From: Halanaeroarchaeum sp. HSR-CO | Lineage (GTDB): Archaea > Halobacteriota > Halobacteria > Halobacteriales > Halobacteriaceae | Reading direction: 5' to 3' | Assembly: GCF_024972755.1 (NCBI RefSeq) | Contig: NZ_CP087724.1 | Coordinates: 620,001 to 684,000, forward strand | Length of the DNA stretch: 64,000 nt | In this document: positions 1 to 64,000 of the stretch, piece after piece | Layout of the letters: every line of letters begins with the position of its first letter | Numbering within the stretch: position 1 is the stretch's first letter | The notes under the pieces: generated by a model | Database searches by the model: none | The model's input: the letters and a program-made list of their open reading frames with translations, nothing else | What the model was told of the DNA's origin: nothing | Program-made: the position numbers and the translations under genes

Positions 1-129
1 AATCTCGCGCTCTACATCGACAAGTTCGGCGAGGCGGGCGTGGAGTTGCTCCTGTTCGCCATCGTGGCCGGGACCGTTCCCTTTGGCCTCTACGTTCTCG
101 ACGATTTCCTTCGCGACTCGGGCGGGTGA
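1..129 (+). CDS. C-terminal end of a membrane protein (partial at left edge)
   Basis: Frame 1 is open from the first base to a TGA at 127-129 and encodes 42 residues. They include one hydrophobic stretch (core VELLLFAIVAGTVPFGLYVL) followed by a short charged tail, DDFLRDSGG. This looks like the last transmembrane helix of a membrane protein whose body lies left of the window. It converges with the subtilase gene, leaving only 14 bases between the two stops. The family cannot be judged from this fragment. Confidence 0.6.
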   Translation, partial: NLALYIDKFGEAGVELLLFAIVAGTVPFGLYVLDDFLRDSGG

Positions 130-143
130 ATGGCGGGATCTCA

Positions 144-3100
144 CTATTCGCGGCCGAACGTCAGGTAGAGGGCCGCGAGTAGCGCCAGCACAATCACGAA
201 GATCCCACCGATGAGGACTGGGCCGGCCCCGCCCTCGTCGGTCGGTCCCTCTGTGGAGATCGGTGCTTCGGTCGTCGTACTCGGTGCTGCGGTGGTGGTC
301 GGCGTTTCGGTGGTCGTCGGCGTCTCGGTCGTGGTGGTCAGCGGTTCGGCCGACGTCGTCGTCTCGTCGGTGGTCTCCTCCGCGAAGACCACGTACTCGG
401 AGAAGCCCACTGAGGGGGCTTCGACGACGACCACGCCGCCGTCGGTGCTCACGACCGTCGTCTCCAGTTCCTCCCACTCGGCGAACTGACTCTCGTAGTG
501 GTTGAGACTCAGCTGGGCGGGCTCGACGCCGAGTTCGTCCAGACGGCCCTGTTCGATTCCCATTCTGACGTGGGTGACGTCCTCCTCGTCGCCGGTGTCG
601 AAGGTGATGTCGGCGCCGGTGACGAAGGTCTTGCCCTCGGGTGGGGCGTGAGACGCCCCGCCGAGTTCCTCGACCGAGACGGCGGCGTCGAGACCGGCCT
701 CGCTCACGAACCCGACCGTTTCGACGGGCATGCCGCCGCTGATGGTGATCGTCGGCTGGGTGCCCGAGACGCTGGTGGAGACGCCTTTCGCGCCAATGGC
801 GCCACTCCCACTGGACTGGCCACCGCCGCCTCCGCCACCGCCGCCACCGCTGCTACTACTGGACGATTGGTCGGCGGGCTCCTCGATGGTGAACGCCCAG
901 GATTCCTCCCGGGTGTTCCCCGCGGCGTCGGCGACGGAGAGGGTGACCGTGTGTTCGCCCGGTTCGAGTGTCGGCGTGTGTGAGAGCGAGGACGAGGAGA
1001 CCGACAGCCCGCTCGTCACTTCCGTACCATCGATGGCGAGCGTGACCGAGTCGGCGTCGATACCCGCGCGGTCGTCCTCGTAGTTCGCACTGATCGTCGG
1101 TTCCGTGTCCGTAGTCGTCGCCCCATCACTTGGCGTCAGGCCGCTGATCGTCGGCGGTGTCCCGTCGACGTCACCCGTGACCGCGAACGTCGAGAAGTGG
1201 GTGGTCTGCAGTTCGAAGACGACGGCCGAACTGGTCTCTCCGGTCCGGGTCGCCTGTGAGCGGTTCCAGGCAGTCCCGTTGTGGAACCAGACGCTCATCG
1301 TCTCGGGGAGTACGTACTGGTCGTCGATTCTCGACTTGTTCACGAGAAGCTCCACCGACGCGTTCTCGATGTCGTCGTTCGAGACGGGCGTCTCGATCTG
1401 TGGGTACGCCAGCGCGGTGTCGTTCGGGGCCGAATCGGCCGTGGGATTTCTCCTGGCCGTTCCGACGGTGAGATTCTCGCCCGCGATGTCGACCGTCGCG
1501 TTGATCGTCGCGTTCCCGAGGCCGGGGTCGTCCGGCGTGGCGCGATAGCGTGACTCGTCGATGGCCGAGAGGGTCGTGTTGCGCCCGACCGAATAGCTGA
1601 CCGTGGTCTCGTTTTCGTTCCCGGCCCGGTCGGTCACGGTGACGGGCACGGTATGACTGCCCAGGGCGGGTCGCGTCGTCACGGTGCCGTTCCAGGCGTC
1701 CGTCTCCTTTGCGAGCGCCGACCCGTCGACGGTCACCGACGAGACGGACAGGGCGTCGTCACTCGCGGTGACGGAGGCGGGGACGCCGTCGTCGGGAAGC
1801 AGGTCTGTCGTGGATTCGAGGGAGGCTCCGTCGATGACGGGGGCGGTTCGGTCGATGGTGAGGGTTCGCGTTTTGACCGGTCCGACGTTGCCGGCCTCGT
1901 CGGTCGCCCGGACCGAAACGGTGTAGGTGCCCTCGGAGAGGGACGTGTGGTTCTGGTACCAGTTCGACCCGGTCAAGGTCGCGGTGGTCCAGGCCCCGTC
2001 ATCGATCTGGACGGAGACGCTGTCGACACCGGAGAGGGAATCGTCCGCCGTGCCGGTGACGTTGATCGCCGTCTCGTTCTGTGCGGCGTCGGTGGTCGGG
2101 GTCTCGATAGCGAGGCTCGCGTTGGTCAGGTCGACGACGATCTCGCCAGTCTGGGTTTCGTTCGCGTTGCCGTGTCCGTCCGTGGCGGTTATCGGGAGCG
2201 TCTGGGTTCCCTCAGTCGCGTTCTTGGAGTCGACCGGAACGGTGGCATTGTACCAGGTGTTCGCCTGTGCCTCCAGCGTTACCGTCCCCGCACCGAGGGC
2301 CGATGCGTCCACCGTCACGGTATCGACTCCGCTCTCGTCTTCTGCCTGGACGGCGATCGCCACCGAATCCGACCGGCCGATGGATGGGTCGTCGTCGGTG
2401 CCGTTGGCCGTGGCGTTCGTGACGATGGGTGCATGCAGATCCGCACCCGTCGCGTTCAACGTCCGATTTACGGTTTCTGCGTCGGAGACGTTGTGGCCGA
2501 GTTCGAGATGTGCGGTCTTCGCCCCGGTCGAATCGATGGTTGCGGTCGCCTGGTACGTCTCGGTCTCACCCGGCGCGAGGACACTGGGCGTCTCTGCACC
2601 GCCCGTTTCGATCGAGAACACGCTCGCGTTCGGTCCGTTGACCGACGTGTCGGTGACGTTCAGTGGTGCCGAGCCGGTGTTCTCGACCGTTACCGATTCG
2701 TTCGCCTCACCATCCCGGAGTGAGATCGTGCCAAAATCGAGCTCCTCGGATGGAGTGACCGAGACGTCCGGTGCGACGGTCTCGCCAGCGAGCGAAACCG
2801 AGTGCTGATCGCCGGTGCCGTTGTGGTCGATGGTGAGCGTCGCCGATTGTCCTCCTCTACTGGAGGCGTTGAACTCGACTTGGATGTCGTGGGTTTCTCC
2901 CTGTTGAACGGTCCCGTTGGCACCGCTCATAACGGTGAACGCAGATGGGTTGGTTCCACTGATCGCGGTCTGGGTGATGTTCAGCGGTCTCCCGCCGTCG
3001 TTCACTATCGAGACGTTTCGTGACTCGTTCCGTGTCAGATGGACCGTTCCGTAGTCCACGTCAGTCGTGGAGAGGGTCGCGACCGGCGGCTGGGTCTGTA

Positions 3101-4790
3101 TGGCACCCTCGGCATCGGCGAGCCCGTGGCCGTAGGTGGTGTCGGGTTCGGTTCCGTTGACGTGGATGGCGGTGTCGAGGAGCGCCCGCTCGATGTCGGT
3201 CGGGGACATCGTCTCGTTGACGTCCACGAGGAGTGCGGCGACTCCCGCCGCGTGTGGTGCCGCAGCGGAGGTTCCCTTGAAAGCACCGTCGTAGGCGGTC
3301 GTCTCGACTCCATCGGGTGCGACGAGGTCGGGCTTTAACCGCCCATCCCGCGTCGGGCCACGCGATGAGAACGCCTCGATCTCGGAATCGCTGTAATAGA
3401 CCGCACCGACCGTAAGCGCGTCAGGACCGACGCCAGGATTCGTCACCGAACGCTGGGCGGTCCAGTACTCCGGCGACAGGTCACCCCGGAACCAGATGTC
3501 GAAGTCAGAATTGCCGCTCGCGGCGGCGTTGTAGATGCCCACATAGAGCGGCCCGTCAACTGAGGTATTGACGTACCATTCGATAGGTTTGTCCTGGTCG
3601 TCGTTCTGTGCATTCGTCGATTCACCGACGACATTCCCGTTGTCATCCAGGATGTACAGGTCGTAGTCTTCGTTCGTATTCTCCCAGTCGTTCCAGTTCA
3701 CGACGATGTCGGCTTCTGTACCGGAATCGAGGCGGAGCCACTGGTCGTCCTCAGTGAAGTTCATCCAGCCATCTCCATTCGGATCGCTCCACGTGCCGTT
3801 CCAGTGTTCACCATTCGCGGCGTTCCCGGCGGAGTTGACCCAGAGGATTCCATCGTCGCGAAGACTGGAGATGTCCTGATTCATCTCGCTGGTGCCGTCG
3901 AGCGGCCCGACACCGTAGTAGCTCATCGACATCACGACCACGTCGGTGTCGGTCTCTTCGCGGACGTAGTCGACGGCATTGTACCACTGCACGAGCGAAC
4001 TCGCTCGGAGGGTGACGAGCGATGCGTCGGGCGCGGTGTCGGCGACGAGTTCTGCGACCGCGGTCCCGTGTCGCCCACTCGTGCCGTTACCGATTCCCTT
4101 CCCAGTGAAGTCCTTGTGATCGACGACCTGATCTCCGATTTCGTCGTTCTTCAGGTTGAACCCCTCGAGGTCGATGACGGCCACGGTGACGTCCTCTCCC
4201 GTGACGTTCCGGTCGTGCGCCCAGTCGGCGTTCATCGCCGCGACGCCCTCGCTCGTCACTTCGTTCGTGCTCGGTCGGATGGGCAGCCGAGCGAACTCGA
4301 TCGCCGGCGACGTGGCGATGCCCTGAACGGCGGATTCGGGCACGCGAACCTGGACGAGATCGCCGTGTCTCGCGGTCACGTCACCGCCTGCCCTGGTGAC
4401 GACGTCGCTGGCTCGGTCGCCCTGCCCTGGCGATGCTTCGACGACGATCTCGACAGTCGACGGGGGGCCATCGCCGCCAACGCTATCGGTGCCGACTGTT
4501 GTGTCACTCTGATTCGTATCGAGTTGCCGGCGGAGTTGGCTCGATACGTTGGACGACCCCTTCTCCTCCGGTGGTGCCCAGTCCTCACCAACCGGTGGGC
4601 CGGACGAATTGGACTCGTTTTCCGATTCCGTCACGTTCTCCGAGGCCGGATATGTGACCGCCTGCTCAACGCTCGCGGGCTGCTGGTCGGTTGCTGGGGC
4701 CGGAGCACCGAGCGCGGTCGCCCCCGCGAACCCCGACCCGATGACGAGGGTGGCCAGAAGAACGGCGAGGAACGCCTGTCGCCACTTCAT
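144..4790 (-). CDS. Secreted, membrane-anchored subtilisin-like serine protease with Ig-like and PGF-pre-PGF domains
   Basis: 1548 residues. A signal peptide covers about residues 1-27. A propeptide-like region (about 110-180) is followed by an S8 peptidase domain (about 195-590). The triad is visible: Asp in VAVIDLEG, His in GRHGTAVAE, Ser in GTSAAAPHAAG, with the oxyanion Asn in NSAGNAANG. A beta-rich insert (PPC-like, IVVNWNDWENTNEDYDLYI) splits the domain. Next come two ASH-like repeats (DYGTVHL..., DFGTISL...), several Ig-like domains, a Gly/Ser linker, a PGF-pre-PGF domain (about 1330-1450), a Thr/Glu-rich stalk and a C-terminal membrane helix ending FGRE. It probably acts at the outer cell surface. 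Its start codon overlaps the stop of the upstream lipoprotein gene by one base (TGATG), so the two are likely co-translated. The canonical PGF motif before the last helix is absent. Confidence 0.93.
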   Translation of the reverse strand: MKWRQAFLAVLLATLVIGSGFAGATALGAPAPATDQQPASVEQAVTYPASENVTESENESNSSGPPVGEDWAPPEEKGSSNVSSQLRRQLDTNQSDTTVGTDSVGGDGPPSTVEIVVEASPGQGDRASDVVTRAGGDVTARHGDLVQVRVPESAVQGIATSPAIEFARLPIRPSTNEVTSEGVAAMNADWAHDRNVTGEDVTVAVIDLEGFNLKNDEIGDQVVDHKDFTGKGIGNGTSGRHGTAVAELVADTAPDASLVTLRASSLVQWYNAVDYVREETDTDVVVMSMSYYGVGPLDGTSEMNQDISSLRDDGILWVNSAGNAANGEHWNGTWSDPNGDGWMNFTEDDQWLRLDSGTEADIVVNWNDWENTNEDYDLYILDDNGNVVGESTNAQNDDQDKPIEWYVNTSVDGPLYVGIYNAAASGNSDFDIWFRGDLSPEYWTAQRSVTNPGVGPDALTVGAVYYSDSEIEAFSSRGPTRDGRLKPDLVAPDGVETTAYDGAFKGTSAAAPHAAGVAALLVDVNETMSPTDIERALLDTAIHVNGTEPDTTYGHGLADAEGAIQTQPPVATLSTTDVDYGTVHLTRNESRNVSIVNDGGRPLNITQTAISGTNPSAFTVMSGANGTVQQGETHDIQVEFNASSRGGQSATLTIDHNGTGDQHSVSLAGETVAPDVSVTPSEELDFGTISLRDGEANESVTVENTGSAPLNVTDTSVNGPNASVFSIETGGAETPSVLAPGETETYQATATIDSTGAKTAHLELGHNVSDAETVNRTLNATGADLHAPIVTNATANGTDDDPSIGRSDSVAIAVQAEDESGVDTVTVDASALGAGTVTLEAQANTWYNATVPVDSKNATEGTQTLPITATDGHGNANETQTGEIVVDLTNASLAIETPTTDAAQNETAINVTGTADDSLSGVDSVSVQIDDGAWTTATLTGSNWYQNHTSLSEGTYTVSVRATDEAGNVGPVKTRTLTIDRTAPVIDGASLESTTDLLPDDGVPASVTASDDALSVSSVTVDGSALAKETDAWNGTVTTRPALGSHTVPVTVTDRAGNENETTVSYSVGRNTTLSAIDESRYRATPDDPGLGNATINATVDIAGENLTVGTARRNPTADSAPNDTALAYPQIETPVSNDDIENASVELLVNKSRIDDQYVLPETMSVWFHNGTAWNRSQATRTGETSSAVVFELQTTHFSTFAVTGDVDGTPPTISGLTPSDGATTTDTEPTISANYEDDRAGIDADSVTLAIDGTEVTSGLSVSSSSLSHTPTLEPGEHTVTLSVADAAGNTREESWAFTIEEPADQSSSSSSGGGGGGGGGGQSSGSGAIGAKGVSTSVSGTQPTITISGGMPVETVGFVSEAGLDAAVSVEELGGASHAPPEGKTFVTGADITFDTGDEEDVTHVRMGIEQGRLDELGVEPAQLSLNHYESQFAEWEELETTVVSTDGGVVVVEAPSVGFSEYVVFAEETTDETTTSAEPLTTTTETPTTTETPTTTAAPSTTTEAPISTEGPTDEGGAGPVLIGGIFVIVLALLAALYLTFGRE

Positions 4791-5236
4791 CAGCCACTTA
4801 CCCCCGACTGACCGTCGGCCTCCGGCGTATGCGGCGGTCGGACGAACCGGACCTCCTCCTCACTCGCGAGCGACGGCAGGTCCTCGACTTGAACCCAGGC
4901 CTGCACCAACTCGTCGTGGCGGGCCGTAACATTCAGATCGTAGCCCTCGGGAAGTTCGGCATCTGGCTGAAGTTCCACGACGACCGCTACCCGGCCATCG
5001 TCGTAGTCAAGGTCGTGGGTCTCGGCGTACGCGTCGCGGTCGTCGGCCTGGACCAGTCCAGCGAGGGTACTATCGAGGGCGTCGGGCATGGTGGTCGTCG
5101 CTTCCGTGGTCGGCGTCGGTCGTACGGTAGTGGTCTCGTCGCCAGTGCCGTCGGAGACCGGCCCCCCTGCACACCCTGCGACGACGGCGAGAACGAGGAC
5201 GGCGATCGTCGCGACGAGCGTGCGTCGGTGGTCCAT
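4790..5236 (-). CDS. Lipoprotein resembling a free-standing subtilase propeptide/inhibitor
   Basis: 148 residues. A hydrophobic signal ends in a lipobox (VVAGC, Cys about 22), followed by a Thr/Pro-rich tether. The C-terminal 75 residues (VAVVVELQPDAE... VTARHDELVQAWV... EEVRFVRPP) resemble the propeptide of the subtilase encoded immediately downstream (VEIVVEASPGQ... VTARHGDLVQVRV... IEFARLPIRP), with the same spacing of VTARH-x-LVQ. Propeptides of S8 proteases act as foldases and inhibitors; a lipid-anchored copy could chaperone or inhibit the neighbouring protease. The gene overlaps the subtilase start by one base. AT-rich TATA candidates lie about 50-70 bases upstream of the start (AATTTACATGG and AATATACC on the minus strand). 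The homology is my reading by eye; the function is inference. Confidence 0.8.
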   Translation of the reverse strand: MDHRRTLVATIAVLVLAVVAGCAGGPVSDGTGDETTTVRPTPTTEATTTMPDALDSTLAGLVQADDRDAYAETHDLDYDDGRVAVVVELQPDAELPEGYDLNVTARHDELVQAWVQVEDLPSLASEEEVRFVRPPHTPEADGQSGVSG

Positions 5237-5419
5237 ACGGTTAGTCGCCCCTTTGCAGTCGAGGTTGATGCATCATCCGGTCCATGTAAATTCCAGTGGT
5301 ATATTGCAGCCGCTAGTTAATGGCTTCGCTCGGGGGAGGGAAGCGCGCTCGCCAGATTAGCCTACGCGATAGCGACACCACTGGTGATGATGCGCGCGCG
5401 AAAAAATGGATGGTCGTCG

Positions 5420-6766
5420 TTATTCGCGGCCGAACGCCAGGTAGAGGGCCGCGATCAACGCCAGTACGACCACGATGATACCGCCGATGAGGAGGGCGCC
5501 GGGGCCGTCATCACCGGGTGCTTCGGTCGTGGTCGGATCTTCGGTCGTAGTCGGTGCTGCTGTCGTGGTCGGTGCTTCTGTGGTCGTCGGTTGTTGGGTG
5601 GTGGTCGTCACGTCCTCCTGGGCGAAGACCGCGTAAGTCGAGAAGCCCGCGGAGGGGGCCTCGAGGACGACTTCGAACTTGTCCTCGCTCACGACCTCGG
5701 TCTCGAGTGCCTCCCACTCGCCGTCTTCGTTCAGGTGGTGGAGCACCAGCTGGTTCGACGAGACGCCGAGTTCGTCAAGACGGGTCTGTTGGACGCCCAT
5801 CTGGACGGTGTCGACGTCCTCGCCGTTCGACGAGCCGAAGGTGATCTCCGCCCCAGTGACGAAGGTTGCACCCTGCGGTGCCGGTGATGGCGACTCGGTG
5901 ACTTCGGTCACGGTGACCGTGTCGGTGAGTTCGACCTGGCTCCCGAAGCCGATCATCGAGATCGACTGACCAGCGTCGATGCGCACCGTCGGGTTGGTGC
6001 CAGCGAGAGCGATGGACTTGGATGGAGGTCCGTCGGTGGCTTCGCCGTCATCGTCGTCGGCTGGTTGACCGCCTCCGCCGCCACCGCCGGTATCTGGCTC
6101 AGCCTCAACGTTGACATCGATGCTATCGGAGATGCCCTGGTACTCGGTGGAGACTGTCGCATCTCCGGTCGAATCGGCGTTCACGGAGCTACCGTCGATG
6201 CTCACCACATCGGTATCGCTACTCGTCAATGTCACTTGGTCAGTGACGTCCTCGCTACTGCCGTCGGCGAACGTCGCGGTGACCGTCGCATCAGTGGTGC
6301 TTCCCTCTTCAAGGGTCACTGAGCCCGATTCGCCACCGACCTCGAGGTTGATTGATTCGGCTACATCTTCAGCCGCGAAGGTCAGGTCTTGTTCGAATAC
6401 TCCAGACTCACCGATGTCGTGAGTTTCCTCTGCGACTGGTCCGTCGACACCTTCAATGTGGAAGTTGACGGTGTCGCCGGCATTCGTGTCAGTCCGGAGC
6501 TTTTCGGAGTCCGGATCATCAGTGGCGTAGACTCCATCACTTCCGACGGTTATCGAATCTACAACCTCTTCGTCGTCAACCACTGCGACAATCGTCGTAC
6601 CCTCTTGCAGTGACGAACCGTCAGCGAAGCTGGCCTCGCCGTAGAACGATATCGGTGCACCCGGTTCGTCGGACTGTGCGATAGCAGCACCACTCATCGC
6701 CATGGCAACTCCGACTATAATAACCACTAGGAGCACCACAACGTTTGATATTCGTTTCATGCTCAT
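5420..6766 (-). CDS. Surface protein with BIG2-like and PGF-pre-PGF domains and a C-terminal membrane anchor
   Basis: 448 residues. A signal peptide covers about 1-30 (SNVVVLLVVIIVGVAMAMSG). Then come a beta-sandwich domain, a bacterial Ig-like (BIG2) domain (about 140-220: VTATFADGSSEDVTDQVTLTSS), a Gly/acidic linker, a PGF-pre-PGF domain (about 255-385), a TTTE/TTTAP-rich stalk and a transmembrane helix ending YLAFGRE. The last 190 residues are closely related to the subtilase C-terminus, even at DNA level around the stop codons. The gene lies 25 bases after the stop of the S-layer-like gene on the same strand, so they may be co-transcribed. An in-frame ATG at 6760 is an alternative start. 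The PGF-CTERM signature is not present. It is probably a structural or adhesive surface protein. Confidence 0.85.
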   Translation of the reverse strand: MSMKRISNVVVLLVVIIVGVAMAMSGAAIAQSDEPGAPISFYGEASFADGSSLQEGTTIVAVVDDEEVVDSITVGSDGVYATDDPDSEKLRTDTNAGDTVNFHIEGVDGPVAEETHDIGESGVFEQDLTFAAEDVAESINLEVGGESGSVTLEEGSTTDATVTATFADGSSEDVTDQVTLTSSDTDVVSIDGSSVNADSTGDATVSTEYQGISDSIDVNVEAEPDTGGGGGGGQPADDDDGEATDGPPSKSIALAGTNPTVRIDAGQSISMIGFGSQVELTDTVTVTEVTESPSPAPQGATFVTGAEITFGSSNGEDVDTVQMGVQQTRLDELGVSSNQLVLHHLNEDGEWEALETEVVSEDKFEVVLEAPSAGFSTYAVFAQEDVTTTTQQPTTTEAPTTTAAPTTTEDPTTTEAPGDDGPGALLIGGIIVVVLALIAALYLAFGRE

Positions 6767-6791
6767 AAATTAAAGTGTTGGGAGGTTTACT

Positions 6792-9731
6792 TTATTCTAC
6801 TGGGAAAGAACGATCGTTAGGATTGTAGGTCGCCCCGACTAACGACCTGTCATTCGAGGTTAGGTCATCGGGGTTCTCGATGTAGACCCAGTAGGTGCCA
6901 TATTCACCATCGGTACTCCCGACACTGTCAACGAGATCCGACGTATTGTCGCCACCCGCAGAGGCATCAAGTGTGGTAGAGAGATCGCCAGTTTTCACGA
7001 TTTCCTGTGAACTACGATCAGCATCGATGTCGTCGACCGTTTCGAGGTCGTCAGCGAGAGCAACGTCAGTCTCGGTGCTGATGTCGTAGTTCGTTCCAAC
7101 GAAGTTCCATCCTTCCTTCAACTCGGCAGAACCGGCTGAAACGGTCTGCTCATCATCCTCAACGAAATCAAAGCCAACTCTGGCGTCGCTATTTTCACCA
7201 CTTACGTAGAGACCACTGTGGAGACGCTCATCTTGATCCTGAACGCCAGCATCGTAGAATTCAGTCACGTCGGTCCAGCCGGTATCATTTTCAACATTTT
7301 CGTACCGGGTAATGTCGTTCGTGTTCTGGCTGTAGACCTCTGCGGGTTGGGGTAGCGACATGCGCTGATACCCCTCATTGAGGTCATACGCCTCATGGAC
7401 CAGACGGATCGATTCGGTATCATAGTGGTCTGCCGACGCATTCAGACTGACGTTGAATGTGACCTCGCCTGTCGATGTAGTCGCACTGGTCAAACTAGTA
7501 ATCGAAATCGAAGCAGATCCGGAGTTGGTAGTTGCCTCCTCATTGCTTTCAGCGACGACTGTGCCGTCTTCGTCGACGAGTTTCACGTCCACTTTTTCCA
7601 CAACCGGGTTCGAATATTTGTCCGTGACCTCTACAGTAACATCAGAATTACCGTCCTGTTTGACTACACCAATCAGGTCATTATCGACGTTACTGATTTT
7701 CAGCTGATCGTATTCCGCGGAATTGAACTCCTTGGGGTTCGTCGAATGGGATGAGTCGAATTCGTCCGCCTCGACCTTGATTTGGTACTCGTCGTTGCTT
7801 GCTCCATCCGTGGCGTAAACCCGGAGGTCAGCTGTCGTAACGTTACTAACCGTTTTCACCTTGATGGCCGCTCCTTCGCCACCCTTGAATTGAAGTTCAG
7901 TACCATCCGAAGCAATGATTTTCGGGTCTTGATAGTTTTCAAGATCATCTGGAGCGGTACTGAGGGTGAAGGTAGTATCGAATTCGTCGATATCCTCTTC
8001 AGGGATATTGTTCGTACTGCTCTCGTTGAGCTGAAGCGTGAACGCCTCGTTCGTTCCAGCCGTGTAATCGCCGGGTGATCCATCGAAGCCGAAGTTCACG
8101 TAATCCGGTTTGATCGTCACACTCGTGCTGTCAACTTCATCGCCGTTAAGATTGGTATCACGCGCATCGACCACTTCGGCGCGGATACTATCAGCACCTA
8201 CCGCAGGCTGGATATCGCCAGTCTCGTTCGCGATTGTGATGGAAGTAGTTCCAGCGATGTCAGTCGTGTAGACCTGGGTTGACCGCTCGTCAACGTTCGT
8301 GGTCTCGAGCGTGAATTTCAGGTCAATATTTGTTCCCTCTGCATGCTGGCCAACGGGATTCTCATATTTGTCAACGACCTGGGCATCAGCGGTGATCGAG
8401 CCACCGTTGTATGCCATCTCATCGCCGTCCTCACCTACGGTTGAGAGTTTGATATCGTCAGCATCTACGTGGAGGACTTTAACCGTATCTGACGTGCCAA
8501 CATCTTTCGACAATACTTCACTCGCTTCGAGTTTATAATCCCCAGCCGTTGTTGCGTTGAATTCGAACGTCGTCGAGCCGCTTTCAACGTGTGCGGTTAA
8601 TGTTGATGTTGGCGCACCATACGTTGAATTTATCTCCGCGTCGGAATCGGTAATATCTACGCTATCATTCGATAGTGTAGGGCGTTCTAATACGTCGTCG
8701 GGATCCTCAGTCAATGAAATTTTGGACGGCGCTGTCGAAATGTTTTCATCTGCAATGGGCTCACTACTGGTGTTCAATAATTGTAACGTTGCTGTCGATG
8801 GTGTTCCAGCATCCGTTTCATCCTCTGCTATACTGAAGTCAACGGTATTCGGCTGGACCTCTAACGTGTCCGTTCCTGCCTCAAGCGAACTGTTGTCGAC
8901 TTCCACCTCGAAGTCCCCGACACCCGATTTGAGCGCATCGTCACCGCTCTCGTTGACGACGACACCAACCACTCCGTTATCATCACTGGTGACATCAACC
9001 GACTTCGTGTCCCACTCAGATTCAGTAACCTGATCAGTCAACGTGTAAGTCAGTTCACCTTCCCAATCGTCGACTGTATTTCCATATGTATCTTGGATTG
9101 TCGCATCGATTGTTGCTTCCCCACCTTCGTAATTAATGCTGTCAGCGTTGGAATTAGCTGACACCTTCGTAGCTTCGGCGGGATTAATAGTTGCATTGAT
9201 CGCTGGCTGACCAACGAAGTCCTCATTGGAACCATCGGATGCGGTTACGTTTGCAATTGGCTTATCTGAATATTTCGCCGCTTGGTCTTTCGCACTGTCA
9301 GAGACTTCTACGCCGAATTCAACAGTTACATTGTCATCGGTAGAAGACAGATCTGTCTCACTGTCTAAGTTCAATGTAATATTGACCTTGTGGTCAGATA
9401 GATCGGCCGTGGAAGCGCCAGTGAGACCCTCTGTTTTTAGATCTGTACTTTTCACCTCGGCATATTCAATGTCAAATTCATTACCGTCATCTTCTATTTC
9501 GACTGTAATGTTATCTCCATCGTTATATGTTCCATTTAGATTGAATTCCGCTTCTACAAAGTCTGTGTAATCACCCTCAACTTCATCAGCTGTATAAGTT
9601 GCATTTGCCGTGTCGATCTCGCCTATCGCCGCGGCCGCAGCTGGTGCCGCAAACACCGACAGCACCATCACCGCGGTTAACGCCACGGCGAGTACTGATC
9701 CGTATTTTGCCCGTCTATTGTGTCCTGTCAT
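6792..9731 (-). CDS. S-layer-type surface glycoprotein
   Basis: About 979 residues from the ATG at 9731. The open frame extends to 9845, but the surface-glycoprotein-type signal (NRRAKYGSVLAVALTAVMVLSVFAAPAAAAA) begins right after 9731 and likely TATA boxes lie near or inside the extension. The mature protein is Asp/Glu/Thr/Asn-rich with many N-x-S/T sequons and repeated Ig-like segments (VVDKYENPVGQHA, VQDTYGNTVDDW, VTDKYSNPVVEK). A C-terminal domain starts about GYQRMSLPQPAEVY and contains WNFVGTNYD. No C-terminal membrane helix or PGF-CTERM is visible, so attachment is unexplained. The gene is clearly richer in A/T than its neighbours. The untranslated leader would be some 60-95 nt, like the long leaders of known haloarchaeal S-layer genes. 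It is either the main S-layer protein or a paralogue. Confidence 0.8.
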   Translation of the reverse strand: MTGHNRRAKYGSVLAVALTAVMVLSVFAAPAAAAAIGEIDTANATYTADEVEGDYTDFVEAEFNLNGTYNDGDNITVEIEDDGNEFDIEYAEVKSTDLKTEGLTGASTADLSDHKVNITLNLDSETDLSSTDDNVTVEFGVEVSDSAKDQAAKYSDKPIANVTASDGSNEDFVGQPAINATINPAEATKVSANSNADSINYEGGEATIDATIQDTYGNTVDDWEGELTYTLTDQVTESEWDTKSVDVTSDDNGVVGVVVNESGDDALKSGVGDFEVEVDNSSLEAGTDTLEVQPNTVDFSIAEDETDAGTPSTATLQLLNTSSEPIADENISTAPSKISLTEDPDDVLERPTLSNDSVDITDSDAEINSTYGAPTSTLTAHVESGSTTFEFNATTAGDYKLEASEVLSKDVGTSDTVKVLHVDADDIKLSTVGEDGDEMAYNGGSITADAQVVDKYENPVGQHAEGTNIDLKFTLETTNVDERSTQVYTTDIAGTTSITIANETGDIQPAVGADSIRAEVVDARDTNLNGDEVDSTSVTIKPDYVNFGFDGSPGDYTAGTNEAFTLQLNESSTNNIPEEDIDEFDTTFTLSTAPDDLENYQDPKIIASDGTELQFKGGEGAAIKVKTVSNVTTADLRVYATDGASNDEYQIKVEADEFDSSHSTNPKEFNSAEYDQLKISNVDNDLIGVVKQDGNSDVTVEVTDKYSNPVVEKVDVKLVDEDGTVVAESNEEATTNSGSASISITSLTSATTSTGEVTFNVSLNASADHYDTESIRLVHEAYDLNEGYQRMSLPQPAEVYSQNTNDITRYENVENDTGWTDVTEFYDAGVQDQDERLHSGLYVSGENSDARVGFDFVEDDEQTVSAGSAELKEGWNFVGTNYDISTETDVALADDLETVDDIDADRSSQEIVKTGDLSTTLDASAGGDNTSDLVDSVGSTDGEYGTYWVYIENPDDLTSNDRSLVGATYNPNDRSFPVE

Positions 9732-9821
9732 AGTTTGTGTCGTGTTTGTGTTCTCATGCGAGCGGCGTTCGTCCACTCCGCCCACCGCATCGTCGAGTGA
9801 CATCGCCACTCGATACCGCTC

Positions 9822-9858
9822 ACATATACCACCGGTATCTGCCAACGACCTTAAAACT
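9822..9858 (-). promoter_or_regulatory. Promoter of the S-layer-like gene with TACC-N3-GGTA dyad
   Basis: Read on the minus strand, two TATA-like elements precede the gene: TTTTAA at about 9851-9857 and GGTATATG at about 9822-9829. The second overlaps a perfect dyad ATACC-ACC-GGTAT (core 9827-9837), whose core is repeated near the two winged-helix genes to the right. Which TATA is used cannot be told from sequence. Confidence 0.45.
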
Positions 9859-9985
9859 ATCCTCTCGACTGAAGATTCGTTAGGAATCGCTTACCGGATC
9901 CATAAGACTAGCCTACCCACTTCTCAGCCAGCGATACCGCCGAAGCACCCGGGTAACAGAGCCCCTCCAGCACGTTCCCCGAGCC

Positions 9986-10363
9986 ATGCAGATGCCATCG
10001 CGAACCCGCCTGGCCGACCTCGATCGGCCCTACGACGTCCTCCTCGACGAACTCCTCACCCGCTGGGGCGACGACGCCCGCATCGCCTTCTACTACGACG
10101 CCGACCACGTCGCCCTCGCGCACGTCCGCGACGACCTCCTCGACCGGGACCTCGTCCCACACGTCGACGAGGTGGCGACCCGCGCCCGCCGCCGCGACGA
10201 ACAGCCAACCGAGCGCAGCCAGGACGCCCTCGGCGCTCGCGAGACCACCGTCGAGATCCGCGAGGACGCGCTGGTCGTCCACTTCCACGGGGCGGACGAC
10301 GAGGGACTGGTCGTGGTGGCCGACCGCGGCCCGAGCGTCTTCGAGAGTATGTTCGACGAGTGA
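9986..10363 (+). CDS. Small conserved-looking haloarchaeal protein of unknown function
   Basis: 125 residues, acidic and soluble, with no signal or membrane segment. The N-terminal part (DVLLDELLTRWGDDARIAFYYD) is predicted helix-strand. The C-terminal part is a beta-rich segment (TTVEIREDALVVHFHGADDEGLVVVAD) ending ESMFDE. Third-position GC and acidity match the neighbours, which supports coding against the opposite-strand frame over the same bases. The first ATG (9986) and the one two codons later (9992) are both possible starts. I do not recognise the family with confidence; no functional inference is made. Confidence 0.65.
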   Translation: MQMPSRTRLADLDRPYDVLLDELLTRWGDDARIAFYYDADHVALAHVRDDLLDRDLVPHVDEVATRARRRDEQPTERSQDALGARETTVEIREDALVVHFHGADDEGLVVVADRGPSVFESMFDE

Positions 10364-10476
10364 GCGAGCGATTCCCGCGCCCGAGCGGGTGGCGTTCTCG
10401 CACCCAGTGATGGCATTGCCTGTTCCTGTCGTCTAGTAAGAATTATTTGTCGCGTCGCTCGTCGTACGAACTACCG

Positions 10477-11577
10477 ATGGTAGATACCAACGAGACGACG
10501 ATGGGACGACGCGCAGTCCTCGCGGGTGCGGCGGGCGGTATCGCGGCACTCGCCGGCTGCAGTGGCTCCGCGGACGACGCCGACGAGCCGACCGAGACGA
10601 CGACTGAGACCACGACGACGGCGCCCACGACGGAACCGGCGCCGTCGCTCGAGGACCTCGAGCTCCCGATGGGCGTGAGCGAGGAGTCGGTCAGCGCGAA
10701 CCTCCTCGCGGTCCACGAGCGCGCCGTCGCAGACGTCTCCCAGACCATCGACGTCACCCGTCTCGAGCACGGCGATCTCCTCGAACGGACGGTTCGATAC
10801 GAGGACGGCAGGTTCCTCCAGACGGAGGTCGGGCGCGGCCCCCAGCAGGATATCTGGAACGAAGACGGTGAAGGGTACATCCGTGTCGCCGGTGGAGAGA
10901 CCTACTTCCAGGGGCCACAGGAGGCTTCGCTGGCCGAACTGTCTCGCCTTCACCGCATGGAAGACCAGCTCCGGGCCGGCGACTATCAGCCGGTGGAGGC
11001 CGTCGAGGAGGACGGTCAGACCCTGATCGTCGCCGAAGCCACCGAGGCCACCCTGACCGACCGGCTGGCCCACCAGTACGAATCCATCGAGTCCTACACG
11101 GGCCGGCTCACCTTCACGCCCGAGGGTCGTATCGCCGAATTCGACGTCGAGTTCGAATACGTCGACCCGGAACGCGGCTCCGGGATGACCGAGTGGACCT
11201 TTCGCGTTCACTCGGTGGGCGAGACCACCGTCGCTGCGCCGGACTGGGTGTCCATCGCGCGCGAGGACGGATTCGACTTCGACGTCGCCCCGGGCGAGGA
11301 CGGCTCGTTCGTCCGCGTCGATGTCAGCGGCGGTGACGGTGGCACCCATCCCAATCTCCACGTCTCCTACGGGATGGCTGGGCGCCGGCGGGGCAGTGCC
11401 GGCCTCGACCGGTCGCTGACCGATGGTGACACGCTCTATCTCGGATTCGACGAGAACGACGAGTCGGTGGTCACGGTGAACGAACCGCCCGAAGCAGTCC
11501 AGGACGTCTCCGGGCCGGTCGACGTGTCTCTCTACGTCAACGGACCGGAGGTCATCGATACGAGGGTTTCCTTGTAG
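10477..11577 (+). CDS. Tat-type lipoprotein, haloarchaeal family of unknown function
   Basis: 366 residues from the ATG at 10477. The frame is open from 10447, but a TATA box (AATTATTT, 10440-10447) about 30 bases upstream makes 10477 a leaderless start. The N-terminus has a twin-arginine signal (MGRRAVLAGAAGG) and a lipobox (LAALAGC), then a Thr/Glu-rich tether. The body is beta-rich and resembles LolA-like outer-surface lipoproteins in outline: DVSQTIDVTRLEHGDLLERTV early, then a strand-rich RLTFTPEGRIAEFDVEFEY segment. A second domain near the C-terminus (VDVSGGDGGTHPNLHVSYG... VSLYVNG) looks Ig-like. It is expected on the outer face of the membrane. The function is not known to me. Confidence 0.8.
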   Translation: MVDTNETTMGRRAVLAGAAGGIAALAGCSGSADDADEPTETTTETTTTAPTTEPAPSLEDLELPMGVSEESVSANLLAVHERAVADVSQTIDVTRLEHGDLLERTVRYEDGRFLQTEVGRGPQQDIWNEDGEGYIRVAGGETYFQGPQEASLAELSRLHRMEDQLRAGDYQPVEAVEEDGQTLIVAEATEATLTDRLAHQYESIESYTGRLTFTPEGRIAEFDVEFEYVDPERGSGMTEWTFRVHSVGETTVAAPDWVSIAREDGFDFDVAPGEDGSFVRVDVSGGDGGTHPNLHVSYGMAGRRRGSAGLDRSLTDGDTLYLGFDENDESVVTVNEPPEAVQDVSGPVDVSLYVNGPEVIDTRVSL

Positions 11578-11601
11578 TCTCCCGGATCGGCTCGCCTGCC
11601 T

Positions 11602-11892
11602 TCATTCTCCGTCAACAGCGTCTTCGATGACCGCATCGAAATCCACGTCCTCCGCGCGGTAGGCCTCCTCGTACTCGACCGCCGCCTCGCCGCGCTCGCT
11701 GATCTCGTAGAGGCCGCTTCGCTCGGCCGGGCCGACCCGCTCGACGAGGTCCTTGTCCGCGAGCGTGCGCAGGCGCGTGTTGATGTACGACCGGTCGCGG
11801 TCCAGGCCGACCGCGATGTTCACGGCGTTGTTCCGCCCCTCCTCGGCCAGAAAGCCCAGGATCTCGAAGTCGGTAGGGTAGACCAGTTTCAT
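11602..11892 (-). CDS. PhiH1-repressor-like winged-helix DNA-binding protein
   Basis: 96 residues. The pattern is helix-turn-helix plus wing: PTDFEILGFLAEEGRNNAVNIA, then a recognition helix with DRSYINTRLRTLADKDLVERV and a wing ERSGLYEISERG. It ends in an acidic tail. This is the small haloarchaeal winged-helix type related to the phage PhiH1 repressor, often a local repressor. The ATG at 11892 sits about 30-50 bases downstream of a TATA-like ATATACC flanked by two dyads (11939-11949 and 11954-11963), compatible with autoregulation. It converges with the lipoprotein gene, with 24 bases between the stops. Its targets are unknown. Confidence 0.8.
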   Translation of the reverse strand: MKLVYPTDFEILGFLAEEGRNNAVNIAVGLDRDRSYINTRLRTLADKDLVERVGPAERSGLYEISERGEAAVEYEEAYRAEDVDFDAVIEDAVDGE

Positions 11893-12256
11893 ACCAGTGT
11901 CGTCCCGTGGTTCCGTTCCCGACCCGTTCCGACGCCCATACTACAGGTATATGCTACCGGTAGATAAAATGTGGCCATGGTCGACGTTCCGCGGTGTCGA
12001 TGCGACGACCGGTCGAAATCCGGTCATCGATCGGTCAACGTATCGCCACCGATCGGTCAACACCCGTCCGGTCTTCGATCACGGATCGGCCACCGACTGG
12101 CCGATATCCGGCCCCCGTTCGAGTACCGTGTGACCACCGAACGGTCTGTTTCATATCCAGATGTCTGCCACCAGCGGTCAGTAAGATGTTCCTACCGTAG
12201 GTACTGTGCGGGTAGGATGATCGTACTCGAACGACCGAAAACGTCGACGAATCCGC
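11893..12256. promoter_or_regulatory. Repeat-rich non-coding region between two winged-helix genes
   Basis: No convincing gene lies in these 364 bases. They contain dyads CTACAGGTAT (11941-11950), CTACCGGTAG (11954-11963) and TACCGTAGGTA (12193-12203). There is also a direct repeat CGATCGGTCAAC at 12028-12039 and 12050-12061, exactly 22 bases apart, and a weaker copy near 12083 (GATCGGCCACC). The dyads at the left end overlap the likely TATA box of the 11892 gene. The spacing of two helical turns suggests protein binding to one face of the DNA. Confidence 0.5.
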
Positions 12257-12553
12257 TCAGGGCCCGGCGGTGGCGTCCACGACCGATCCCCGTGGGCCCA
12301 CGTCGGCGGCGACCTCCCTGACGCCGTCGCCGTCTGCGGATTCGAGCCGGCTCGCGACGTGGCGCCCGCGTCCGGTCAGTCGGTAGGTGCCTCGCCGAGG
12401 TTCGGCCGCCACGAGGTCGAGGTCGACCAGCGTCTCGAGGCCGGCCAGGGCCGTCTCCCTGTCGCACTCGCGGTCCCGCAGGACGTCGTCGACAGTGCCA
12501 CGTCGATTCGTGTCGAACCACGTCAGGAGGACCGCCGCCGGTTCGTCGGTCAT
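12257..12553 (-). CDS. Small winged-helix DNA-binding protein
   Basis: 98 residues. The helical N-terminus (AAVLLTWFDTNRRGTVDDVL) leads to an HTH (DRETALAGLETLVDLDLVAAE) and a wing (PRRGTYRLTGRG), with an acidic C-terminus. The fold is like the 11892 protein but the sequence is only distantly similar. The ATG at 12553 lies about 30 bases downstream of a TATA box CTTATACC (minus strand, 12581-12588) and so is probably leaderless. That TATA box lies within a TACC-N3-GGTA dyad (12574-12584), suggesting repression at its own promoter. It is a probable transcriptional regulator; the effector and targets are unknown. Confidence 0.75.
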   Translation of the reverse strand: MTDEPAAVLLTWFDTNRRGTVDDVLRDRECDRETALAGLETLVDLDLVAAEPRRGTYRLTGRGRHVASRLESADGDGVREVAADVGPRGSVVDATAGP

Positions 12554-12573
12554 GTGTTAGCTGGTCAATCAGT

Positions 12574-12588
12574 TACCATCGGTATAAG
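12574..12588 (-). promoter_or_regulatory. TATA box embedded in TACC-ATC-GGTA dyad
   Basis: The minus strand reads CTTATACC-GAT-GGTAA about 30 bases ahead of the ATG at 12553. A perfect 4+4 dyad with a 3-base spacer overlaps the TATA element, so a bound repressor would exclude TBP. The same core recurs at 9827 and 12193, and with one mismatch at 11939. Confidence 0.5.
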
Positions 12589-12755
12589 CCTGCCGTCTGG
12601 CTGTCAGACGAAACTACTATAAGGTTAAGTGACAATTACTACGTGTGGACGGTTCGAAGGGTCGAGTCGACCCTTCCTCCCCATTCCTCCCCCACATCGC
12701 CCTTCGGCCGTCCCCCCATTTCGACACCGAGGAGGGGACCGGCCGGTTCGTATCG

Positions 12756-13520
12756 TCACTCGAGCGGTACCCACTCGCCGTCCTCGGGGATGACAACCTG
12801 GGAGATGACGCCGGCCTCGGTGAGCGCCTGTTCCAGGTCCGCCCGCGACTCCAGGCAGTGATTGATGGCGTCCATATGTACCGGGATCACGGTCGCGTTC
12901 GGGCGCGCCCGACAGACCCGCTCGACGTCCGCCGCGGTCATCGTGATGGGTTTGCCCTCGTCGAACCGTGCCCCGCCGGCGTTCACGACGATGACGTCGG
13001 GCGTGTGCGTCGCGAAGGCGTTACAGAGTTCTGCACACCAGCGCGTATCCCCCGCCACGTACAGCGACGGTTCCTCGTCGGCCGTGAAGACGAACCCCGA
13101 GACCGGTCCCATCTTCTCGGCGAGGTCGTCGTGGCCGTGTCGACCGCCCGTCCGGGTGATGGTGATGCCCTCCCACTCGACGCTGTCCTCGACGGGGCGG
13201 ACGTCGGTGAACCCCGCTTTCTCGATGGTCTCCTCGTCCGGCGGCTGGCAGAACAGCGGCAGGTCGGAGGGGAGGGTCTCCATCGCGACCTCGTCGAAGT
13301 GATCGCGGTGGGTGTGGGTCACCGCGACGGCGTCGATAGCCCGCAGATCGACCGTCGGCAGCGGGACGAGCGGGTTTCGCTTCTCGTTCGGGCTGTTTTC
13401 GATGGGCGGCGTCGACCCCTCGTCGGCCAGCATGGGGTCGACGAGGACGGTCGCCCCACCGTATCTGACGACCAGGGTGGCGTGGCGGAGCAAGCGGAGC
13501 GCGGAGGGTGTGGTGGACAT
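12756..13520 (-). CDS. Metallo-beta-lactamase-fold metal-dependent hydrolase (UlaG-like)
   Basis: 254 residues from the ATG at 13520 (the frame extends to 13592 without a better start). It begins with the short strand LRLLRHATLVVRYGGATVLVDPML typical of UlaG/L-ascorbate-6-phosphate-lactonase-like proteins. It carries the metal motif THTHRDHFD (about 70-78), a second His in GGRHGHDD, Asp in YVAGDTRW and a last His in VIPVHMDAINH. Length and motif order match the family. The substrate is unknown. Upstream bases 13521-13666 form a divergent promoter region shared with the Ig-like gene at 13667. Confidence 0.85.
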   Translation of the reverse strand: MSTTPSALRLLRHATLVVRYGGATVLVDPMLADEGSTPPIENSPNEKRNPLVPLPTVDLRAIDAVAVTHTHRDHFDEVAMETLPSDLPLFCQPPDEETIEKAGFTDVRPVEDSVEWEGITITRTGGRHGHDDLAEKMGPVSGFVFTADEEPSLYVAGDTRWCAELCNAFATHTPDVIVVNAGGARFDEGKPITMTAADVERVCRARPNATVIPVHMDAINHCLESRADLEQALTEAGVISQVVIPEDGEWVPLE

Positions 13521-13666
13521 ACCGGGACTGACGGGAGCCACCGGCTTAGATGTATGGTGAATCACATTTCTCGACGACCGTTTTCCCCCCATCTCGTGTC
13601 CCCTTCGGGGGCGTGTCGCGAGATAAGGAGGGAATCACTAAGTGTGGAGCCGACTAACCCGCCCTT

Positions 13667-14908
13667 ATGAGATATATCGGGGTCTTTCTCTCGCTGCTGG
13701 TTGCCACGAGCGTCGTGGCGATGGGGGGAGCGGGGGTCGCGAGCGCACAGTCGACAGTCACACTTACCGTCTCGGTCACCACGGCGGACGGGGCCGCGGT
13801 CGACGGTGCCGACCTCACCGCCACCTGGGACGACGGGTCGACGACCGCCACGACCGCCTCGAATGGGAAGGCGTTCGTCGACGTCCCCGACGGGGCCGAC
13901 GTGACCATCGAGGTGGCCCACGAGGACTACGTCCGTAACAGTCCCTACGAGGTGACCGACGCGAGCGAACGCGAGGTCGACGTCACGGTCGCCGCGAAGG
14001 CGAACGCGACCATCGCCGTCGAGGACGACGACGGACCGGTCGAGGCTGCCCGAGTCGTCCTCGAGATGGACGGCGAGACGGTCCTCGACGCGGAGACCGC
14101 TGGGGGCGACGTCGAGACCGACACCATCGAGGCGGGCACCTACGACCTCACCGTCTCCAAGAACGGGTACTACACCACCGAGACCGAGCTCGCGATCACC
14201 AACGACACCACGACCACGGTCACCATCGAGCGCGGGACCGTCCCCCTCACCGTCAACGTGACCGACGACTACTTCGAGCCACCGCGAGGCGTCTCGGGTG
14301 CGACCGTCGAGGTGGAGGGCGCGGGGAGCGTCATCACCCAGTCCGACGGCACCCAGCAGATCAGCGTTCCCGTCAACTCCCAACCCGCGGTCACCGTCTC
14401 CAAGGACGGCTACGTCACCGTCGAACGCACGATCACCGTCCGCGAGTCCGAACGGACCATCCACTTCGACGTCGACCGCGAGTTCGCGCTCTCCGTCGAG
14501 CGTTCGAACCAGCAGATCGTGGTCGGTGAGACGGTCCGCGTGACGGTCACCGACGAGTACGGCGACCCGGTCGCCGACGCCGTGGTGCGACTCGACGACT
14601 CGGTCGTCGCCCGCACGAACGACGAGGGCGAAGCCACCATCTCCATCGACGAGGCCGGCGAACAGGAGTTCACGGTCAGCAAGGGCGATGCCATCTCCGC
14701 CTCGACGACGGTGACTGGCGTCTCCCCGGGCGACGAGACGACCGAACAGACGGAGACCACGGCGACGACCGAGCCTACGACCACGGATTCCTCGACGACG
14801 GAGGTGGGTGGCCTCCCCGACATCCCGGGTGAGTACATCCCGCTCGCCATCGTCGGGGTCGCCCTCATCGCGGTGCTCTTCGGCGTCCGCTGGTGGCAAC
14901 AGCGCTGA
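13667..14908 (+). CDS. Exported protein with carboxypeptidase-regulatory-like repeats and C-terminal membrane anchor
   Basis: 413 residues. A signal peptide (about 1-27, ending GVASAQS) is followed by four or five Ig-like/CarboxypepD_reg-like repeats. These are recognisable by the phrases ADGAAVDGADLTATWDDGS, DDGPVEAARVVLEMDGE, GVSGATVEVEGAG and YGDPVADAVVRLDDS, each followed by a turn and VSKNGY or VSKDGY. A Thr-rich stalk (about 365-385) leads to one transmembrane helix (IPLAIVGVALIAVLFGV) and a short basic tail WWQQR. The design (signal, beta repeats, stalk, anchor) is that of a cell-surface protein. No catalytic motif is visible. It stands alone between divergent and co-directional neighbours. 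Confidence 0.85.
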   Translation: MRYIGVFLSLLVATSVVAMGGAGVASAQSTVTLTVSVTTADGAAVDGADLTATWDDGSTTATTASNGKAFVDVPDGADVTIEVAHEDYVRNSPYEVTDASEREVDVTVAAKANATIAVEDDDGPVEAARVVLEMDGETVLDAETAGGDVETDTIEAGTYDLTVSKNGYYTTETELAITNDTTTTVTIERGTVPLTVNVTDDYFEPPRGVSGATVEVEGAGSVITQSDGTQQISVPVNSQPAVTVSKDGYVTVERTITVRESERTIHFDVDREFALSVERSNQQIVVGETVRVTVTDEYGDPVADAVVRLDDSVVARTNDEGEATISIDEAGEQEFTVSKGDAISASTTVTGVSPGDETTEQTETTATTEPTTTDSSTTEVGGLPDIPGEYIPLAIVGVALIAVLFGVRWWQQR

Positions 14909-14948
14909 CGGCCAGTACAGCCTTGGTCGTCGCCCCCGCCGTTAGGCT

Positions 14949-16130
14949 ATGACCACACGATTCTCCGCGTCCGCCGAATTCGATCGCCTTCAGTCGGTCC
15001 GCGTTCACGAGCCCGGCCTGGAGATCTGGAGCGGTGCGATCGACCCGGCCTCGCACCTGTTCGAATCGCCGGTCGCCCCCGACCAGGCCCGACGCCAGCA
15101 CCGTCGGTACGTCGACGTCCTGGCGGCCAACGGCGTCACGGTCCACACGCTCGCCGGCGACCTCGCGGCGGCAGACGCCCTCGACGACCTGGTCGCGGAG
15201 TATGCGACCGTCGAGTCTGCCGTCGACCTGGGTGCGACCCTCGCGACCCTCGACCCTCACGAGAAACTTCAGTTGGCCCTCGCCCGTGCCCGCATCGGCC
15301 CGGGCGATGCTGCGCCGGCCAGTCTCCACGTCGAGCGCCCCATCTCGAATATCTTCTTCCAGCGGGACACGACCATCCTGGGTGACCGCGGCCCCATCCT
15401 CTGTACCATGCGTTCACCGGTCCGCCAGCCAGAGGTCTCCATCGTCGACCGCGCCTGGGAGGGAATCGGCGCCGATGTCGTCCATCGGGCGTCGACGGGC
15501 CCCATCGAGGGCGGCGAGTTCCTGCCGCTCGGCGAGTTCGCCCTGCTCGGCGTGTCCGGGGTCGTCGACGGCGAGGAGCACGTCATCCGGACGAGCTACG
15601 CTGCCGGACGGGCCCTCCTCGATGCCGGTGCCGTCGGCTACGACGAGGTCGGCCTCGTGCGCGCACCCATCGAGGCAGACCGCGCACTCGCCGCCGAGCA
15701 CGACGCACCGTCCCGGTTGATGCACCTGCTCGGCTGGGTCAACGTCGCCGCGGAGGGACTCGCCGTCACCTTTCCCACGCTGGCGAGGGCCGCAGACGTC
15801 GACGTCTTCGGGCGCACCGAGGGTGGCTACGAACGTCGCGAGACCGTCTCCCTCGCTACGTATCTCGACCGGAAGGGCTACGACGTGATCGCCGCTTCGC
15901 ACCCCGAACGGTGGCCCACCAACTTCGTCGCCATCGACGACGGTGTGGTCGTTCCGCTGTACGAACCGGACGAGTCGGGCGATTACCGCCCCGAGAACAA
16001 CCCGACGATTGAAGCGATGAAAGAGCGTGGCGTGACGATCGTACCAGACGGGGTGGGGCTCCCGACGGGTCCCTTGACGAACGGGGCGGGCGGCCTTCAC
16101 TGCATGACGACGCCCGTCAATCGGGCCTGA
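14949..16130 (+). CDS. Arginine-deiminase-superfamily (guanidino-group modifying) enzyme, divergent
   Basis: 393 residues, near the usual length of arginine deiminases. Visible motifs in family order: FFQRDTT (catalytic Asp region), EGGEFLPL (Glu), LMHLLGWVN where the family normally has MHLDTVF, and the C-terminal nucleophile context GGLHCMT. Cys, the first Asp, Glu and the His appear kept, but the substrate-binding Asp two residues after the His seems replaced by Leu. Members of this superfamily hydrolyse or transfer guanidino groups (arginine, agmatine, dimethylarginine). The substrate here is uncertain. No arcB or arcC neighbours are present, so it is not a classical arginine-fermentation operon. 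Its last 14 bases overlap the convergent hydrolase gene. Confidence 0.8.
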   Translation: MTTRFSASAEFDRLQSVRVHEPGLEIWSGAIDPASHLFESPVAPDQARRQHRRYVDVLAANGVTVHTLAGDLAAADALDDLVAEYATVESAVDLGATLATLDPHEKLQLALARARIGPGDAAPASLHVERPISNIFFQRDTTILGDRGPILCTMRSPVRQPEVSIVDRAWEGIGADVVHRASTGPIEGGEFLPLGEFALLGVSGVVDGEEHVIRTSYAAGRALLDAGAVGYDEVGLVRAPIEADRALAAEHDAPSRLMHLLGWVNVAAEGLAVTFPTLARAADVDVFGRTEGGYERRETVSLATYLDRKGYDVIAASHPERWPTNFVAIDDGVVVPLYEPDESGDYRPENNPTIEAMKERGVTIVPDGVGLPTGPLTNGAGGLHCMTTPVNRA

Positions 16131-16758
16131 GATGCTCGACGAACCACTCGCCCGCGTGGTCGGCGACGGCCTCGAGTTCTCTCTCCCCCTCGAAGAGATG
16201 GCCGGCCCCCTCGACGACCGTCACCTCCGTCTCGCACGCCAGGGCCGTCGCGGCCTCGCGATTTAGATCGAGCACCTGTCGGTCGGCCCCGCCGACCACG
16301 AGTCGCGTCGGTGCCGTCACCGAACCGTATGCCGCCTCGGCGAGGTCCACTCGCCCGCCCCGGGAGACCACCGCCTGGACCCGTTCCGGTCGCCTGGCCG
16401 CCGCGCGCAGCGCCGCGGCCGCCCCGGTACTCGACCCGAAGTAGCCAGTCGGCAGGTGGCCGATATCCTCGCGATCGTCGACCCACTCCGAGGCGGCGAC
16501 CAGCCGGTCGGTCAACAACGCGATGTCGAACCGGTTCTCGCGGTCTCGGTCCTCGGCTTCGGTCAGCAGGTCGAACAGCAGCGTCGCGAGGCCCCGGTTG
16601 ACGAGTTGCTCGGCGACGAACTGGTTGCGCGGGCTCTTCCGGCTACTCCCGCTGCCGTGGGCGAAGACGACGAGCCCGATTGGATCCTCGGGAACCGTCA
16701 GATCGCCAGGAAGCGTCACGTCGTCCGTTGGTATCGTCACCTGGGTCGTCGGGGCCAT
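16117..16758 (-). CDS. Alpha/beta hydrolase (dienelactone-hydrolase-like)
   Basis: 213 residues from the ATG at 16758; a GTG at 16767 is an alternative. It has an alpha/beta-hydrolase fold: oxyanion region VVFAHGSGSSRKSPRN, nucleophile elbow GYFGSSTGAAAALRAA (Ser about 110), an acid in LVVGGADRQVLDLN and the catalytic His in VEGAGHLFEGERELE. This pattern matches a phosphoribosyltransferase-associated/dienelactone-hydrolase-like family common in haloarchaea. The substrate is unknown. The stop lies inside the end of the convergent deiminase-like gene. Confidence 0.85.
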   Translation of the reverse strand: MAPTTQVTIPTDDVTLPGDLTVPEDPIGLVVFAHGSGSSRKSPRNQFVAEQLVNRGLATLLFDLLTEAEDRDRENRFDIALLTDRLVAASEWVDDREDIGHLPTGYFGSSTGAAAALRAAARRPERVQAVVSRGGRVDLAEAAYGSVTAPTRLVVGGADRQVLDLNREAATALACETEVTVVEGAGHLFEGERELEAVADHAGEWFVEHLRPD

Positions 16759-16859
16759 AGCTGTCACCTATCCAATCGTTCGTCCCGGGCCATCATGAAT
16801 CCCGACCCCCACTCCTGGTGACCCCCTACAGTCATATCCGGCGAGTGTCATGTGGTCGT

Positions 16860-17435
16860 ATGGCACGCATCACGCTCGCCGACCCCGCGGATCTGCCCCC
16901 CGAGAAACGCTCGCTGCTCGACTCCCTGTCGGACGCCGACGACGCCGTCGTCGACCACGACCTCGAGGGCGGGACGCTCAACGTCTACCGCGCGCTCGGA
17001 CGGAACCTCCCCATCCTCGAGGGCTTCCGCGACTTCGGCGGGGCCGTCTGGCACGGCAGCGACCTCGAACCGGTCGAACGCGAACTCGTCATTCTGGCCA
17101 CCTCCTACCACACCGATATGCGCTACGAGTGGCACCAGCACGTCCGCGTGGCCCTCGACGAGGGCATCTCCCCGGAGACCATCCTCGCGGTCTCGATGGA
17201 TCGCCTTGACGAACTCGACCCCGAACACGCACGGCTGGTCGAGTACGTCGAACACTTCGTCGCGAAGGACGTCGACGACGAGACCCACGAACGCCTCGCC
17301 GCCCACTACGACGAGGCGACCATCGTCGGCATCGGCATGCTCTCCGGGCTCTACCTCGGTCTCGCGCACGTCCTCGACGCGCTGGCCGTCGACCTCGAGG
17401 CGCCCTTCGTCGGGTGGGAACTCGAGAACCTTTAG
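16860..17435 (+). CDS. Carboxymuconolactone-decarboxylase/AhpD-fold family protein
   Basis: 191 residues from the ATG at 16860; the frame opens at 16818 but the N-terminal 14 codons look non-native. The all-helical core contains ERELVILATSYHTDMRYEWHQHVRVALDEG, the EWxxH-type signature of the CMD superfamily. The second half (EYVEHFVAKDVDDETHERLAAHYDEATIVGIGML) fits the family repeat. It lacks the CxxC pair of true AhpD peroxidase partners, so peroxidase activity is unlikely. The function is unknown. Its stop overlaps the convergent gene by four bases. Confidence 0.8.
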   Translation: MARITLADPADLPPEKRSLLDSLSDADDAVVDHDLEGGTLNVYRALGRNLPILEGFRDFGGAVWHGSDLEPVERELVILATSYHTDMRYEWHQHVRVALDEGISPETILAVSMDRLDELDPEHARLVEYVEHFVAKDVDDETHERLAAHYDEATIVGIGMLSGLYLGLAHVLDALAVDLEAPFVGWELENL

Positions 17436-18097
17436 GCGATATTCCGACTCAGGTCGACGGTGATGCCACCGGAGAGGTCCAGTTTGACCGTCTCCTGGGG
17501 CGCGCTTCGCCCGCGGAACTTCGGCACCGAGAGTCGCGTGTCGATACCGTCGTCGGTGACGTCTGCCGATAGCTGGAAGGCGATGTCCGCGACGTAGTCG
17601 GTGACGTCCCGGTGGTCGGGCACCGCCTGCCCGTCCAGACAGTGGAGCACCCCGATGCTGTTCGTCCGGGTCAGGACTCCAGAAAGGTCGTTCAGAAACC
17701 CCAGGTAGTCGTCGGTCTCCGCCCACTCGAAGACGTCCACGGGGTCGACGACGACGGTCGTCTCCGGGGGAATCTCGTCGATGAGGGCAATCGCCTCCCG
17801 GAGCATCGACGGCGCCCCCGCTGCCGCCTGCGCCGATGACGCCGGACCGAACTCCTTCACGGCGACGCCATCGGGCGGGACGCCGGCCCGGTCCAGGGAA
17901 TCGCGGACGGCGGGGGCCGGACGCATCGTCGTGAGGTAGACCGTCGGGCGTGCGGCGACCATCTCGTGGATGAGTATCTCGGCCTGACTGTTCGGCGGCG
18001 CCGCGAGTTTGACCAGACTGCCACGCGGGATCCCACCGTCCAGCAACCGGTCGAGCGAATCGATACCCGTCGGTAGTCGGTCGATCATCGATGTCAT
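17432..18097 (-). CDS. RecA/KaiC-like (RAD55-type) ATPase-fold protein with degenerate Walker A
   Basis: 221 residues. It opens like a KaiC/RadA-type protein (IDRLPTGIDSLDRLLDGGIPRGSLVKL), but where GxxxxGKT is expected it reads APPNSQAE, so the P-loop lysine is missing. The Walker B strand is present as TTVVVDPVDVFEWAE. The core beta strands (TVYLTTMRPAP, SIGVLHCLDGQ, FQLSADV) and a C-terminal beta hairpin (RLSVPKF... VKLDLSGGITVDLSRNIA) fit the family. It probably does not hydrolyse ATP in the standard way and may be a structural or regulatory paralogue. It is transcribed away from the pilus region. Confidence 0.75.
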   Translation of the reverse strand: MTSMIDRLPTGIDSLDRLLDGGIPRGSLVKLAAPPNSQAEILIHEMVAARPTVYLTTMRPAPAVRDSLDRAGVPPDGVAVKEFGPASSAQAAAGAPSMLREAIALIDEIPPETTVVVDPVDVFEWAETDDYLGFLNDLSGVLTRTNSIGVLHCLDGQAVPDHRDVTDYVADIAFQLSADVTDDGIDTRLSVPKFRGRSAPQETVKLDLSGGITVDLSRNIA

Positions 18098-18608
18098 GGA
18101 CCCTGCCCTCCGGCGACTGGCTCGCGGCGGTCCCCCCGGCGAGCGGCTTCGGTCGGCGACGCAACTCGTTCCATCTGGTCTCGATGGGAGAAAGGCCCTG
18201 TCGGCGTATTGTTATGGCGCGTATTACCCCTCGCTCGCGTGTGTGAGTGTACTGTATACGACTCCCGATTGCTCCTGCTATCGTCACCCCGTGACCGCGA
18301 ACGCCAGGACAGGCCGCCGGCCCCTCCGGCGGTTGTCGAGCGAGTCGACCGTCCGTTCGGGGACCCGGCCCGGAGCGCTTCGCTCACTGCCGGGACGGCT
18401 CCCAGCCATTGTCGGAGTAGTTACCAGAATAGAGCGACTAACCGGCGGGAATATTGTGATTAACAATACCCATCGGGGCGCACTGAACAGAGTGTGCCGA
18501 ACGACCCAACCGAGCTGAACCCGCTGTCGGAGACGGGTGCCCCCGAGTCGGGGCCGGCCCGTGCGACGGGGTGGGGGGTGCCGTTCGGTCGCAACACAAT
18601 ACGAAACC
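18098..18608. other. Gene-free stretch upstream of the pilin gene
   Basis: I find no credible gene in these 511 bases; open frames here are short, Arg/Ser-rich and have no haloarchaeal character. The region holds a GC-rich dyad around 18320-18345, and a perfect dyad TATTGT-N5-ACAATA at 18452-18468 in a locally A/T-rich patch. The probable pilin promoter is near that dyad. Confidence 0.5.
18452..18468. promoter_or_regulatory. Perfect 6+6 dyad TATTGT-N5-ACAATA upstream of pilin gene
   Basis: The arms at 18452-18457 and 18463-18468 are exact inverted copies. The dyad is about 140 bases ahead of the pilin ATG and surrounded by the only A/T-rich bases in the gap. It could be an operator; the spacer GATTA also gives a TATA-like ATTAACAATA on the plus strand. 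Confidence 0.4.
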
Positions 18609-19037
18609 ATGCAACTGAAACAATTCCTCGGTTCGGATGAGGATCGCGCGGTCTCCCCGGTCATCGGCGTCGTGCTCATGCTCACGGCGACGGTGATCAT
18701 CGGAGGCGTCGTGGCCTCGTTCGTGACCGGAATGGGGAGTGGGATGGAGAGTGCGCCGCAGGCGAGCTTCGACTTCGACTACGACGACACGGACAAAAAC
18801 GTCACCATCACGCACGAGGGAGGTGCGACCATTGCCGCTGATCAACTCGAGGTCAGGGTGTCTGGGAACAATACCGATACGATAGAAGTGTCGGATAGGG
18901 TGAATGATTCGGTTTCCACGGGAACGGAGATCGATATTGGTGATGTCTACGATGACGATAAGGTTCGTCTCGTCTGGGAAAGCCCTGACAGCGACAAGAC
19001 CAGCCAACTCGGGAAGTGGGTCGGCCCGGACGCCTGA
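18609..19037 (+). CDS. Type IV pilin (PilA-like)
   Basis: 142 residues from the ATG at 18609. The short charged leader FLGSDEDRAVSPVIGVVLM is a class III signal: prepilin peptidase (PibD) would cut before the hydrophobic helix around RAVSPVIGVVLMLTATVIIGG. That helix is the archaeal type IV pilin N-terminal domain. The mature globular part is small and acidic (ASFDFDYDDTDKNVTITHEGG...) with a few N-x-S/T sites. The frame is open from 18537, but only the 18609 start gives a proper pilin leader. It lies just upstream of a second pilin-like gene and the pilB-pilC operon, which presumably assembles it. Confidence 0.85.
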   Translation: MQLKQFLGSDEDRAVSPVIGVVLMLTATVIIGGVVASFVTGMGSGMESAPQASFDFDYDDTDKNVTITHEGGATIAADQLEVRVSGNNTDTIEVSDRVNDSVSTGTEIDIGDVYDDDKVRLVWESPDSDKTSQLGKWVGPDA

Positions 19038-19153
19038 GTGAGTAAATCCATCGAGTGAGGTACCGATTTTCAGCCATTCCGAACGTGAACGGTTGGCCGC
19101 GAGAGGCTGCCGTTCGGTTCAGGGGACGCGAGCGGTCGCGTCGACGCAGACCA

Positions 19154-20641
19154 ATGACAGAACAGGAAACTGGGAGGAGAGAACGGCAAACCGGCGACGG
19201 GGGAGCGCCGGCTCGGGCGCAGACCGAGACGATCGGGGTCGTCATCCTGATCGGTGTGACCGTCATCGCCAGCGTCGCCCTCGTCGCCGCGGGGGCGTCC
19301 GTGATCGACTCGACACAGCGGTCCGCCGAGGACACGTACGTCGAGCGGTCGCTGGTCCAGTTCGACGCCCGCGCGGACGAGGTATCGCTGGGGGAGTCGA
19401 CCATGGCGCGATCGGATTTCGGTGACACGAAGGGTTTCCGGGTCGACGTCCAGGAGAACGCGGGTCGGATGACCATCGTCCACCACGACGCGAACGGCGA
19501 TGACGACGAGGTCATCTACGACGAGACGCTCGGGGCCGTCAGGCTCCAGCGGGGGGAGACGACGCTGGCCTACCAGGGAGGGGGCGTCTGGCGCAGCGAC
19601 GGAGCGGGGACGGTGATGGTGAGCAAGCCGGCGATGAACTACCGCGATCAGACACTCACATTCCCGGTCGTTCGCGTCCAGGGGAGTGACAGTGCGATGG
19701 GGGCCGTTCGGGCGGTGGTTCGTGACGGAGATTATCGGACGGTACCGGTGTTCCCGAACGAAACGGCCACCTACGCGAGCGGGGTTCCCTACCAGAATAC
19801 GCTTCGCTACGGCCACGTCACGGTCACGGTCGGGGGTGAGTACTACGACGGCTGGGCCAGGTACTGGCGCGAACACACCACGGGACGGGTCTCCGTCGAC
19901 CACGCGAACCGGACCGCGGATCTGGACCTCTACGCGTACGGCACGCTCGGGTCCTTCCAGATGCCCGACGAGGGGGAGGCCATCGAGGTTCGTGGCTACG
20001 CGGGGGCCGAGACGCTCGGGAACTTCAGCGTGGATCTCGCTCCCGACGATACCGATGCGGCACAGTTCGACAACCTGCAGTGGTCGATGTACGCCGAGGA
20101 GGGTGACCAGCAGTTCGAGGTCCATCTCAGGCAGGGAAAACGGGCCCACGGCGAGGGAGCGTGTAAGACCCAGACCGTCGATGCGACGGTGTACTATAGC
20201 GAGACCGGCGGAGACACCTACGAGGGTTGGCACGCCGACGACGCGTTCACGTCGGAATGTACCGACCGGGACGGGGATGGCGTGGCGGACGAGACCCGCC
20301 TCGTGGCGAACCTGACGGGCGAGACCAGACTGGAGCAGACCGAACTGTCCAGCAGTCACCTGACGCACTTCTCGCCGTCGGGGGGTACTGAGATCTCGGG
20401 CGATCCGGGGACCTTCGCGGCCACGTGCGACGATCCCGACTGCGACGAGTCGGCCCCGGTCGGCGACCTGACCGGGTACTACCTCGCCCAGCTCGGGATG
20501 GACTTCGACATCGTCGTCGACGACAAGTCCTCGGATACGGTGAACGAGAACGCCTCTTCGGGGTACATCGAGTATCCCGGCGAGGGCCGAATCACGTATC
20601 TCCACGTCACGGAGAACACCATCGACGTCGAACTGGAATGA
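19154..20641 (+). CDS. Large pilin-like exported protein (haloarchaeal DUF7289-type)
   Basis: 495 residues from the ATG at 19154. The N-terminus is Arg/Gly-rich, then ARAQTETIGVVILIGVTVIASVALVAAG, a pilin-like hydrophobic helix preceded by a charged leader. The long extracellular region is acidic, beta-rich, and contains Cys pairs (ACKTQT... SECTDRDGDG, ATCDDPDCDES) and a calcium-loop-like DRDGDGVADETR. It resembles the large pilin-like proteins found beside haloarchaeal pil operons. It might be a tip or adhesin subunit; that is inference. A very small open frame overlaps its stop (ATGA). Confidence 0.75.
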   Translation: MTEQETGRRERQTGDGGAPARAQTETIGVVILIGVTVIASVALVAAGASVIDSTQRSAEDTYVERSLVQFDARADEVSLGESTMARSDFGDTKGFRVDVQENAGRMTIVHHDANGDDDEVIYDETLGAVRLQRGETTLAYQGGGVWRSDGAGTVMVSKPAMNYRDQTLTFPVVRVQGSDSAMGAVRAVVRDGDYRTVPVFPNETATYASGVPYQNTLRYGHVTVTVGGEYYDGWARYWREHTTGRVSVDHANRTADLDLYAYGTLGSFQMPDEGEAIEVRGYAGAETLGNFSVDLAPDDTDAAQFDNLQWSMYAEEGDQQFEVHLRQGKRAHGEGACKTQTVDATVYYSETGGDTYEGWHADDAFTSECTDRDGDGVADETRLVANLTGETRLEQTELSSSHLTHFSPSGGTEISGDPGTFAATCDDPDCDESAPVGDLTGYYLAQLGMDFDIVVDDKSSDTVNENASSGYIEYPGEGRITYLHVTENTIDVELE

Positions 20642-20772
20642 CGACCACAACGCGCGTGCGGTGCCGGGTCGACGGCCAGGAGGTCGGGGCCACCATGGCC
20701 ACCGATCGGCGTACCCTTGCGGGCCATTCGACCGGCTCACCGCGCCATGGACGGGGGGAGAAGCGATGTTAG
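20638..20772 (+). CDS. Possible 44-residue small protein, overlapping both neighbours
   Basis: An ATG overlaps the stop of the large pilin-like gene (ATGA at 20638), and the reading frame stops inside the start of the next small gene. The encoded peptide (MTTTTRVRCRVDGQEVG... RHGRGEKRC) is basic, unlike typical haloarchaeal proteins. The overlaps are the only support for translation; it could equally be noise. Confidence 0.25.
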   Translation: MTTTTRVRCRVDGQEVGATMATDRRTLAGHSTGSPRHGRGEKRC

Positions 20773-20912
20773 CGACCTTCGGACGGATGCTCGCGTGGGG
20801 GGACGGCCGGGTCGTCGTCCACGAGTGTCGGCGATGTGGCACGACTCTCGACGGACCGGACGCGGCGTGTCCGTTCGGCTGTTCGGCGGGGGTCGTCCAC
20901 TACGAGATCTGA
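20766..20912 (+). CDS. Small zinc-ribbon protein (48 residues)
   Basis: From the ATG at 20766 the protein reads MLATFGRMLAWGDGRVV then HECRRCGTTLDGPDAACPFGCS and ends VVHYEI. Two Cys pairs (CRRC and CPFGC) suit one zinc ion, as in the many haloarchaeal CPxCG-type micro-proteins. The longer upstream extension of the frame (to 20661) has non-haloarchaeal composition and is unlikely to be translated. It probably belongs to the pilus region transcript. A run of nine G follows one base after the stop. Confidence 0.6.
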   Translation: MLATFGRMLAWGDGRVVVHECRRCGTTLDGPDAACPFGCSAGVVHYEI

Positions 20913-21224
20913 CGGGGGGGGGAACACGAGTGATCGACGGCCGGCGTCGAGGTGCTAGGAGCCTGCTACCTGCCAGCTACGTACCGAATACTGTCCATAA
21001 CAAAGCCGACAATCGCCATAGGAGCGGTAGACACGCCGAAGCGACCGTCGGTTCGTCCGGCTGGACGGCAATCGACGGCGCGGCGTGTATCGGGGTGAAA
21101 CACATGCAACGACGCACACACTCGGGGGGTTCACTCGACCGGAGCGACCCACCCGACACGGGGGACGACGTGTCCAGGGACGAACCGGACGCGTCGGGGG
21201 ACGCACAGGCACACCAACGGAGGG
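20913..21224. other. Gene-free stretch upstream of the pilB operon
   Basis: These 312 bases hold a nine-G run (20914-20922), an A/T-richer patch around 20985-21010 (CCATAACAAAGCCGAC), and no convincing gene. An ATG at 21104 starts a 44-codon frame (MQRRTHSGGSLDRSD...) that ends overlapping the pilB GTG start, but it is not supported by anything else. The promoter of the pilB operon should lie here. Confidence 0.4.
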
Positions 21225-24020
21225 GTGACAGTGGCTAAAAGCGACCGACCGGTCTCCGGCGGCGACGGACCGACGTTGCTGCCACCGGTGGACGAGACGC
21301 CGCCGGCGGTCCTGGGGGAGTACACCTGGGCCGCCTACATGCGCGAGCACGGCCACGAAGACGAAATCGAGGCGCTCTACAGCGCGGCCGCGGAACGGGA
21401 CGAACCCGCGGGATGGCTCGAGGGCAGACGAGCCGAGCAGCCGGACGTGCCGGTTCCCGAGGGGGACGCGTGGGAGGCCGTCGCGTTCGATCCGACGGAC
21501 GTCCTCGGATTCCACCCCGACGCGACCGCGCGTCGACTCGAGGAGACCGGCTCCAGTGCCAGGGCCGTCTGGACGGCCTTCGCGGAGTGGATCTGGCGCA
21601 CGCCGGTCACCAAAGACGAGTACACCTGGGAGCACTACAAGTGGGAGTACTTCTACGAGGACGACGGCCGACTGCCGCGAGACGAGAATGGAGCGTTGAT
21701 CGAGTTCGACCCCGCCGAGGCACTGGGCTTCGAGCCCGCGTCGATCGAGGCGCGACTCGACGACCTCGCAGACCGGGCCGAGGCCACGCTCGAACTCGAG
21801 GACCGGCGGACGGTCGACGTCAACCCCGACATCGACGAGGACGACTTCTTCTCCTCGGCCGAGGGCGAGACCACCCTGGTCAACCGCTACGACCTGGAGA
21901 AGGCCGTCTCGATGGACCGGAAACTCGAGTTCACGGAGGTCGAGCGCTACTGGGTGAACGAACCGCACGCCTTCGTCATCATCTTTCACTCGGCGAAGGA
22001 GAACGAGGAGAAGTACTACCTCGTCACGCCGTACCTCAACGAGATCGAAGCCGACCTCGTCGATTTTCTCTCGGGGAAACTCCGGACCGTCATCAGAAAC
22101 GCAGACGAGGCGGTCGGCATCGCGACGACGCCCGAGGAGCGAGCTGCGGTGCTCGAACGGGAGATCGAGGGGTTGCTCGACCGGTACGACCTTCGGAGTG
22201 AATCCACGTCCATTCTCGCGGACGTACGCGAGCGCATCGAATCGGTTCTCGGGGACGGGGACGAACCGGCGCCGGAACCGCCGAATCCCCTCGACGGCAT
22301 CGCGGCACGGCCGGAACCGGTCGTCGTCGAGGAGGACTCGGAGACGCTCACGCCGTATCAGGTACAGAAGTTGCTGCACGTCCTGATACGGGATTTCATC
22401 GGGTACGAGCGGATCGACGGCATCAAACACGACGTGAACGTCGAGGACATCTCCTGTGACGGCTACGACCAGCCGGTGTTCGTCTACCACACCGAGTACG
22501 AGAACCTCATCACCAACGTCCGCCACGGGCGAACGCAACTCGACAACTTCGTCATCAAACTCGCCCAGCGCTCCGGGAAGGGGATCAGCAAGCGGCGACC
22601 CCAGGTCGACGCCACCCTGCCCGACGGCTCGCGAGCCCAGTTGACCCTCGGCGAGGAGGTCTCGGACCACGGGACGAACTACACCATCCGGCAGTTCAAC
22701 GACGTCCCCTTCACGCCCATCGACCTGATCAACTGGAACACGTTCTCGCTCGACCAGATGGCGTTCCTCTGGCTGGCCATCGAGAACAACAAGAGCATCA
22801 TCTTCGCGGGCGGGACCGCCTCGGGGAAGACCACGACGCTGAACGCCGCCTCGCTGTTCATCCCGTCGAACACCAAGATCGTCTCCATCGAGGACACGCG
22901 GGAGGTGGAGCTGCCCCAGCGCAACTGGATCGCCTCGATTACTCGCCCCTCGTTTACGGACGACGACACCGGTAACGTCGACGAGTTCGACCTGCTGGAG
23001 ACCGCGCTCCGCCAGCGCCCCGAGTACATCGCCATGGGCGAGGTCCGGGGCGAGGAGGGGCGGACGCTCTTCCAGGTCATGTCGACCGGCCACACCACGG
23101 TGACGACGTTCCACGCGGACTCCATCGGCGAGGTCCTCAAGCGGTTCACGACCGACCCGATCAACGTCTCGAAGACCATGTTCACCGGCGTGGACCTGGT
23201 CTGTGTGCAGACTCAGACCCGGGTACAGGGCCGGAAGGTCCGCCGGGCGAAGACCATCACCGAGGTGAACCACTACGACGCCGAGAACGACGAGATCAAC
23301 GTCCAGGACGTCTACAAGTGGCATCCCGAGTCCGACAGCCACCGACAGAACGGCGTTCCGAACACCCTCGACGACATCACCTTCGACCAGGGGTGGAGCG
23401 ACGCGCGACTCGACGAGGAACGGGCCAAGCGGAAGGCGGTCCTCGCGTACTTGATCGAGAACGACCTCACGGAGTACGCACAGGTCGCCGCCACCCTGCA
23501 GGCCTTCATGAAGGACCCGGACACGGTCCTGGCGCTAATGGCACGCGGATCGCTCGAGCGGAGCCTCGAGAACCTGCGCGAGATGGAGAGCATCGGCATC
23601 GACGTCCAGCCGGAGAAGGAGGCCCTGGTGCCTCGACCCACCGCCGACGAGGAGATGCGCCGTCAGGTCCGCGAGGTCCTCGCCGAGGCGGAGGAGCGCT
23701 TCCTCGCGGCGTACGAGACGGTCGAACCGAGTCCACTCGTGAGTGCGCTCTCTGACGTGCGACCAGCCGAGGACGTCGTCGTCGAACCGAGTACCGACCC
23801 AGCGGAACCAGAACCAGTGGCCGGCAACGGGAGCGACGCAGAGCCCCCATCGCAGGCCACCTCGGACGATCACGAATCCACTACCATGAACGACAGCGAC
23901 CTGTTCGCGGACCTGCTCGACGACCGCGACCGACTCGACGACATGCTCGACGACGAGACGAACGACCCGTCGTCCGGGACGACCTCGGACGACGAATCGA
24001 CCAGCGACCCACGGAGGTAG
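21225..24020 (+). CDS. pilB: Type IV pilus assembly ATPase PilB (archaeal TadA/VirB11-like)
   Basis: 931 residues from a GTG start after AGGGG; a second GTG two codons later is possible. Cytoplasmic motor for pilus assembly, partner of PilC. It carries Walker [11 protein letters not shown] (about 525-535), the Asp box and Walker B region ([28 protein letters not shown]), and a His box [15 protein letters not shown]. The N-terminal third is unusual: two related modules begin EYTW (about 32 and 132), each with an FDP..xLGF.P sequence. The C-terminus (about 790-931) is an acidic disordered tail rich in Ser, Thr and Asp. A four-base gap separates it from the P1-like gene. It is longer than typical archaeal PilB because of these extensions. 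Confidence 0.95.
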
Positions 24021-24024
24021 ACCA

Positions 24025-24330
24025 ATGGAATACGCACTCGCAGCACTCATCCTGAACGAGACGGGCGAAGAGATCAACGAACACAACCTGACCGCGGTCC
24101 TCGAGGCGGCCGGTGCACCGATAGTGGAATCGCGCACCAAGGCGCTCGTCGCCGCCCTCGAGGGGGTGGACCTGGACACGGCGACGCGGGGCGAATCGGT
24201 GACCGACGGCGGTCGATTCATCTTCGAGGACACCGAATCGGCCGGTGAGACGAACGGGGATTCCGCGGCTACCGAATCGAACGAGGTGACCAAGGCCGAG
24301 AGCGCGGATTCCGAACCGGACGGGGCATAG
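24025..24330 (+). CDS. Ribosomal stalk protein P1/L12-like protein inside the pilus operon
   Basis: 101 residues. The first 50 ([19 protein letters not shown]... [26 protein letters not shown]) read as the N-terminal helical dimerisation domain of archaeal ribosomal protein L12/P1, very close to the haloarchaeal ribosomal version as I recall it. The remainder is an acidic Thr/Ser/Glu-rich tail that lacks the conserved GLGxLFG-type C-terminus, through which true stalk proteins bind translation factors. It sits 4 bases after pilB and 3 bases before pilC, so it is surely co-expressed with them. It is therefore not a normal rpl12 gene but a paralogue recruited to, or hitchhiking in, the pilus system. 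What it binds is unknown; the retained dimer domain suggests protein-protein contact. Confidence 0.85.
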
Positions 24331-24333
24331 GCG

Positions 24334-26358
24334 ATGGCCCGCAGCGTCTTCGATCGGGTCCCGGTGGCCGCGTTGACCCTTGACGTCGATAGCCTCGCCG
24401 ATATCGGGTACCCGCTGTACCGCCGCCTGTTCGACGGCCGTTCGCCACCCGAGGAGTTCGAACGGAAACTCGCCGAAGCGCGCCTGTCGACACCGGTGGA
24501 GGTCTACCTCTCGAAGTCGCTGGCGGTCGGACTGCTGGCCGGCGTCTCGCTGTGGCTCGTGGGGACCTTCCTCGGGTACCTCGCGTTCGTCGTCGCGAAC
24601 GTCCTGTCCGGCCCGCTCATCGGCGTCTCGATACAGAACGAGGGGCTGCTCGCATTCTTCGCGAACGTGCGAACCCCGCTGCTCGTGCTCACGACCGGCG
24701 TCGTCTTCGGGACCCTCGGCTTCGCCGGCGGGTTCGGCGCACTCCTGGCGTACCCCTACTCGGTGTCGTACAATCGCCGTCGGCAGATCAACATGCTGTT
24801 GCCGGACGCCGTCTCGTACATGTACGCGCTCTCGGTCGGTGGCATGAACCAGCTAGAGGTCATCCAGGAGATGGCGAAGGCCGACGACACCTACGGCGAG
24901 GTCTCCCGTGAGTTCCGGAGCATCGTCCAGGAGACCGAGTACTTCGATACGGACTACCGGTCGGCGATCAGGAAGCAGGCGAACAGCTCGCCCAGCGACG
25001 GCCTGCAGGCGTTCCTGATCGACATGCTCTCGATCATCAACAGTGGTGGTGACATGACGGAGTTCCTCGAAGAACAGAAAGAAAAACACATGCGGACGGC
25101 CAGACAGGAACAGGAGGACGTCCTCGAGACCCTCGAACTGTTCGCGGAGATGTACCTCACCATCTCGTTGTTCCCGTTGCTCTTGATCATCGTCTTCGTC
25201 GTGATGGTGCTGCTCGGCGAACTCTCCACGTCGCTCCTGTTCGTAGCCGTCTACGGGCTGATTCCGATAACGGCGGTCCTCTTTTTGGGGCTCGTCGCCA
25301 CCGTCACGCGTGACGAATTCGGCACGGGTACCATCTCGACCGAGGGCGAGAACGCGTGGCTCGAAGCCGAGACGGAGACGGGCGTCTGGAACCGCGGCCT
25401 GATCGAAGCCTTCGTCGGCACCTACCGCATCTTCGGCCGGATCGCCGAGCGGGAACGGATCTACGACGTGGTGCAGGTGGCGAAACGACCGCATCACTTC
25501 TTCCGCGACAACCCGCTGTACACGCTCGCCGTTACGGTGCCCGCCACGATCGCACTGGTCGGCGGGCTCCTGGCGACGAACGCGGTACCAACGACGTGGA
25601 ACGGCCTGGTCCGGCAGCCGATCTGGGGGACGTTCGTCTACCTGTTCGCCCCGCTGTACGTGATCGCCCTCCCACTCGCGGTGTTCCACGAGTGGAACGT
25701 CCGCTCACGCACCGCGGTCCTCGAGACACTGACGGACGACCTCCGGAAGCTGGCCAGCGTGAACGACACCGGGATGACCCTGCTCGAATCCATCGGGACG
25801 GTCGGTCGGACCTCCTCTGGGAAACTCGCCCGGGAGCTTCAGGGGATGTACGACAACGTCAACTACGGGATGAGTCTGCGCGAGTCGCTCGTCGAGTTCA
25901 ACAACCGGTACCGCATCCCGCGGCTGGCGCGGACCGTGAAACTCATCAGTAAGTCCCAGGAGGCGTCCAGTCAGATCACCACGGTGTTGCGGACCGCCGC
26001 GACCGCCAGCGAGAACCAGGACGACCTGGATCGCGAGCGCCGGTCCCGGACACGGATGCAGGTCGCCATCATCGTGATGACCTTCGTGGCGATGCTCGGC
26101 GTCCTCGTCATTCTCAAGACACAGTTCATCGACGTCATGGCCGGCCTGACCGACGGGAGCGGCCGAGGGTCGCTGGGCTTCGGTGGCGCGGTGGACACGG
26201 GCCAACTCTCGTTGCTGTTCTTCCACGCCATCTCGCTGCAGGCCGTCCTCACGGGCATCAGCGCCGGCTACCTCCGGAACAACAGCCTCCTCGCGGGCGC
26301 GAAGTACGTCGTCGCCCTCTCGACGGTCGCCCTCGTGGTGTGGACGGTGGTGAGCTGA
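24334..26358 (+). CDS. pilC: Type IV pilus membrane platform protein PilC (TadC/GspF-like)
   Basis: 674 residues with two GspF/T2SSF domains. The first (about 150-300) begins NRRRQINMLLPDAVSYMYAL with EVIQEMA, then LFAEMYLTISLFPLLLII. The second (about 455-600) reads VLETLTDDLRKLASVNDTGMTLLESI... YGMSLRESLVEFNNRY. About eight or nine transmembrane helices lie near 60-145, 255-320, 400-450 and 570-674. It is the inner-membrane platform that couples PilB to pilin insertion. It starts 3 bases after the P1-like gene and ends 1 base before the next gene, so the operon is tight. Confidence 0.95.
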   Translation: MARSVFDRVPVAALTLDVDSLADIGYPLYRRLFDGRSPPEEFERKLAEARLSTPVEVYLSKSLAVGLLAGVSLWLVGTFLGYLAFVVANVLSGPLIGVSIQNEGLLAFFANVRTPLLVLTTGVVFGTLGFAGGFGALLAYPYSVSYNRRRQINMLLPDAVSYMYALSVGGMNQLEVIQEMAKADDTYGEVSREFRSIVQETEYFDTDYRSAIRKQANSSPSDGLQAFLIDMLSIINSGGDMTEFLEEQKEKHMRTARQEQEDVLETLELFAEMYLTISLFPLLLIIVFVVMVLLGELSTSLLFVAVYGLIPITAVLFLGLVATVTRDEFGTGTISTEGENAWLEAETETGVWNRGLIEAFVGTYRIFGRIAERERIYDVVQVAKRPHHFFRDNPLYTLAVTVPATIALVGGLLATNAVPTTWNGLVRQPIWGTFVYLFAPLYVIALPLAVFHEWNVRSRTAVLETLTDDLRKLASVNDTGMTLLESIGTVGRTSSGKLARELQGMYDNVNYGMSLRESLVEFNNRYRIPRLARTVKLISKSQEASSQITTVLRTAATASENQDDLDRERRSRTRMQVAIIVMTFVAMLGVLVILKTQFIDVMAGLTDGSGRGSLGFGGAVDTGQLSLLFFHAISLQAVLTGISAGYLRNNSLLAGAKYVVALSTVALVVWTVVS

Positions 26359-26359
26359 C

Positions 26360-26890
26360 GTGCCCGGGAGCCATCGCCCTGCCGACGACCGAGCGACGGA
26401 CGGCCGCCGTGGCCAGACGACGCTCGATTTCGTCCTGGCCATCGGGGTGTTCATCGTCGCCGTCGCGTTCGTCTTCGGCTTCGTCCCGGGGATGGTCGAT
26501 CCGTTCACGCAGGACCAGGCCGAGGGACAGGTCGCGGATCGGGTGGCCGACGCCGTCGTCGACGACCTCACCGACGGCGTGGACGAGCCCGGCGAACTGA
26601 ACGAGACGAAGACGGTGGCGTTCTTCGACGGTCCCGCCGACCTCGCCGACCGCGCCGGCGTCGACTCGCGGTACGGGATCACCGTGTCGCTGGGTCGCCC
26701 GGTCGACGGCGAGGATGATCTGCAGGTGCTCTGTGGAGAGAGCGGGGACGTCCACTCCTGTAGCGCTGGTGGCGAGGCCCTGCAGATCGGCGATTCGGTA
26801 CCGGCGTCGAGTACGACCATCGGAACTGCTCGGCGAACGGTGCTAGTCGACGACCAGATAGCCATCGTTCACGTACAGGTGTGGTCGTGA
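26360..26890 (+). CDS. Pilin-like protein of the pil operon (DUF7287-type)
   Basis: 176 residues from a GTG start one base after pilC. A charged leader (DDRATDGRRGQTTLDF) leads into a hydrophobic helix (VLAIGVFIVAVAFVFGFVPG), the layout of a class III signal peptide. The mature part is short, acidic and beta-rich, with two Cys (LCGESGD and SCSAGG) that may form a disulphide. It is probably a minor pilin or pseudopilin. The stop overlaps the next start by one base (TGATG). Confidence 0.75.
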   Translation: MPGSHRPADDRATDGRRGQTTLDFVLAIGVFIVAVAFVFGFVPGMVDPFTQDQAEGQVADRVADAVVDDLTDGVDEPGELNETKTVAFFDGPADLADRAGVDSRYGITVSLGRPVDGEDDLQVLCGESGDVHSCSAGGEALQIGDSVPASSTTIGTARRTVLVDDQIAIVHVQVWS

Positions 26891-27480
26891 TGGACGACAG
26901 AGCACAGGCGTTCACGCTCGAGGCGGTCCTGGCTGCGGTGCTGCTCGTCGCGAGTCTGGCGTTCGCCCTCCAGGCAACGGCAGTGACGCCGGTCAGCCCG
27001 AGCGAGTCCACGACCAACGAGGCGGTGCAACGCGCTTCGGTCGCCGCGGGTGCCCTCGACACGACGGTGGCGAACGGGGCTGCCAAACGCGCATTGCTGG
27101 CCTGGAACGAATCGAGTGGGGGCTTCGTCGGGGCCACCGAGGAGGGATACTACGTAACCGGCGACCCGCCGACCGCCTTCGGCGAGACGATGCATCGGAC
27201 GCTTTCCGCCGAGAGCGTCGCCTACAACGTCGACCTCGTGTACCTCACTCCGGAGGGGGAGTACCGAACCACGGCACTCGTCGACCAGGGGACCCCCAAC
27301 GATGGGGCGACCCGCGTCGCCCGAACCGTGACGCTTCACGACGACGATAGGCTCACTCGTCTCGACGGGCGAGAGCGCAACGTCACGGTCTCCGAGACGG
27401 CGTTTTTCGCCCCCAATGTGGACACCGACAGCGATCTCTACAACGTGATCCGCGTGGAGGTGACCGTATGGCGGTCCTGA
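26890..27480 (+). CDS. Pilin-like protein of the pil operon (DUF7288-type)
   Basis: 196 residues from the ATG at 26890 (a GTG at 26881 would add three residues). The leader MDDRAQAFTLEAVLAAVLLVASLAFAL is a pilin-like signal and helix with the key Phe-Thr-Leu-Glu, resembling bacterial prepilin FTLxE motifs. The globular part has features such as EEGYYVTGDPPTAFGETMHR and ends VIRVEVTVWRS. It overlaps the next gene by 13 bases. Its role is inferred from the operon. Confidence 0.75.
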   Translation: MDDRAQAFTLEAVLAAVLLVASLAFALQATAVTPVSPSESTTNEAVQRASVAAGALDTTVANGAAKRALLAWNESSGGFVGATEEGYYVTGDPPTAFGETMHRTLSAESVAYNVDLVYLTPEGEYRTTALVDQGTPNDGATRVARTVTLHDDDRLTRLDGRERNVTVSETAFFAPNVDTDSDLYNVIRVEVTVWRS

Positions 27481-28490
27481 TCGAACGGGACGTCCTCGCT
27501 GGCGACGGTCGGGGCCCCGATGGACGGCGAGGACAGCTCCTCTTCGTCACGGCTATCGGCCTCGCGGTCCTCCTGGTCGTCCTCTCGGCGACCCTCAACG
27601 CGACCGTCGACACCGGTGGCGTCGGGCCGGATGGGACGGCGACCGACGCGAGTTCGAACGCGCTCCGATTCCAGGCCGACGCAGCGGTCGCTATCGGCAC
27701 GGCCATGGACCACGTGAACCAGGGGACCGAGGATTCGTATTCCGACCTCGAAGACGCACTGGAGAAGCGTGTCGATGCGTGGAGTGACCTCGCCGTCCGT
27801 CACACCGCTCGCGACGGGACCTGGGTGCGGGCGACCGTCGTCGACACCACCGACGGCACGAGACTGGCCCAGACCAATGCCTCTCGCCCCCTCACTAACG
27901 TGGACGGGAACGAGACCTGGACGGTCGTGAGCGATGCCGACCGCGTTCGGGCCATTCGCCTGGCGCCGTCCAACGAGTCACTCGTCGAAGTCACGACTCC
28001 GTCGCCGACCGTCACTCAGCTCGAGAACGAGGACGTCTTCACCGTCACCCTCCACGGCGACGACCAATCGGCCCGCGTGTTCGTCTACCGGACCGACGAC
28101 GACCCGGCAGTCGTCTCGGTCGACAGCGGTGACGGGAGCCTCGAGGGGTCGTGCGCCGTTCCGGTCGGGCCAGACGGTCGTTTCGGTATCGACCTCACCG
28201 CGGCCACGGTCTCGGACACCGACTGCGAGCCACTCGAAGCGCTCGCCGACGTCGACGGGCCGTACACCGTGGAATTCGACAACGGTGACAGCGCCGTCGG
28301 GACCTACTCGCTCGTCGTCGACCGGCGGCCGAGCGAACTCGATACAGACGGGTTCCACGCGGATGGCGATGCCGGCGGTCCCACCGCGACGAAAGCCATC
28401 TACGATTCGACCGTGGAGACGACCTACGCCTCCCGAACGATCGACACGACGCTGGAACACCGGATCGCTCCGGGGGAGTTCGATGACTGA
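27468..28490 (+). CDS. Pilin-like protein of the pil operon (DUF7261-type)
   Basis: 340 residues. The N-terminal leader DGRRGQLLFVTAIGLAVLLVVLSATLNATVDT carries a charged stretch and a hydrophobic helix. A long acidic extracellular region follows, with N-x-S/T sites and a Cys pair (GSCAVPVG, TDCEPLE). It overlaps both neighbours (13 bases before, 8 bases after), which supports translational coupling. It probably forms part of the pilus or its tip complex. Confidence 0.75.
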   Translation: MAVLIERDVLAGDGRGPDGRRGQLLFVTAIGLAVLLVVLSATLNATVDTGGVGPDGTATDASSNALRFQADAAVAIGTAMDHVNQGTEDSYSDLEDALEKRVDAWSDLAVRHTARDGTWVRATVVDTTDGTRLAQTNASRPLTNVDGNETWTVVSDADRVRAIRLAPSNESLVEVTTPSPTVTQLENEDVFTVTLHGDDQSARVFVYRTDDDPAVVSVDSGDGSLEGSCAVPVGPDGRFGIDLTAATVSDTDCEPLEALADVDGPYTVEFDNGDSAVGTYSLVVDRRPSELDTDGFHADGDAGGPTATKAIYDSTVETTYASRTIDTTLEHRIAPGEFDD

Positions 28491-28941
28491 TCGTGCCGTC
28501 TCGGCCGTGGTGAACTACGTGCTGGTCCTCGGTATCGTGACCCTCCTCGGGACGGGCCTGTTCGTCGCCGCGACGGACTACGTCCAGGGTCAACAGTCGA
28601 CAGCGATCCGCGCGGAGTTCCTGGACGTCGGCAACGATCTGGCCGGGGAGCTATCGGACACGGAACGGGTGGCCCGATCGGCCGACGGGGACGGACAGGT
28701 CGTAGCCGCCGTCGACCTCCCCGAGCGTGTCGCCGGGAGTCCGTATCGGATCACGATAGAGCCCACCGGCGCGGACAGGGGGGAACTCGTCCTCCGGTCG
28801 AGCGATCCGGCGGTCACCGTCACGGTGCCCTTCAGAAGTCGGACGCCGGTCGCCGAGACGACGGTCGAAGGCGGTCCCGTCGTGATCCGCGCCGCAGTGA
28901 CGGATGGGAACGTCACTGCACTGGAGGTGGCCGATGGCTGA
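28483..28941 (+). CDS. Pilin-like protein of the pil operon (DUF7266-type)
   Basis: 152 residues from the ATG at 28483. The leader MTDRAVSAVVNYVLVLGIVTLLGTGLFVA is short, with Arg close to the membrane helix as in archaeal pilins. The rest (QQSTAIRAEFLDVGNDLAGELSDTERVA... ELVLRSSDPAVTVTVPF) alternates helix and strands. It overlaps the preceding gene by 8 bases and the following one by 8 bases. It is probably a minor pilin. Confidence 0.75.
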   Translation: MTDRAVSAVVNYVLVLGIVTLLGTGLFVAATDYVQGQQSTAIRAEFLDVGNDLAGELSDTERVARSADGDGQVVAAVDLPERVAGSPYRITIEPTGADRGELVLRSSDPAVTVTVPFRSRTPVAETTVEGGPVVIRAAVTDGNVTALEVADG

Positions 28942-29647
28942 CCGTGGCCAATCGGAGGTGATCGGATTCGTCCTCGTGTTCGCCCTGGTCGTTTCCACCG
29001 TCTCGCTCGCGTCGGTGGCCGGATTCGGTGGTCTCCAGGACGCCCGCGACTACGAGCGGTCGCACAACGCCGAGCAGGCCTTCGCGGTGCTCGCGAACGG
29101 TATCGACGACGTCGCCTACGAGGGGGCGCCCAGTCGGCAGGTCGAGATGGTCGCCGACGAGGCACAGGTGTTCGTCGGTGACCCGGTCACCATCACCGTC
29201 GCCGTCGCTGGCGGCGGTGCCGAATCGGTCACCGTTCATCCAATCGTCTACCAGGGACCGGACGGGTCACGACTGGTCTACACCGCCGGTGCGGTCATCC
29301 GGGCGGACCCGGATGGCGCCGTCATGATCCGGGAGCCCGACCTCGTGTTGAGCGAAGCGCGAACTGTCCTTCGGATCGTGCAGACTCGAAACGACGACGG
29401 GGCGAACGTCGGGGGTGCCACGGTCCGCGTCAGGGCAGATGGCGTCGACGATAACGCAGTGTTCGCGAACACGACCACACAGGACGTCACGCTCACCGTC
29501 GAGTCGCCACGAGCGGGGGTCTGGAAGCAGTACTTCACCTCGAACGACGATCTCGACTGCACCGAAACGGCGGACGCGGTCACCTGTGAGGTGACGTCCG
29601 ACGCCGTACACGTGACGGTCTCGGAGATAGTCGTCGGGCTCTCATGA
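28934..29647 (+). CDS. Pilin-like protein, last gene of the pil operon (DUF7289-type)
   Basis: 237 residues from the ATG at 28934. The leader MADRGQSEVIGFVLVFALVVSTVSLASVAG is a pilin-type signal. The GQSEVIGFVL segment resembles the QTETIGVVIL segment of the large protein at 19154, so these two belong together. The extracellular part is Ig-like and acidic, with a C-terminal Cys pair (DDLDCTETADAVTCEV). It ends the operon; a convergent carbonic anhydrase gene follows 22 bases later. Confidence 0.75.
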   Translation: MADRGQSEVIGFVLVFALVVSTVSLASVAGFGGLQDARDYERSHNAEQAFAVLANGIDDVAYEGAPSRQVEMVADEAQVFVGDPVTITVAVAGGGAESVTVHPIVYQGPDGSRLVYTAGAVIRADPDGAVMIREPDLVLSEARTVLRIVQTRNDDGANVGGATVRVRADGVDDNAVFANTTTQDVTLTVESPRAGVWKQYFTSNDDLDCTETADAVTCEVTSDAVHVTVSEIVVGLS

Positions 29648-29669
29648 CCGCCGCGTTCGTGGCCCACGA

Positions 29670-30362
29670 TTATTTCAGCAGTCGCCGAACGCTATCGGTG
29701 AACGCGTCTGGGATCGCCGTTCGGATCGTTTCGGGGTCCGTCTCACCGTCCAGATTGACGAGGTACGTCCGCCCCTCGTCGTCCCCGTAGACGCGCTGGA
29801 AGTCGTAGACGAACCCAAGTACGGTCACCGCGTCCGGGACGTCGTCGCTCTCACGGAGGAAGGCCACCTGTCTGTCCACGTTGTACTCGACGAGTTGGTC
29901 GACGAGGCTCGTCGCCCGGTCCGGGTCGACGCGGTCGTCGTCCAGTCCCGCCTCGACGACCGGGACGAGCATCTCGACCCACTTCCTTACCCCGGGCGGC
30001 GCGTCGAGGTCCCCTTCCTCGACGGCCTCGAGTGCGGCCGTCACCGCTCCACAGCCGGTATGTCCGACCACTACGGCCACCTCGGTATCGGTGTACGCCA
30101 TCGGATACAGGACGCTGCCATCGACGACCGTTTCATTCTCGTATCGATCCCACACCTGATTGCCGATCGTACTCGGGGTGAACAACCAGCCCGGTTCGTC
30201 GACCGCCCACATCCCCTCCTGGGAAACCCGGGAGTCCGAACAGCAGACGGAGACGACCGGTGGTTGCTGTGCCGTCTGGACCGCCGAGAAGTACCCCTCG
30301 GGGAGCGAAGCGACGTGGCGCTCGTTCCCGCCCAGGAGTGCTCTGATGACGTCGTCGGCCAT
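29670..30362 (-). CDS. Beta-class carbonic anhydrase
   Basis: 230 residues. It interconverts CO2 and bicarbonate, with one zinc per subunit. The zinc ligands are visible: Cys in VVSVCCSDSRVSQ (about 40, with the CxDxR dyad) and His-x-x-Cys in VVGHTGCGAV (about 99-102). Length and order match the beta class. Start ATG at 30362; the stop faces the end of the pil operon. Nothing in the neighbourhood ties it to a specific pathway. Confidence 0.92.
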   Translation of the reverse strand: MADDVIRALLGGNERHVASLPEGYFSAVQTAQQPPVVSVCCSDSRVSQEGMWAVDEPGWLFTPSTIGNQVWDRYENETVVDGSVLYPMAYTDTEVAVVVGHTGCGAVTAALEAVEEGDLDAPPGVRKWVEMLVPVVEAGLDDDRVDPDRATSLVDQLVEYNVDRQVAFLRESDDVPDAVTVLGFVYDFQRVYGDDEGRTYLVNLDGETDPETIRTAIPDAFTDSVRRLLK

Positions 30363-30428
30363 GGCTCGACGGTCGGGTCCAGGGACGGTAGCTGTTTCGC
30401 AGTCACCGATGGCCCAACGCTGTGACAG

Positions 30429-30848
30429 CTACCGTCCGAACAACAGCGGGGCGACGAAGAGGGCAATCGGGACGACGATCCAGACCTGCCCGGCGAGGAC
30501 GTTATACTGGCCGAGGGTCACCGAGACGGGCGTCCCCTCCACGTAGCCGACTAGAAACTCGAAACCGACCGTTAAAACGACCCAGACCAGCCCGATGACG
30601 ATGAGTTCGGCTCGGGTGTACCCGACACCGGTCCACCCGAAGAACAGCCACGAGACGACGAGGATGACGGTGACCAGCATCGCCGTGCTCGCGACGTGCC
30701 CTGGGTACTCGCCGAAGCGTGGGATGATGAGGACCTCGCGGAAAATTCCGTTGGCGATCGCCAGCACCGCCAGGACGAGCCAGACACCGAGGGGTGCGAG
30801 CAGGGTCGTCGGCCGGATGGACGCGGAGAGCGTCGTCGCTGTGGACAT
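30429..30848 (-). CDS. Small integral membrane protein, four helices
   Basis: 139 residues from the ATG at 30848; the frame extends nine codons further. Four hydrophobic segments are visible: TLLAPLGVWLVLAVLAIANG, STAMLVTVILVVSWLFFGW, LIVIGLVWVVLTVGFEFLVG and VWIVVPIALFVAPLLFG, with short loops (FREVLIIPRFGEYPGH). I do not recognise a named family. It lies 66 bases downstream from the carbonic anhydrase start on the same strand; a joint transcript is possible. Confidence 0.75.
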   Translation of the reverse strand: MSTATTLSASIRPTTLLAPLGVWLVLAVLAIANGIFREVLIIPRFGEYPGHVASTAMLVTVILVVSWLFFGWTGVGYTRAELIVIGLVWVVLTVGFEFLVGYVEGTPVSVTLGQYNVLAGQVWIVVPIALFVAPLLFGR

Positions 30849-30921
30849 ACCGGCGAGTACGCTTTTCTCGGCCAAAATGGTAGCGTGAGAACAGGTGTGT
30901 CGGGCCGGCCAGTCGGGTTGC

Positions 30922-30932
30922 GGGGGGGGGGG
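30922..30932. repeat. Run of eleven G
   Basis: An uninterrupted 11-G run lies 15 bases beyond the stop of the alpha/beta hydrolase gene, in the 98-base gap before the four-helix membrane protein. Two similar runs occur at 20914-20922 (nine) and 34519-34529 (eleven), all outside genes. Confidence 0.8.
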
Positions 30933-30946
30933 ACGTCCGCGCCTCG

Positions 30947-31768
30947 CTATCTCTCGTTGCCCTCGCCGTCAGCCCGGCCCAGGGGCCCGAAGGCGAACCC
31001 GGCGACGGCCTCGCCGTCGTTCGATCGGAGGAACTCGACGAGTGCATCCTGCAGCGCTTCGTGGGCACCCTCGTCCGGGATCGTCGCCCGGGCGTCACCG
31101 GCCTGACCGCCGTAGCCGCCAAACTGCGAGTGATTCATCCCCTCGATGGTCACCTCGATCGTCCCGTCCGCCGGGAGGTTCTCCCGGTTGTTCCGGGCGG
31201 ACTCCGCATCGAGGATCCCATCACGCTCGCCCCGGACGGAGAGCACCCTGACGTCGGCCGCTCCGACGTCTCGGTCGCAGTACGAGCCAAAGAGTACGAG
31301 CCCAGACACCTGGCCGGGACTGCGAGCGACGTAGCGACACGCCATCGCGCCGCCGAGCGAGTGACCGCCGACGAACCACTGCTCGATCTCGGGGTGGTCG
31401 GTGATGATCTGACCAGCCATGTCGACGTCGAAGACCGCCAGGTACAGCGGTGGCTTCGGAATGAAGATCGTCACCCCGGTCCGTTCGACGACCGGTGCAA
31501 GCACCGGAACGTAGGCATTCGGGTGCACGCGCCCCCCGGGATAGAACACGAGCGCAGTCGGTGTGTCCCCGTCCCGCTCGACGGCCCCCGCTCCAGGTGA
31601 GAGCACGTAGCCATCCCCCAGCGAGGAGACCGTGACCGCCGGATTCTTCTCGACCGTCTGCAATTCGTCCGGCGTCGCGGCGTAGGGTGTTCCGACGACG
31701 CCGACGCCGAGGCTGGCGGCGACGAGGAGGGTACCGACCGTCCAGACGAGGAGCCGTTCCCAGTTCAT
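30947..31768 (-). CDS. Membrane-tethered or exported alpha/beta hydrolase
   Basis: 273 residues from the ATG at 31768; the frame is open to 31969 but the upstream part is Arg/Pro-rich and lacks haloarchaeal character. An N-terminal hydrophobic segment (LLVWTVGTLLVAASLGVGVVG) is a signal or membrane anchor. The hydrolase part has VFYPGG, the nucleophile elbow VGGHSLGGAMACRYV, an acid in RGERDGILD and a late His in IEGMNHSQFGGYG. The GMNHxQFGxYG ending matches a known alpha/beta-hydrolase subfamily in bacteria and archaea, function unclear. It is likely active outside the cytoplasm. Confidence 0.82.
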   Translation of the reverse strand: MNWERLLVWTVGTLLVAASLGVGVVGTPYAATPDELQTVEKNPAVTVSSLGDGYVLSPGAGAVERDGDTPTALVFYPGGRVHPNAYVPVLAPVVERTGVTIFIPKPPLYLAVFDVDMAGQIITDHPEIEQWFVGGHSLGGAMACRYVARSPGQVSGLVLFGSYCDRDVGAADVRVLSVRGERDGILDAESARNNRENLPADGTIEVTIEGMNHSQFGGYGGQAGDARATIPDEGAHEALQDALVEFLRSNDGEAVAGFAFGPLGRADGEGNER

Positions 31769-31974
31769 TGTACGATACGCGTCCGCCGCCGTCGGACACT
31801 CGCTCCCGTCCGACCGATCGACGCACGTGCCGGCCAGACGCTCCGAGCGCATTTGAATGTGCGTGGGCCAGTTGCGCACCCGGGTCGCCAGCGTGCTCGG
31901 CCGTCTCACCGGGGGGAGGAGGGGATCGATCGGCCGGTCGCTCAGTTTAACTAGTCGAAAACCCAACAACTCCT

Positions 31975-32616
31975 ATGCGAACGTCCTCGAAGGCCGCCAT
32001 CCTCGGCGGTGGTGCGGTGCTCGCCGCCTGGACCGCCTGGGGTCTCTACTCGATCCGATCGGCGGAATCGATCCAGTACGAACGGATTCGCGCACTCGAC
32101 GGCGTGGAACTCCGGCGATATCCGGCGACGGTCCGTGTGGAGACGACGGCTCCGGATCAGATCACGGCCTTCCGTCGGCTCTTTCGGTACATCTCGGGGG
32201 CGAACGAACGAACGGCGTCGATCGCGATGACGGCGCCCGTTGCGACAAATGGTGGAGAGACCCTTTCGATGACCGCCCCGGTTCGCTCGGGGAGTGACGG
32301 GGACGGGGACACGTATCGGATGGCGTTCTACCTGCCGGAGGAGTACCGCCTGGAGACGGCGCCGGCCCCGACGGACCCGACGGTTCGACTCGTCGGCGAG
32401 CCACCGCGGAGGCTTGCGGTGACGCGGTTCTCCTGGTATGCACCGGGTTGGCGGGTCGAGCGACGGGAGCGGTCACTCCTGACGACCCTCGACGATGCTG
32501 GGGTGGAGACCCGCGGGGAGCCATTCCTGCTCCGATACAACGATCCGTGGACGCCACCGTTCCTCCGGCGGAACGAGGTGGCCGTCGAGGTCATCGATCG
32601 GGGATCCACCGGATGA
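31975..32616 (+). CDS. SOUL-family heme-binding protein with N-terminal membrane segment
   Basis: 213 residues. A short hydrophobic N-terminus (KAAILGGGAVLAAWTAWGLYS) precedes a SOUL/HBP domain: IQYERIRALDGVELRRYPATVRVETTA, then FRRLFRYISGANERTASIAMTAPV, and AFYLPEEYRLETAPAPTD, with the characteristic RRLAVTRFSW strand. SOUL proteins bind heme or tetrapyrroles in plants, animals and some prokaryotes. It faces the hydrolase gene across a divergent promoter region (31769-31974, TATA-like TTTAACTAG near 31945). Confidence 0.88.
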   Translation: MRTSSKAAILGGGAVLAAWTAWGLYSIRSAESIQYERIRALDGVELRRYPATVRVETTAPDQITAFRRLFRYISGANERTASIAMTAPVATNGGETLSMTAPVRSGSDGDGDTYRMAFYLPEEYRLETAPAPTDPTVRLVGEPPRRLAVTRFSWYAPGWRVERRERSLLTTLDDAGVETRGEPFLLRYNDPWTPPFLRRNEVAVEVIDRGSTG

Positions 32617-32745
32617 GCCGTCGTCCTCCGCGTCGCTCTCTCGACGGGGGCGACGGTCGTCGCGGCGAGTCCCGCCGCAGTTCACCAATTATTTATCTAC
32701 TTTCGGATACTGTGTATACAGGACCTCTCGGGTCGGATTCGAACC

Positions 32746-32911
32746 GATGATTCACGACGAAACGGACACGGCGGTGACGGTCGCCGACCTCCGCGATAGC
32801 CACGGCGTCGCCCCCGGGGACGAGACCCGGACCCTCGGGCGCGTGGGCCGCAGAGACAGGGGCCGAGATCCGACCCCCCTCCAGCCGTATTCTGCTTCAC
32901 TGCGATGGTAA
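32746..32911 (+). CDS. Possible small protein overlapping the next start codon
   Basis: 54 codons from the ATG at 32746: MIHDETDTAVTVADLRDSHG at first acidic, then basic. A strong TATA-like ATTATTTATC (about 32686-32697) lies 50-55 bases upstream. Its stop TAA overlaps the start of the squalene/phytoene-synthase-like gene (ATGGTAA). It may be a leader ORF or a real small protein. Composition of the second half does not favour coding. Confidence 0.3.
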
Positions 32912-33966
32912 CCAATCAATCGATCACACAGGCCGATCCCGACCTGGCGTACTGTCACGAGGCGATTCGCGGCGTCTCGCGGACCTTCGCGCTCACGGTC
33001 GACCAACTGGACGCCCCGATGGACGATTACATCAGCGTGGGCTATCTCCTCTGCCGTGTCGCGGACACCATCGAAGACGCGAATCACATCCCCACCGAGA
33101 CCCAGCGCTCACTGCTGCGTCGGTTCGATGCGGCCCTCGACCCGACCGACGACACGACGATTCGGGCCTTCGACGAGGCGGTCGACGAGTGGCTCCCCCC
33201 GGAAGCGGAACGCAACGACGACTGGGAGGTCGTCTCGCGAACTCCGACGGTCTTCGCGACCTTCGCATCCTTCGAGGCGTCGACCCAGGCGGCCATCCGC
33301 CCGTCCGTCCGCGAGATGGTCGTCGGGATGGAGACCTTCCTCGAGCGCTACGCCGACCGTCCTGGAATCCGCATCCAGCAGTACGCCGAACTCGAGCGGT
33401 ATTCCCATTTCGTCGCCGGCACCGTCGGGACGCTCATCACGAACCTCCTCGGCGGGGCGGCGGTCGCCCCCGATCACCTGCACACGATGGAACGGACCGC
33501 CGAGGGCTTTGGTCGATTGCTCCAGCTCGTCAACATCGCGAAGGACGTGGGCGCGGACGCCGCCGCGGAGGACAACGTCTATCTCCCCGCAGAATGGCTC
33601 CACGAGGAGGGGGTCGATCCCGACGAGATACTCGACCCCTCGAACGAGGAGGGGGTCGGTCGGGTGATCGAGCGGGTGGTCGGCCGTGCCCGGGGATATC
33701 TCGACGACGGCCTCGCGTACCTCGAGGCGATGCCGCTCCGGTCCGGGAACACCCTCGCCGCGTGGGCCGTTCCCTACCTGCTCGCGGTCGCCACCCTGCG
33801 GGAACTCGAAAGACGTCCGCGGGACGCACTGACGAGTACCGGAGTAAAGATCACCCGAAATGAGGTGTTCGCCGTACTCGACGCGGCGTCGTCGATGCGC
33901 CGCGAGGATATCGCGACCCTGCAGGCGAGGATCAGTCGGGAACCACTGCACGAAAGCGATTGGTGA
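32905..33966 (+). CDS. Squalene/phytoene synthase family protein
   Basis: 353 residues. This is the head-to-head prenyl synthase family, which condenses two farnesyl or geranylgeranyl diphosphates using Mg2+ bound by two Asp-rich motifs. First motif: CRVADTIED (about 52-60). Second motif: LVNIAKDVGADAAAEDNVYLP (about 210-230). The FAGTVG-type helix VAGTVGTLITNLL and the start YCHEAIRGVSRTFAL agree with the family. The second motif and length look more like squalene synthase than the canonical phytoene synthase, but I cannot be sure; either product is consistent with haloarchaeal squalene or carotenoid synthesis. Confidence 0.87.
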   Translation: MVTNQSITQADPDLAYCHEAIRGVSRTFALTVDQLDAPMDDYISVGYLLCRVADTIEDANHIPTETQRSLLRRFDAALDPTDDTTIRAFDEAVDEWLPPEAERNDDWEVVSRTPTVFATFASFEASTQAAIRPSVREMVVGMETFLERYADRPGIRIQQYAELERYSHFVAGTVGTLITNLLGGAAVAPDHLHTMERTAEGFGRLLQLVNIAKDVGADAAAEDNVYLPAEWLHEEGVDPDEILDPSNEEGVGRVIERVVGRARGYLDDGLAYLEAMPLRSGNTLAAWAVPYLLAVATLRELERRPRDALTSTGVKITRNEVFAVLDAASSMRREDIATLQARISREPLHESDW

Positions 33967-34091
33967 CAGTCGCCGACTCGGTCACTGTTGCTCAGTTCGC
34001 TGCGGGTGGACGTACCACCTGATGAGACGCCAGTACGTTGTCGTCACTGCGTCGGGAGCGACACTCCAGACGAACGGCGATGAACGTGATA

Positions 34092-34274
34092 TCAGCCGAA
34101 GGTCACTGAGGAGGCGTCTTCGAAGGGGACGGCCCGCATCTGCTTGGGATACGTGATGCGAACGAATCCCGGTCGCTGACTCGCTTCTACGACCGGTTGG
34201 ACGCCTGCTGGCACGTCGAAGTGATCGCCGGGGCGAACGAGTTCCGTGACGAGCCGATATGTATCGGTAGTCAT
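34092..34274 (-). CDS. Small protein of unknown function (60 residues)
   Basis: ATG at 34274, stop at 34092. The sequence TYRLVTELVRPGDHFDVPAGVQPVVEAS... GFVRITYPKQMRAVPFEDAS looks like a compact beta-barrel-like domain and has coding-like composition, with no signal or membrane segment. A TATA-like ACCTTATCG lies on the minus strand about 45-50 bases upstream of the ATG, and a perfect hairpin-forming repeat lies beyond it at 34339-34371. Not recognised. Confidence 0.5.
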   Translation of the reverse strand: MTTDTYRLVTELVRPGDHFDVPAGVQPVVEASQRPGFVRITYPKQMRAVPFEDASSVTFG

Positions 34275-34338
34275 GGGTTACTGCGGTCGGTCACACCGGG
34301 CGGCCGACCGTTGCGCTCGATAAGGTACTGGCTACCAA

Positions 34339-34371
34339 GACAGTTTCGGCCCCAAACCCCACGAAACTGTC
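34339..34371. repeat. Perfect 10-bp inverted repeat, 13-base loop
   Basis: GACAGTTTCG (34339-34348) and CGAAACTGTC (34362-34371) are exact inverted copies around a C/A-rich loop. It lies in the gap between the Hsp20 gene end and the 60-residue gene. It may be a structured RNA element, a transcription end signal for the Hsp20 operon, or an operator. Confidence 0.6.
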
Positions 34372-34518
34372 GTCCCATCACCAAGAGTGGGTCCCGTGAG
34401 ACGTCTCAAAGGATTGTGCGTAGGCTCGCTGTGGAACGTGGGATTCCCGATATCCGACGGTCGGTGCTGGAGCGGCGATCGATCACTCACCGGCAAAAAA
34501 TATGGGGAACTCGTCACC

Positions 34519-34529
34519 GGGGGGGGGGG
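34519..34529. repeat. Run of eleven G downstream of Hsp20 gene
   Basis: The 11-G run ends nine bases before the Hsp20 stop codon region (34539) and would be a C run in that transcript. It is preceded by the A-rich CAAAAAATATGG patch at about 34494. Confidence 0.8.
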
Positions 34530-34538
34530 TGCGGTCAG

Positions 34539-35060
34539 CTACTGGAATCCGATCTCGTGGCGCTGATTTTGCTCGTCTTTCGGGATGATGATGTTACAGA
34601 CGCCGTTTTCGTGTTTCGCTACAACCTGCTCCGGATCGATCTGCATCGGCAGCGGAATCGTGCGTTCCACTCTGAGCGGTCGTTCGGAGAGTACCAGTTG
34701 CTCGTCGCTGGTATCCCCGACGGGTTCTTCGTGGCGGTCGCCGCTCACGTGTAACGTGTTCCCGTCGGCGTGGATTTCCAGGTGTTTCTCCTCGAAGCCA
34801 GGTGTATCGACGTACACCACGAGTTCGTCCGGGGAATCGACGATGTCCACGAGCGGAACTGCTGGTGGGACGTACTGCATCGCCGATTCGGCCGTCGCGG
34901 ATTCGCTCGTCACGCTACCGTAACGCGGTTGCTGGACGGTACCGGGAGTCGTCGACGCCATCGACGGTCCGATGGCCGATGTCGATTGGGCGGTCGTCGT
35001 TCCCGTCTGTTCGTAGCCGGAATACCGTGGATCCTGTTGCCAGTTCGGATTCCACGTCAT
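34539..35060 (-). CDS. Hsp20/alpha-crystallin family chaperone with low-complexity N-terminus
   Basis: 173 residues from the ATG at 35060, which overlaps the upstream gene's stop as ATGA; the frame itself is open to 35135. The alpha-crystallin domain spans about 70-165: PLVDIVDSPDELVVYVDTPGF, HLEIHADGNTLHVSGDRHEE, SERPLRVERTIPLP and the final GVCNIIIPK, the I-x-I-like strand motif. The N-terminal 65 residues are Gln/Ser/Thr-rich (NPNWQQDPRYSGYEQTGTTT) and resemble the start of the Gln-rich protein encoded upstream. It is a holdase-type small heat-shock protein; the unusual tail may match its operon partner. Confidence 0.9.
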   Translation of the reverse strand: MTWNPNWQQDPRYSGYEQTGTTTAQSTSAIGPSMASTTPGTVQQPRYGSVTSESATAESAMQYVPPAVPLVDIVDSPDELVVYVDTPGFEEKHLEIHADGNTLHVSGDRHEEPVGDTSDEQLVLSERPLRVERTIPLPMQIDPEQVVAKHENGVCNIIIPKDEQNQRHEIGFQ

Positions 35061-35881
35061 TGGTGGCTGATTGGCTGGAGCGTGCTGGGTTGCTGGCCGA
35101 TTTGCGGTCTTGTGGCCTGGAACGGGGAACTCCACTGTCCGGTCGCCGACAGCTGTTGACCGCCGACGAACGGGGCGAGTTGTGGGAGATACTGCGCCAG
35201 TTGGTCACCGGTCATCCCGAGGCGCCTCGCGAGAACCTCCGCGATGACCGGCGTCTCGGCCATTTCGACGGCCTGGCGAGTCGGCATCTCCTGTGCCCGT
35301 GGCTGGGCTTGCCGTTCGAACGCTTGGCCGGCCCCGTACTGACCGAACTCGCCCGGGCGCTGTGTGAACTGCGGATTCATCGCGGATGGCTGTTGACTCG
35401 CGTGTCCTTGTTCGGACCATCCCACTACTGGCGCCTGCTGGATGGGCTGCTGGCCCTGCACTGGCGCCTGCTGGATAGGCTGCTGGCCCTGCACCGGGGT
35501 TTGGTGTGCTTGCTGCGGTCCAAACGCTTGCTCCTGCTGTTGGGGGGCCGTCGCCCATTGGTCGGGCAGCTGTGACTGCGTCGACGCCTGGCGGGACGGT
35601 TGCTGGCGCTGGATCGGTGCTTGCTGAGCGGCCGGCTGTGTCGGCGTCGATTGTCGTTGCGGGAGGTATTCGGTCGAGGTCTGCTGGGGACGCGCTTCCA
35701 GTGTCGACACCATTCGTTGCTGCGGCGGTGACTGGGTCGCGAACTGGGGCGTCTGCTGGCTGAGCGATTGTTCTCGAGTCGGTGGCTGTTGGCCGAGCGG
35801 TACCTGCTGTGGGTTCGGCTGTGTGCCCGACTGTTCGAATCCCGATAGCGGTGGCTGCTGGCCTGGCATTTGCTCGTACAT
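35057..35881 (-). CDS. Glutamine-rich low-complexity protein in operon with Hsp20
   Basis: 274 residues from the ATG at 35881; the open frame starts at a GTG at 35965 but the 28 extra codons look non-native. The protein is dominated by Gln, Pro, Ser, Thr and Ala, with few acidic residues, which is very unusual for a haloarchaeon. It begins MPGQQPPLSGFEQSGT, contains tandem PVQGQQPIQQA units (about 125-155) and ends with a more structured segment (about 205-250: TPVIAEVLARRLGMTGDQLAQYLPQLAPFVGG). The stop overlaps the Hsp20 start by 4 bases. It resembles a disordered, self-associating protein of prion-like composition. A TATA-like TTTATC lies about 50 bases upstream (near 35932). Not recognised; function unknown. 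Confidence 0.75.
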   Translation of the reverse strand: MYEQMPGQQPPLSGFEQSGTQPNPQQVPLGQQPPTREQSLSQQTPQFATQSPPQQRMVSTLEARPQQTSTEYLPQRQSTPTQPAAQQAPIQRQQPSRQASTQSQLPDQWATAPQQQEQAFGPQQAHQTPVQGQQPIQQAPVQGQQPIQQAPVVGWSEQGHASQQPSAMNPQFTQRPGEFGQYGAGQAFERQAQPRAQEMPTRQAVEMAETPVIAEVLARRLGMTGDQLAQYLPQLAPFVGGQQLSATGQWSSPFQATRPQIGQQPSTLQPISHQ

Positions 35882-36584
35882 TGGTCGTCTGTCCCGGGGT
35901 ACGGGACGCTTGTTCACAGGACTGGACGAGTGATAAACACTGACCGTTGTTTTGCCCAAAATCACGGGTTAGAGCACTTCTATCCCGGGAATAATGGGTT
36001 TGAAACGATTTCTTACAGTCCCAATTCGGACCGCAACCGGTCACCATTCCTTGGAAAGCGGCGGTCGCCTCGTGGCCGCCGGCCTGCCGCTCGGTATGAT
36101 TCGCTTAGCGTTCCTCCGATAGCTGGTGTGGGGGAGACGTCGGTCGGGACCCCGTGAGAAACAGTTGGTAGGCGCGGTATTGTGGCGGGAGCACTGGTTC
36201 CGAGTCCACGGTTCCTCGCTGTTCTTCACGCCTGTGCATGCGGTACCCCGATAGTGCTCAGATTCTCTGCGACGCGCTCGTGGACTGGTCTCGTGGTGCT
36301 GGGGACGGTCGGTACGGGGTCGTCGTGGAAGGTGGCCGAACGATGAACTGCCGAACGGGATGAACAACCCGTTCGCGCCGTTCCGGTGGATCGGGTCCTG
36401 AACGCGGACTGCATCTCCGTCGGTCCGCTGGACAGGAGGACCAATTCGAACTCTTTTGTTGGAACCGACGGCGGCGGGGTGGGGAAGCTCCGATGTCGCG
36501 GAGACGCCCGATCGGCTCGACCAGTTCGACCACGGGTCGACGTGACCGAGAAATGAACGTGGGAGAGACCGACGATTCGGGCTC
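35882..36584. other. Gene-poor 700-base region
   Basis: No convincing gene. The open frames present are Arg/Ser/Pro-rich and lack the acidic bias and codon pattern of real genes here. The left end (35930-36000) is A/T-richer and holds the promoter of the Gln-rich/Hsp20 operon. The rest may be a decayed remnant; nothing recognisable is left. Confidence 0.45.
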
Positions 36585-36926
36585 TCAGGAGGCCGTTCGA
36601 ATTGCCTGCCCCCCGACGCCGAGAACGACTGCAGCGATGACGACGACGAAGGCAGCGAACTGCGTCGGCGTTCCCTGCATCAGACTCGTCCAGGGGTGAT
36701 AGCGGGCGAACAGGAGGACGGCGATTACGACGGTGGCGACGATGCCGAACCACTCCCAGGGCGCCTTCTCCACCCCCGATCCTTCCGCGGTGGGGAACGT
36801 GATCTGGATGTTGAACCAGCCCAGGAAGCCGCCGAAGACACCGGCGAGGCTGATCCAGAGGAACTGGATCCACGGATTGATCGCCCAGGGACGCTCGACC
36901 GACTCCGCGAGAGCGCTCCCGAGCAA
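36585..36926 (-). CDS. Small membrane protein with three helices
   Basis: 113 residues from a TTG start at 36926, the first available start in the frame. Hydrophobic segments: FLWISLAGVFGGFLGWFNIQI (about 22-42), WFGIVATVVIAVLLFA (about 60-75) and FAAFVVVIAAVVLGVGG (about 90-106). The loop holds the charged patch AEGSGVEKAPWEW. I do not recognise a family. The start is uncertain because TTG starts are rare in haloarchaea; the true N-terminus may be missing. Confidence 0.65.
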   Translation of the reverse strand: MLGSALAESVERPWAINPWIQFLWISLAGVFGGFLGWFNIQITFPTAEGSGVEKAPWEWFGIVATVVIAVLLFARYHPWTSLMQGTPTQFAAFVVVIAAVVLGVGGQAIRTAS

Positions 36927-37094
36927 CGGTTTCGGCTGATCGACTGCCGTCTCGTTTCTGGAACCGGTCCCGATCGATCGCCAATTCTCACCATTCGGAG
37001 CGGCCCACGTGCTGGCAAACCTGGACGTGTGAATGGTCGGTTCGCGCCGCTTGTCGGATCACGAACGTCTGAACGGCTCGCGGCTCTTCGGTGT

Positions 37095-37238
37095 TCAGGC
37101 GTCTCCGACGAGCTTCGCTTGCGCGATAATTAACTGGGCGTGTTCCTCCGCGTACTCCCTGCCTTTTTCACGGGCGATGAGGTTGATCGCCCGCTGCTCG
37201 GCCCGCGTTCGCCCTTCGTTCGCTTCATCTTCGGCCAT
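37095..37238 (-). CDS. 47-residue protein, short charged helical
   Basis: ATG at 37238, TGA at 37095-37097. The peptide reads MAEDEANEGRTRAEQ then RAINLIAREKGREYAEEHA and QLIIAQAKLVGDA. It is acidic-to-mixed charge, strongly helical and amphipathic, with typical haloarchaeal composition, which is the main support. It has no known domain that I recognise. An A/T-richer patch (GATATC) lies just upstream. It is shorter than usual gene-finder limits. Confidence 0.6.
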   Translation of the reverse strand: MAEDEANEGRTRAEQRAINLIAREKGREYAEEHAQLIIAQAKLVGDA

Positions 37239-37321
37239 TGTGATATCACTTTGGTCGACGTACAGATATCCATTGTGACCACACAGACGTTCCTTAGGAA
37301 ACCTTGGCCCCTGAGAAGGAC

Positions 37322-37418
37322 CTCAGTGCCGATACCCCCTAGAAACCTGGTGAGGAAATGCCCATATCGCAGTCATGGACGGACAATTTCATTACGCAAA
37401 GCGGCTTTCGGCACTGAG
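37322..37418. repeat. 11-bp inverted repeat near tRNA-Phe
   Basis: CTCAGTGCCGA (37322-37332) and TCGGCACTGAG (37408-37418) are exact inverted copies, with 75 bases between. No gene lies between them. The pair is 75 bases from the tRNA-Phe 3' end and may be a remnant of a mobile element or a structured RNA; no matching transposase is present. Confidence 0.45.
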
Positions 37419-37492
37419 CGTTTCCTTTCCGCAGCGGGTATTCCTGCTGCTCGCGGTTCGGTCGCTGCGTTCTCGCTAGCTCACAGCAGAAG

Positions 37493-37566
37493 TGCCGCCT
37501 CCCGGATTTGAACCGGGGACAGCTCGATCTTCAGTCGAGTGCTCTCCCAGTCTGAGCTAAGGCGGC
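37493..37566 (-). tRNA. tRNA-Phe (anticodon GAA)
   Basis: On the minus strand the 74-nt gene starts GCCGCCT and ends AGGCGGC plus discriminator A, giving a perfect 7-bp acceptor stem. It has a D-arm TAGCTCAGA...GGGAGAGC, the anticodon arm CTCGA-CTGAAGA-TCGAG with GAA, and the T-arm CCCGG-TTCAAAT-CCGGG. No intron is present and no CCA is encoded. Confidence 0.97.
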
Positions 37567-37706
37567 GCATCCAGACGGAAGCCGAGCATGGAAAAAAGGA
37601 TTTCGACTTGGGCGCCGGAGCCGCCCTCCGCCAAACCGATAGATGGCTCTGGCACTGGTCACGAAGGCCACCGCGAAAACACTCGAAAACGGTTACGGCG
37701 TCGGGA

Positions 37707-39026
37707 CTAGAACGTCTCCATCAGGAACGCCCAGTACTCCGTCGCGCCGAGGTACAGCGTGTACGCCAGGACGACCGGAATGACGACACGGACGACCCAG
37801 AGCCACCCGGTCGCGAGACCTTTGCTGGGCCCGCCCTTGGTAAGTTCGTCGACACCCTGGTCCGCGTAGACCCAGCCGATGAACAGCGACATCAGCAGGC
37901 CGCCGAGGATGAGCAGGATGTTGTTGGCGAACTTGTCGTAGACGTCGAGCCAGGTCAGGTCGATGGCCGTCGGGATACCGACCGCGAAGATGATGACGGC
38001 CAGGACCAGGGTCGCGTTACGCCGTTCGACGTCGAAGGTGTCGATGACGTAGGAGACGACGACCTCGAGGATGGAGAAGGCGCTCGTTAGCGCGGCGATG
38101 CCGAGGGTGAAGAAGAAGACGGCGCCGATGAGGCCTCCCGCCGGCAGCGAGGAGAACGCCGCAGCCAGGCTGATGAATACCGCACCAGCACCGCCAGCAC
38201 CCGGTTCGACGCCCTGGGTGAACAGGAACGGGAAGACGACCAGCCCGGCGAGGAACGCGATGCTGGTGTCGACCACGACGATGGTTCCCGCGTCTTGCAG
38301 GAGACTGCGGTCCTCGCTGATGTACGACGCGTAGGTGACCATCACACCCATCCCCAGCGAGAGGGTAAAGAACGCCTGTCCCGCTGCGGCCGGGGCGATG
38401 GAGCCGAGATTCGAGAGGATGGTATCGAGGTTCGGCGAGAGGTAGTAGGCGTACGCCTCGCTCGAACCGGAGAGTGTGGCCCCGTAGCCCGCCAGAATGA
38501 CGAGCAACGCGATGATCGACGGCACCATCAACTTCGCGGCCCGTTCGAGCCCGTCACGGACACCGAAGGCGACGATGCCTGCCACCAGGCCCATGAAGAT
38601 GGCGTGGGCCACGATGGCGTTCGTCCCCGTGGCGGCCTGACCGAAGTACGCGGCGGCGTCGCCTGCGTACGCGCCCGTGAACGAGGACACGAAGTACTGG
38701 ATCACCCAGCCGCCCACGACGCTGTAGTACGAGAGGATGATGAACCCTGCGAGTGCGCCGACGAAACCCGCGAACTGCCAGTTCGGGTTATCCAGCTCTT
38801 TGAACGCGCCGATGACGTTCCGGTTCGAACGCCGACCGATCACGAACTCCACTATCAGCACCGGCAATCCGATGAAGACGACGAACGCGAGATACACGAA
38901 CAGGAACGCTGCGCCACCGGACTCGCCGGTGAGGAACGGGAACCGCCAGATGTTTCCAAGACCCACTGCGCTTCCGACTGCCGCGAGGATGAACCCGACA
39001 CGGGTTCCCCAGGTTTCACGTACCAT
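37707..39026 (-). CDS. Sodium-dependent transporter of the NSS (LeuT/SNF) family
   Basis: 439 residues with about eleven transmembrane helices. The N-terminus has the NSS signature WGTRVGFILAAVGSAVGLGNIWRFPF, where the unwound helix 1 binds Na+ and substrate. Later segments include FIILSYYSVVGGWVIQYF (TM3), LSLGMGVMVTYASYISED (TM6) and AFSILEVVVSYVIDTF. It imports an amino acid or related solute with Na+; the substrate is not readable from sequence. The ATG at 39026 is nearly leaderless behind an ATTAATA TATA box with an operator-like dyad between them. Confidence 0.93.
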   Translation of the reverse strand: MVRETWGTRVGFILAAVGSAVGLGNIWRFPFLTGESGGAAFLFVYLAFVVFIGLPVLIVEFVIGRRSNRNVIGAFKELDNPNWQFAGFVGALAGFIILSYYSVVGGWVIQYFVSSFTGAYAGDAAAYFGQAATGTNAIVAHAIFMGLVAGIVAFGVRDGLERAAKLMVPSIIALLVILAGYGATLSGSSEAYAYYLSPNLDTILSNLGSIAPAAAGQAFFTLSLGMGVMVTYASYISEDRSLLQDAGTIVVVDTSIAFLAGLVVFPFLFTQGVEPGAGGAGAVFISLAAAFSSLPAGGLIGAVFFFTLGIAALTSAFSILEVVVSYVIDTFDVERRNATLVLAVIIFAVGIPTAIDLTWLDVYDKFANNILLILGGLLMSLFIGWVYADQGVDELTKGGPSKGLATGWLWVVRVVIPVVLAYTLYLGATEYWAFLMETF

Positions 39027-39035
39027 GTTCGTACT

Positions 39036-39060
39036 TGTTCACAATGAACATGGTATTAAT
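39036..39060 (-). promoter_or_regulatory. Promoter of the NSS transporter with TGTTCA-N3-TGAACA dyad
   Basis: On the minus strand ATTAATA (39053-39060) is followed by the perfect dyad TGTTCA-TTG-TGAACA (39036-39050) and then the ATG at 39026. The dyad sits between TATA box and probable transcription start, where a bound repressor would block RNA polymerase. Confidence 0.6.
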
Positions 39061-39213
39061 AGTTTCCTTCGGGCAAATATTTCCAGCCGGGGGGAGTGAC
39101 AGAATATTTCGATAGCCGCCGAGTATCGAGGGCGTTTGTGTGACCCGAACGGGCGACGGTGTTGGCGGGGTTGAATCGGCCCACTCAAGTCTATCCCTCC
39201 GTATGTCCCGAGC

Positions 39214-40239
39214 ATGGAACCGGGGAAAGTCGACCGTGCGTTCTTCGACGAATACATCGGGTCACGGCTGGGTGCCGACCGTGACGACGTCAGACTCGGC
39301 CCGACGCATGGGGCGGATTTCGGCGTGATAGACGTCGGCGGGCACGTTCTCGCCCTCGCCACGGACCCGTTGTTCGTCCTTCGCGATCTGGGCCTCGAGC
39401 GGGCGGCGTGGTTCGCCTTCCACATCGTGGTGAGCGACGTCGCCCTCTCGGGCATCCAACCGACCCACCTCAGTGTCGACTTCAACCTCCCACCCTCGAC
39501 CGACGAGGAGACGTTCGCGACCATCTGGTCGGTCTTCGACCGGGAGGCGCGTGATCTCGGTATCTCCGTCGCCACTGGCCACACCGGCGCCTACGCGGGG
39601 ACCGCGTTTCCGACCATCGGGGGTGCGACCGGCCTCGCCGTCGGTCGGCCCGAGGATCTCGTCCTCCCCACCGGCGCATCCGCAGGCGACCGCCTCGTCG
39701 TCACCAAGGGACCCGCTGTCGAGACGACGGGCGTGCTCTCGACCGTCTTCGGTGACGCACTCGATCTCCCAGCTTCGACCCTCGACGCTGCTCGCGCACG
39801 CTTCGACGAACTGTCACCGGTCGAGGACGCGCTCACCGCCGCGGCCGCCGGCCCGGTAACTGCCATGCACGACGCGACCGAAGGCGGCATCGACAACGCA
39901 CTCGTCGAACTGGCCAGCGCGAGCGACGTCGGTCTCGCGGTCGAGCGCGAACGCTTCCCCATCGGGGACGGCGTGCTGGAACTATGCGAGTACTTCGACC
40001 TCGACCCGTGGGTCTCGAGTAGCGAAGGGTCCGTCCTGATGGCCGTCAAGCCGTCCGGCGTCGACACCGTGCTCGACGCTCTCGACGCAGTCGGAATCCG
40101 GGCTGCCGAAGTCGGCAGGGTCACCGGAGGAGACGACGTCGTCGCGAACGGCACGGCCATCGAGGCCCCCGACCGAGACCCTTTCTGGCCCGCCTACGAG
40201 CGGGCCCGCCAGCGATACGGCGCCCCCGAACGGCGATAG
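39214..40239 (+). CDS. AIR-synthase/HypE-like family protein
   Basis: 341 residues. It has the PurM/SelD/ThiL/HypE fold: an N-terminal domain with DPLFV (ALATDPLFVLRDLG) and an Asn/Asp-containing loop (GGATGLAVGRPEDL), and a C-terminal domain with MHDATEGGIDNALVELA, which matches the HypE/AIR-synthase motif DxTxGGl. These enzymes use ATP on carbamoyl, amidine or phosphate substrates. No hydrogenase or purine genes lie nearby, so the substrate is unknown; haloarchaea have several orphan members. ATG at 39214. Confidence 0.85.
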   Translation: MEPGKVDRAFFDEYIGSRLGADRDDVRLGPTHGADFGVIDVGGHVLALATDPLFVLRDLGLERAAWFAFHIVVSDVALSGIQPTHLSVDFNLPPSTDEETFATIWSVFDREARDLGISVATGHTGAYAGTAFPTIGGATGLAVGRPEDLVLPTGASAGDRLVVTKGPAVETTGVLSTVFGDALDLPASTLDAARARFDELSPVEDALTAAAAGPVTAMHDATEGGIDNALVELASASDVGLAVERERFPIGDGVLELCEYFDLDPWVSSSEGSVLMAVKPSGVDTVLDALDAVGIRAAEVGRVTGGDDVVANGTAIEAPDRDPFWPAYERARQRYGAPERR

Positions 40240-40272
40240 CACAGGGATTTTATCCGCCGGTGGCGTCGGAGC

Positions 40273-42939
40273 GTGTATGACCCAATCGACGGGCCGGCCG
40301 ACTCGGGGGTGGGCGCCGTGACCGGCATCGTCGACGAATTTCTCTCGTTGAAGGCCGACGCGGCGGCCGACCTCCTCGCGATGCAGGTGGGCGATTTCTA
40401 CGAGTTCTTCGCCGAGGACGCCGAGACGGTCGCCGAGGAACTCGATCTCCAGCTATCGACGAAGTCGAGTCACGGTTCCTCGTATCCGATGGCCGGCGTC
40501 CCGGTCTCGGAACTCACGCCGTATCTCAAGGCGCTCGTCGAGCGCGGCTATCGCGTGGCCGTCGCCGACCAGTTCGAGGTCGACGGCGGTCACGAACGCG
40601 AGGTGTCCAGGGTCGTCACGCCGGGGACGCTCCTGGAAACCACTGCTGCGAGCGCCCAGTACCTGGCCACCGTCGTCCGTGACGACGATGACGCCTGGGG
40701 GCTCGCGTTCATCGACGTCACCACCGGCCGATTCCACGTCACTCAGGTAGCCACCGCGGGAGACGCCTACACGGAACTCTACCGCTTCGACCCCGTCGAG
40801 GTCCTTCCGGGGCCGCTGCTCCGCGGGGACGATGAGGCCGTCTCGACACTCCGCTCGCGGACCGACGCGACCGTGACCCTCCACGAGGCGAACGCGTTCG
40901 CCCCCGGGGCCGCCACCCACCGCCTTGAGCAGCAGTTCGGCGAGGAAGCGCTCCACAGCCTCGGCATCGAGCCAGGAAGCCCCGCCGTCCGCGCGGCGGG
41001 CGCGGCCCTCGATTACGTCGCCGAGACCGGTCTGGGCGTGAGTCGTTCGTTCACTCGTCTCCAGCCCTACCGCGCGGACGACCACGTGGAGCTGGACGCG
41101 ACCACCCAGCGCAACCTCGAACTCACGGAGACGATGCACGGCGACGCGTCCGGGTCGCTCTTTTCGACCCTCGACCACACCGTCACCAGCGCGGGGGGTC
41201 GACTGCTCCGCGAGTGGCTCCAGCGACCACGCCGCTCACTCGACGAGATCGATCGACGGCAGGAGGCCGTGACCGCCTTCACCCAGGCGGCACTAGCCCG
41301 AGATTCCATCAGAGACACGCTCGCGGACACCTACGACCTCGAACGTCTCGCGAGCAAGATCGCCCATGGAAGTGCGGATGCGACCGACCTGCTCCACGTG
41401 CGAGACACGCTCGCGACGCTCCCCGAGGTGGCCAAGGCGGTCGAATCGACCCCCAGTCTCGCCACTTCGCCGATCGGGGCCATCGTCGACCGCCCGGACC
41501 GAGATGCGCTCGCGGACGTCCGAGACGAACTGGCCGACGCTCTCGTCGAGGATCCGCCGAAGACGCTCAGGCAGGGCGGGCTGTTCAAACGCGGCTACGA
41601 CGACGATCTGGACGCCCTCATCGACGGGTTCGAGGAGGCAACCGACTGGCTCGATTCCCTCGCTCCGCGGGAGAAGTCCCGGCTGGGCATCACCCACCTC
41701 CAGGTGGACCGCAACCAGACCGACGGCTACTACATCCAGATCGGCAAGTCGGAGGCGGAGCAGGCCCCCGAAGAGTACCGCGAGATAAAGACGTTGAAGA
41801 ACTCGAAGCGGTTCACGACCGACGAACTCGACGAGCGAGAGCGCCGGATCCTCCGCATCGAGGACGAACGGGCCGACCTGGAGTACGAACTCTTCGAGGA
41901 ACTCCGCGATCGGGTGGCCACCGTCGCCGATGTCCTCCAGGACGCGGGACGCGCCATCGCCGAACTCGACGCCCTGGCCGGCCTGGCCACCCACGCCGTC
42001 GAGAACGACTGGACGCGCCCCGTGGTCACGGACGACGGCGAGTTAGACGTCGAGGCGGGTCGCCACCCGGTCGTCGAGCAGACGACCGAATTCGTCCCGA
42101 ACGACGCCCGATTCACGGCGGGGAGACGGTTCCTCATCGTCACCGGCCCCAACATGTCGGGCAAGTCGACGTACCTGCGCCAGACCGCGCTGATCGTCCT
42201 GCTCGCACAGGTCGGCAGCTACGTTCCGGCCCGGTCGGCGACGGTCGGCATCGTCGACGGCATCTTCACCCGCGTGGGCGCGCTGGACGAACTGGCCCAG
42301 GGTCGCTCGACGTTCATGGTGGAGATGCAGGAGCTCTCGAACATCCTCCACTCGGCGACCGAGGACTCGCTGGTCATCCTGGACGAGGTCGGACGCGGCA
42401 CCGCCACCTACGACGGCATCTCCATCGCCTGGGCGGCGACGGAGTACCTCCACAACGAGGTGCGCGCGAAGACGCTCTTCGCGACCCACTACCACGAGTT
42501 GACCCGCCTCGCCGACCACCTCGAGGACGTCGCCAACGTCCACGTCGCCGCGGACGAACGCGGCGGCGACGTGACCTTCCTCCGGACCGTCCGCGATGGA
42601 CCGACCGACCGCAGTTACGGCATCCACGTCGCCGACCTCGCTGGCGTCCCCGACCCCGTCGTCGACCGTGCGTCCGGCGTCCTGGAGTCCCTCCGTGCCG
42701 ACAACGCCATCGAGGCGAAGGGCAGCGGCGGCGGCGAACCGGTGCAAGCGGTCTTCGACCTCGGCTCCGGGGAGTTCAGCGCGAACGGCGGGAGCGACAA
42801 CGACGCCGAGGAGACCGACGAGTATCTCGATCCCGAGCGCGAGGCCGTTCTCGAAGAACTCGCCGACTTGCCGATCAACGAACTCACGCCCGTGGAGGTG
42901 CTCTCCCGGGTCCAGGACCTCAAGAGACGACTCCAATGA
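40273..42939 (+). CDS. mutS: DNA mismatch repair protein MutS
   Basis: 888 residues from the GTG at 40273; the in-frame GTG at 40318 (MTGIVDEFLSLK) is an equally good or better start. It recognises mispairs and small loops. The N-terminal mismatch motif VGDFYEFF (Phe-x-Glu) is present, then connector, core and clamp domains, then the ABC-type ATPase: Walker A TGPNMSGKST (about 624-633), Walker B region LVILDEVGRGTATYDG and the ATHYHEL switch. Gene end and mutL start overlap as ATGA. A TATA box GATTTTATC (40246-40254) lies about 25-30 bases ahead of the first start. Confidence 0.96.
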   Translation: MYDPIDGPADSGVGAVTGIVDEFLSLKADAAADLLAMQVGDFYEFFAEDAETVAEELDLQLSTKSSHGSSYPMAGVPVSELTPYLKALVERGYRVAVADQFEVDGGHEREVSRVVTPGTLLETTAASAQYLATVVRDDDDAWGLAFIDVTTGRFHVTQVATAGDAYTELYRFDPVEVLPGPLLRGDDEAVSTLRSRTDATVTLHEANAFAPGAATHRLEQQFGEEALHSLGIEPGSPAVRAAGAALDYVAETGLGVSRSFTRLQPYRADDHVELDATTQRNLELTETMHGDASGSLFSTLDHTVTSAGGRLLREWLQRPRRSLDEIDRRQEAVTAFTQAALARDSIRDTLADTYDLERLASKIAHGSADATDLLHVRDTLATLPEVAKAVESTPSLATSPIGAIVDRPDRDALADVRDELADALVEDPPKTLRQGGLFKRGYDDDLDALIDGFEEATDWLDSLAPREKSRLGITHLQVDRNQTDGYYIQIGKSEAEQAPEEYREIKTLKNSKRFTTDELDERERRILRIEDERADLEYELFEELRDRVATVADVLQDAGRAIAELDALAGLATHAVENDWTRPVVTDDGELDVEAGRHPVVEQTTEFVPNDARFTAGRRFLIVTGPNMSGKSTYLRQTALIVLLAQVGSYVPARSATVGIVDGIFTRVGALDELAQGRSTFMVEMQELSNILHSATEDSLVILDEVGRGTATYDGISIAWAATEYLHNEVRAKTLFATHYHELTRLADHLEDVANVHVAADERGGDVTFLRTVRDGPTDRSYGIHVADLAGVPDPVVDRASGVLESLRADNAIEAKGSGGGEPVQAVFDLGSGEFSANGGSDNDAEETDEYLDPEREAVLEELADLPINELTPVEVLSRVQDLKRRLQ

Positions 42940-44954
42940 GCGAGTACATCACCCGACTCGACGACCGGACGATCGAACGTATCGCGGCCGGCGAGGTGGT
43001 CGAACGTCCAGCCTCGGTCGTCAAGGAACTCGTCGAGAACAGCCTCGACGCCGGGGCCGACCGGATCGACGTCTCGGTGACCGGAAACGGAACCGACCGC
43101 ATCGAGGTGGCTGACGATGGTCGCGGGATGAGCGAGGCCGACGTTCGTGCTGCGGTCGAGCAGCACACCACGAGCAAGATCCGAGACATCGACGACCTGG
43201 CTGCCGGGGTCGGGACGCTTGGATTCCGCGGCGAAGCGCTGCATACCATCGGCGCCGTCTCTCGGATGACCGTGACGACGAGACCACAGGACGGTGCAGA
43301 CATCGGTACCGAACTCCGGATGGTCGGCGGCGAGGTCGAATCGGTCAGTCCCGCGGGCCGGCCACCGGGAACGACAGTCACCGTCGAGGACCTGTTCTTC
43401 AACACGCCCGCGCGGGAGAAGTACCTCAAGACCGACGCCACCGAGTTCGCGCACGTCAACCGGGTGGTCACGCGATACGCGCTCGCGAACCCCTCGGTCG
43501 CCGTGTCGCTCTCCCACGACGGCAACCGCGTCTTCGCCACGACCGGCCAGGGTGACGTCCGCGAAGCGATGCTCGCCGTCTACGGGCGCGAGGTCGCCGA
43601 ATCGATGATCCCCGTCGATCACGAGACGACCGTCGCTACCGTGGAGGGGTACGTCAGCGACCCCGAGACCACCCGGAGCGCCAGAGAGTACGTCTCGACG
43701 TACGTCAACGGTCGGTATGTCAGGGACGGCGATCTGCGTGGGGCGGTCGTCTCGGCGTACGGCAAACAGCTCGCCGCCGACCGGTACCCCTTCGCAACGC
43801 TGTTCGTGGACGTTCCACCCGAGACGGTCGACGTGAACGTCCACCCCCGGAAGATGGAAGTCAGATTCGACGACGAGACGGCCGTCTACGGGACGATCGA
43901 AGACGCCGTCGAGGACGCTCTCCTCGACCACGGACTCGTTCGGAGTAGCGCACCGCGTGGCCGCTCTGCCCCTGACGAGACGCCAGTGGGACCGGAAGGT
44001 CACCACGATGGCGACCTGGCGGATGAGGCGACGGCGGGGGCGACCGACCCCGAGAACGTCGTCAGGGAGGGCGATTCGCCGAACGGAATCACGGGGTCAG
44101 AATCCGATACGGCGTCAGGGGGCCCCACGCGGTCGAGCAGTGACGCTGGGGCGGGGCAGCCGACGGCGGCCGCCGACTCCACGGGAGAACCGGTAGGTGA
44201 CGCCACCGATCGTTCCCCGGACGGCCCGACGACGGACACCGACACCGCCCCAGCGCCACCGTCGAGCGATGCCGATGCGGACCGCAAGTTCGCTGGACCG
44301 CTCGAGCACCCGGGGCTGACCGACGTCGAATCGACCACGGACTTCGAGACCCTCCCGCCACTTCGCGTGCTCGGCCAGGTCCACGACACGTACGTCGTGG
44401 CCGAGTCCCCCGACGGACTGGTGCTCGTCGACCAGCACGCGGCGGACGAGCGCATCAACTACGAACGCCTCGCGAAGCGACTGGCGACCCGGCGGGACTC
44501 CCAGACGCTGGTGTCGCCCGTCGAGGTGGCACTCACCGCCCACGAGGCGAGCGTCTTCGACGAGGCCCTGGTCGACCTGCGCGCGGTGGGATTCGAAGCC
44601 CATCGCGACGACCGGACCGCGGTCGTCGAGGCCGTTCCGGCCGTGCTATCGGATGCTCTCGATCCGTCGCTGCTCAGGGACGTGCTGGCGTCGTTCCTCG
44701 AAGCGGACGAGCGCGACCTCGTCGACTCGGCGGCCGACGCGCTTATCTCCGATCTCGCCTGTTATCCGTCGATCACCGGCAATACGTCGCTGTCCGACGG
44801 GGACGTCGTCGCCTTGCTCTCCCGTCTGGACGACTGCGAGAATCCCTTCTCCTGTCCACACGGCCGTCCCGTCATCATCGAATTCTCCGAGCAGGAACTC
44901 AAGGACCGCTTCGAACGCGACTATCCGGGACATCAGGTTCGTCGTCGGGAGTGA
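42936..44954 (+). CDS. mutL: DNA mismatch repair protein MutL
   Basis: 672 residues; the reading frame is open further upstream inside mutS, but the ATG at 42936 starts the conserved MutL N-terminus. It has a GHKL ATPase (ERIAAGEVVERPASVVKELVENSLDAG, DDGRGM, TTSKI, GFRGEAL), a transducer domain, an acidic disordered linker (about 330-450) and a C-terminal dimer domain carrying the endonuclease metal motif DQHAADERINYE (DQHAx2Ex4E, about 498-509) and CPHGRP. It therefore should be a nicking MutL. It overlaps mutS by 4 bases. Confidence 0.96.
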   Translation: MSEYITRLDDRTIERIAAGEVVERPASVVKELVENSLDAGADRIDVSVTGNGTDRIEVADDGRGMSEADVRAAVEQHTTSKIRDIDDLAAGVGTLGFRGEALHTIGAVSRMTVTTRPQDGADIGTELRMVGGEVESVSPAGRPPGTTVTVEDLFFNTPAREKYLKTDATEFAHVNRVVTRYALANPSVAVSLSHDGNRVFATTGQGDVREAMLAVYGREVAESMIPVDHETTVATVEGYVSDPETTRSAREYVSTYVNGRYVRDGDLRGAVVSAYGKQLAADRYPFATLFVDVPPETVDVNVHPRKMEVRFDDETAVYGTIEDAVEDALLDHGLVRSSAPRGRSAPDETPVGPEGHHDGDLADEATAGATDPENVVREGDSPNGITGSESDTASGGPTRSSSDAGAGQPTAAADSTGEPVGDATDRSPDGPTTDTDTAPAPPSSDADADRKFAGPLEHPGLTDVESTTDFETLPPLRVLGQVHDTYVVAESPDGLVLVDQHAADERINYERLAKRLATRRDSQTLVSPVEVALTAHEASVFDEALVDLRAVGFEAHRDDRTAVVEAVPAVLSDALDPSLLRDVLASFLEADERDLVDSAADALISDLACYPSITGNTSLSDGDVVALLSRLDDCENPFSCPHGRPVIIEFSEQELKDRFERDYPGHQVRRRE

Positions 44955-44993
44955 CCGCCTACAGTTAAGGGCGATCCATTGGTAGAGACGTCC

Positions 44994-46067
44994 ATGTCCG
45001 AAGACGATTTGGAGTCAGTGGATACTGGGACGGCGGAACCAACGGTCGAACCGCTCGGCGTGAAGGTCGGCAGTACGCGAACCGTCGTGGCGGAAGCCGG
45101 TGGCCAGCAGCCGACGGTGCATCAGGCCTTGACGTGTCTCGCGACGTACGAAGACGCCCTCACGGGGGAGACGGAAGTCGTCTTCGGCGAGGAAGCTGCC
45201 GCCGAATACCCGGATCGCGTAACGTACATGCTCCGGTCTGGCCTCCCGGAGGACGACGAGGGGACGAACCAGACGAGCACCTATCTCCGCGAGTTCGCCG
45301 AGTCACACGCGCTCCCCGAGAACAGCGCCGTGGTCCTGGCGGTCCCGACGATAGACAACCCCGCCGGTCTCGACCGACTCGAAGCCGCCATCGAGGACGG
45401 TCCGATCGGCCGTGATGGCCTCCGAAGCTATCCGGAATCGCTCTGCGGGGCGGTGCCCGCTCTCGGTGACGACCTCGAGGCGATCAACGAGACGTTCGTC
45501 GCGATCAACATGGGATCGACCAACCTGGAGGCGTCTGCGTTCCGTCGCGGTGAGCAACTCGCCTCCTACACGACGGGGGCCGTCACCGGGACGGCCGTCG
45601 ATCGGGCCATCGCCGCGAACGTCGAGGAGGAGACACAGGGACGGGTCAACATCGACCTCCAGACCGCTCGCGAGTACAAGGAAGCCCACGCCAGTTTCGA
45701 CGAGTACGAACCGTTCGACGACGTGATCCAGCAACCCGGCGGCGGCACGTACGAGTACACGATCGAAACGAGTGTCCCGGACGCTATCGACGACTACCTG
45801 GACGAGGTCGTCGACCACGTGGCTAACGTGTTCCTGACGGAGTTGGCCAACGATACCGTCAAGATCTATCGGCACGCCCTCGATCGTGAGGTCGTTCTTA
45901 CCGGTGGGATGGCCTGTATCCCGGGGATCGTCGACGAGTTCGCGACCCGACTCGGCGAGGAACTGGGCCGGGACGTCGATGCCGTTGCCCCCGCGGAGCC
46001 GGATGCGGCCGCGGCGATCGGGGCGTATCGGATCGCCGATCGGCTCGTCGACATGGATCAGTTCTGA
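44994..46067 (+). CDS. Salactin-like actin homologue
   Basis: 357 residues from the ATG at 44994 (the frame starts at 44979). It has the actin/Hsp70 fold: phosphate-1 loop LGVKVGSTRTVVAEAGG, phosphate-2 loop FVAINMGSTNLEASAF, and adenosine region VVLTGGMACIPGIVDEFA. It resembles the haloarchaeal cytoskeletal protein salactin, which forms dynamic filaments with a role in low-phosphate growth of Halobacterium. It is too divergent to be MreB or FtsA, and no mreC or ftsZ is nearby. The promoter TATA CAGTTAAGG (44961-44969) makes the ATG nearly leaderless. Confidence 0.8.
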   Translation: MSEDDLESVDTGTAEPTVEPLGVKVGSTRTVVAEAGGQQPTVHQALTCLATYEDALTGETEVVFGEEAAAEYPDRVTYMLRSGLPEDDEGTNQTSTYLREFAESHALPENSAVVLAVPTIDNPAGLDRLEAAIEDGPIGRDGLRSYPESLCGAVPALGDDLEAINETFVAINMGSTNLEASAFRRGEQLASYTTGAVTGTAVDRAIAANVEEETQGRVNIDLQTAREYKEAHASFDEYEPFDDVIQQPGGGTYEYTIETSVPDAIDDYLDEVVDHVANVFLTELANDTVKIYRHALDREVVLTGGMACIPGIVDEFATRLGEELGRDVDAVAPAEPDAAAAIGAYRIADRLVDMDQF

Positions 46068-46068
46068 C

Positions 46069-47085
46069 GTGGAGACGAACCATCACGTCGTCGCGGGGGA
46101 CGCCCGCGACCTGCCGCTCGCCGACGAGTCGGTGGCGCTAGTCGTCACGTCGCCGCCGTATCCGATGATCGAGATGTGGGACGAGACCTTCTCCGCGCTG
46201 GATCCGGCCATCCGAGACGCTCTCGCGGCGGAAGACGGTGCCCAGGCCTACGACCTGATGCACGAGGTCCTCGATGCAGGCTGGCGGGAAGTCGCCCGAG
46301 TCCTCTCGCCCGGCGGCATCGCCGCCATCAACGTCGGCGACGCGACGCGGACGGTGAACGGCGACTTCCAGCTGTATCCGAACCACGCCACGGTGCTCTC
46401 TTCGCTTCAGGACGTCGGCCTCTCGCCACTGCCGGACGTCCTCTGGCGGAAACCCGCGAACAGCGCGGCGAAGTTCATGGGCTCGGGGACCATCCCGCCG
46501 AACGCCTACGTCACACTGGAGCACGAATACATCCTGCTGGCCAGGAAGGGCGGGCTGCGCCGTCCCGACAGCGACCGCCGCGGCCGGAGTAGTTACTTCT
46601 GGGAGGAACGCAATCGCTGGTTCTCCGACGTCTGGGAGGTCCGTGGCGAGCGACAGGCCCTCGACATCGGCCCACGGGATCGGACGGGGGCGTTCCCCTT
46701 CGCGATCCCGTACCGACTGATCAACATGTACTCGGTGCAGGGGGACACCGTCCTCGACCCGTTCTGGGGGACGGGGACGACGACGCTCGCGGCGATGGCG
46801 AGTGCTCGCCAGTCGGTGGGCGTCGAGGTCGAAGCCGACCTCGTCGAGGGCTTCGACCCGAAGCAGGCAGACGTGTGCCACCTCGCCAGCGAACGGAGCC
46901 GCGAGCGACTGGACGCCCACCGTCAATTTGTCGCCGACTGCGAGGAGACGCCGGGCTACGAGGCGACGAACTACGACACCAGGGTCGTCACGAAACAGGA
47001 ACGCGACATCCACCTGCCGACCATCGAATCGGTGGACCCGACGGCCGCCGGCTGGCAGGTGTCACACGGCTGGCTCGACGGGTAG
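46069..47085 (+). CDS. Orphan DNA methyltransferase, TSPPY type (candidate CTAG methylase)
   Basis: 338 residues from a GTG start right after the salactin stop. The catalytic motif TSPPYPMIEMWD (about 27-38) comes first and the SAM motif DPFWGTGTTTLAA (about 228-240) comes last, the beta-class order. TSPPY is typical of N4-cytosine or related methylases. No restriction endonuclease is next to it, so it is an orphan. The sequence looks like the widely conserved haloarchaeal methylase that modifies CTAG (often called Zim); I give this by memory and it needs a family search. The C-terminal extension (about 270-338) is charged. Confidence 0.8.
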   Translation: METNHHVVAGDARDLPLADESVALVVTSPPYPMIEMWDETFSALDPAIRDALAAEDGAQAYDLMHEVLDAGWREVARVLSPGGIAAINVGDATRTVNGDFQLYPNHATVLSSLQDVGLSPLPDVLWRKPANSAAKFMGSGTIPPNAYVTLEHEYILLARKGGLRRPDSDRRGRSSYFWEERNRWFSDVWEVRGERQALDIGPRDRTGAFPFAIPYRLINMYSVQGDTVLDPFWGTGTTTLAAMASARQSVGVEVEADLVEGFDPKQADVCHLASERSRERLDAHRQFVADCEETPGYEATNYDTRVVTKQERDIHLPTIESVDPTAAGWQVSHGWLDG

Positions 47086-47086
47086 G

Positions 47087-47905
47087 TCACTCGATGGCGC
47101 AGCTATCGACGTACTCGACGTCGGCGACCGAGTCGATCGCCGGGTCGTCGCCACAGACCGGACAGTCGGGATTGCGCTTGATCTCGATCTCGTCGAACTC
47201 CATGCGTTCGGCGTCGTAAAAGAGGAGTCGGCCATCCAGGCGCTCGCCCACGTCCATGATCCCCTTGGTCACCTCGGTCGCCTGAATGGTGCCGATGGTG
47301 CCGGGGACCGCTCCCAGGACGCCGGCGGTCGCGCAGTCGGGGACGGTGCCCTCGGGTGGGGCTTCCGGGAAGAGACATCGATAACAGGGCGAATCGTCGC
47401 CACCGTCGAAGGTCGTGACCTGCCCCTCGTAGCGGAAGACCGCGCCGTGGGAGAACGGGACTCCCGCGAGCGTGCACGCGTCGTTGACGATGTATCGGGT
47501 TCGGAAGTTGTCGGAGCAATCGACGACGTAGTCTTTGTCGGCGACGAACGCCTCGGCGTTCTTCGGGGTGAACTCGACGTCGTGGGTGACGACCTCGACG
47601 TCCGGATTCAAGCCGCGAACGAACTCGGCGGCGGATTCGACCTTCGACCGTCCCTGGTCCGCGTCGCGATGGATGGTCTGGCGCTGGAGGTTCGACCGCT
47701 CGACGACGTCGTCGTCCACGATGTGCAACGTGCCCACGCCGGCCGCCGCGAGGTACTGGATGACGGGGGAGCCGAGTCCACCGGCGCCCACGACCAGTAC
47801 CTCGGCGTCGAGGAGGGCCTTCTGTCCGGATGGCCCCATCCCGTCCATGATGATGTGACGGGCGTATCGATCGAGTTGGCGCTGGTCCAGATCGAGGTCG
47901 GTCAT
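47087..47905 (-). CDS. ubaA: E1-like activating enzyme UbaA (ThiF/MoeB family)
   Basis: 272 residues. It adenylates the C-terminus of ubiquitin-like SAMP proteins for protein modification and for sulphur transfer to tRNA and molybdopterin. Motifs: Arg finger YARHIIMDGMGPSG, nucleotide loop VVGAGGLGS (about 37-45), D-x-x-N-x-x-R-Q as DDVVERSNLQRQ, catalytic Cys in PDCATAGVLGAVPG, and two Zn pairs CYRC and CPVC. Length fits the single-domain haloarchaeal enzyme. It is convergent with the methylase gene, one base apart. Confidence 0.93.
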   Translation of the reverse strand: MTDLDLDQRQLDRYARHIIMDGMGPSGQKALLDAEVLVVGAGGLGSPVIQYLAAAGVGTLHIVDDDVVERSNLQRQTIHRDADQGRSKVESAAEFVRGLNPDVEVVTHDVEFTPKNAEAFVADKDYVVDCSDNFRTRYIVNDACTLAGVPFSHGAVFRYEGQVTTFDGGDDSPCYRCLFPEAPPEGTVPDCATAGVLGAVPGTIGTIQATEVTKGIMDVGERLDGRLLFYDAERMEFDEIEIKRNPDCPVCGDDPAIDSVADVEYVDSCAIE

Positions 47906-48004
47906 GCCAGTCCCTTGGGTCGGGGGTATGAAAACGTGGTCGCTCCCACAGCGAACGCTTTGGGAGCGTGGGAAGTCTGAGAACTGTACTGTGACGAAAC
48001 GAAC

Positions 48005-48199
48005 TTACTGGCGCGTCAGATTGGTGGCGCGCGGGCCCTTGGGGGCGTCGTCGATGTCGAATTCAACGTCCTGGCCCTCTTCGAGGTCGGGGCCGTCGAT
48101 GTCCTCCATGTGGAAGAAAACGTCGTCGTCTGCGTCGTCCGTAGCGATAAAGCCGTAACCCTTCCGCTCGTGGAAGAAGTCAACCGTACCTTTTGCCAT
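48005..48199 (-). CDS. Cold-shock domain protein (CspA-like)
   Basis: 64 residues, one five-stranded OB-fold domain: GTVDFFHERKGYGFIATDD carries RNP-1-like KGYGFI, and DDVFFHMEDI carries RNP-2-like VFFHM. The usual Trp is replaced by Asp-Phe-Phe in the first strand. It binds single-stranded nucleic acid and likely acts as an RNA chaperone. A poly-acidic surface is typical of haloarchaeal versions. It lies alone between ubaA and the permease, on the minus strand. Confidence 0.93.
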   Translation of the reverse strand: MAKGTVDFFHERKGYGFIATDDADDDVFFHMEDIDGPDLEEGQDVEFDIDDAPKGPRATNLTRQ

Positions 48200-48370
48200 T
48201 ACAATACCCCGTAGACGGGGCCGAGGGATAAGGCTTCCTTGAGTCGTGGTACCGCGGGGGTCGGGGCGTCGCGGCCCTGGGACCCTCCCAAAGAGATAAC
48301 ACGGTCGCCAAAAGCGTTGGACGTATGGCAGATTCGGCGGCCGGGATTCACCTACCTTGGGGGCGTCCGC

Positions 48371-50782
48371 GTGTCTGAGGTGTCGTCGGCGGGGACCGGG
48401 GACGAGTCGGGCGGCGTGTCGACGGAGCTCTCCCGCGACATGAGCCTCTTCGACATCACCTTCATCGGTGTCGGCGCGATGATCGGTGCGGGGGTCTTCG
48501 CGCTCACCGGTTTCGCGGCCGGTATCGCCGGCCCAGCGCTCGTGCTGGCGTTCGCCCTGAACGGGTTCGTGGCACTATTCACCGCCGTCTCGTACGCGGA
48601 ACTCGGAGCGGCCTTTCCGGAGGCCGGTGGCGGGTACCTCTGGGTCAAGGAGGCGCTGGTCGACCCGAACGGCTTCTTCGCCGGGTGGATGAGCTGGTTC
48701 GCGCACGCGGTCGCCGCCTCCCTGTACGCCGTGACCTTCGGCGCCTTCTTGCTCGAATTCATCATCTACGGAACGTCCCTGAGCCACGGATTCACCTTCT
48801 TCGGGGTCATCACGCCGGGGGTCGTCGACAAACTGCTCGCAGTCCTGCTCGTCGTCGCCTTCACCTACATCAACTTCATGGGGGCCGAAGAGACCGGGAA
48901 GGCCGGTATCGTGGTCACGGTGATCAAGGTCGTCATCCTCGCCGTCTTCGTCGTCTTCGGCTTCAGGGCCACGCTCGCGAACCCGACCTGGCCCCAGAAG
49001 TTCCTCACGAACCCCAGTTTCGCCCCGGCGGGCGCCATCGGCATCATCGGGGCGATGGGATTCACGTACATCGCCTTCGAGGGGTACGAGATCATCGTCC
49101 AGTCGGGTGAGGAGGTCGTCGACCCCGGTGAGAACATCCCCAAAGCCGTCTTCTACTCGTTAGCGATCGTCGTCCCCATCTACGTCCTGGTCGCGTTCGC
49201 GGCCATCGGCGGCATCGACGTCACGGCGGAAGCACTCGAACTGGCCCAGCCCTTCGCCGGCGCACCGCCGGAGTACACCTGGCAACTGCTCGGGGAGATG
49301 GGTGAACTGGGGATCATCCGTGCGGCCGGACAGTTCGTGCCCTACGGCATCCCGCTCCTGCTCGTGGCCGGGTTGACCGCCACGATGAGTGCGCTGAACG
49401 CGACCATCTACTCCTCCTCGCGGGTCTCCTTCGCCATGGGGCGGGACCGCTCGTTACCCGGGTTCTTCGACCGGATCCACCAGGGTACCCGCACGCCACA
49501 CTGGGCCATCTTCCTCTCCGCGGTGCTCATCTCCGGGATGGCCGTCCTGCTCCCGATCGAGGCCGTCGCCGCCTCGGCGGACATCATGTTCATCCTCCTG
49601 TTCGTCCAGGTGAACTGGACGCTGATACGGATGCGCCAGACTCACCCGGATCTCCCGCGCACCTACACGGTCCCGTACATGCCGTGGCCACCGCTCATCG
49701 GCATCGGGCTCCAGTTGCTCCTCACGCCGTTTCTCATCCGGGCGCTGGGACTGGAGGCCATCGGCGTCGGGTCCGGGAACCACGGGTTGGTCGCCCTCGT
49801 CACGACGGCGCTGTGGATGGGTCTCGGTCTCACGGTCTACTTCGGATACTCGAAGCAGAAGGAGACTGAGAAACTCGAACGGGATTCGCCAGCCGTCGTC
49901 TCCGAGCGCACCCCGGCCGAGACGGACTATCGGGTCCTCGTCCCCGTCGCGAACCCGGACACGGTCGAGCAGTTGATGCGGACCGCCATCGACGTCGCTC
50001 GGGAGAACGACGGAGAGATTCAGGTCATGAATGTCGTTACCGTCCCACAGCAGACGCCGCTCTCGGAGGGGCGCCAGTTCGTCGACGAAGAGCGAGTGGT
50101 CCTCGATCGTGCCATGGCAATCGGTGCGGACGCCGACGTGCCCACGAGTGGAACCATCCGCATCGGTCACGACGTCTCACAGGCCATCCTCAACACCATC
50201 GATCACCTGGACGTCGACGTCGTCCTCATGGGGTGGCGAAGCAGGCCGAGACGGCGTGACTTCGTCCTCGGCAGCAACGTCGACCCCGTGGTCACGCGAG
50301 CACGCTGTGACGTCCTCGTCGAACGGATCGAATCGGGGTCGCAACCGGTCGAATCGATCCTGGTGCCAACGGCGGGCGGGCCCCACGCGGATCTCGCCGC
50401 GGAGGTGGCGCAGGCGGTCGCCCATGCAACGGGCGCCTCCATCCGGGTCCTTCACGTGGTCGACCCTAGCGCGACGAGCGCAGCGCGTGACGACGCCCGG
50501 GAGATGATCGACGAGACCGTCGGCGAATTCGACGAGACGGTACCGGTCGACGGGGTCGTCGTCGAGGGCGACGACGTGGTGGGCACCATCGTCGAGAAGA
50601 CCGCGGAGTACGACCTGACCCTCATCGGCGCGACCAGGGAGGGGCTGTTCCAGCAGTTGCTGTTCGGTGCTCTGCCGGAGACGGTCGCCGAACGCGCACA
50701 GAGCACCGTCATCATGACGAAGCGGAACCTCGGCATCGGTACCCGAGTGAAACGGTGGTTCCGCCGCCGAAACCAGCACTGA
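48371..50782 (+). CDS. Amino-acid permease (APC family) fused to two universal-stress domains
   Basis: 803 residues from the GTG at 48371; the frame is open to 48239 but the upstream 44 codons are Arg/Pro-rich. The N-terminal half is an APC permease with about 12 helices: SLFDITFIGVGAMIGAGVFALTG (TM1 with the GxG-type break), GGYLWVKEAL, TYIAFEGYEIIVQSGEE and SALNATIYSSSRVSFAMG. The C-terminal 290 residues contain two UspA domains (DYRVLVPVANPDTVEQLMRTA... and ESILVPTAGGPHADLAAEV... ending LIGATREGLF). Usp domains bind ATP or cAMP-like nucleotides and may regulate transport. Substrate not readable. Confidence 0.88.
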   Translation: MSEVSSAGTGDESGGVSTELSRDMSLFDITFIGVGAMIGAGVFALTGFAAGIAGPALVLAFALNGFVALFTAVSYAELGAAFPEAGGGYLWVKEALVDPNGFFAGWMSWFAHAVAASLYAVTFGAFLLEFIIYGTSLSHGFTFFGVITPGVVDKLLAVLLVVAFTYINFMGAEETGKAGIVVTVIKVVILAVFVVFGFRATLANPTWPQKFLTNPSFAPAGAIGIIGAMGFTYIAFEGYEIIVQSGEEVVDPGENIPKAVFYSLAIVVPIYVLVAFAAIGGIDVTAEALELAQPFAGAPPEYTWQLLGEMGELGIIRAAGQFVPYGIPLLLVAGLTATMSALNATIYSSSRVSFAMGRDRSLPGFFDRIHQGTRTPHWAIFLSAVLISGMAVLLPIEAVAASADIMFILLFVQVNWTLIRMRQTHPDLPRTYTVPYMPWPPLIGIGLQLLLTPFLIRALGLEAIGVGSGNHGLVALVTTALWMGLGLTVYFGYSKQKETEKLERDSPAVVSERTPAETDYRVLVPVANPDTVEQLMRTAIDVARENDGEIQVMNVVTVPQQTPLSEGRQFVDEERVVLDRAMAIGADADVPTSGTIRIGHDVSQAILNTIDHLDVDVVLMGWRSRPRRRDFVLGSNVDPVVTRARCDVLVERIESGSQPVESILVPTAGGPHADLAAEVAQAVAHATGASIRVLHVVDPSATSAARDDAREMIDETVGEFDETVPVDGVVVEGDDVVGTIVEKTAEYDLTLIGATREGLFQQLLFGALPETVAERAQSTVIMTKRNLGIGTRVKRWFRRRNQH

Positions 50783-50788
50783 GTGGGC

Positions 50789-53770
50789 TCAGGGGAGCGC
50801 GGCCGCCAGTTCCTCGACGGGATGCGGTGGCGACTCCTCGACGACGTCGCTATCCCCGAACTGGGTTCGACACGAGGCACCCGGCGTCGTCACGCGCTCG
50901 CCCTGGCTTTCCTCGACCTGCTGGAAGACGATGTCACCGACGGTAGTGCTCAACTCGTAGTGGTCTGCCTCGTAGCCGAACGTACCCGCCATCCCGCAGC
51001 AACTCGAGTCGAGTTCGTCGACCGCATAGCCCACTCGCTCCAGCACGCGGGCCGCGTGGTGGTCGGTGCCGACGCTCTTCTGGTGGCAGTGGCCGTGGTA
51101 GGTGAGCGAGATGTCCGGGGCGTCCCACTCGATGGCATCGTCGAGGTCGAACGCGTCGACGTACTCCATGATCCCGTAAGTGTTCGTCCGCAGTGCGGAG
51201 ACGTCGTCGTGGTCGGGGAGCAGGTCGGCGTACTCGTCTTGCACCATGACCGCATCGGAAGGCTCGACGTAGACCACGTCCCATCCCGCCGCCACCTTCG
51301 GCGTCAGCGTCTCGACGGTGTCGCGGGCCTGCTCGCTCGCCCGGTCGAGGAGGCCGTTCGAGTACGCCGCCCGGCCGGTGTCCCCTGCGTTCGGGGCGAG
51401 TTCGACCTGACAACCGGCCGCCTCGAGGACCTCGATTGCTGCCTTTCCTGGCCCCGGGTCCACGTAGTTCGTCGTCGGGTCTGGAACGAGGCACACCTGC
51501 CGCTCGGCATCGGCATCCGTGGGCGGTGCGGACCGCCCCTCGTCCCAGCGCTCCAGGGTGTCCCTCGTGAACTCCGGGAGGGACCGTTCCGCCGCGATAC
51601 CGAGGGTCGACTCGAGAACGCTTCTGGCTCCCGGTATCTCCGTCACCCAGTTGCTGACCGGGGCGGTCAGCGATCCGATCCGGGAGACGGTCTCGATGTT
51701 GCCGAAGAGTCGCTCGCGAACCGTGATGCCGTTTCGCTCGTGGTATTCGTGTTTCACCTCCACCTTCAGTTTCGCCAGGTCGACGCCGGTCGGGCAATCC
51801 GACGTGCAGCCCTTACAGCCCAGACACACGTCGAGGACTTCCGACGAGAATTGCTCCGTGTACAGTTCGTCGGCTGGCAACTCGCCACTGATTGCGGCCC
51901 GGAGCAGGTTCGCGCGCCCCCGCGTCGACTGTATCTCTTCCTCGGTCGCCCGGTAGGTGGGACACATCACGTCCTGGTTCGTCTGTCGGCAGGTCCCACA
52001 GCCGTTGCAGAGTTCGACCAAGTGGTCGAAGCCCCCCTCAGCTTCGAAGGACTGGACGGTCGCTGGTTCGATGGACTCGTATGCCGGGCCGTATCGGAGG
52101 TCCTCGCGCATGTCCGCCGGGTCGTCGTCCCTGAACACGACGACCCCCGGGTTCATGCGCCAGTCGGGGTCGGCGGCCGACTTGATGGCCTTGAACCCTT
52201 CCCAGAGCGCCGGGCCGTACATCTTCGGGTTGAACTCCGTCCGAGCGAGCCCATCGCCGTGTTCGCCGGAGAACGACCCGTGATGCTCCCGGACCAGGTC
52301 GGTGACGTCCTGGCTGATGGCGCGCATCGTCTCCACGCCCGCTTCCGCCTTGAGGTTCAGTATCGGGCGGATGTGGAGGGTTCCGGCGCCAGCGTGGGCG
52401 AAGTAGGCCGCGCTCGTCCCGTGCTCTGCGAGGACGTCCTGGAACTCGGCGACGTACGTCGCCAGCTCTGCCGGCGGGACGGTGGCGTCCTCGATGAAGG
52501 GGTACGGCTTCGGATCGCCCGGGAGGCTCATCAACAGGGGGATGGCTGCCTTCCTGAGCTTCCAGAGCGCAGCCTGTTCTGCGGGTTCGAGGGCCACGAT
52601 GCGATCGAAGGCCGCTCCCCGCTCGAGCAGTCTATCGTCGACCCGTTCGATGGCCGCCTCGAAGTCCGAGACCAGTTCGTCGTCGAATTCGACCATGAGG
52701 GCAGCGGTGGTGCCGTCCGGGATCGGTTCCACGTATCGATCGAACTCGTTCGAATCGGCGGCCATGTCGAACAACGTCTCGTCCATCAGTTCGACCGCGC
52801 TCACGTCGTACTCCAGGGCGACCGGGACCGCCCGCATCGCGGCGAGCAGGTCGTCGAAGGCGTAGAGGGCGAGGGCGGTCCGCTCGGGTCTCGAAACCAG
52901 GTCGAGCGTCGCGGCGACGACCGTCCCGAGACTCCCCTCGGCCCCCACGAAGAGGGTCGCGAGGTTGATACAGCGCTCGTCGTCCTCGTTGGTGTAGACG
53001 ACCGCGTCGAGGTTGTACCCCGAGACGACGCGTTTGAGGTCCGGATACCGGTCTTCGATTGCCGCTTCGTTCGACTCGACCACCTCCCGAACCGTTCGGT
53101 AGAGGGCCGCCTCGAGCGAGTCGCCAGTCGAGAGGTGGGTCCATTCGTCGCTGTCCAGGACGACTTCGCGCGCCTCGATGGTCGACCCGTCCACGAGAAT
53201 CGCCCGGACCGATTCCACGTAGTCTTGAGTGATCCCGTACCGGACCGAGTGGGCGCCCGTGGAGTTGTTACCGATGATGCCACCGATCGTGGCCCGGTTC
53301 TCGGAGGCTGGATCAGGTGCGTACTTCAGTCCCTCCTGCTCGAGGCGCCCGTTGAGGTCGGCCAGGACGACGCCCGGTTCGACGGTGACGCGCTGTTCCT
53401 CGGCATCGACGGCCAGTATCGAATCCATATGCCGGCTCAGATCGAGCACTATCGCGCCTTTTCCGACCGTCTGTCCCGCCAGCGACGACCCCGCACCCCT
53501 CGGGACGATGGGCACGTCGTGTCTGGCGGCGATCCGATGGACCGCACGGACGTCGGCTTCGTCCCGTGGATAGACCACCCCTGCCGGCCGTGACTGGTAG
53601 ATACTTCCGTCGGTCGCGTACAGGATCTGTGTGTACTCGTCGAAGCGGACGGCGCCGCTGACCCCATCCTCGAGTGCAGCAGCGAGTCCGGGATAGCTCT
53701 CTGTCTCGTTCCCACCCGCGGCGTGGCTCTCGTGACCGTCGGCAGTCGTGCCAGTCCTTCCCGTGGCCAT
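50789..53770 (-). CDS. Fused FAD-linked / Fe-S dehydrogenase, D-lactate or glycolate type (GlcD-GlcF fusion)
   Basis: 993 residues. An N-terminal FAD_binding_4 domain (ADVRAVHRIAARHDVPIVPRGAGSSLAGQ, IGGIIGNNSTGAHS) and FAD-oxidase C-terminal domain (MRAISQDVTDLVREHHGSF, GEHGDGLAR) make the 2-hydroxy-acid oxidase part. Two [4Fe-4S] motifs follow: CNGCGTCRQTNQDVMCPTYR and CLGCKGCTSDCPTG. The C-terminal third ends with HCHQKSVGTDHH and SSCCGMAG, a CCG-type redox module. It oxidises lactate or glycolate and passes electrons on to a quinone, most likely. It is paralogous to the next gene at 53887 and ends 6 bases from the convergent permease. Confidence 0.9.
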   Translation of the reverse strand: MATGRTGTTADGHESHAAGGNETESYPGLAAALEDGVSGAVRFDEYTQILYATDGSIYQSRPAGVVYPRDEADVRAVHRIAARHDVPIVPRGAGSSLAGQTVGKGAIVLDLSRHMDSILAVDAEEQRVTVEPGVVLADLNGRLEQEGLKYAPDPASENRATIGGIIGNNSTGAHSVRYGITQDYVESVRAILVDGSTIEAREVVLDSDEWTHLSTGDSLEAALYRTVREVVESNEAAIEDRYPDLKRVVSGYNLDAVVYTNEDDERCINLATLFVGAEGSLGTVVAATLDLVSRPERTALALYAFDDLLAAMRAVPVALEYDVSAVELMDETLFDMAADSNEFDRYVEPIPDGTTAALMVEFDDELVSDFEAAIERVDDRLLERGAAFDRIVALEPAEQAALWKLRKAAIPLLMSLPGDPKPYPFIEDATVPPAELATYVAEFQDVLAEHGTSAAYFAHAGAGTLHIRPILNLKAEAGVETMRAISQDVTDLVREHHGSFSGEHGDGLARTEFNPKMYGPALWEGFKAIKSAADPDWRMNPGVVVFRDDDPADMREDLRYGPAYESIEPATVQSFEAEGGFDHLVELCNGCGTCRQTNQDVMCPTYRATEEEIQSTRGRANLLRAAISGELPADELYTEQFSSEVLDVCLGCKGCTSDCPTGVDLAKLKVEVKHEYHERNGITVRERLFGNIETVSRIGSLTAPVSNWVTEIPGARSVLESTLGIAAERSLPEFTRDTLERWDEGRSAPPTDADAERQVCLVPDPTTNYVDPGPGKAAIEVLEAAGCQVELAPNAGDTGRAAYSNGLLDRASEQARDTVETLTPKVAAGWDVVYVEPSDAVMVQDEYADLLPDHDDVSALRTNTYGIMEYVDAFDLDDAIEWDAPDISLTYHGHCHQKSVGTDHHAARVLERVGYAVDELDSSCCGMAGTFGYEADHYELSTTVGDIVFQQVEESQGERVTTPGASCRTQFGDSDVVEESPPHPVEELAAALP

Positions 53771-53886
53771 GGTTCACAGTCACGGCCCGGGTGTATTTGT
53801 GCGTTTGTGTGACACGTGACTGCCACGGCGGCGTCGCTGTCCGAGACCGGTAGAACGCGGGAAAAAATGGCGGCGATTCGGCTCGT

Positions 53887-56800
53887 TCAGGGAAGCGCGG
53901 CTTCGAGTTCCTCGGCGGGGTGTGGTGGCTGCCCGTCCGCCACGTCACTGTCCTCGAACTGGGTGCGACAGGAGGCGCCGGGAGCGCACACTTCGTCGCC
54001 GTCGCTTTCCTCGACGAGATCGAAGACCTCCTGGCCGACGGCCTTGCTCATGGAGTGGTGTTCGGCCTCGTAGCCGAAGGATCCGGCCATCCCACAGCAC
54101 CCGGAGTCGAGTTCGTCGACCTCGTAGCCGACTCGTTCCATGACCTCCGCGGCGTGGTGGTCCTTGTTCGTGCCCTTCTGGTGGCAGTGGCCGTGATAGG
54201 TCAGGGTCTTCTCGGGTGCGTCCCAGTCGACGTTCTCGTCGAGATCGAAGACGTTCACGTACTCCGTGACACCGTAGGCGTTCTCGGCGAGCTCGTGGAC
54301 GTCCGACCCCTCGAGGAGGTCCAGGTAGTCCGACTGGGCCATGACCGCGTCTGACGGCTCGACGAACACGACGTCCCAGCCCCTGCGCACTCGTGGGGTG
54401 AGGGTGTGGACGTTCTCTCGTGCGGTCTCGCGGGCGGCGTCGATGAAGGACTTCGAATAGGCCGGCCGGCCGCTGTCGGTCTTCTCGGACAGTTCCACGT
54501 GCACGCCCGCCGCCTCGAGCACGCGGATGGTCGCCTTGCCCACGTCGACGCGGCTGTAGTTCGTGTAGGTGTCGGCGAAGACGATGGCCTTCCGCTCGGC
54601 AGCCGACTCGGGGACCTGCGCGCCGCCGCGGCTCTCCCACCACCCTTCGAGGGTATTCCGGGTGAACTTCGGCAGCGACCGCTCCTCGGCGATGCCGATG
54701 GTCTTCTCGAGGAGGGTCCGGGAACCGGGGATCTTCGTCGCGTTGTTGGCCAGTGGCGCGAACGTCGAGGCCAGACTGGCGAGCGAATCGACGTTCTTGA
54801 AGAGCTTATCGCGCAGGCTCGAGCCGTGGCGGTTGTGGTACTCGTTGACCACCTCGGCTTTGAGTTTGGCCATGTCGACCCCGCTCGGGCAGTCGACCTT
54901 GCAGCCCTTACAGGAGATACACAGGTCAAGTACCTCGGAGACGAACTCTTCGGAGACGATCTCGTCGGGGAGTTCGCCGTTCATCGCCGACCGGAGCATG
55001 TTCGCCCGGCCGCGGGTGCTCGTGATCTCCTCATCTGCAGCCCGATAGGTCGGACACATCACGCCGCCGGTCGTGTCGGTGTATCCGGTACAGCCGGCAC
55101 AGCCGTGACAGAGCTCCGTCATGCCCTGGAACCCGTTCTCGTTGTTCCAGTTGAGTTCCGGCTCGAAGGGGACCTCGAAGTCGTAGTCCGGATCGTACCG
55201 GAGGTCCTGGGTCATATCCGAGATGCCGGCTTCGTCGCCGCTGACCTGGCCGGGGTTGAGGATCCAGTTCGGGTCGAAGGTCTCCTTGAGATCGCGGAAG
55301 GTCTCCCAGAGGTGCTCCCCGTAGAACTTGCGGTTCCACTGGGTGCGCGCGCGGCCGTCGCCGTGTTCCCCGGAGACAGACCCGTCGTATTTCATCACGA
55401 GATCGGTGACGTCGTCGGCGATCTCGAGCATCGTGTCGACGCCCTCCTGGGTCTTGAGGTTCAACAGCGGCCGGATGTGGAGGACCCCTGGGCCGGCATG
55501 GGCGTAGTACGAGGCGAAGGTGTCGAGTTCGTCCAGCATCTCCTGGAACTCCGCGACGTACTCGGCGAGGTTCTCCGCGGGGATGGCGGTGTCCTCGATG
55601 TACGGCCAGTGTTTGTCGTCGCCGGTGTTCGACAGCAGGATCGGCAGGCCGGCCTTGCGCATCTTCCAGAAGTCCGCCTTGCGATCCTCGTCGTAGGCTT
55701 CCATGACGTCGACGGCGTTCCGGTCGGCGTCCGTGATGCTCGCAGCCCCGTCGCTGGGTTCGACGGTTGACTCCGCGTCAGGGACCCGATCGGCGATAAG
55801 ATCGGCGACCTTCTGTTGGCCCTCGGCTTCGGATTCGGCGTAGAACTCCACCAGCAACGTCGAATCGGTCCCGTCGGGCAGCATCGCGACGACGTCCGAG
55901 AACTCTGGTGTCTCTCGGGCCATCTCGAGGAAGACGTCGTCCATGACCTCGACGGCCGAGGGGTCGTGTTCCAGGATGGGGGCGACGTCGCGCATCGCGT
56001 CGAGCACGTCGTCGTAGGTGAGCATCGCGACCGCAGTGGTCTCCGGGATCGGTTCCAGGGAGACCGTCGCCTCGGTGATGACCGCCAGCGTCCCCTCGCT
56101 GCCGGCGAGCAGTCGGCCCATGTTGATTTCGCCGCGTTCCTCCGCGTCCTCGACGATGACGTCCAGGTTGTACCCGGAGACGTTCCGCTTGAGATCGGGA
56201 TAGCGCTCGTGAACCTCCTCGGCGTCCTCCTCGATGATCGTCTCGACGGCGTCGTAGATCTGCGCCTCGAGGTCACCGTCGGGATCGGCGGCCGCCGAGA
56301 GCTCGTCGAGGTCCATCCAGCCGAATTCGGTGACGGTCCCGTCGGCCAGGACCGCCGTTATCGATTCGACATACCCGTCGGCCTTGTCGTATTTCAACGA
56401 GTGCGCGCCGGTCGAGTTGTTGCCGATACAGCCACCGAGGACGGATTTATCGCCCCAGGCGGGGTCGGGAGCGTACTTGAGCCCTTCCGATTCGAGTTCG
56501 GCGTTGAGTCCGGCGATGGTGATTCCGGGCTGGGCCGACGCCGTTTTCGCTTCGGGGTCGAAGTCGACGAAGCCGTCCATGAATCGCTTGAAATCGAGAA
56601 CGACGGCCTCGTTGACGGTCTGACCCGCTAGGCTCGTCCCGCCGCCCCGCGGCAGGACGGGGATGTCGCGTTCGTTGCAGTACGAGACGATCGCCGCCAC
56701 GTCCGCCGTCGTCTTGGGTCGGGCGACGCCGATCGGCTTCTTCTCGTAGATGCTCGCGTCCGTCGCGAATAGCTGTCGTGAGTACTCGTCGAACTGCACG

Positions 56801-56925
56801 TCCCCGTCGATCCGCTCGTCGATGGCGGCCGCGAGGTCGGGATCGGCCGTCTCTCCGCCTACGTGATCGTAATCGGCTCGCGTGTCGAGGTGCGGCTCGG
56901 GCACGTCGCCGAACTGAGATGCCAT
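53887..56925 (-). CDS. Second fused FAD-linked / Fe-S dehydrogenase (paralogue)
   Basis: 1012 residues from the ATG at 56925 (frame open to 56985). It has the same domain order as the paralogue at 50789: FAD_binding_4 (VLPRGGGTSLAGQTV, GGCIGNNSTGAHS), FAD-oxidase C (VSGEHGDGRAR), Fe-S motifs CHGCAGCTGYTDTTGG..CPTYR and CISCKGCKVDCPSG, and a CCG module (HCHQKGTNKDHH, SGCCGMAG). The start codon lies inside a perfect dyad ATACTCC-N3-GGAGTAT, so the gene is probably tightly regulated. Directly upstream on the same strand is lactate permease LctP, which suggests D- or L-lactate as substrate. About 116 bases separate it from the paralogue. Confidence 0.9.
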   Translation of the reverse strand: MASQFGDVPEPHLDTRADYDHVGGETADPDLAAAIDERIDGDVQFDEYSRQLFATDASIYEKKPIGVARPKTTADVAAIVSYCNERDIPVLPRGGGTSLAGQTVNEAVVLDFKRFMDGFVDFDPEAKTASAQPGITIAGLNAELESEGLKYAPDPAWGDKSVLGGCIGNNSTGAHSLKYDKADGYVESITAVLADGTVTEFGWMDLDELSAAADPDGDLEAQIYDAVETIIEEDAEEVHERYPDLKRNVSGYNLDVIVEDAEERGEINMGRLLAGSEGTLAVITEATVSLEPIPETTAVAMLTYDDVLDAMRDVAPILEHDPSAVEVMDDVFLEMARETPEFSDVVAMLPDGTDSTLLVEFYAESEAEGQQKVADLIADRVPDAESTVEPSDGAASITDADRNAVDVMEAYDEDRKADFWKMRKAGLPILLSNTGDDKHWPYIEDTAIPAENLAEYVAEFQEMLDELDTFASYYAHAGPGVLHIRPLLNLKTQEGVDTMLEIADDVTDLVMKYDGSVSGEHGDGRARTQWNRKFYGEHLWETFRDLKETFDPNWILNPGQVSGDEAGISDMTQDLRYDPDYDFEVPFEPELNWNNENGFQGMTELCHGCAGCTGYTDTTGGVMCPTYRAADEEITSTRGRANMLRSAMNGELPDEIVSEEFVSEVLDLCISCKGCKVDCPSGVDMAKLKAEVVNEYHNRHGSSLRDKLFKNVDSLASLASTFAPLANNATKIPGSRTLLEKTIGIAEERSLPKFTRNTLEGWWESRGGAQVPESAAERKAIVFADTYTNYSRVDVGKATIRVLEAAGVHVELSEKTDSGRPAYSKSFIDAARETARENVHTLTPRVRRGWDVVFVEPSDAVMAQSDYLDLLEGSDVHELAENAYGVTEYVNVFDLDENVDWDAPEKTLTYHGHCHQKGTNKDHHAAEVMERVGYEVDELDSGCCGMAGSFGYEAEHHSMSKAVGQEVFDLVEESDGDEVCAPGASCRTQFEDSDVADGQPPHPAEELEAALP

Positions 56926-56956
56926 ACTCCTGTGGAGTATCGCCACCACCATAAAA
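56924..56956 (-). promoter_or_regulatory. Promoter/operator of the second dehydrogenase gene: ATACTCC-N3-GGAGTAT dyad
   Basis: Minus strand: TATA-like TTTTAT (56951-56956), then the perfect 7+7 dyad (56924-56940) that runs into the ATG at 56925. A further half-site ACTCC-like sequence overlaps the TATA. A bound repressor would cover the start of transcription and translation. Confidence 0.6.
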
Positions 56957-57052
56957 CTCCTGAAAAACCGTAGTAGAGCACTCAAAAACAGTGAAAACGG
57001 CGTATCCGGTAGTCGGGTGCGAACGCCGAAACGGGGAGGTGTGGTGCCCGAT

Positions 57053-58768
57053 CTAGAACGGCGCGTTGGGCAACACGTAGACGAAAATCATTCCGAGGAA
57101 GCCGGCCCACAGCGCGAAGATGGTGGTCGGAACGATCGTCTTGCGGAGCATGTCACCTTCGCGGCCGGCGATGCCGGCGACCCCACCGATCGCGGCGAGG
57201 TTGAGCACGGAGATCATGTTCCCGAGGCCGCCACCGGTGTTCTGCAGGGCGACCATGATCGTCTGGGAGAGACCGACGTCACCCGCAGCGTTGAACTGCA
57301 GTACGCTGAACAGGATGTTCGACGAGGTGTTCGACCCGGTCATGAACGACCCGAGGGCACCGATCCACGGGGCGACCATCGGAAGCAGGCCACCGGCGAT
57401 GGCGGCGAGGGCCTGTGAGAGGGCGTCCATCATTCCGATGAGGTCGGCCGTGTTGACCTGCGACTGGATCATGACCTGGGTCATCGAAACGGCCACGATG
57501 AGGGTCAGTGCCGCAGGGATGGTCTGTTCGACGGAATCCTTCCAGGCGGTGACCATGCCGTCGGTGTCCATGCCGTGGAGGAATCCGGTCAGGATGGCGA
57601 TGGGCAGGAAGGGGAAGGTGCCTGGCAGGTAGAGGTAGCGGATCGACCAGCCGAGGTCCTCGTAACCGAGGACGTTGAAGCCGAACGAGTACGAACTGAC
57701 GATGCTGACGATCTGCTGACCGTCGATGATCAGCGTCGGCCAGCGAGTGACCAACAGCAAGAGCCCGACGAGCAGGTACGGCGTCCACGCCATCAGCACG
57801 GACATCTCCTTGCTCGGCTTGTCGCCCGCGATCTCGTCGAGATCCAGTCCGCCACGCCAGGTATCGTTCCACTTCGAGCTGTCGGGGAAGTCCCAGGTCC
57901 CGGAGGGAATCAAAATGTCCTGATTCGCCATGACCATCCCGACGCCGAGGACGACGAACCCGGCCGCGATGTCGGGCAGGGCCGGCCCGAGGAACCAGGC
58001 GACGCCCCACTGAACGACGCCGGCGACGATACCGAGAGTGAAGGCGAAGGGGGCGATGGGGAGCGAGGTACGGAGGGCCGCTCCGATCGACCGCTCGTCT
58101 TCGCTACCGAACCAGTAGACGAGCAGGACGACGCCGAGGAAGCCCCAGAAAACGAACGTGAGTCCGGTAATGAGCCCGGTCCAGGCGCCCGAAAGCACCT
58201 CGAAGGCGGAAACCGTCATCTCACCAGGCAGCATGCCGTCGGTCACGACGGCACCGATACCGCCGATGACCGGCGTTCCGGCCGCCCCGAACGGCGGGTT
58301 CGGCGCGTTGAAGAAGAGTCCGAAAACCGCCGCACCCAGCGGCGGGAAACCGAGGCCGATGAACAGCGGTGCGGCGAGCGCACCTGGGGTGCCGAAGCCG
58401 GCCGCCCCCTCGATGATGGTCTCGAACCCGAGACCGATGAGGAGCAACTGCACGCGCCGGTCGCCCTCTATCTGGGTGAAGTGCCACCTGATCGTGGAAA
58501 TGGCGCCACTTCCGTCGAGGTAGTTCATCAGGAGAATGGCGCCGAAGACGATGAGCGTGATGTTGATCGCCTGGAGCCCACCGAAGATGGCCGAAGCAGC
58601 CCACCATGTCGGCTCCATCTGCCAGATCCCGAAGCCGAGGACGGTTGCCAGTACCCAACCGACCCCCATCGCCCTGACGGCAGACCAGCGAAGCCCGACC
58701 ATCAGTGCGAACGCGGCAGCGATCGGGATCGCCCCCGCGATCGCGAGCGACGCGACACTATACGCCAT
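57053..58768 (-). CDS. lctP: Lactate permease LctP family
   Basis: 571 residues with about twelve or thirteen membrane helices. It has the LctP family features: GFETIIEGAAGFGTPGALAAPLFIGLGFPPLGAAV near 110-145, NAPNPPFGAAGTPVIGG, and a C-terminal GSFMTGSNTSSNILFSVLQ. It imports lactate with protons. It lies upstream of the dehydrogenase gene, with 127 bases between them, and opposite the regulator gene across a 482-base promoter region. Start ATG at 58768; the leader may be long because the best TATA (TTTATG, about 58915) is about 150 bases away. Confidence 0.94.
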   Translation of the reverse strand: MAYSVASLAIAGAIPIAAAFALMVGLRWSAVRAMGVGWVLATVLGFGIWQMEPTWWAASAIFGGLQAINITLIVFGAILLMNYLDGSGAISTIRWHFTQIEGDRRVQLLLIGLGFETIIEGAAGFGTPGALAAPLFIGLGFPPLGAAVFGLFFNAPNPPFGAAGTPVIGGIGAVVTDGMLPGEMTVSAFEVLSGAWTGLITGLTFVFWGFLGVVLLVYWFGSEDERSIGAALRTSLPIAPFAFTLGIVAGVVQWGVAWFLGPALPDIAAGFVVLGVGMVMANQDILIPSGTWDFPDSSKWNDTWRGGLDLDEIAGDKPSKEMSVLMAWTPYLLVGLLLLVTRWPTLIIDGQQIVSIVSSYSFGFNVLGYEDLGWSIRYLYLPGTFPFLPIAILTGFLHGMDTDGMVTAWKDSVEQTIPAALTLIVAVSMTQVMIQSQVNTADLIGMMDALSQALAAIAGGLLPMVAPWIGALGSFMTGSNTSSNILFSVLQFNAAGDVGLSQTIMVALQNTGGGLGNMISVLNLAAIGGVAGIAGREGDMLRKTIVPTTIFALWAGFLGMIFVYVLPNAPF

Positions 58769-59250
58769 CGTTGCCTGTCACCTCCGCTGGATTACTTGGA
58801 TTTGAACGCCGCTGCGCCTCAGACGGTCTCGAATATCGATCCGGTGTCGGACGGTAGTTCATACTGAAATCATGCCAGGCCCATTCTGGCATCCGGTTAA
58901 CGCCGGTCTACTCTCATAAAGGTTGCTAAAAAATCGTGGTAATCGCGAATTCTGCCGGTTCGTGTCGTCGCACTCACTGGTGGGGTGGTCGGGGAGCACA
59001 CATCCCTTGTCGGTAGGGCGCTTTTTTCTCGTCACGTAAATGTCGCCCGGATCATTCGTGTGTGAAGGCTATTTCTTGGGATAGAACGTCGATTACGGTC
59101 GTTGAGGAATTCTTCCGTAGACTGGTTCCGGACCACGCTACCGTGCCGTTTGGGGTCCTATACATTCGACTGAGGAGGCCTCTACACACGAATTGTACGG
59201 TCTGCTATACGAGTGTAAAGGCTTATACAGTCGAGTGAGAAGGGTATTCC
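58769..59250. promoter_or_regulatory. Divergent promoter region of lctP and the winged-helix regulator
   Basis: No gene lies here. For lctP (leftward) the minus strand shows a TATA-like CCTTTATGAG (about 58913-58922) and a perfect dyad ATGCCAG-N7-CTGGCAT (58872-58892) near the expected start of transcription. For the regulator (rightward) GCTTATACAG (59221-59230) is about 25 bases from the ATG. Imperfect direct repeats TATACA-TTCGACTGAG (59159-59174) and TATACA-GTCGAGTGAG (59224-59239), with a shorter TATACGAGTG between them (from 59206), flank that promoter. Confidence 0.6.
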
Positions 59251-59832
59251 ATGGCCTCCGGCGACCGCGAGCGCAACCAGCACGGGCAATTCGCCGATCG
59301 GATGCCTCCGGAGAGGGTCCTCTCGGTCTTCGAACAGCGAGATGATCGGGCGCGTCCCCTCACTGCGAACGACCTGATCGACGCACTGGACTGTTCCCGG
59401 CGGACGGCCCACGACAAACTCAACGAACTCGTCGAAGAGGGAATCCTCGAAACGCGAAAGATCGGGGCCCGCTGTCGAGTCTGGTGGATCCCGATCGGCG
59501 GGGGGTCGAGGGGGTCGGAGTCCACGAGTTCCGATCAGGAGGAGGTCCAGCGACCCCTCGCGGTGGAACAGCGGGTTCGCGACATGGAACTCCCGGGCAG
59601 CGGTCCTCGACTGCTGGACCGTCAGGCCGCCATCCTAGCTGCCTACGACTATCTCCGGGCTCACCCATCGGCGAAGAAATCCGACTTTCTCGAAGACGTC
59701 TATCCGGATCACCCGGCGGGCTTCTCGACCGCCGAGGGCTGGTGGAACGTCATCCAGCCGGCGCTCAAGGAACTACCCCAGGTCGATCCGCCGAAAGAAC
59801 GCGGCCACATCTGGCACTTCCTGGGCGGGTGA
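59251..59832 (+). CDS. Winged-helix DNA-binding protein, likely regulator of lactate genes
   Basis: 193 residues. The N-terminal winged helix (about 15-75) reads PERVLSVFEQRDDRARPLTANDLIDAL, DCSRRTAHDKLNELVEEG and ILETRKIGARCRVWWIPI. The C-terminal half (about 115-193) is a separate domain with LLDRQAAILAAYDYLRAHPSAKKSDFL and FSTAEGWWNVIQPALKEL, itself probably another winged helix. It is leaderless behind TTATAC. It sits between lctP and the Nramp/lut genes and probably controls one or more of them. Confidence 0.8.
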   Translation: MASGDRERNQHGQFADRMPPERVLSVFEQRDDRARPLTANDLIDALDCSRRTAHDKLNELVEEGILETRKIGARCRVWWIPIGGGSRGSESTSSDQEEVQRPLAVEQRVRDMELPGSGPRLLDRQAAILAAYDYLRAHPSAKKSDFLEDVYPDHPAGFSTAEGWWNVIQPALKELPQVDPPKERGHIWHFLGG

Positions 59833-59918
59833 GACGCCCGTTTTCATGGGGTGGCCACCGCTACCGGTCGAATTAAGAGCCGGGAGTGCAACCGGTCAAA
59901 CACTTCGAGGACGGCCGA

Positions 59919-61703
59919 ATGGACGGAGATCGGCCCGTTCGGCCGAGTACCGAATCCGGTGCAATGTCACCACCCACCCACAGCGAGAACGGCTCACCGC
60001 CAGACGAGGAGGTCTACGCCTCGGACACCGACGGCCAGCGATATCGCACGACTGCGTTCATCCCCAGTCCGTACGACGAGCTTGAGGTCGCTCCGGCGTC
60101 AGTCGAGTACCCAGACCGGGGTCGCGACGAGGGGCGGTATCGCATCCTCGACCTCCCCAAGGCACCCAAACTCCGCCACGTCGTCGGGCCGAGTGCCATC
60201 ATGCTCGGCGCGTCCCTGGGCAGTGGCGAATCCCTGTTCTGGCCGTATATCATCGCTCAGAATGGCTGGGCGCTCTACTGGGCGTTCGTCGTGGGGGTCA
60301 TCACCCAGTACTTCGTGAACACGGAGATCCAGCGATGGACGCTCGCCACCGGCGAAAGCGTCTTTCGCGCCTTCGAACGTGTGAGCGAGCGCTGGACATG
60401 GGCGTTCCTCGTCGGCGGGTTCATCAGCCTCGGCTGGCCCGGGTGGGCGGCGAGTGCCGCGCAGGTCGGCGCTGTCGGCCTGGGTATCGGGGAGGGCGTG
60501 GTGTCGGTAGCCGGGGTCACCGTCCCCGTCTGGAAGATCATCGCCATCTCCTTGCTCCTCCTGATCTGGTTGAGCTATCACCTCTCGAGTGTGATGTATC
60601 GGGCGGTCGAGACCGCCCAGACGGCCATGGTCGTGGTCGCGGTCGTGCTCGCGCTCTTGCTCGTCGCAGTGGTGGGATCGTACACCGAGTTCGTCAACGT
60701 TCCCCGGGGTGCGGTCAGTATCGGAACCCTTCCCGAACACATGGACCTCGCCGTGTTCCTCGGGGCCCTCGCATACGCGGGCGCGGGCGGGTACCTGAAC
60801 CTCTCCCAGAGCCTCTGGGTCCGGGAGAAGGGCTACGCGATGAGCATCTTCCAGGGGCGTATCCGGAATCCGCTGCTCGGTGACGAACCCGAACCGGTCC
60901 ATCGGGACGGCTTCGCCTTCCCACCGACGCGGATCAACCTCGAACGCTGGAAGGCGTGGTGGCGACTCGCCCAACTCGAACACCTCGTCACCTTCGCGCT
61001 CGGGCTGTTCGTCGTGGCAACGGCGATGATGACCGTCTCCGCGGCCTACGCACCCGGCACGACCGCAGGAGCGGTCGCGATGTGGCTCCAGGAGATCGTC
61101 CCGCTGCTCGGGGACGGTGCGCGGATCCTCGTCTACCTCGTGCTCTTCGTGGCCCTGTTCACGACCGAATACGCCATCGTCGAGTCGTTCGTTCGCAATA
61201 GTTCGGATATTCTCTTCGAACTCGTCGGTCGCGACCGCGGCTGGAGTCTCCCGCAGATATTCTGGTGGCTGTTGACCGCGTTCATCGCGTGGGGCATCGT
61301 CATCATCGCGATGCCGTTCAACCACCCGTTCGGGCTGCTGGTCCGTTCGGCGGCCATGTCCGGGATCATGATGTGGCCGTACATCGCCCTGACCCTCGTT
61401 ATCAACACGAACCGCCTCCCCGAACACCTGACGCCCGGATGGGCCCGGGTCGTCATTATGTGGTGGGCGACCGCCTTCTTTGGCTTCTTCAGCACCTTGC
61501 TTATCGGTGATACGCTCGTTCGCATCGGCCTCTCGACGTTCCAGGTGGGTCTCGAGGGTGCCACCATTGGCGTCGGTGGCGCGTTGCTCTGGGCCGGGTT
61601 CGGCCTGGCGCAGGTCGCGACGATGGTCTTCAGTATCCGCGGCAAACGCGGTACGGCCGGGACGGTCCCCGGTGCCGAGTCCGTCCAATCGCTCTTTCGT
61701 TGA
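59919..61703 (+). CDS. Nramp-family divalent-metal-transporter-like protein
   Basis: 594 residues from the ATG at 59919. The frame opens with a GTG at 59886, but a TATA box AATTAAG (about 59870-59877) would start transcription near 59900, after that GTG. A later ATG at 59964 is also possible. About eleven helices, with the first being HVVGPSAIMLGASLGSGESLFWPYIIAQNG, in place of the Nramp DPGN motif. Later helices include FINFLV-like LVGGFISLGWPGWAASA and MWPYIALTLVINT. The canonical DPGN metal-binding Asp/Asn are not obvious, so the substrate may not be a metal ion; it could carry another solute. It is near lactate genes but no direct link is known. Confidence 0.75.
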   Translation: MDGDRPVRPSTESGAMSPPTHSENGSPPDEEVYASDTDGQRYRTTAFIPSPYDELEVAPASVEYPDRGRDEGRYRILDLPKAPKLRHVVGPSAIMLGASLGSGESLFWPYIIAQNGWALYWAFVVGVITQYFVNTEIQRWTLATGESVFRAFERVSERWTWAFLVGGFISLGWPGWAASAAQVGAVGLGIGEGVVSVAGVTVPVWKIIAISLLLLIWLSYHLSSVMYRAVETAQTAMVVVAVVLALLLVAVVGSYTEFVNVPRGAVSIGTLPEHMDLAVFLGALAYAGAGGYLNLSQSLWVREKGYAMSIFQGRIRNPLLGDEPEPVHRDGFAFPPTRINLERWKAWWRLAQLEHLVTFALGLFVVATAMMTVSAAYAPGTTAGAVAMWLQEIVPLLGDGARILVYLVLFVALFTTEYAIVESFVRNSSDILFELVGRDRGWSLPQIFWWLLTAFIAWGIVIIAMPFNHPFGLLVRSAAMSGIMMWPYIALTLVINTNRLPEHLTPGWARVVIMWWATAFFGFFSTLLIGDTLVRIGLSTFQVGLEGATIGVGGALLWAGFGLAQVATMVFSIRGKRGTAGTVPGAESVQSLFR

Positions 61704-61775
61704 TCCTGCAAGATCACCGCAATTATCGCCGGTAGATATGTAGATTCATAACGGAGCTCATCGTAGCTTGATGCC

Positions 61776-62288
61776 ATGGACGCTGTGGTATCAGATTTCG
61801 CGTCGTCGCTTTCCGACCACGACATCGACTGCATGGAGGCGCCCGCCGCGGACGCCCCTGCGGTGCTCGAATCGGTACTCGAACCACCGGTGGTCGGTGC
61901 ACCGCTGGACGTGGTCGGTCTCTCACTCTCCGAACTGCCCGTGGACGTGACCACCGACCCGACCCTCGAGGAACTTTTCGCTGCGAACACCGGCATCACC
62001 CCCGCCGTCTCGGCCATCGCCGATTACGGCTCGGTCGTGTTGCAGGGCACCGGGGACGGTGAGGAACCGCTCAGTCTCTATCCGGAGACACACGTCGCCG
62101 TCGTCGCGGAGAGCACCATCCATCAGGATATGGCCTCGGCCATCGGCGGGATCGCCGAGCACGTCCGCGCCGGTAATCACAGTCACATCATCGCCACGGG
62201 TCCGAGTGCCACCGCCGATATGGGCGAACTCGTGAAGGGGGCCCACGGACCGAAAGCCGTCGAGATACTGGTGGTGACCGACCGATGA
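61776..62288 (+). CDS. lutC: LUD-domain protein LutC
   Basis: 170 residues, a single LUD (lactate utilisation) domain. Features: GITPAVSAIADYGSVVLQGTGDGEE, YPETHVAVVAESTIHQDMASAI and the conserved HIIATGPSATADMGELVKGAHGPKAV with GPS and the closing G-P-K-A. It is part of the LutABC system that oxidises L-lactate to pyruvate. ATG at 61776 lies about 25 bases behind TTCATAA, so it is probably leaderless. The stop overlaps lutB by 4 bases (ATGA). Confidence 0.9.
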   Translation: MDAVVSDFASSLSDHDIDCMEAPAADAPAVLESVLEPPVVGAPLDVVGLSLSELPVDVTTDPTLEELFAANTGITPAVSAIADYGSVVLQGTGDGEEPLSLYPETHVAVVAESTIHQDMASAIGGIAEHVRAGNHSHIIATGPSATADMGELVKGAHGPKAVEILVVTDR

Positions 62289-64000
62289 GCAGCGCTCGCG
62301 AGCAGAAGGCGGCCGCGATTCGACGCCTCCTCGACGAGGAGGGCGACAGCGTCTTCGAGAACGTCACGGGATTCAACCAGGGGCGCTACGACTCCACCGG
62401 CGAACTCGACGACTACCAGGCGCTCCGTGAGGAAGCCCGGCAGATCAAAGAGGACGCCATCGACCGCCTCCCCGAACTTATCGACGAGTTGACCGAGTCC
62501 GTCGAGGCGAACGGTGGGACCGTCTACGTCGCCGAGGATGCCGCCGACGCGAACCGGTACATCCGGGAGGTGGCCGAGGAGTCGGACGCCGACAGCCTCG
62601 TGAAATCGAAGTCTATGACCTCCGAGGAACTCGAGGTCAACGACGCGCTCGAGTCGGCCGGCGTGGACGTCTGGGAGACGGACCTCGGCGAGTTCGTCCT
62701 CCAGGTCGCCGACGAGGCCCCCTCGCACATCGTCGCCCCGGCGATCCACAAGTCCCGCGAGGGCATCGCGGACCTGTTCAACGAACAGTTCGCGCCGGAC
62801 CCGCCGCTCGAGACCGCCGAGGAGTTGACGATGTTCGCCCGGGAGTACCTGGGCGAACGCATCAAGGAGGCCGACATCGGCATGACCGGGGCGAACTTCC
62901 TGGCCGCCGACAGCGGGACCATGGCGCTCGTGACCAGCGAGGGCAACGCCCGGAAGACGATGCAGGCGACGGACACCCACATCGCCGTGGCCGGGGTGGA
63001 GAAGGTCATCCCGACCGTCGAGGATCTCGCACCGTTCATCGAGCTCATCGGCCGCTCCGGGACCGGTCAGGACATCACCTCGTACATCTCGCTTCTGACG
63101 CCGCCGACGGACAACCCGACGTTCGACGGCGACACACTGCTCGACGGCGACGCCGACCGCGATTTCCACCTCGTGCTCGTCGACAACGGTCGGATGGAAA
63201 TGCGCGAGGACGAAGTCCTCCGGGAGACGCTGTACTGCATTCGTTGCTCGGCCTGTTCGAACGTCTGTGCGAACTTCCAGCACGTCGGCGGCCACGGCTT
63301 CGGCGGCGAGACCTACTCGGGCGGTATTGCCACCGGCTGGGAGGCCGGTGTACACGGCTACGACACCGCCGGCGAGTTCAACGACCTCTGTACCGGCTGT
63401 TCGCGATGTACGGAGGCCTGCCCCGTCAAAATCGACATTCCATGGATCAACACGGCCGTGCGCGACCGGATCAACCGTGGAAAGGAAAGCGACCTCGACT
63501 GGGTATACGAGGGGCTGACGCCGGACGCCGAACCGGGAGGTCTCGATCTGGTCAAACGGATGTTCGGGAACTTCGGGACGCTCGCGAAACTCGGCTCGGC
63601 GTTCGCGCCCCTCTCGAACTGGATCGCCGGCGCCGACGTCTCGCGCACTCTCCTCGAGGAGTACGTGGGCGTCGACAGCCGCCGCCCGATGCCGGAGTTC
63701 ACTCGACACACCTTCGAGAAGTGGTTCGACGGCCGCGGCGGGTCACACGTCGACCCGGAGAACGCTGACCGCGAAGCCGTACTGTACCTGGACGTCTATA
63801 CCAACTACATCGATCCCGATCGCGGGAAGGCTGCGGTCCGGGTTCTCGAGGCGTTGGACGTCCACGTGCGCGTACCGAAACCCATTGAGAGCGGTCGGGC
63901 ACCGCTTTCCCAGGGCATGGTCGCGACTGCTCAACAGCAAGCGACTGCCGTGTTCAACGAGCTCAAATCCTACATGGAAGAGGGCGTAGACGTCGTCGCC
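62285..64000 (+). CDS. lutB: LutB-like iron-sulphur lactate oxidation protein, fused to a CCG-type module (partial at right edge)
   Basis: The frame is open from the ATG at 62285 to the window end: 572 codons without a stop. The N-terminal half is a LutB LUD domain (ADIGMTGANFLAADSGTMALVTSEGN, THIAVAGVEKVIPT). Two [4Fe-4S] motifs follow: CIRCSACSNVC (about 318-328) and CTGCSRCTEACPV (about 365-377). The C-terminal part from about 500 (YLDVYTNYIDPDRGKAAVRV) is the same CCG-like module as in the two large dehydrogenases, i.e. a LutA-like part fused to LutB. Four-base overlap with lutC. The protein continues beyond the window. Confidence 0.92.
   Translation, partial: MSSAREQKAAAIRRLLDEEGDSVFENVTGFNQGRYDSTGELDDYQALREEARQIKEDAIDRLPELIDELTESVEANGGTVYVAEDAADANRYIREVAEESDADSLVKSKSMTSEELEVNDALESAGVDVWETDLGEFVLQVADEAPSHIVAPAIHKSREGIADLFNEQFAPDPPLETAEELTMFAREYLGERIKEADIGMTGANFLAADSGTMALVTSEGNARKTMQATDTHIAVAGVEKVIPTVEDLAPFIELIGRSGTGQDITSYISLLTPPTDNPTFDGDTLLDGDADRDFHLVLVDNGRMEMREDEVLRETLYCIRCSACSNVCANFQHVGGHGFGGETYSGGIATGWEAGVHGYDTAGEFNDLCTGCSRCTEACPVKIDIPWINTAVRDRINRGKESDLDWVYEGLTPDAEPGGLDLVKRMFGNFGTLAKLGSAFAPLSNWIAGADVSRTLLEEYVGVDSRRPMPEFTRHTFEKWFDGRGGSHVDPENADREAVLYLDVYTNYIDPDRGKAAVRVLEALDVHVRVPKPIESGRAPLSQGMVATAQQQATAVFNELKSYMEEGVDVVA

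Follow-up and report, generated by a model that had tools for sequence, protein, structure and literature searches.

A ribosomal stalk P1-like gene separating pilB from pilC in an additional, KaiC-associated type IV pilus operon of haloarchaea

Ribosomal P1 dimerises, and P1 dimers dock on the P0 spine. The LFG end of the protein is needed for binding of EF1A: deletion of these three residues abolishes the interaction in P. horikoshii P1 (PMC6791870). On the side of the pili, it is already known from the 2016 archaeal pilus census of Makarova et al. (PMC4858521) that KaiC-family proteins accompany type IV pili of archaea, in some cases with a helical partner; the words 'ribosomal' and 'L12' do not occur in its main text. 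A literature search, mostly outside the subscription journals, turned up no paper that describes P1 within a pil operon.

The window analysed here is a stretch of 64,000 nucleotides (G000:C1:620001-684000) from a haloarchaeal genome of 2.79 Mb. It contains a pilus locus with the following features:

17432..18097, minus strand: KaiC-like DUF7125 protein; degenerate Walker A with PxSQxE instead of GKT/S; present in 12/12 P1-bearing loci
18609..19037, plus strand: type IV pilin (Pilin_N, Pfam 3.5e-23); the start is the ATG ahead of a signal-like segment
19055..20641, plus strand: large pilin-like protein (DUF7289 + DUF7308, Pfam); homologues in other loci
20661..20912, plus strand: small Cys-rich (zinc-ribbon-like) ORF of 83 aa, start uncertain; 45% identical match in L170
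21225..24020, plus strand: pilB, secretion/pilus assembly ATPase (T2SSE, Pfam 1.9e-28) with long N- and C-terminal extensions
24025..24330, plus strand: pil-associated P1-like protein of 101 aa, start ATG, stop TAG; identified by the 3A1Y match, TIGR03685, PF00428 and AlphaFold2
24334..26358, plus strand: pilC, platform membrane protein with two T2SSF domains (Pfam 1.3e-29); P1-bearing PilC lineage by trees
26360..26890, plus strand: minor pilin-like protein, DUF7287 (Pfam 3.9e-35)
26881..27480, plus strand: minor pilin-like protein, DUF7288 (Pfam 1.6e-51)
27468..28490, plus strand: DUF7261-like protein (Pfam 6.2e-4, under the cut-off; the H. mediterranei orthologue is DUF7261, 1.5e-6)
28483..28941, plus strand: small DUF7266-like pilin with an approximate start, sharing 42% identity with the DUF7266 protein of H. 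mediterranei
28904..29647, plus strand: DUF7289 pilin-like protein (Pfam 7.1e-53)

In other P1-bearing loci, too, homologues of the pilin at 18609..19037 adjoin the gene for the KaiC-like protein. The pilus operon is followed by a carbonic-anhydrase-like gene (29670-30362, minus strand, recognised by eye), which is probably an ordinary neighbour.

The P1-like gene is tightly packed between its neighbours. The pilB stop at 24020 is followed by a gap of 4 nt and the P1-like ORF by a gap of 3 nt before the pilC start at 24334, and the spacing reported in the first-pass annotation is borne out by these coordinates. Roughly the first 55 residues of the protein form the N-terminal dimerisation domain of a stalk protein, and a disordered acidic tail follows. 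The match to P. horikoshii P1 (PDB 3A1Y) covers residues 1-53, with an E value of 1e-13. The NCBIfam model of archaeal P1 (TIGR03685, ribo_P1_arch) gave 2.7e-17 and 63 bits, which is under its equivalog cut-off of 100, and Pfam PF00428 gave 25.5 bits with a cut-off of 28.1. AlphaFold2 predicted four helices for residues 1-40 (pLDDT 94-98) and disorder for the tail; superposition of the predicted domain on 3A1Y_A (VIA-align) gave a Z score of 9.9 and an rmsd of 2.4 over 57 residues with 58% identity. The TIGR03685 match and the sequence and structure matches to 3A1Y rule out a chance similarity, and the assignment of the first 50 or so residues to the P1/L12 domain, made earlier from the letters alone, holds. 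As for the tail, it is acidic and lacks GLGxLFG as had been described, but besides the acidic residues it contains Ser, Thr, Gly and Ala and is not mainly Thr and Ser.

The first-pass annotation had named a missing rpl12 elsewhere in the genome as the observation that would turn the P1-like gene into the ribosomal one. An intact rpl12 was found at G000:C1:1548425-1548700 (minus strand), where it adjoins rpl1 and rpl10; its product ends in GLGDLFG and is 71% identical to the P1-like protein across the first 51 aa. The gene in the window is thus a paralogue, and a ribosomal gene misplaced into the pil operon is ruled out. A scan of genome_contigs yielded 75 loci as the closest relatives, none of them beside pilB-pilC, and the copies read among them were rpl12 genes with a GLGxLFG end, bar one frameshifted record. 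A P1 tree of 58 columns was poorly resolved, and the pil copies need two changes on it. One scan of viral_contigs gave no relative, and a viral origin of the gene was dropped.

Is the arrangement peculiar to one genome? The earlier proposal was to search haloarchaeal genomes for P1-like genes inside pil operons, and this search added 11 carriers; the other refuting condition named there, that no further genome has such a gene in a pil operon, did not come about. A P1-like gene between pilB and pilC is present in 12 haloarchaea of at least three families: the window genome, 10 genomes of two other families and plasmid pHME505 of Haloferax mediterranei. A second P1-like match was found in 37 of the 392 genomes of the order, and among the matches listed the gene lay between pilB and pilC in G094, G187, G288, G291, G294, G321, G350 and G381. 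A profile search of two whole families added G461 and G463, and a plasmid search added the cultured laboratory strain H. mediterranei ATCC 33500, whose ORF, at NZ_CP039140.1 321738-322175, falls in a gap of the supplied annotation. By family, the P1-bearing genomes number 1/26, 5/146 and 5/170, plus H. mediterranei; these counts refer to inspected genomes with a second P1 match, so that very diverged copies could be missed. The gap between pilB and the P1-like gene is 2-6 nt across the P1-bearing loci. A fusion of P1 to PilC by stop-codon read-through was also considered and rejected, as the in-frame spacing, compared by hand, is not general across loci. All 11 P1-bearing genomes have a normal rpl12 of their own (H. 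mediterranei is covered by its plasmid record alone).

Strong second P1-like copies in other families are normal-tailed paralogues away from pil genes. A second P1 of the type MEYVYAALILHEAD... is carried by several haloarchaea, many of them in one family; it has the usual GLGxLFG end and is encoded apart from both pil and rpl1-rpl10 (L174-L180, L185, L186, L189-L192, L195-L197 and L199). At L195, in G027, two P1 genes face apart (around 4252, plus strand, and 5277, minus strand), and the P1 beside rpl10 of the same genome ends in ...DLGGLFGDGEEEG, so that the protein runs on past its factor-binding motif. In G518 an ORF (L329:6861-7817, plus strand) starts with two tandem P1-type domains and shares part of its length, in a different reading frame, with an ORF of kinase-like appearance, judged by eye (L329:7168-8106, plus strand). 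The pair may be a frameshifted fusion of P1 domains to a kinase, and it suggests that the P1 domain has been put to a non-ribosomal use a second time.

The P1-bearing operon is an additional one. Two PilC copies of this type were present in 11/11 P1-bearing genomes and one or none in the P1-less relatives examined; a normal pilB-pilC operon without P1 was likewise found in 11/11 P1-bearing genomes examined, in the window genome at C1:1376106-1378091. In nearly all normal operons pilB and pilC are spaced by -4 to +3 nt, and it is here that the P1-bearing operons hold the P1-like gene. When two PilC matches at E 1e-100 were sought, 13 of the 392 genomes of the order had them, nine of these being P1-bearing. 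Among the other four, G027 looks like a split gene, and in G203, G309 and G368 the second PilC is not accompanied by P1. These P1-less second pilB-pilC operons (L334/L358 in G203, L335/L357 in G309, L336/L356 in G368) differ in that the second PilC of G309 and G368 falls outside the normal PilC clade and that of G203 inside it.

In the PilC tree the 12 P1-associated PilCs stood on one side of a branch with an SH-aLRT of 91, and they remained outside the normal clade when outgroups were included. A tree that groups the 12 PilCs in the presence of the outgroup scored 6 log units above the free search and was not rejected (p-AU 0.76). The P1-bearing PilCs are compatible with a single origin. P1-bearing PilBs have an N-terminal motif of the type YTWxx(F/L/Y)MxExGY and a W122 more often than normal PilBs; shared ancestry alone may account for the PilB differences between the groups. 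In G094 (L170) both tails are repetitive: EPTSEAMD recurs about twelve times in that of PilB (about 7700-8293) and AMEDP several times in that of P1.

The stalk domain of the pil-associated proteins (pil-P1) is under purifying selection and the tail is weakly constrained: in seven pairs dN/dS was 0-0.32 for the domain and 0.5-1.1 for the tail. The homologue of G381, with 62 aa, is essentially the domain alone and has no tail. Residues kept in the 11 full-length pil-P1 include Y3, A6, L10, E16, E19, N21, S36, R37, K39, A40, A43-E46, V48 and D49. In contrast, pil-P1 varies at positions 30-35, which hardly change across 161 rpl12 sequences. P1 distances correlate with those of PilB (r 0.84) and PilC (r 0.83) of the same operon, but a species proxy is tracked too (r 0.78), so that the correlation is not specific and is weak as evidence.

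The recruitment of a stalk domain to a pilus operon, as the first-pass annotation had it, is well supported: the gene keeps the same place in 12 haloarchaea, goes with a separate PilC lineage, is under purifying selection and occurs in genomes that also have an intact ribosomal copy. Judged from these genomes, there is an archaeal type IV pilus system in which a ribosomal stalk domain appears as a stable extra component, and more than an accident of one genome. What the protein does may be explained as follows. We lean, if only somewhat, to the reading that the P1-like gene is derived from a copy of the ribosomal P1/aL12 gene and that its product serves the second type IV pilus system of haloarchaea, the KaiC-associated one, as a dedicated accessory subunit in the cytoplasm and docks as a dimer on the motor. 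By analogy with the P1 family the stalk domain would form a dimer, and the accessory subunit is probably dimeric. Just as P1 dimers sit on the P0 spine, the dimer would dock on a helical element of the motor, most likely in the extended N-terminal region of the P1-bearing PilB, and might from there bridge or tune PilB, PilC or the pseudo-ATPase related to KaiC, with the acidic tail as a spacer that the protein could do without. A dimerising adaptor for the pilus motor, as put forward in the first-pass annotation, is a good candidate. For the more far-reaching version, in which the domain through which stalk proteins dimerise has permanently become a structural subunit of the type IV pilus motor, docks on PilB as P1 does on P0, has a non-ribosomal role and, together with a KaiC-like pseudo-ATPase, defines a distinct class of haloarchaeal pili, we put the chances at even. 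Stalk P1 is known as a part of the ribosome; a stable copy in a pilus operon, if true, would be a ribosomal module with a new job in a membrane-bound motor. P1 between pilB and pilC also marks a distinct and easily recognised class of haloarchaeal pili.

It might be thought that a stalk protein encoded with a pilus links pilus assembly to translation, and such a coupling had indeed been suggested. It is not supported, because the LFG end (GLGxLFG) is missing in 12/12 pil-P1, the window copy and 11 homologues, and the P1-bearing operons contain no P0-like spine: tblastn with P0 and with the P0 spine gave E values of 0.2 or worse in these operons, and a spine encoded there was dropped as a candidate. 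The same loss of the end needed for EF1A binding would suit a modulator of translation made together with the pilus. Pil-P1, which retains the domain that dimerises and binds P0 in P1, would bind P0 or pair with ribosomal P1 to give a stalk arm without a factor-binding end, and translation would be altered when the operon is on. We consider this unlikely. The position between pilB and pilC is fixed and confined to one PilC lineage, the product of a lone pilus-operon gene would face competition from the abundant ribosomal P1, and positions 30-35 are free in pil-P1.

The preferred reading, an accessory subunit docked on the motor, has also to be weighed against one in which the P1-like protein works with the KaiC-like DUF7125 protein. 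Together they would form a signalling or assembly checkpoint module, much as ArlH serves the archaellum ATPase ArlI, with no direct contact of P1 to PilB or PilC. The DUF7125 gene accompanies all 12 P1-bearing loci and none of the 16 normal loci, which were read over 19 kb, and KaiC-family proteins beside archaeal type IV pili, in some cases with a helical partner, are known from the census. The Walker A of DUF7125 is broken, PxSQxE-like, in 14/14 copies read. But the DUF7125 gene is also found in the P1-less second operons of G309 (L357) and G203 (L358), and where P1 is present it is not adjacent to it and often lies on the opposite strand, so that we regard a P1-DUF7125 module as improbable. 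The KaiC-associated operons without P1 (G309, G203 and possibly G368) also mean that P1 is not essential to every system of this kind.

That a hitchhiking duplicate of rpl12 landed in the pil operon and was kept without a pilus role would fit the patchy spread over three families, but is very unlikely in view of the purifying selection on the domain, the long history shared with the operon, the tight gap to pilB and the failure to find any tail-less P1 outside the pilus operon.

How, then, does the P1-bearing locus compare with the systems already described? Like ribosomal P1/aL12, pil-P1 has a four-helix N-terminal domain, whose first 50 residues are about 70-80% identical to those of haloarchaeal rpl12, and an acidic, flexible tail. 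Unlike it, pil-P1 is encoded outside the rpl1-rpl10-rpl12 cluster, lacks GLGxLFG, stays under the TIGR03685 equivalog cut-off and has a weakly constrained tail, absent in one homologue. With the euryarchaeal clade 2 PilB4-like pili, as far as they are described in the census (PMC4858521), the locus shares a PilB extended at both termini, a PilC and the downstream pilins DUF7287, DUF7288, DUF7261 and DUF7289. Going by the domain layout and the pilin set given there, the window pilus is probably PilB4-like and a member of clade 2, which holds HVO_1160 (PilB4). It departs from the clade 2 loci of that account in that a P1-like gene splits pilB and pilC, DUF7125 is always near and the PilC forms a separate lineage. 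The window PilB scored 389 bits with the NCBIfam ArlI/FlaI equivalog model, under the cut-off of 550. As with ArlH, ArlI and ArlJ of the archaellum, a KaiC-family protein is found alongside a secretion ATPase and a platform protein; in contrast to ArlH, the KaiC-like DUF7125 protein of the P1-bearing loci has a degenerate Walker A.

Follow-up and report, generated by a model that had tools for sequence, protein, structure and literature searches.

On the minus strand of the window, by which we mean the whole 64-kb stretch of DNA analysed, a gene for a Gln/Pro-rich, low-charge protein of predicted disorder of 274 amino acids (35057..35881) is directly followed by the gene for a small heat-shock protein of 173 amino acids (34539..35060). 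The original prediction paired the two, and the pairing holds: they occur together in the Halobacteriaceae as well as in further families of the order, and form a single chain in four genomes, which makes a dedicated Hsp20-plus-Gln-rich unit well supported by comparative sequence analysis. Extreme halophiles as a rule have very acidic proteins, and one would not expect, in a molar-KCl cytosol, a conserved uncharged Gln-rich protein linked to a single chaperone clade. We propose that the unit is a conserved haloarchaeal stress module, in which a disordered Gln-rich matrix and an Hsp20 dedicated to it would act as a split sequestrase, a proposal whose chances we consider evenly balanced.

The Gln-rich protein consists of 26% glutamine and 14% proline, with 0.7% asparagine, 5.5% aspartate plus glutamate and 4.7% arginine plus lysine (about 10% charged residues), and so does run against the acidic haloarchaeal bias, as had been claimed. 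Its glutamine content is beyond chance; counted from stop to stop the frame reaches 23%, as compared to 6.8% for the runner-up among the 251 open reading frames of at least 120 amino acids in the 64-kb window. The PVQGQQPIQQA repeats of the original prediction trace back to a 33-bp tandem repeat (35427..35494, minus strand; 2.1 copies, 97% match). Searches of Pfam and NCBIfam with the whole protein gave no match. By comparison with relatives the frame is under purifying selection, with dN/dS values of 0.21, 0.36 and 0.66 and an excess of synonymous change in the named Gln frame that is absent from, or much smaller in, the shifted frames (three species pairs). Across 20 Gln-rich members glutamine makes up 22-52% and charged residues 3-16%, and the members are mostly Pro-rich, Asn-poor and low in aromatics.

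Disorder, too, is borne out by prediction. An AF2 model based on a four-sequence alignment has a mean pLDDT of 48.8 and is disordered except for residues 210-235, where two helices (210-221 and 225-235) form the sole well-conserved stretch of the protein. The protein had also been called prion-like, a term that is only partly apt: it is Q-rich, low in charge and disordered in the model like the Q/N-rich yeast-type prion domains, but because it is Pro-rich and Asn-poor it departs from their Pro-poor, Asn-containing composition. Its composition and predicted disorder make it plausible that the Gln-rich protein self-assembles or condenses. High hydrophilicity, low charge and disorder in AF2 would also suit a soluble hydrophilin- or LEA-like protein that acts as a disordered shield beside the Hsp20 and keeps clients apart with no condensate being formed. 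Hydrophilins are defined by a GRAVY below -1 and a glycine content above 6%; the window protein is a borderline case (GRAVY -1.00, 6.9% Gly), and 11 of the 20 members satisfy both. The rise at low salt of hsp1, the probable counterpart in Halobacterium sp. NRC-1 (PMC1971269), would fit such a shield as well. The other nine members, however, fall outside the definition, the constant residue is Gln and not Gly, and the conserved terminal helices and the fusion to Hsp20 suggest a specific assembly, so that we regard a shield as rather unlikely.

The evidence for a dedicated unit comes from the distribution of the two genes. When the Gln-rich protein was used as query, two relatives came up (L007 and L008), each followed by an Hsp20 gene in ATGA overlap. 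A profile built from the Hsp20s of the window and these two loci reached 14 genomes of the order (E of 1e-25 or lower), and all 11 new loci, picked by Hsp20 score alone, have a Gln-rich open reading frame directly upstream on the same strand (22-46% Gln from stop to stop; the frame at L012 shows 126 amino acids before the contig ends). A broader profile (A4) shows 25 of the 392 Halobacteriales genomes to carry either the pair (21 genomes) or a single protein with a Gln-rich N-terminus on the Hsp20 (four genomes; L039, L040, L045 and L048), which is a lower bound, as a subfamily defined by starting from the window may miss distant members. The highest glutamine content in any 80-residue window of same-strand open reading frames is 29-71% at these 25 loci versus 5-12% at 19 other haloarchaeal Hsp20 loci, four of them from the window's own genome (L051 and L107 among the entries denote one and the same locus), and these 19 loci have neither a Gln-rich upstream gene nor a fused Gln-rich N-terminus. 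The four weakest Hsp20 matches inspected (L050-L053) likewise lack a Gln-rich partner, and no member was found in 295 genomes of the phylum outside the Halobacteriales at 1e-25 or in the viral contigs searched.

In the window the two genes share an ATGA stop/start overlap suggestive of translational coupling (35057..35060, minus strand; ATG at 35060-35058, TGA at 35059-35057), with the TGA of the Gln-rich gene lying on the ATG of the Hsp20 gene as had been predicted. The same overlap is found in the Halobacterium relatives and in L019, and spacing ranges from an overlap of a few bases to a gap of under 20 nt. An expanded CAG-type repeat that sits before an ordinary Hsp20 gene, kept by linkage and with no joint function, might give rise to low-complexity, fast-diverging sequence that contains a short tandem repeat, and identity is indeed no more than 36-44% even within the family. 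Yet it would hardly account for one Hsp20 clade across several families, four fusions, purifying selection and near-overlapping genes; conservation has largely refuted this explanation already and we consider it highly improbable. The distribution of the pair is patchy, as it is missing from the window's congener (G001) and from five of the 13 Halobacterium genomes searched and present in the other eight, which suggests loss or transfer. In Halobaculum the pair is plasmid-borne and annotated as 'hypothetical protein' and Hsp20. In Halobaculum magnesiiphilum a TnpB-family gene lies just downstream of the plasmid pair (L060), and mobility of this copy is possible.

The Hsp20 of the unit stands apart from its haloarchaeal relatives. 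It belongs to Pfam family PF00011 (E 3.9e-13; 49.8 bits versus a cut-off of 20.8) and matches small heat-shock proteins in the PDB (best E 1.5e-10), but scores below the cut-offs of the archaeal equivalogs of NCBIfam (NF041799 and NF041800; 75 versus 100 bits and 51.7 versus 140 bits). Its alpha-crystallin domain (residues 72-168; 34557..34847, minus strand) carries a GVC signature with C155 and is followed by a C-terminal HEIGFQ. GVC or GMC is present in 23 of the 25 partnered or fused Hsp20s and in none of 19 other haloarchaeal Hsp20s, the usual small heat-shock protein signature at this site being GVL. Compared with the I-x-I/V anchor motif of small heat-shock proteins, the C-terminal motif of the subfamily is IGF or IAF in the Halobacteriaceae and IGI/IGV or IRV/ITV in the other members. 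The Hsp20 of the window is like the ordinary haloarchaeal and archaeal Hsp20/Hsp14 proteins in having an alpha-crystallin domain above the Pfam cut-off, and different from them in its equivalog scores, in GVC for GVL, in the IxF C-terminus and in the Gln-rich partner. A tree built from 40 alpha-crystallin domains unites every partnered or fused Hsp20 with L047 in one clade (100/99), and the 20 Hsp20s of tandem pairs cluster together (93/94). L047 (G006:C2) is itself a fusion, in which the Hsp20 is joined to an E/R/P-rich repeat (EAEPRREPRARRAPRY) and not to a Gln-rich stretch. C155 is near-invariant, and genes for FAD oxidoreductases or a peroxiredoxin lie nearby in Halobacterium and Halobaculum (L023-L025, L059-L061); a redox link of this cysteine is possible. 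Just past the Hsp20 stop codon the window has a run of eleven G (34519-34529).

The N-terminal arm of the Hsp20 (residues 1-66; 34863..35060, minus strand) is of low complexity and in composition like the partner. Pooled over the 14 Hsp20s of alignment A4, the arms contain 15.7% glutamine and 5.3% aspartate plus glutamate as opposed to 23.9% aspartate plus glutamate in the alpha-crystallin domains, and on account of this low-charge, Q/P-rich composition the arm resembles the Gln-rich protein rather than the rest of its own chain. A shared N-terminal motif had been proposed to drive contact between the two proteins. In the window the likeness is real: SGFEQSGT in the Gln-rich protein (35822..35845, minus strand) and SGYEQTGT in the Hsp20 arm (34998..35021, minus strand) agree in 18 of 24 bases, and only 4 of 5000 shuffles gave a match as good. 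However, SG[FY]EQ[ST]GT is confined to the window and missing from all 19 orthologous Gln-rich proteins checked, and therefore is not a contact motif. The Gln-rich copy, incompletely conserved, belongs to a wider N-terminal motif, QQPxLSxxEQ, of the Halobacteriaceae, and the Hsp20 copy is window-specific.

Outside the short C-terminal helices the Gln-rich sequence is poorly conserved. The helix pair (VEMAETPVIAEVLARRLGMTGDQLAQYLPQL; 35162..35275, minus strand), recovered in alignments A1, A3 and A8, is found in the Halobacteriaceae, whereas the partners of the Halobaculum group (L041, L042, L043, L044, L046 and L049) have in common a C-terminal helical domain of about 100 amino acids (ERKLILRQSPFAESFRQ...), which has no Pfam family. 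Since the C-terminal part thus differs between lineages, its role may differ as well. Known domains considered for the Gln-rich C-terminus, namely DprA_WH, PKS_DE, UBA_6, FlgN and DUF445, gave sub-threshold and inconsistent Pfam matches and were discarded. Alternatively, the Gln-rich protein might be an effector that acts through its C-terminal helices, for example in binding DNA or protein, and the Hsp20 might merely keep an aggregation-prone partner soluble. The helix pair has a weak, sub-threshold resemblance to helix-turn-helix domains, the helical domain is conserved within the Halobaculum group, and the gene order places the putative effector first. Then again, all domain matches lie below the curated cut-offs and do not agree with each other, some Gln-rich members (L013, L014 and L020) are without the helix motif, and in the fusions the Gln-rich stretch sits on the chaperone itself. 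We believe that an effector role of this kind is quite unlikely.

Expression data bearing on the unit come from Halobacterium, which comprises the relatives of the window within the Halobacteriaceae. In H. salinarum DSM 3754 (L025) the order is the same, Gln-rich gene, Hsp20 gene and a gene for a 60-residue protein described below, and carB lies 5-6 kb from the Hsp20 gene. In the NRC-1 numbering carB is VNG1814 and hsp1 is VNG1801 (PMC1971269); a 139-residue protein encoded between carB and the Hsp20 gene of DSM 3754 (15.81 kDa, pI 4.29) fits Vng1807H, and the next Hsp20 gene on the contig is 22 kb off on the other side. Going by gene order, the pair is almost certainly the VNG1802-hsp1 operon of Halobacterium sp. 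NRC-1. In its passages on hsp1, a 2007 study lists vng1801-1802 as co-regulated, gives a decrease of hsp1 of 10.3-fold in a tbpD mutant and 15.8-fold in a tfbA mutant, both of which are heat-sensitive, and describes VNG1802 as having no homology to any characterised gene (PMC2121645). Low salinity raises hsp1 2.25-fold (PMC1971269), and heat raises sHsp-1 and sHsp-2 more than 2-fold (PMC1475562). At the protein level the assignment is ambiguous, as the full-length Hsp20 has a mass of 18.54 kDa here, which equals the 18.53 kDa of sHsp-2 and not the 14.15 kDa listed for sHsp-1 (PMC1475562). The operon and its link to heat had thus been noted before; the richness in Gln, the conservation, the fusions, the clade and the third gene go unmentioned in those passages of the 2007 account (PMC2121645). 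We found no earlier report of the Gln-rich/Hsp20 pair in the open-access papers searched.

What, then, would such a module do in the cell? We suggest that weak Gln/Pro contacts would let the Gln-rich protein self-associate into a matrix in the KCl-rich cytosol, that the Hsp20 would dock into it through its similar N-terminal arm and hold unfolding clients by its alpha-crystallin domain, and that clients would in this way be gathered reversibly during stress. The tandem or fused arrangement, the near-overlapping genes, the single Hsp20 clade, the matching arms and the coding constraint on both frames argue for a stress module, as do the heat and low-salt responses and the co-regulation published for the probable orthologue in H. 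salinarum. Against it stand the Pro-rich, Asn-poor composition, the patchy distribution, the weak conservation outside the helices and the lineage-specific C-terminus. A precedent of similar design exists in yeast, where the prion-like N-terminal region of Hsp42 promotes sequestration (PMC13287201). As in Hsp42, where a low-complexity prion-like region works with an alpha-crystallin domain under stress, four haloarchaeal relatives have both parts on one chain; in the window, and mostly elsewhere, the parts are separate genes, and the system is Pro-rich and archaeal. The resemblance is architectural, a likeness of design. More tentatively, and with somewhat less than an even chance of being right, the unit may be an archaeal split sequestrase of independent origin from Hsp42, with salt- and heat-tuned Gln-rich condensates, docking of the Hsp20 by its like-with-like arm and possibly a cysteine sensitive to redox state and the small third protein as additional parts. 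If this is true, archaea gain a dedicated protein-collecting condensate, alpha-crystallin domains were coupled to low-complexity regions on more than one occasion, and the operon noted in 2007 without a function is accounted for. With both split and fused versions occurring in nature, what the low-complexity part does can be tested directly in the genetically tractable H. salinarum.

The third gene, which was overlooked by the original prediction, follows the Hsp20 gene (34092..34274, minus strand) and encodes a conserved 60-residue protein of predicted beta-strands (YRLVTELVRPGD...VRITYPK). Its profile has 17 strong matches in 384 genomes, of which 16 adjoin an Hsp20 of the subfamily; three further, weak matches away from Hsp20 were treated as chance. 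The gene accompanies most of the partnered and fused set; the Halobaculum group and most of the fusions gave no match to it. The remaining strong match is a second copy in G025 (L081; G025:C9:5787-5969) with no pair within 1.5 kb. The AF2 model of the protein shows three strands (pLDDT 84), and the protein matched no Pfam or NCBIfam family and no PDB entry significantly, by Foldseek or by sequence. Halobacterium and G284, a genome from another family, have a DUF6149 gene (PF19646) downstream of the 60-residue gene (L023, L024, L025, L008 and L038), which makes a four-gene neighbourhood there; the DUF6149 gene is not beside the window's copy.

Finally, a TTTATC box lies 56 nt before the ATG of the Gln-rich gene (35932..35937, minus strand), a position that is conserved in Halobacterium. 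The Halobacterium loci have in common, upstream of the Gln-rich gene, TGAAYTC-N3-TGAACTATC or TGAAYTC-N3-TGAACTATCGG together with TTTATC/T near -56, and the upstream region in the window keeps the TTTATC part only. The form TGAAYTC-N3-TGAACTATCGG (L009-L017; G118:C1:788405-788435) repeats directly with a period of about one helical turn and lies shortly before TTTATC/T; in G118, which belongs to another family, the closely similar box has its TTTAT at -73. A wider regulon was looked for and rejected, as matches are essentially confined to the Gln-rich/Hsp20 operon: in a search of ten genomes at 0-1 mismatch, six have one site each, and only at this operon. The box looks like the site of a dedicated regulator.
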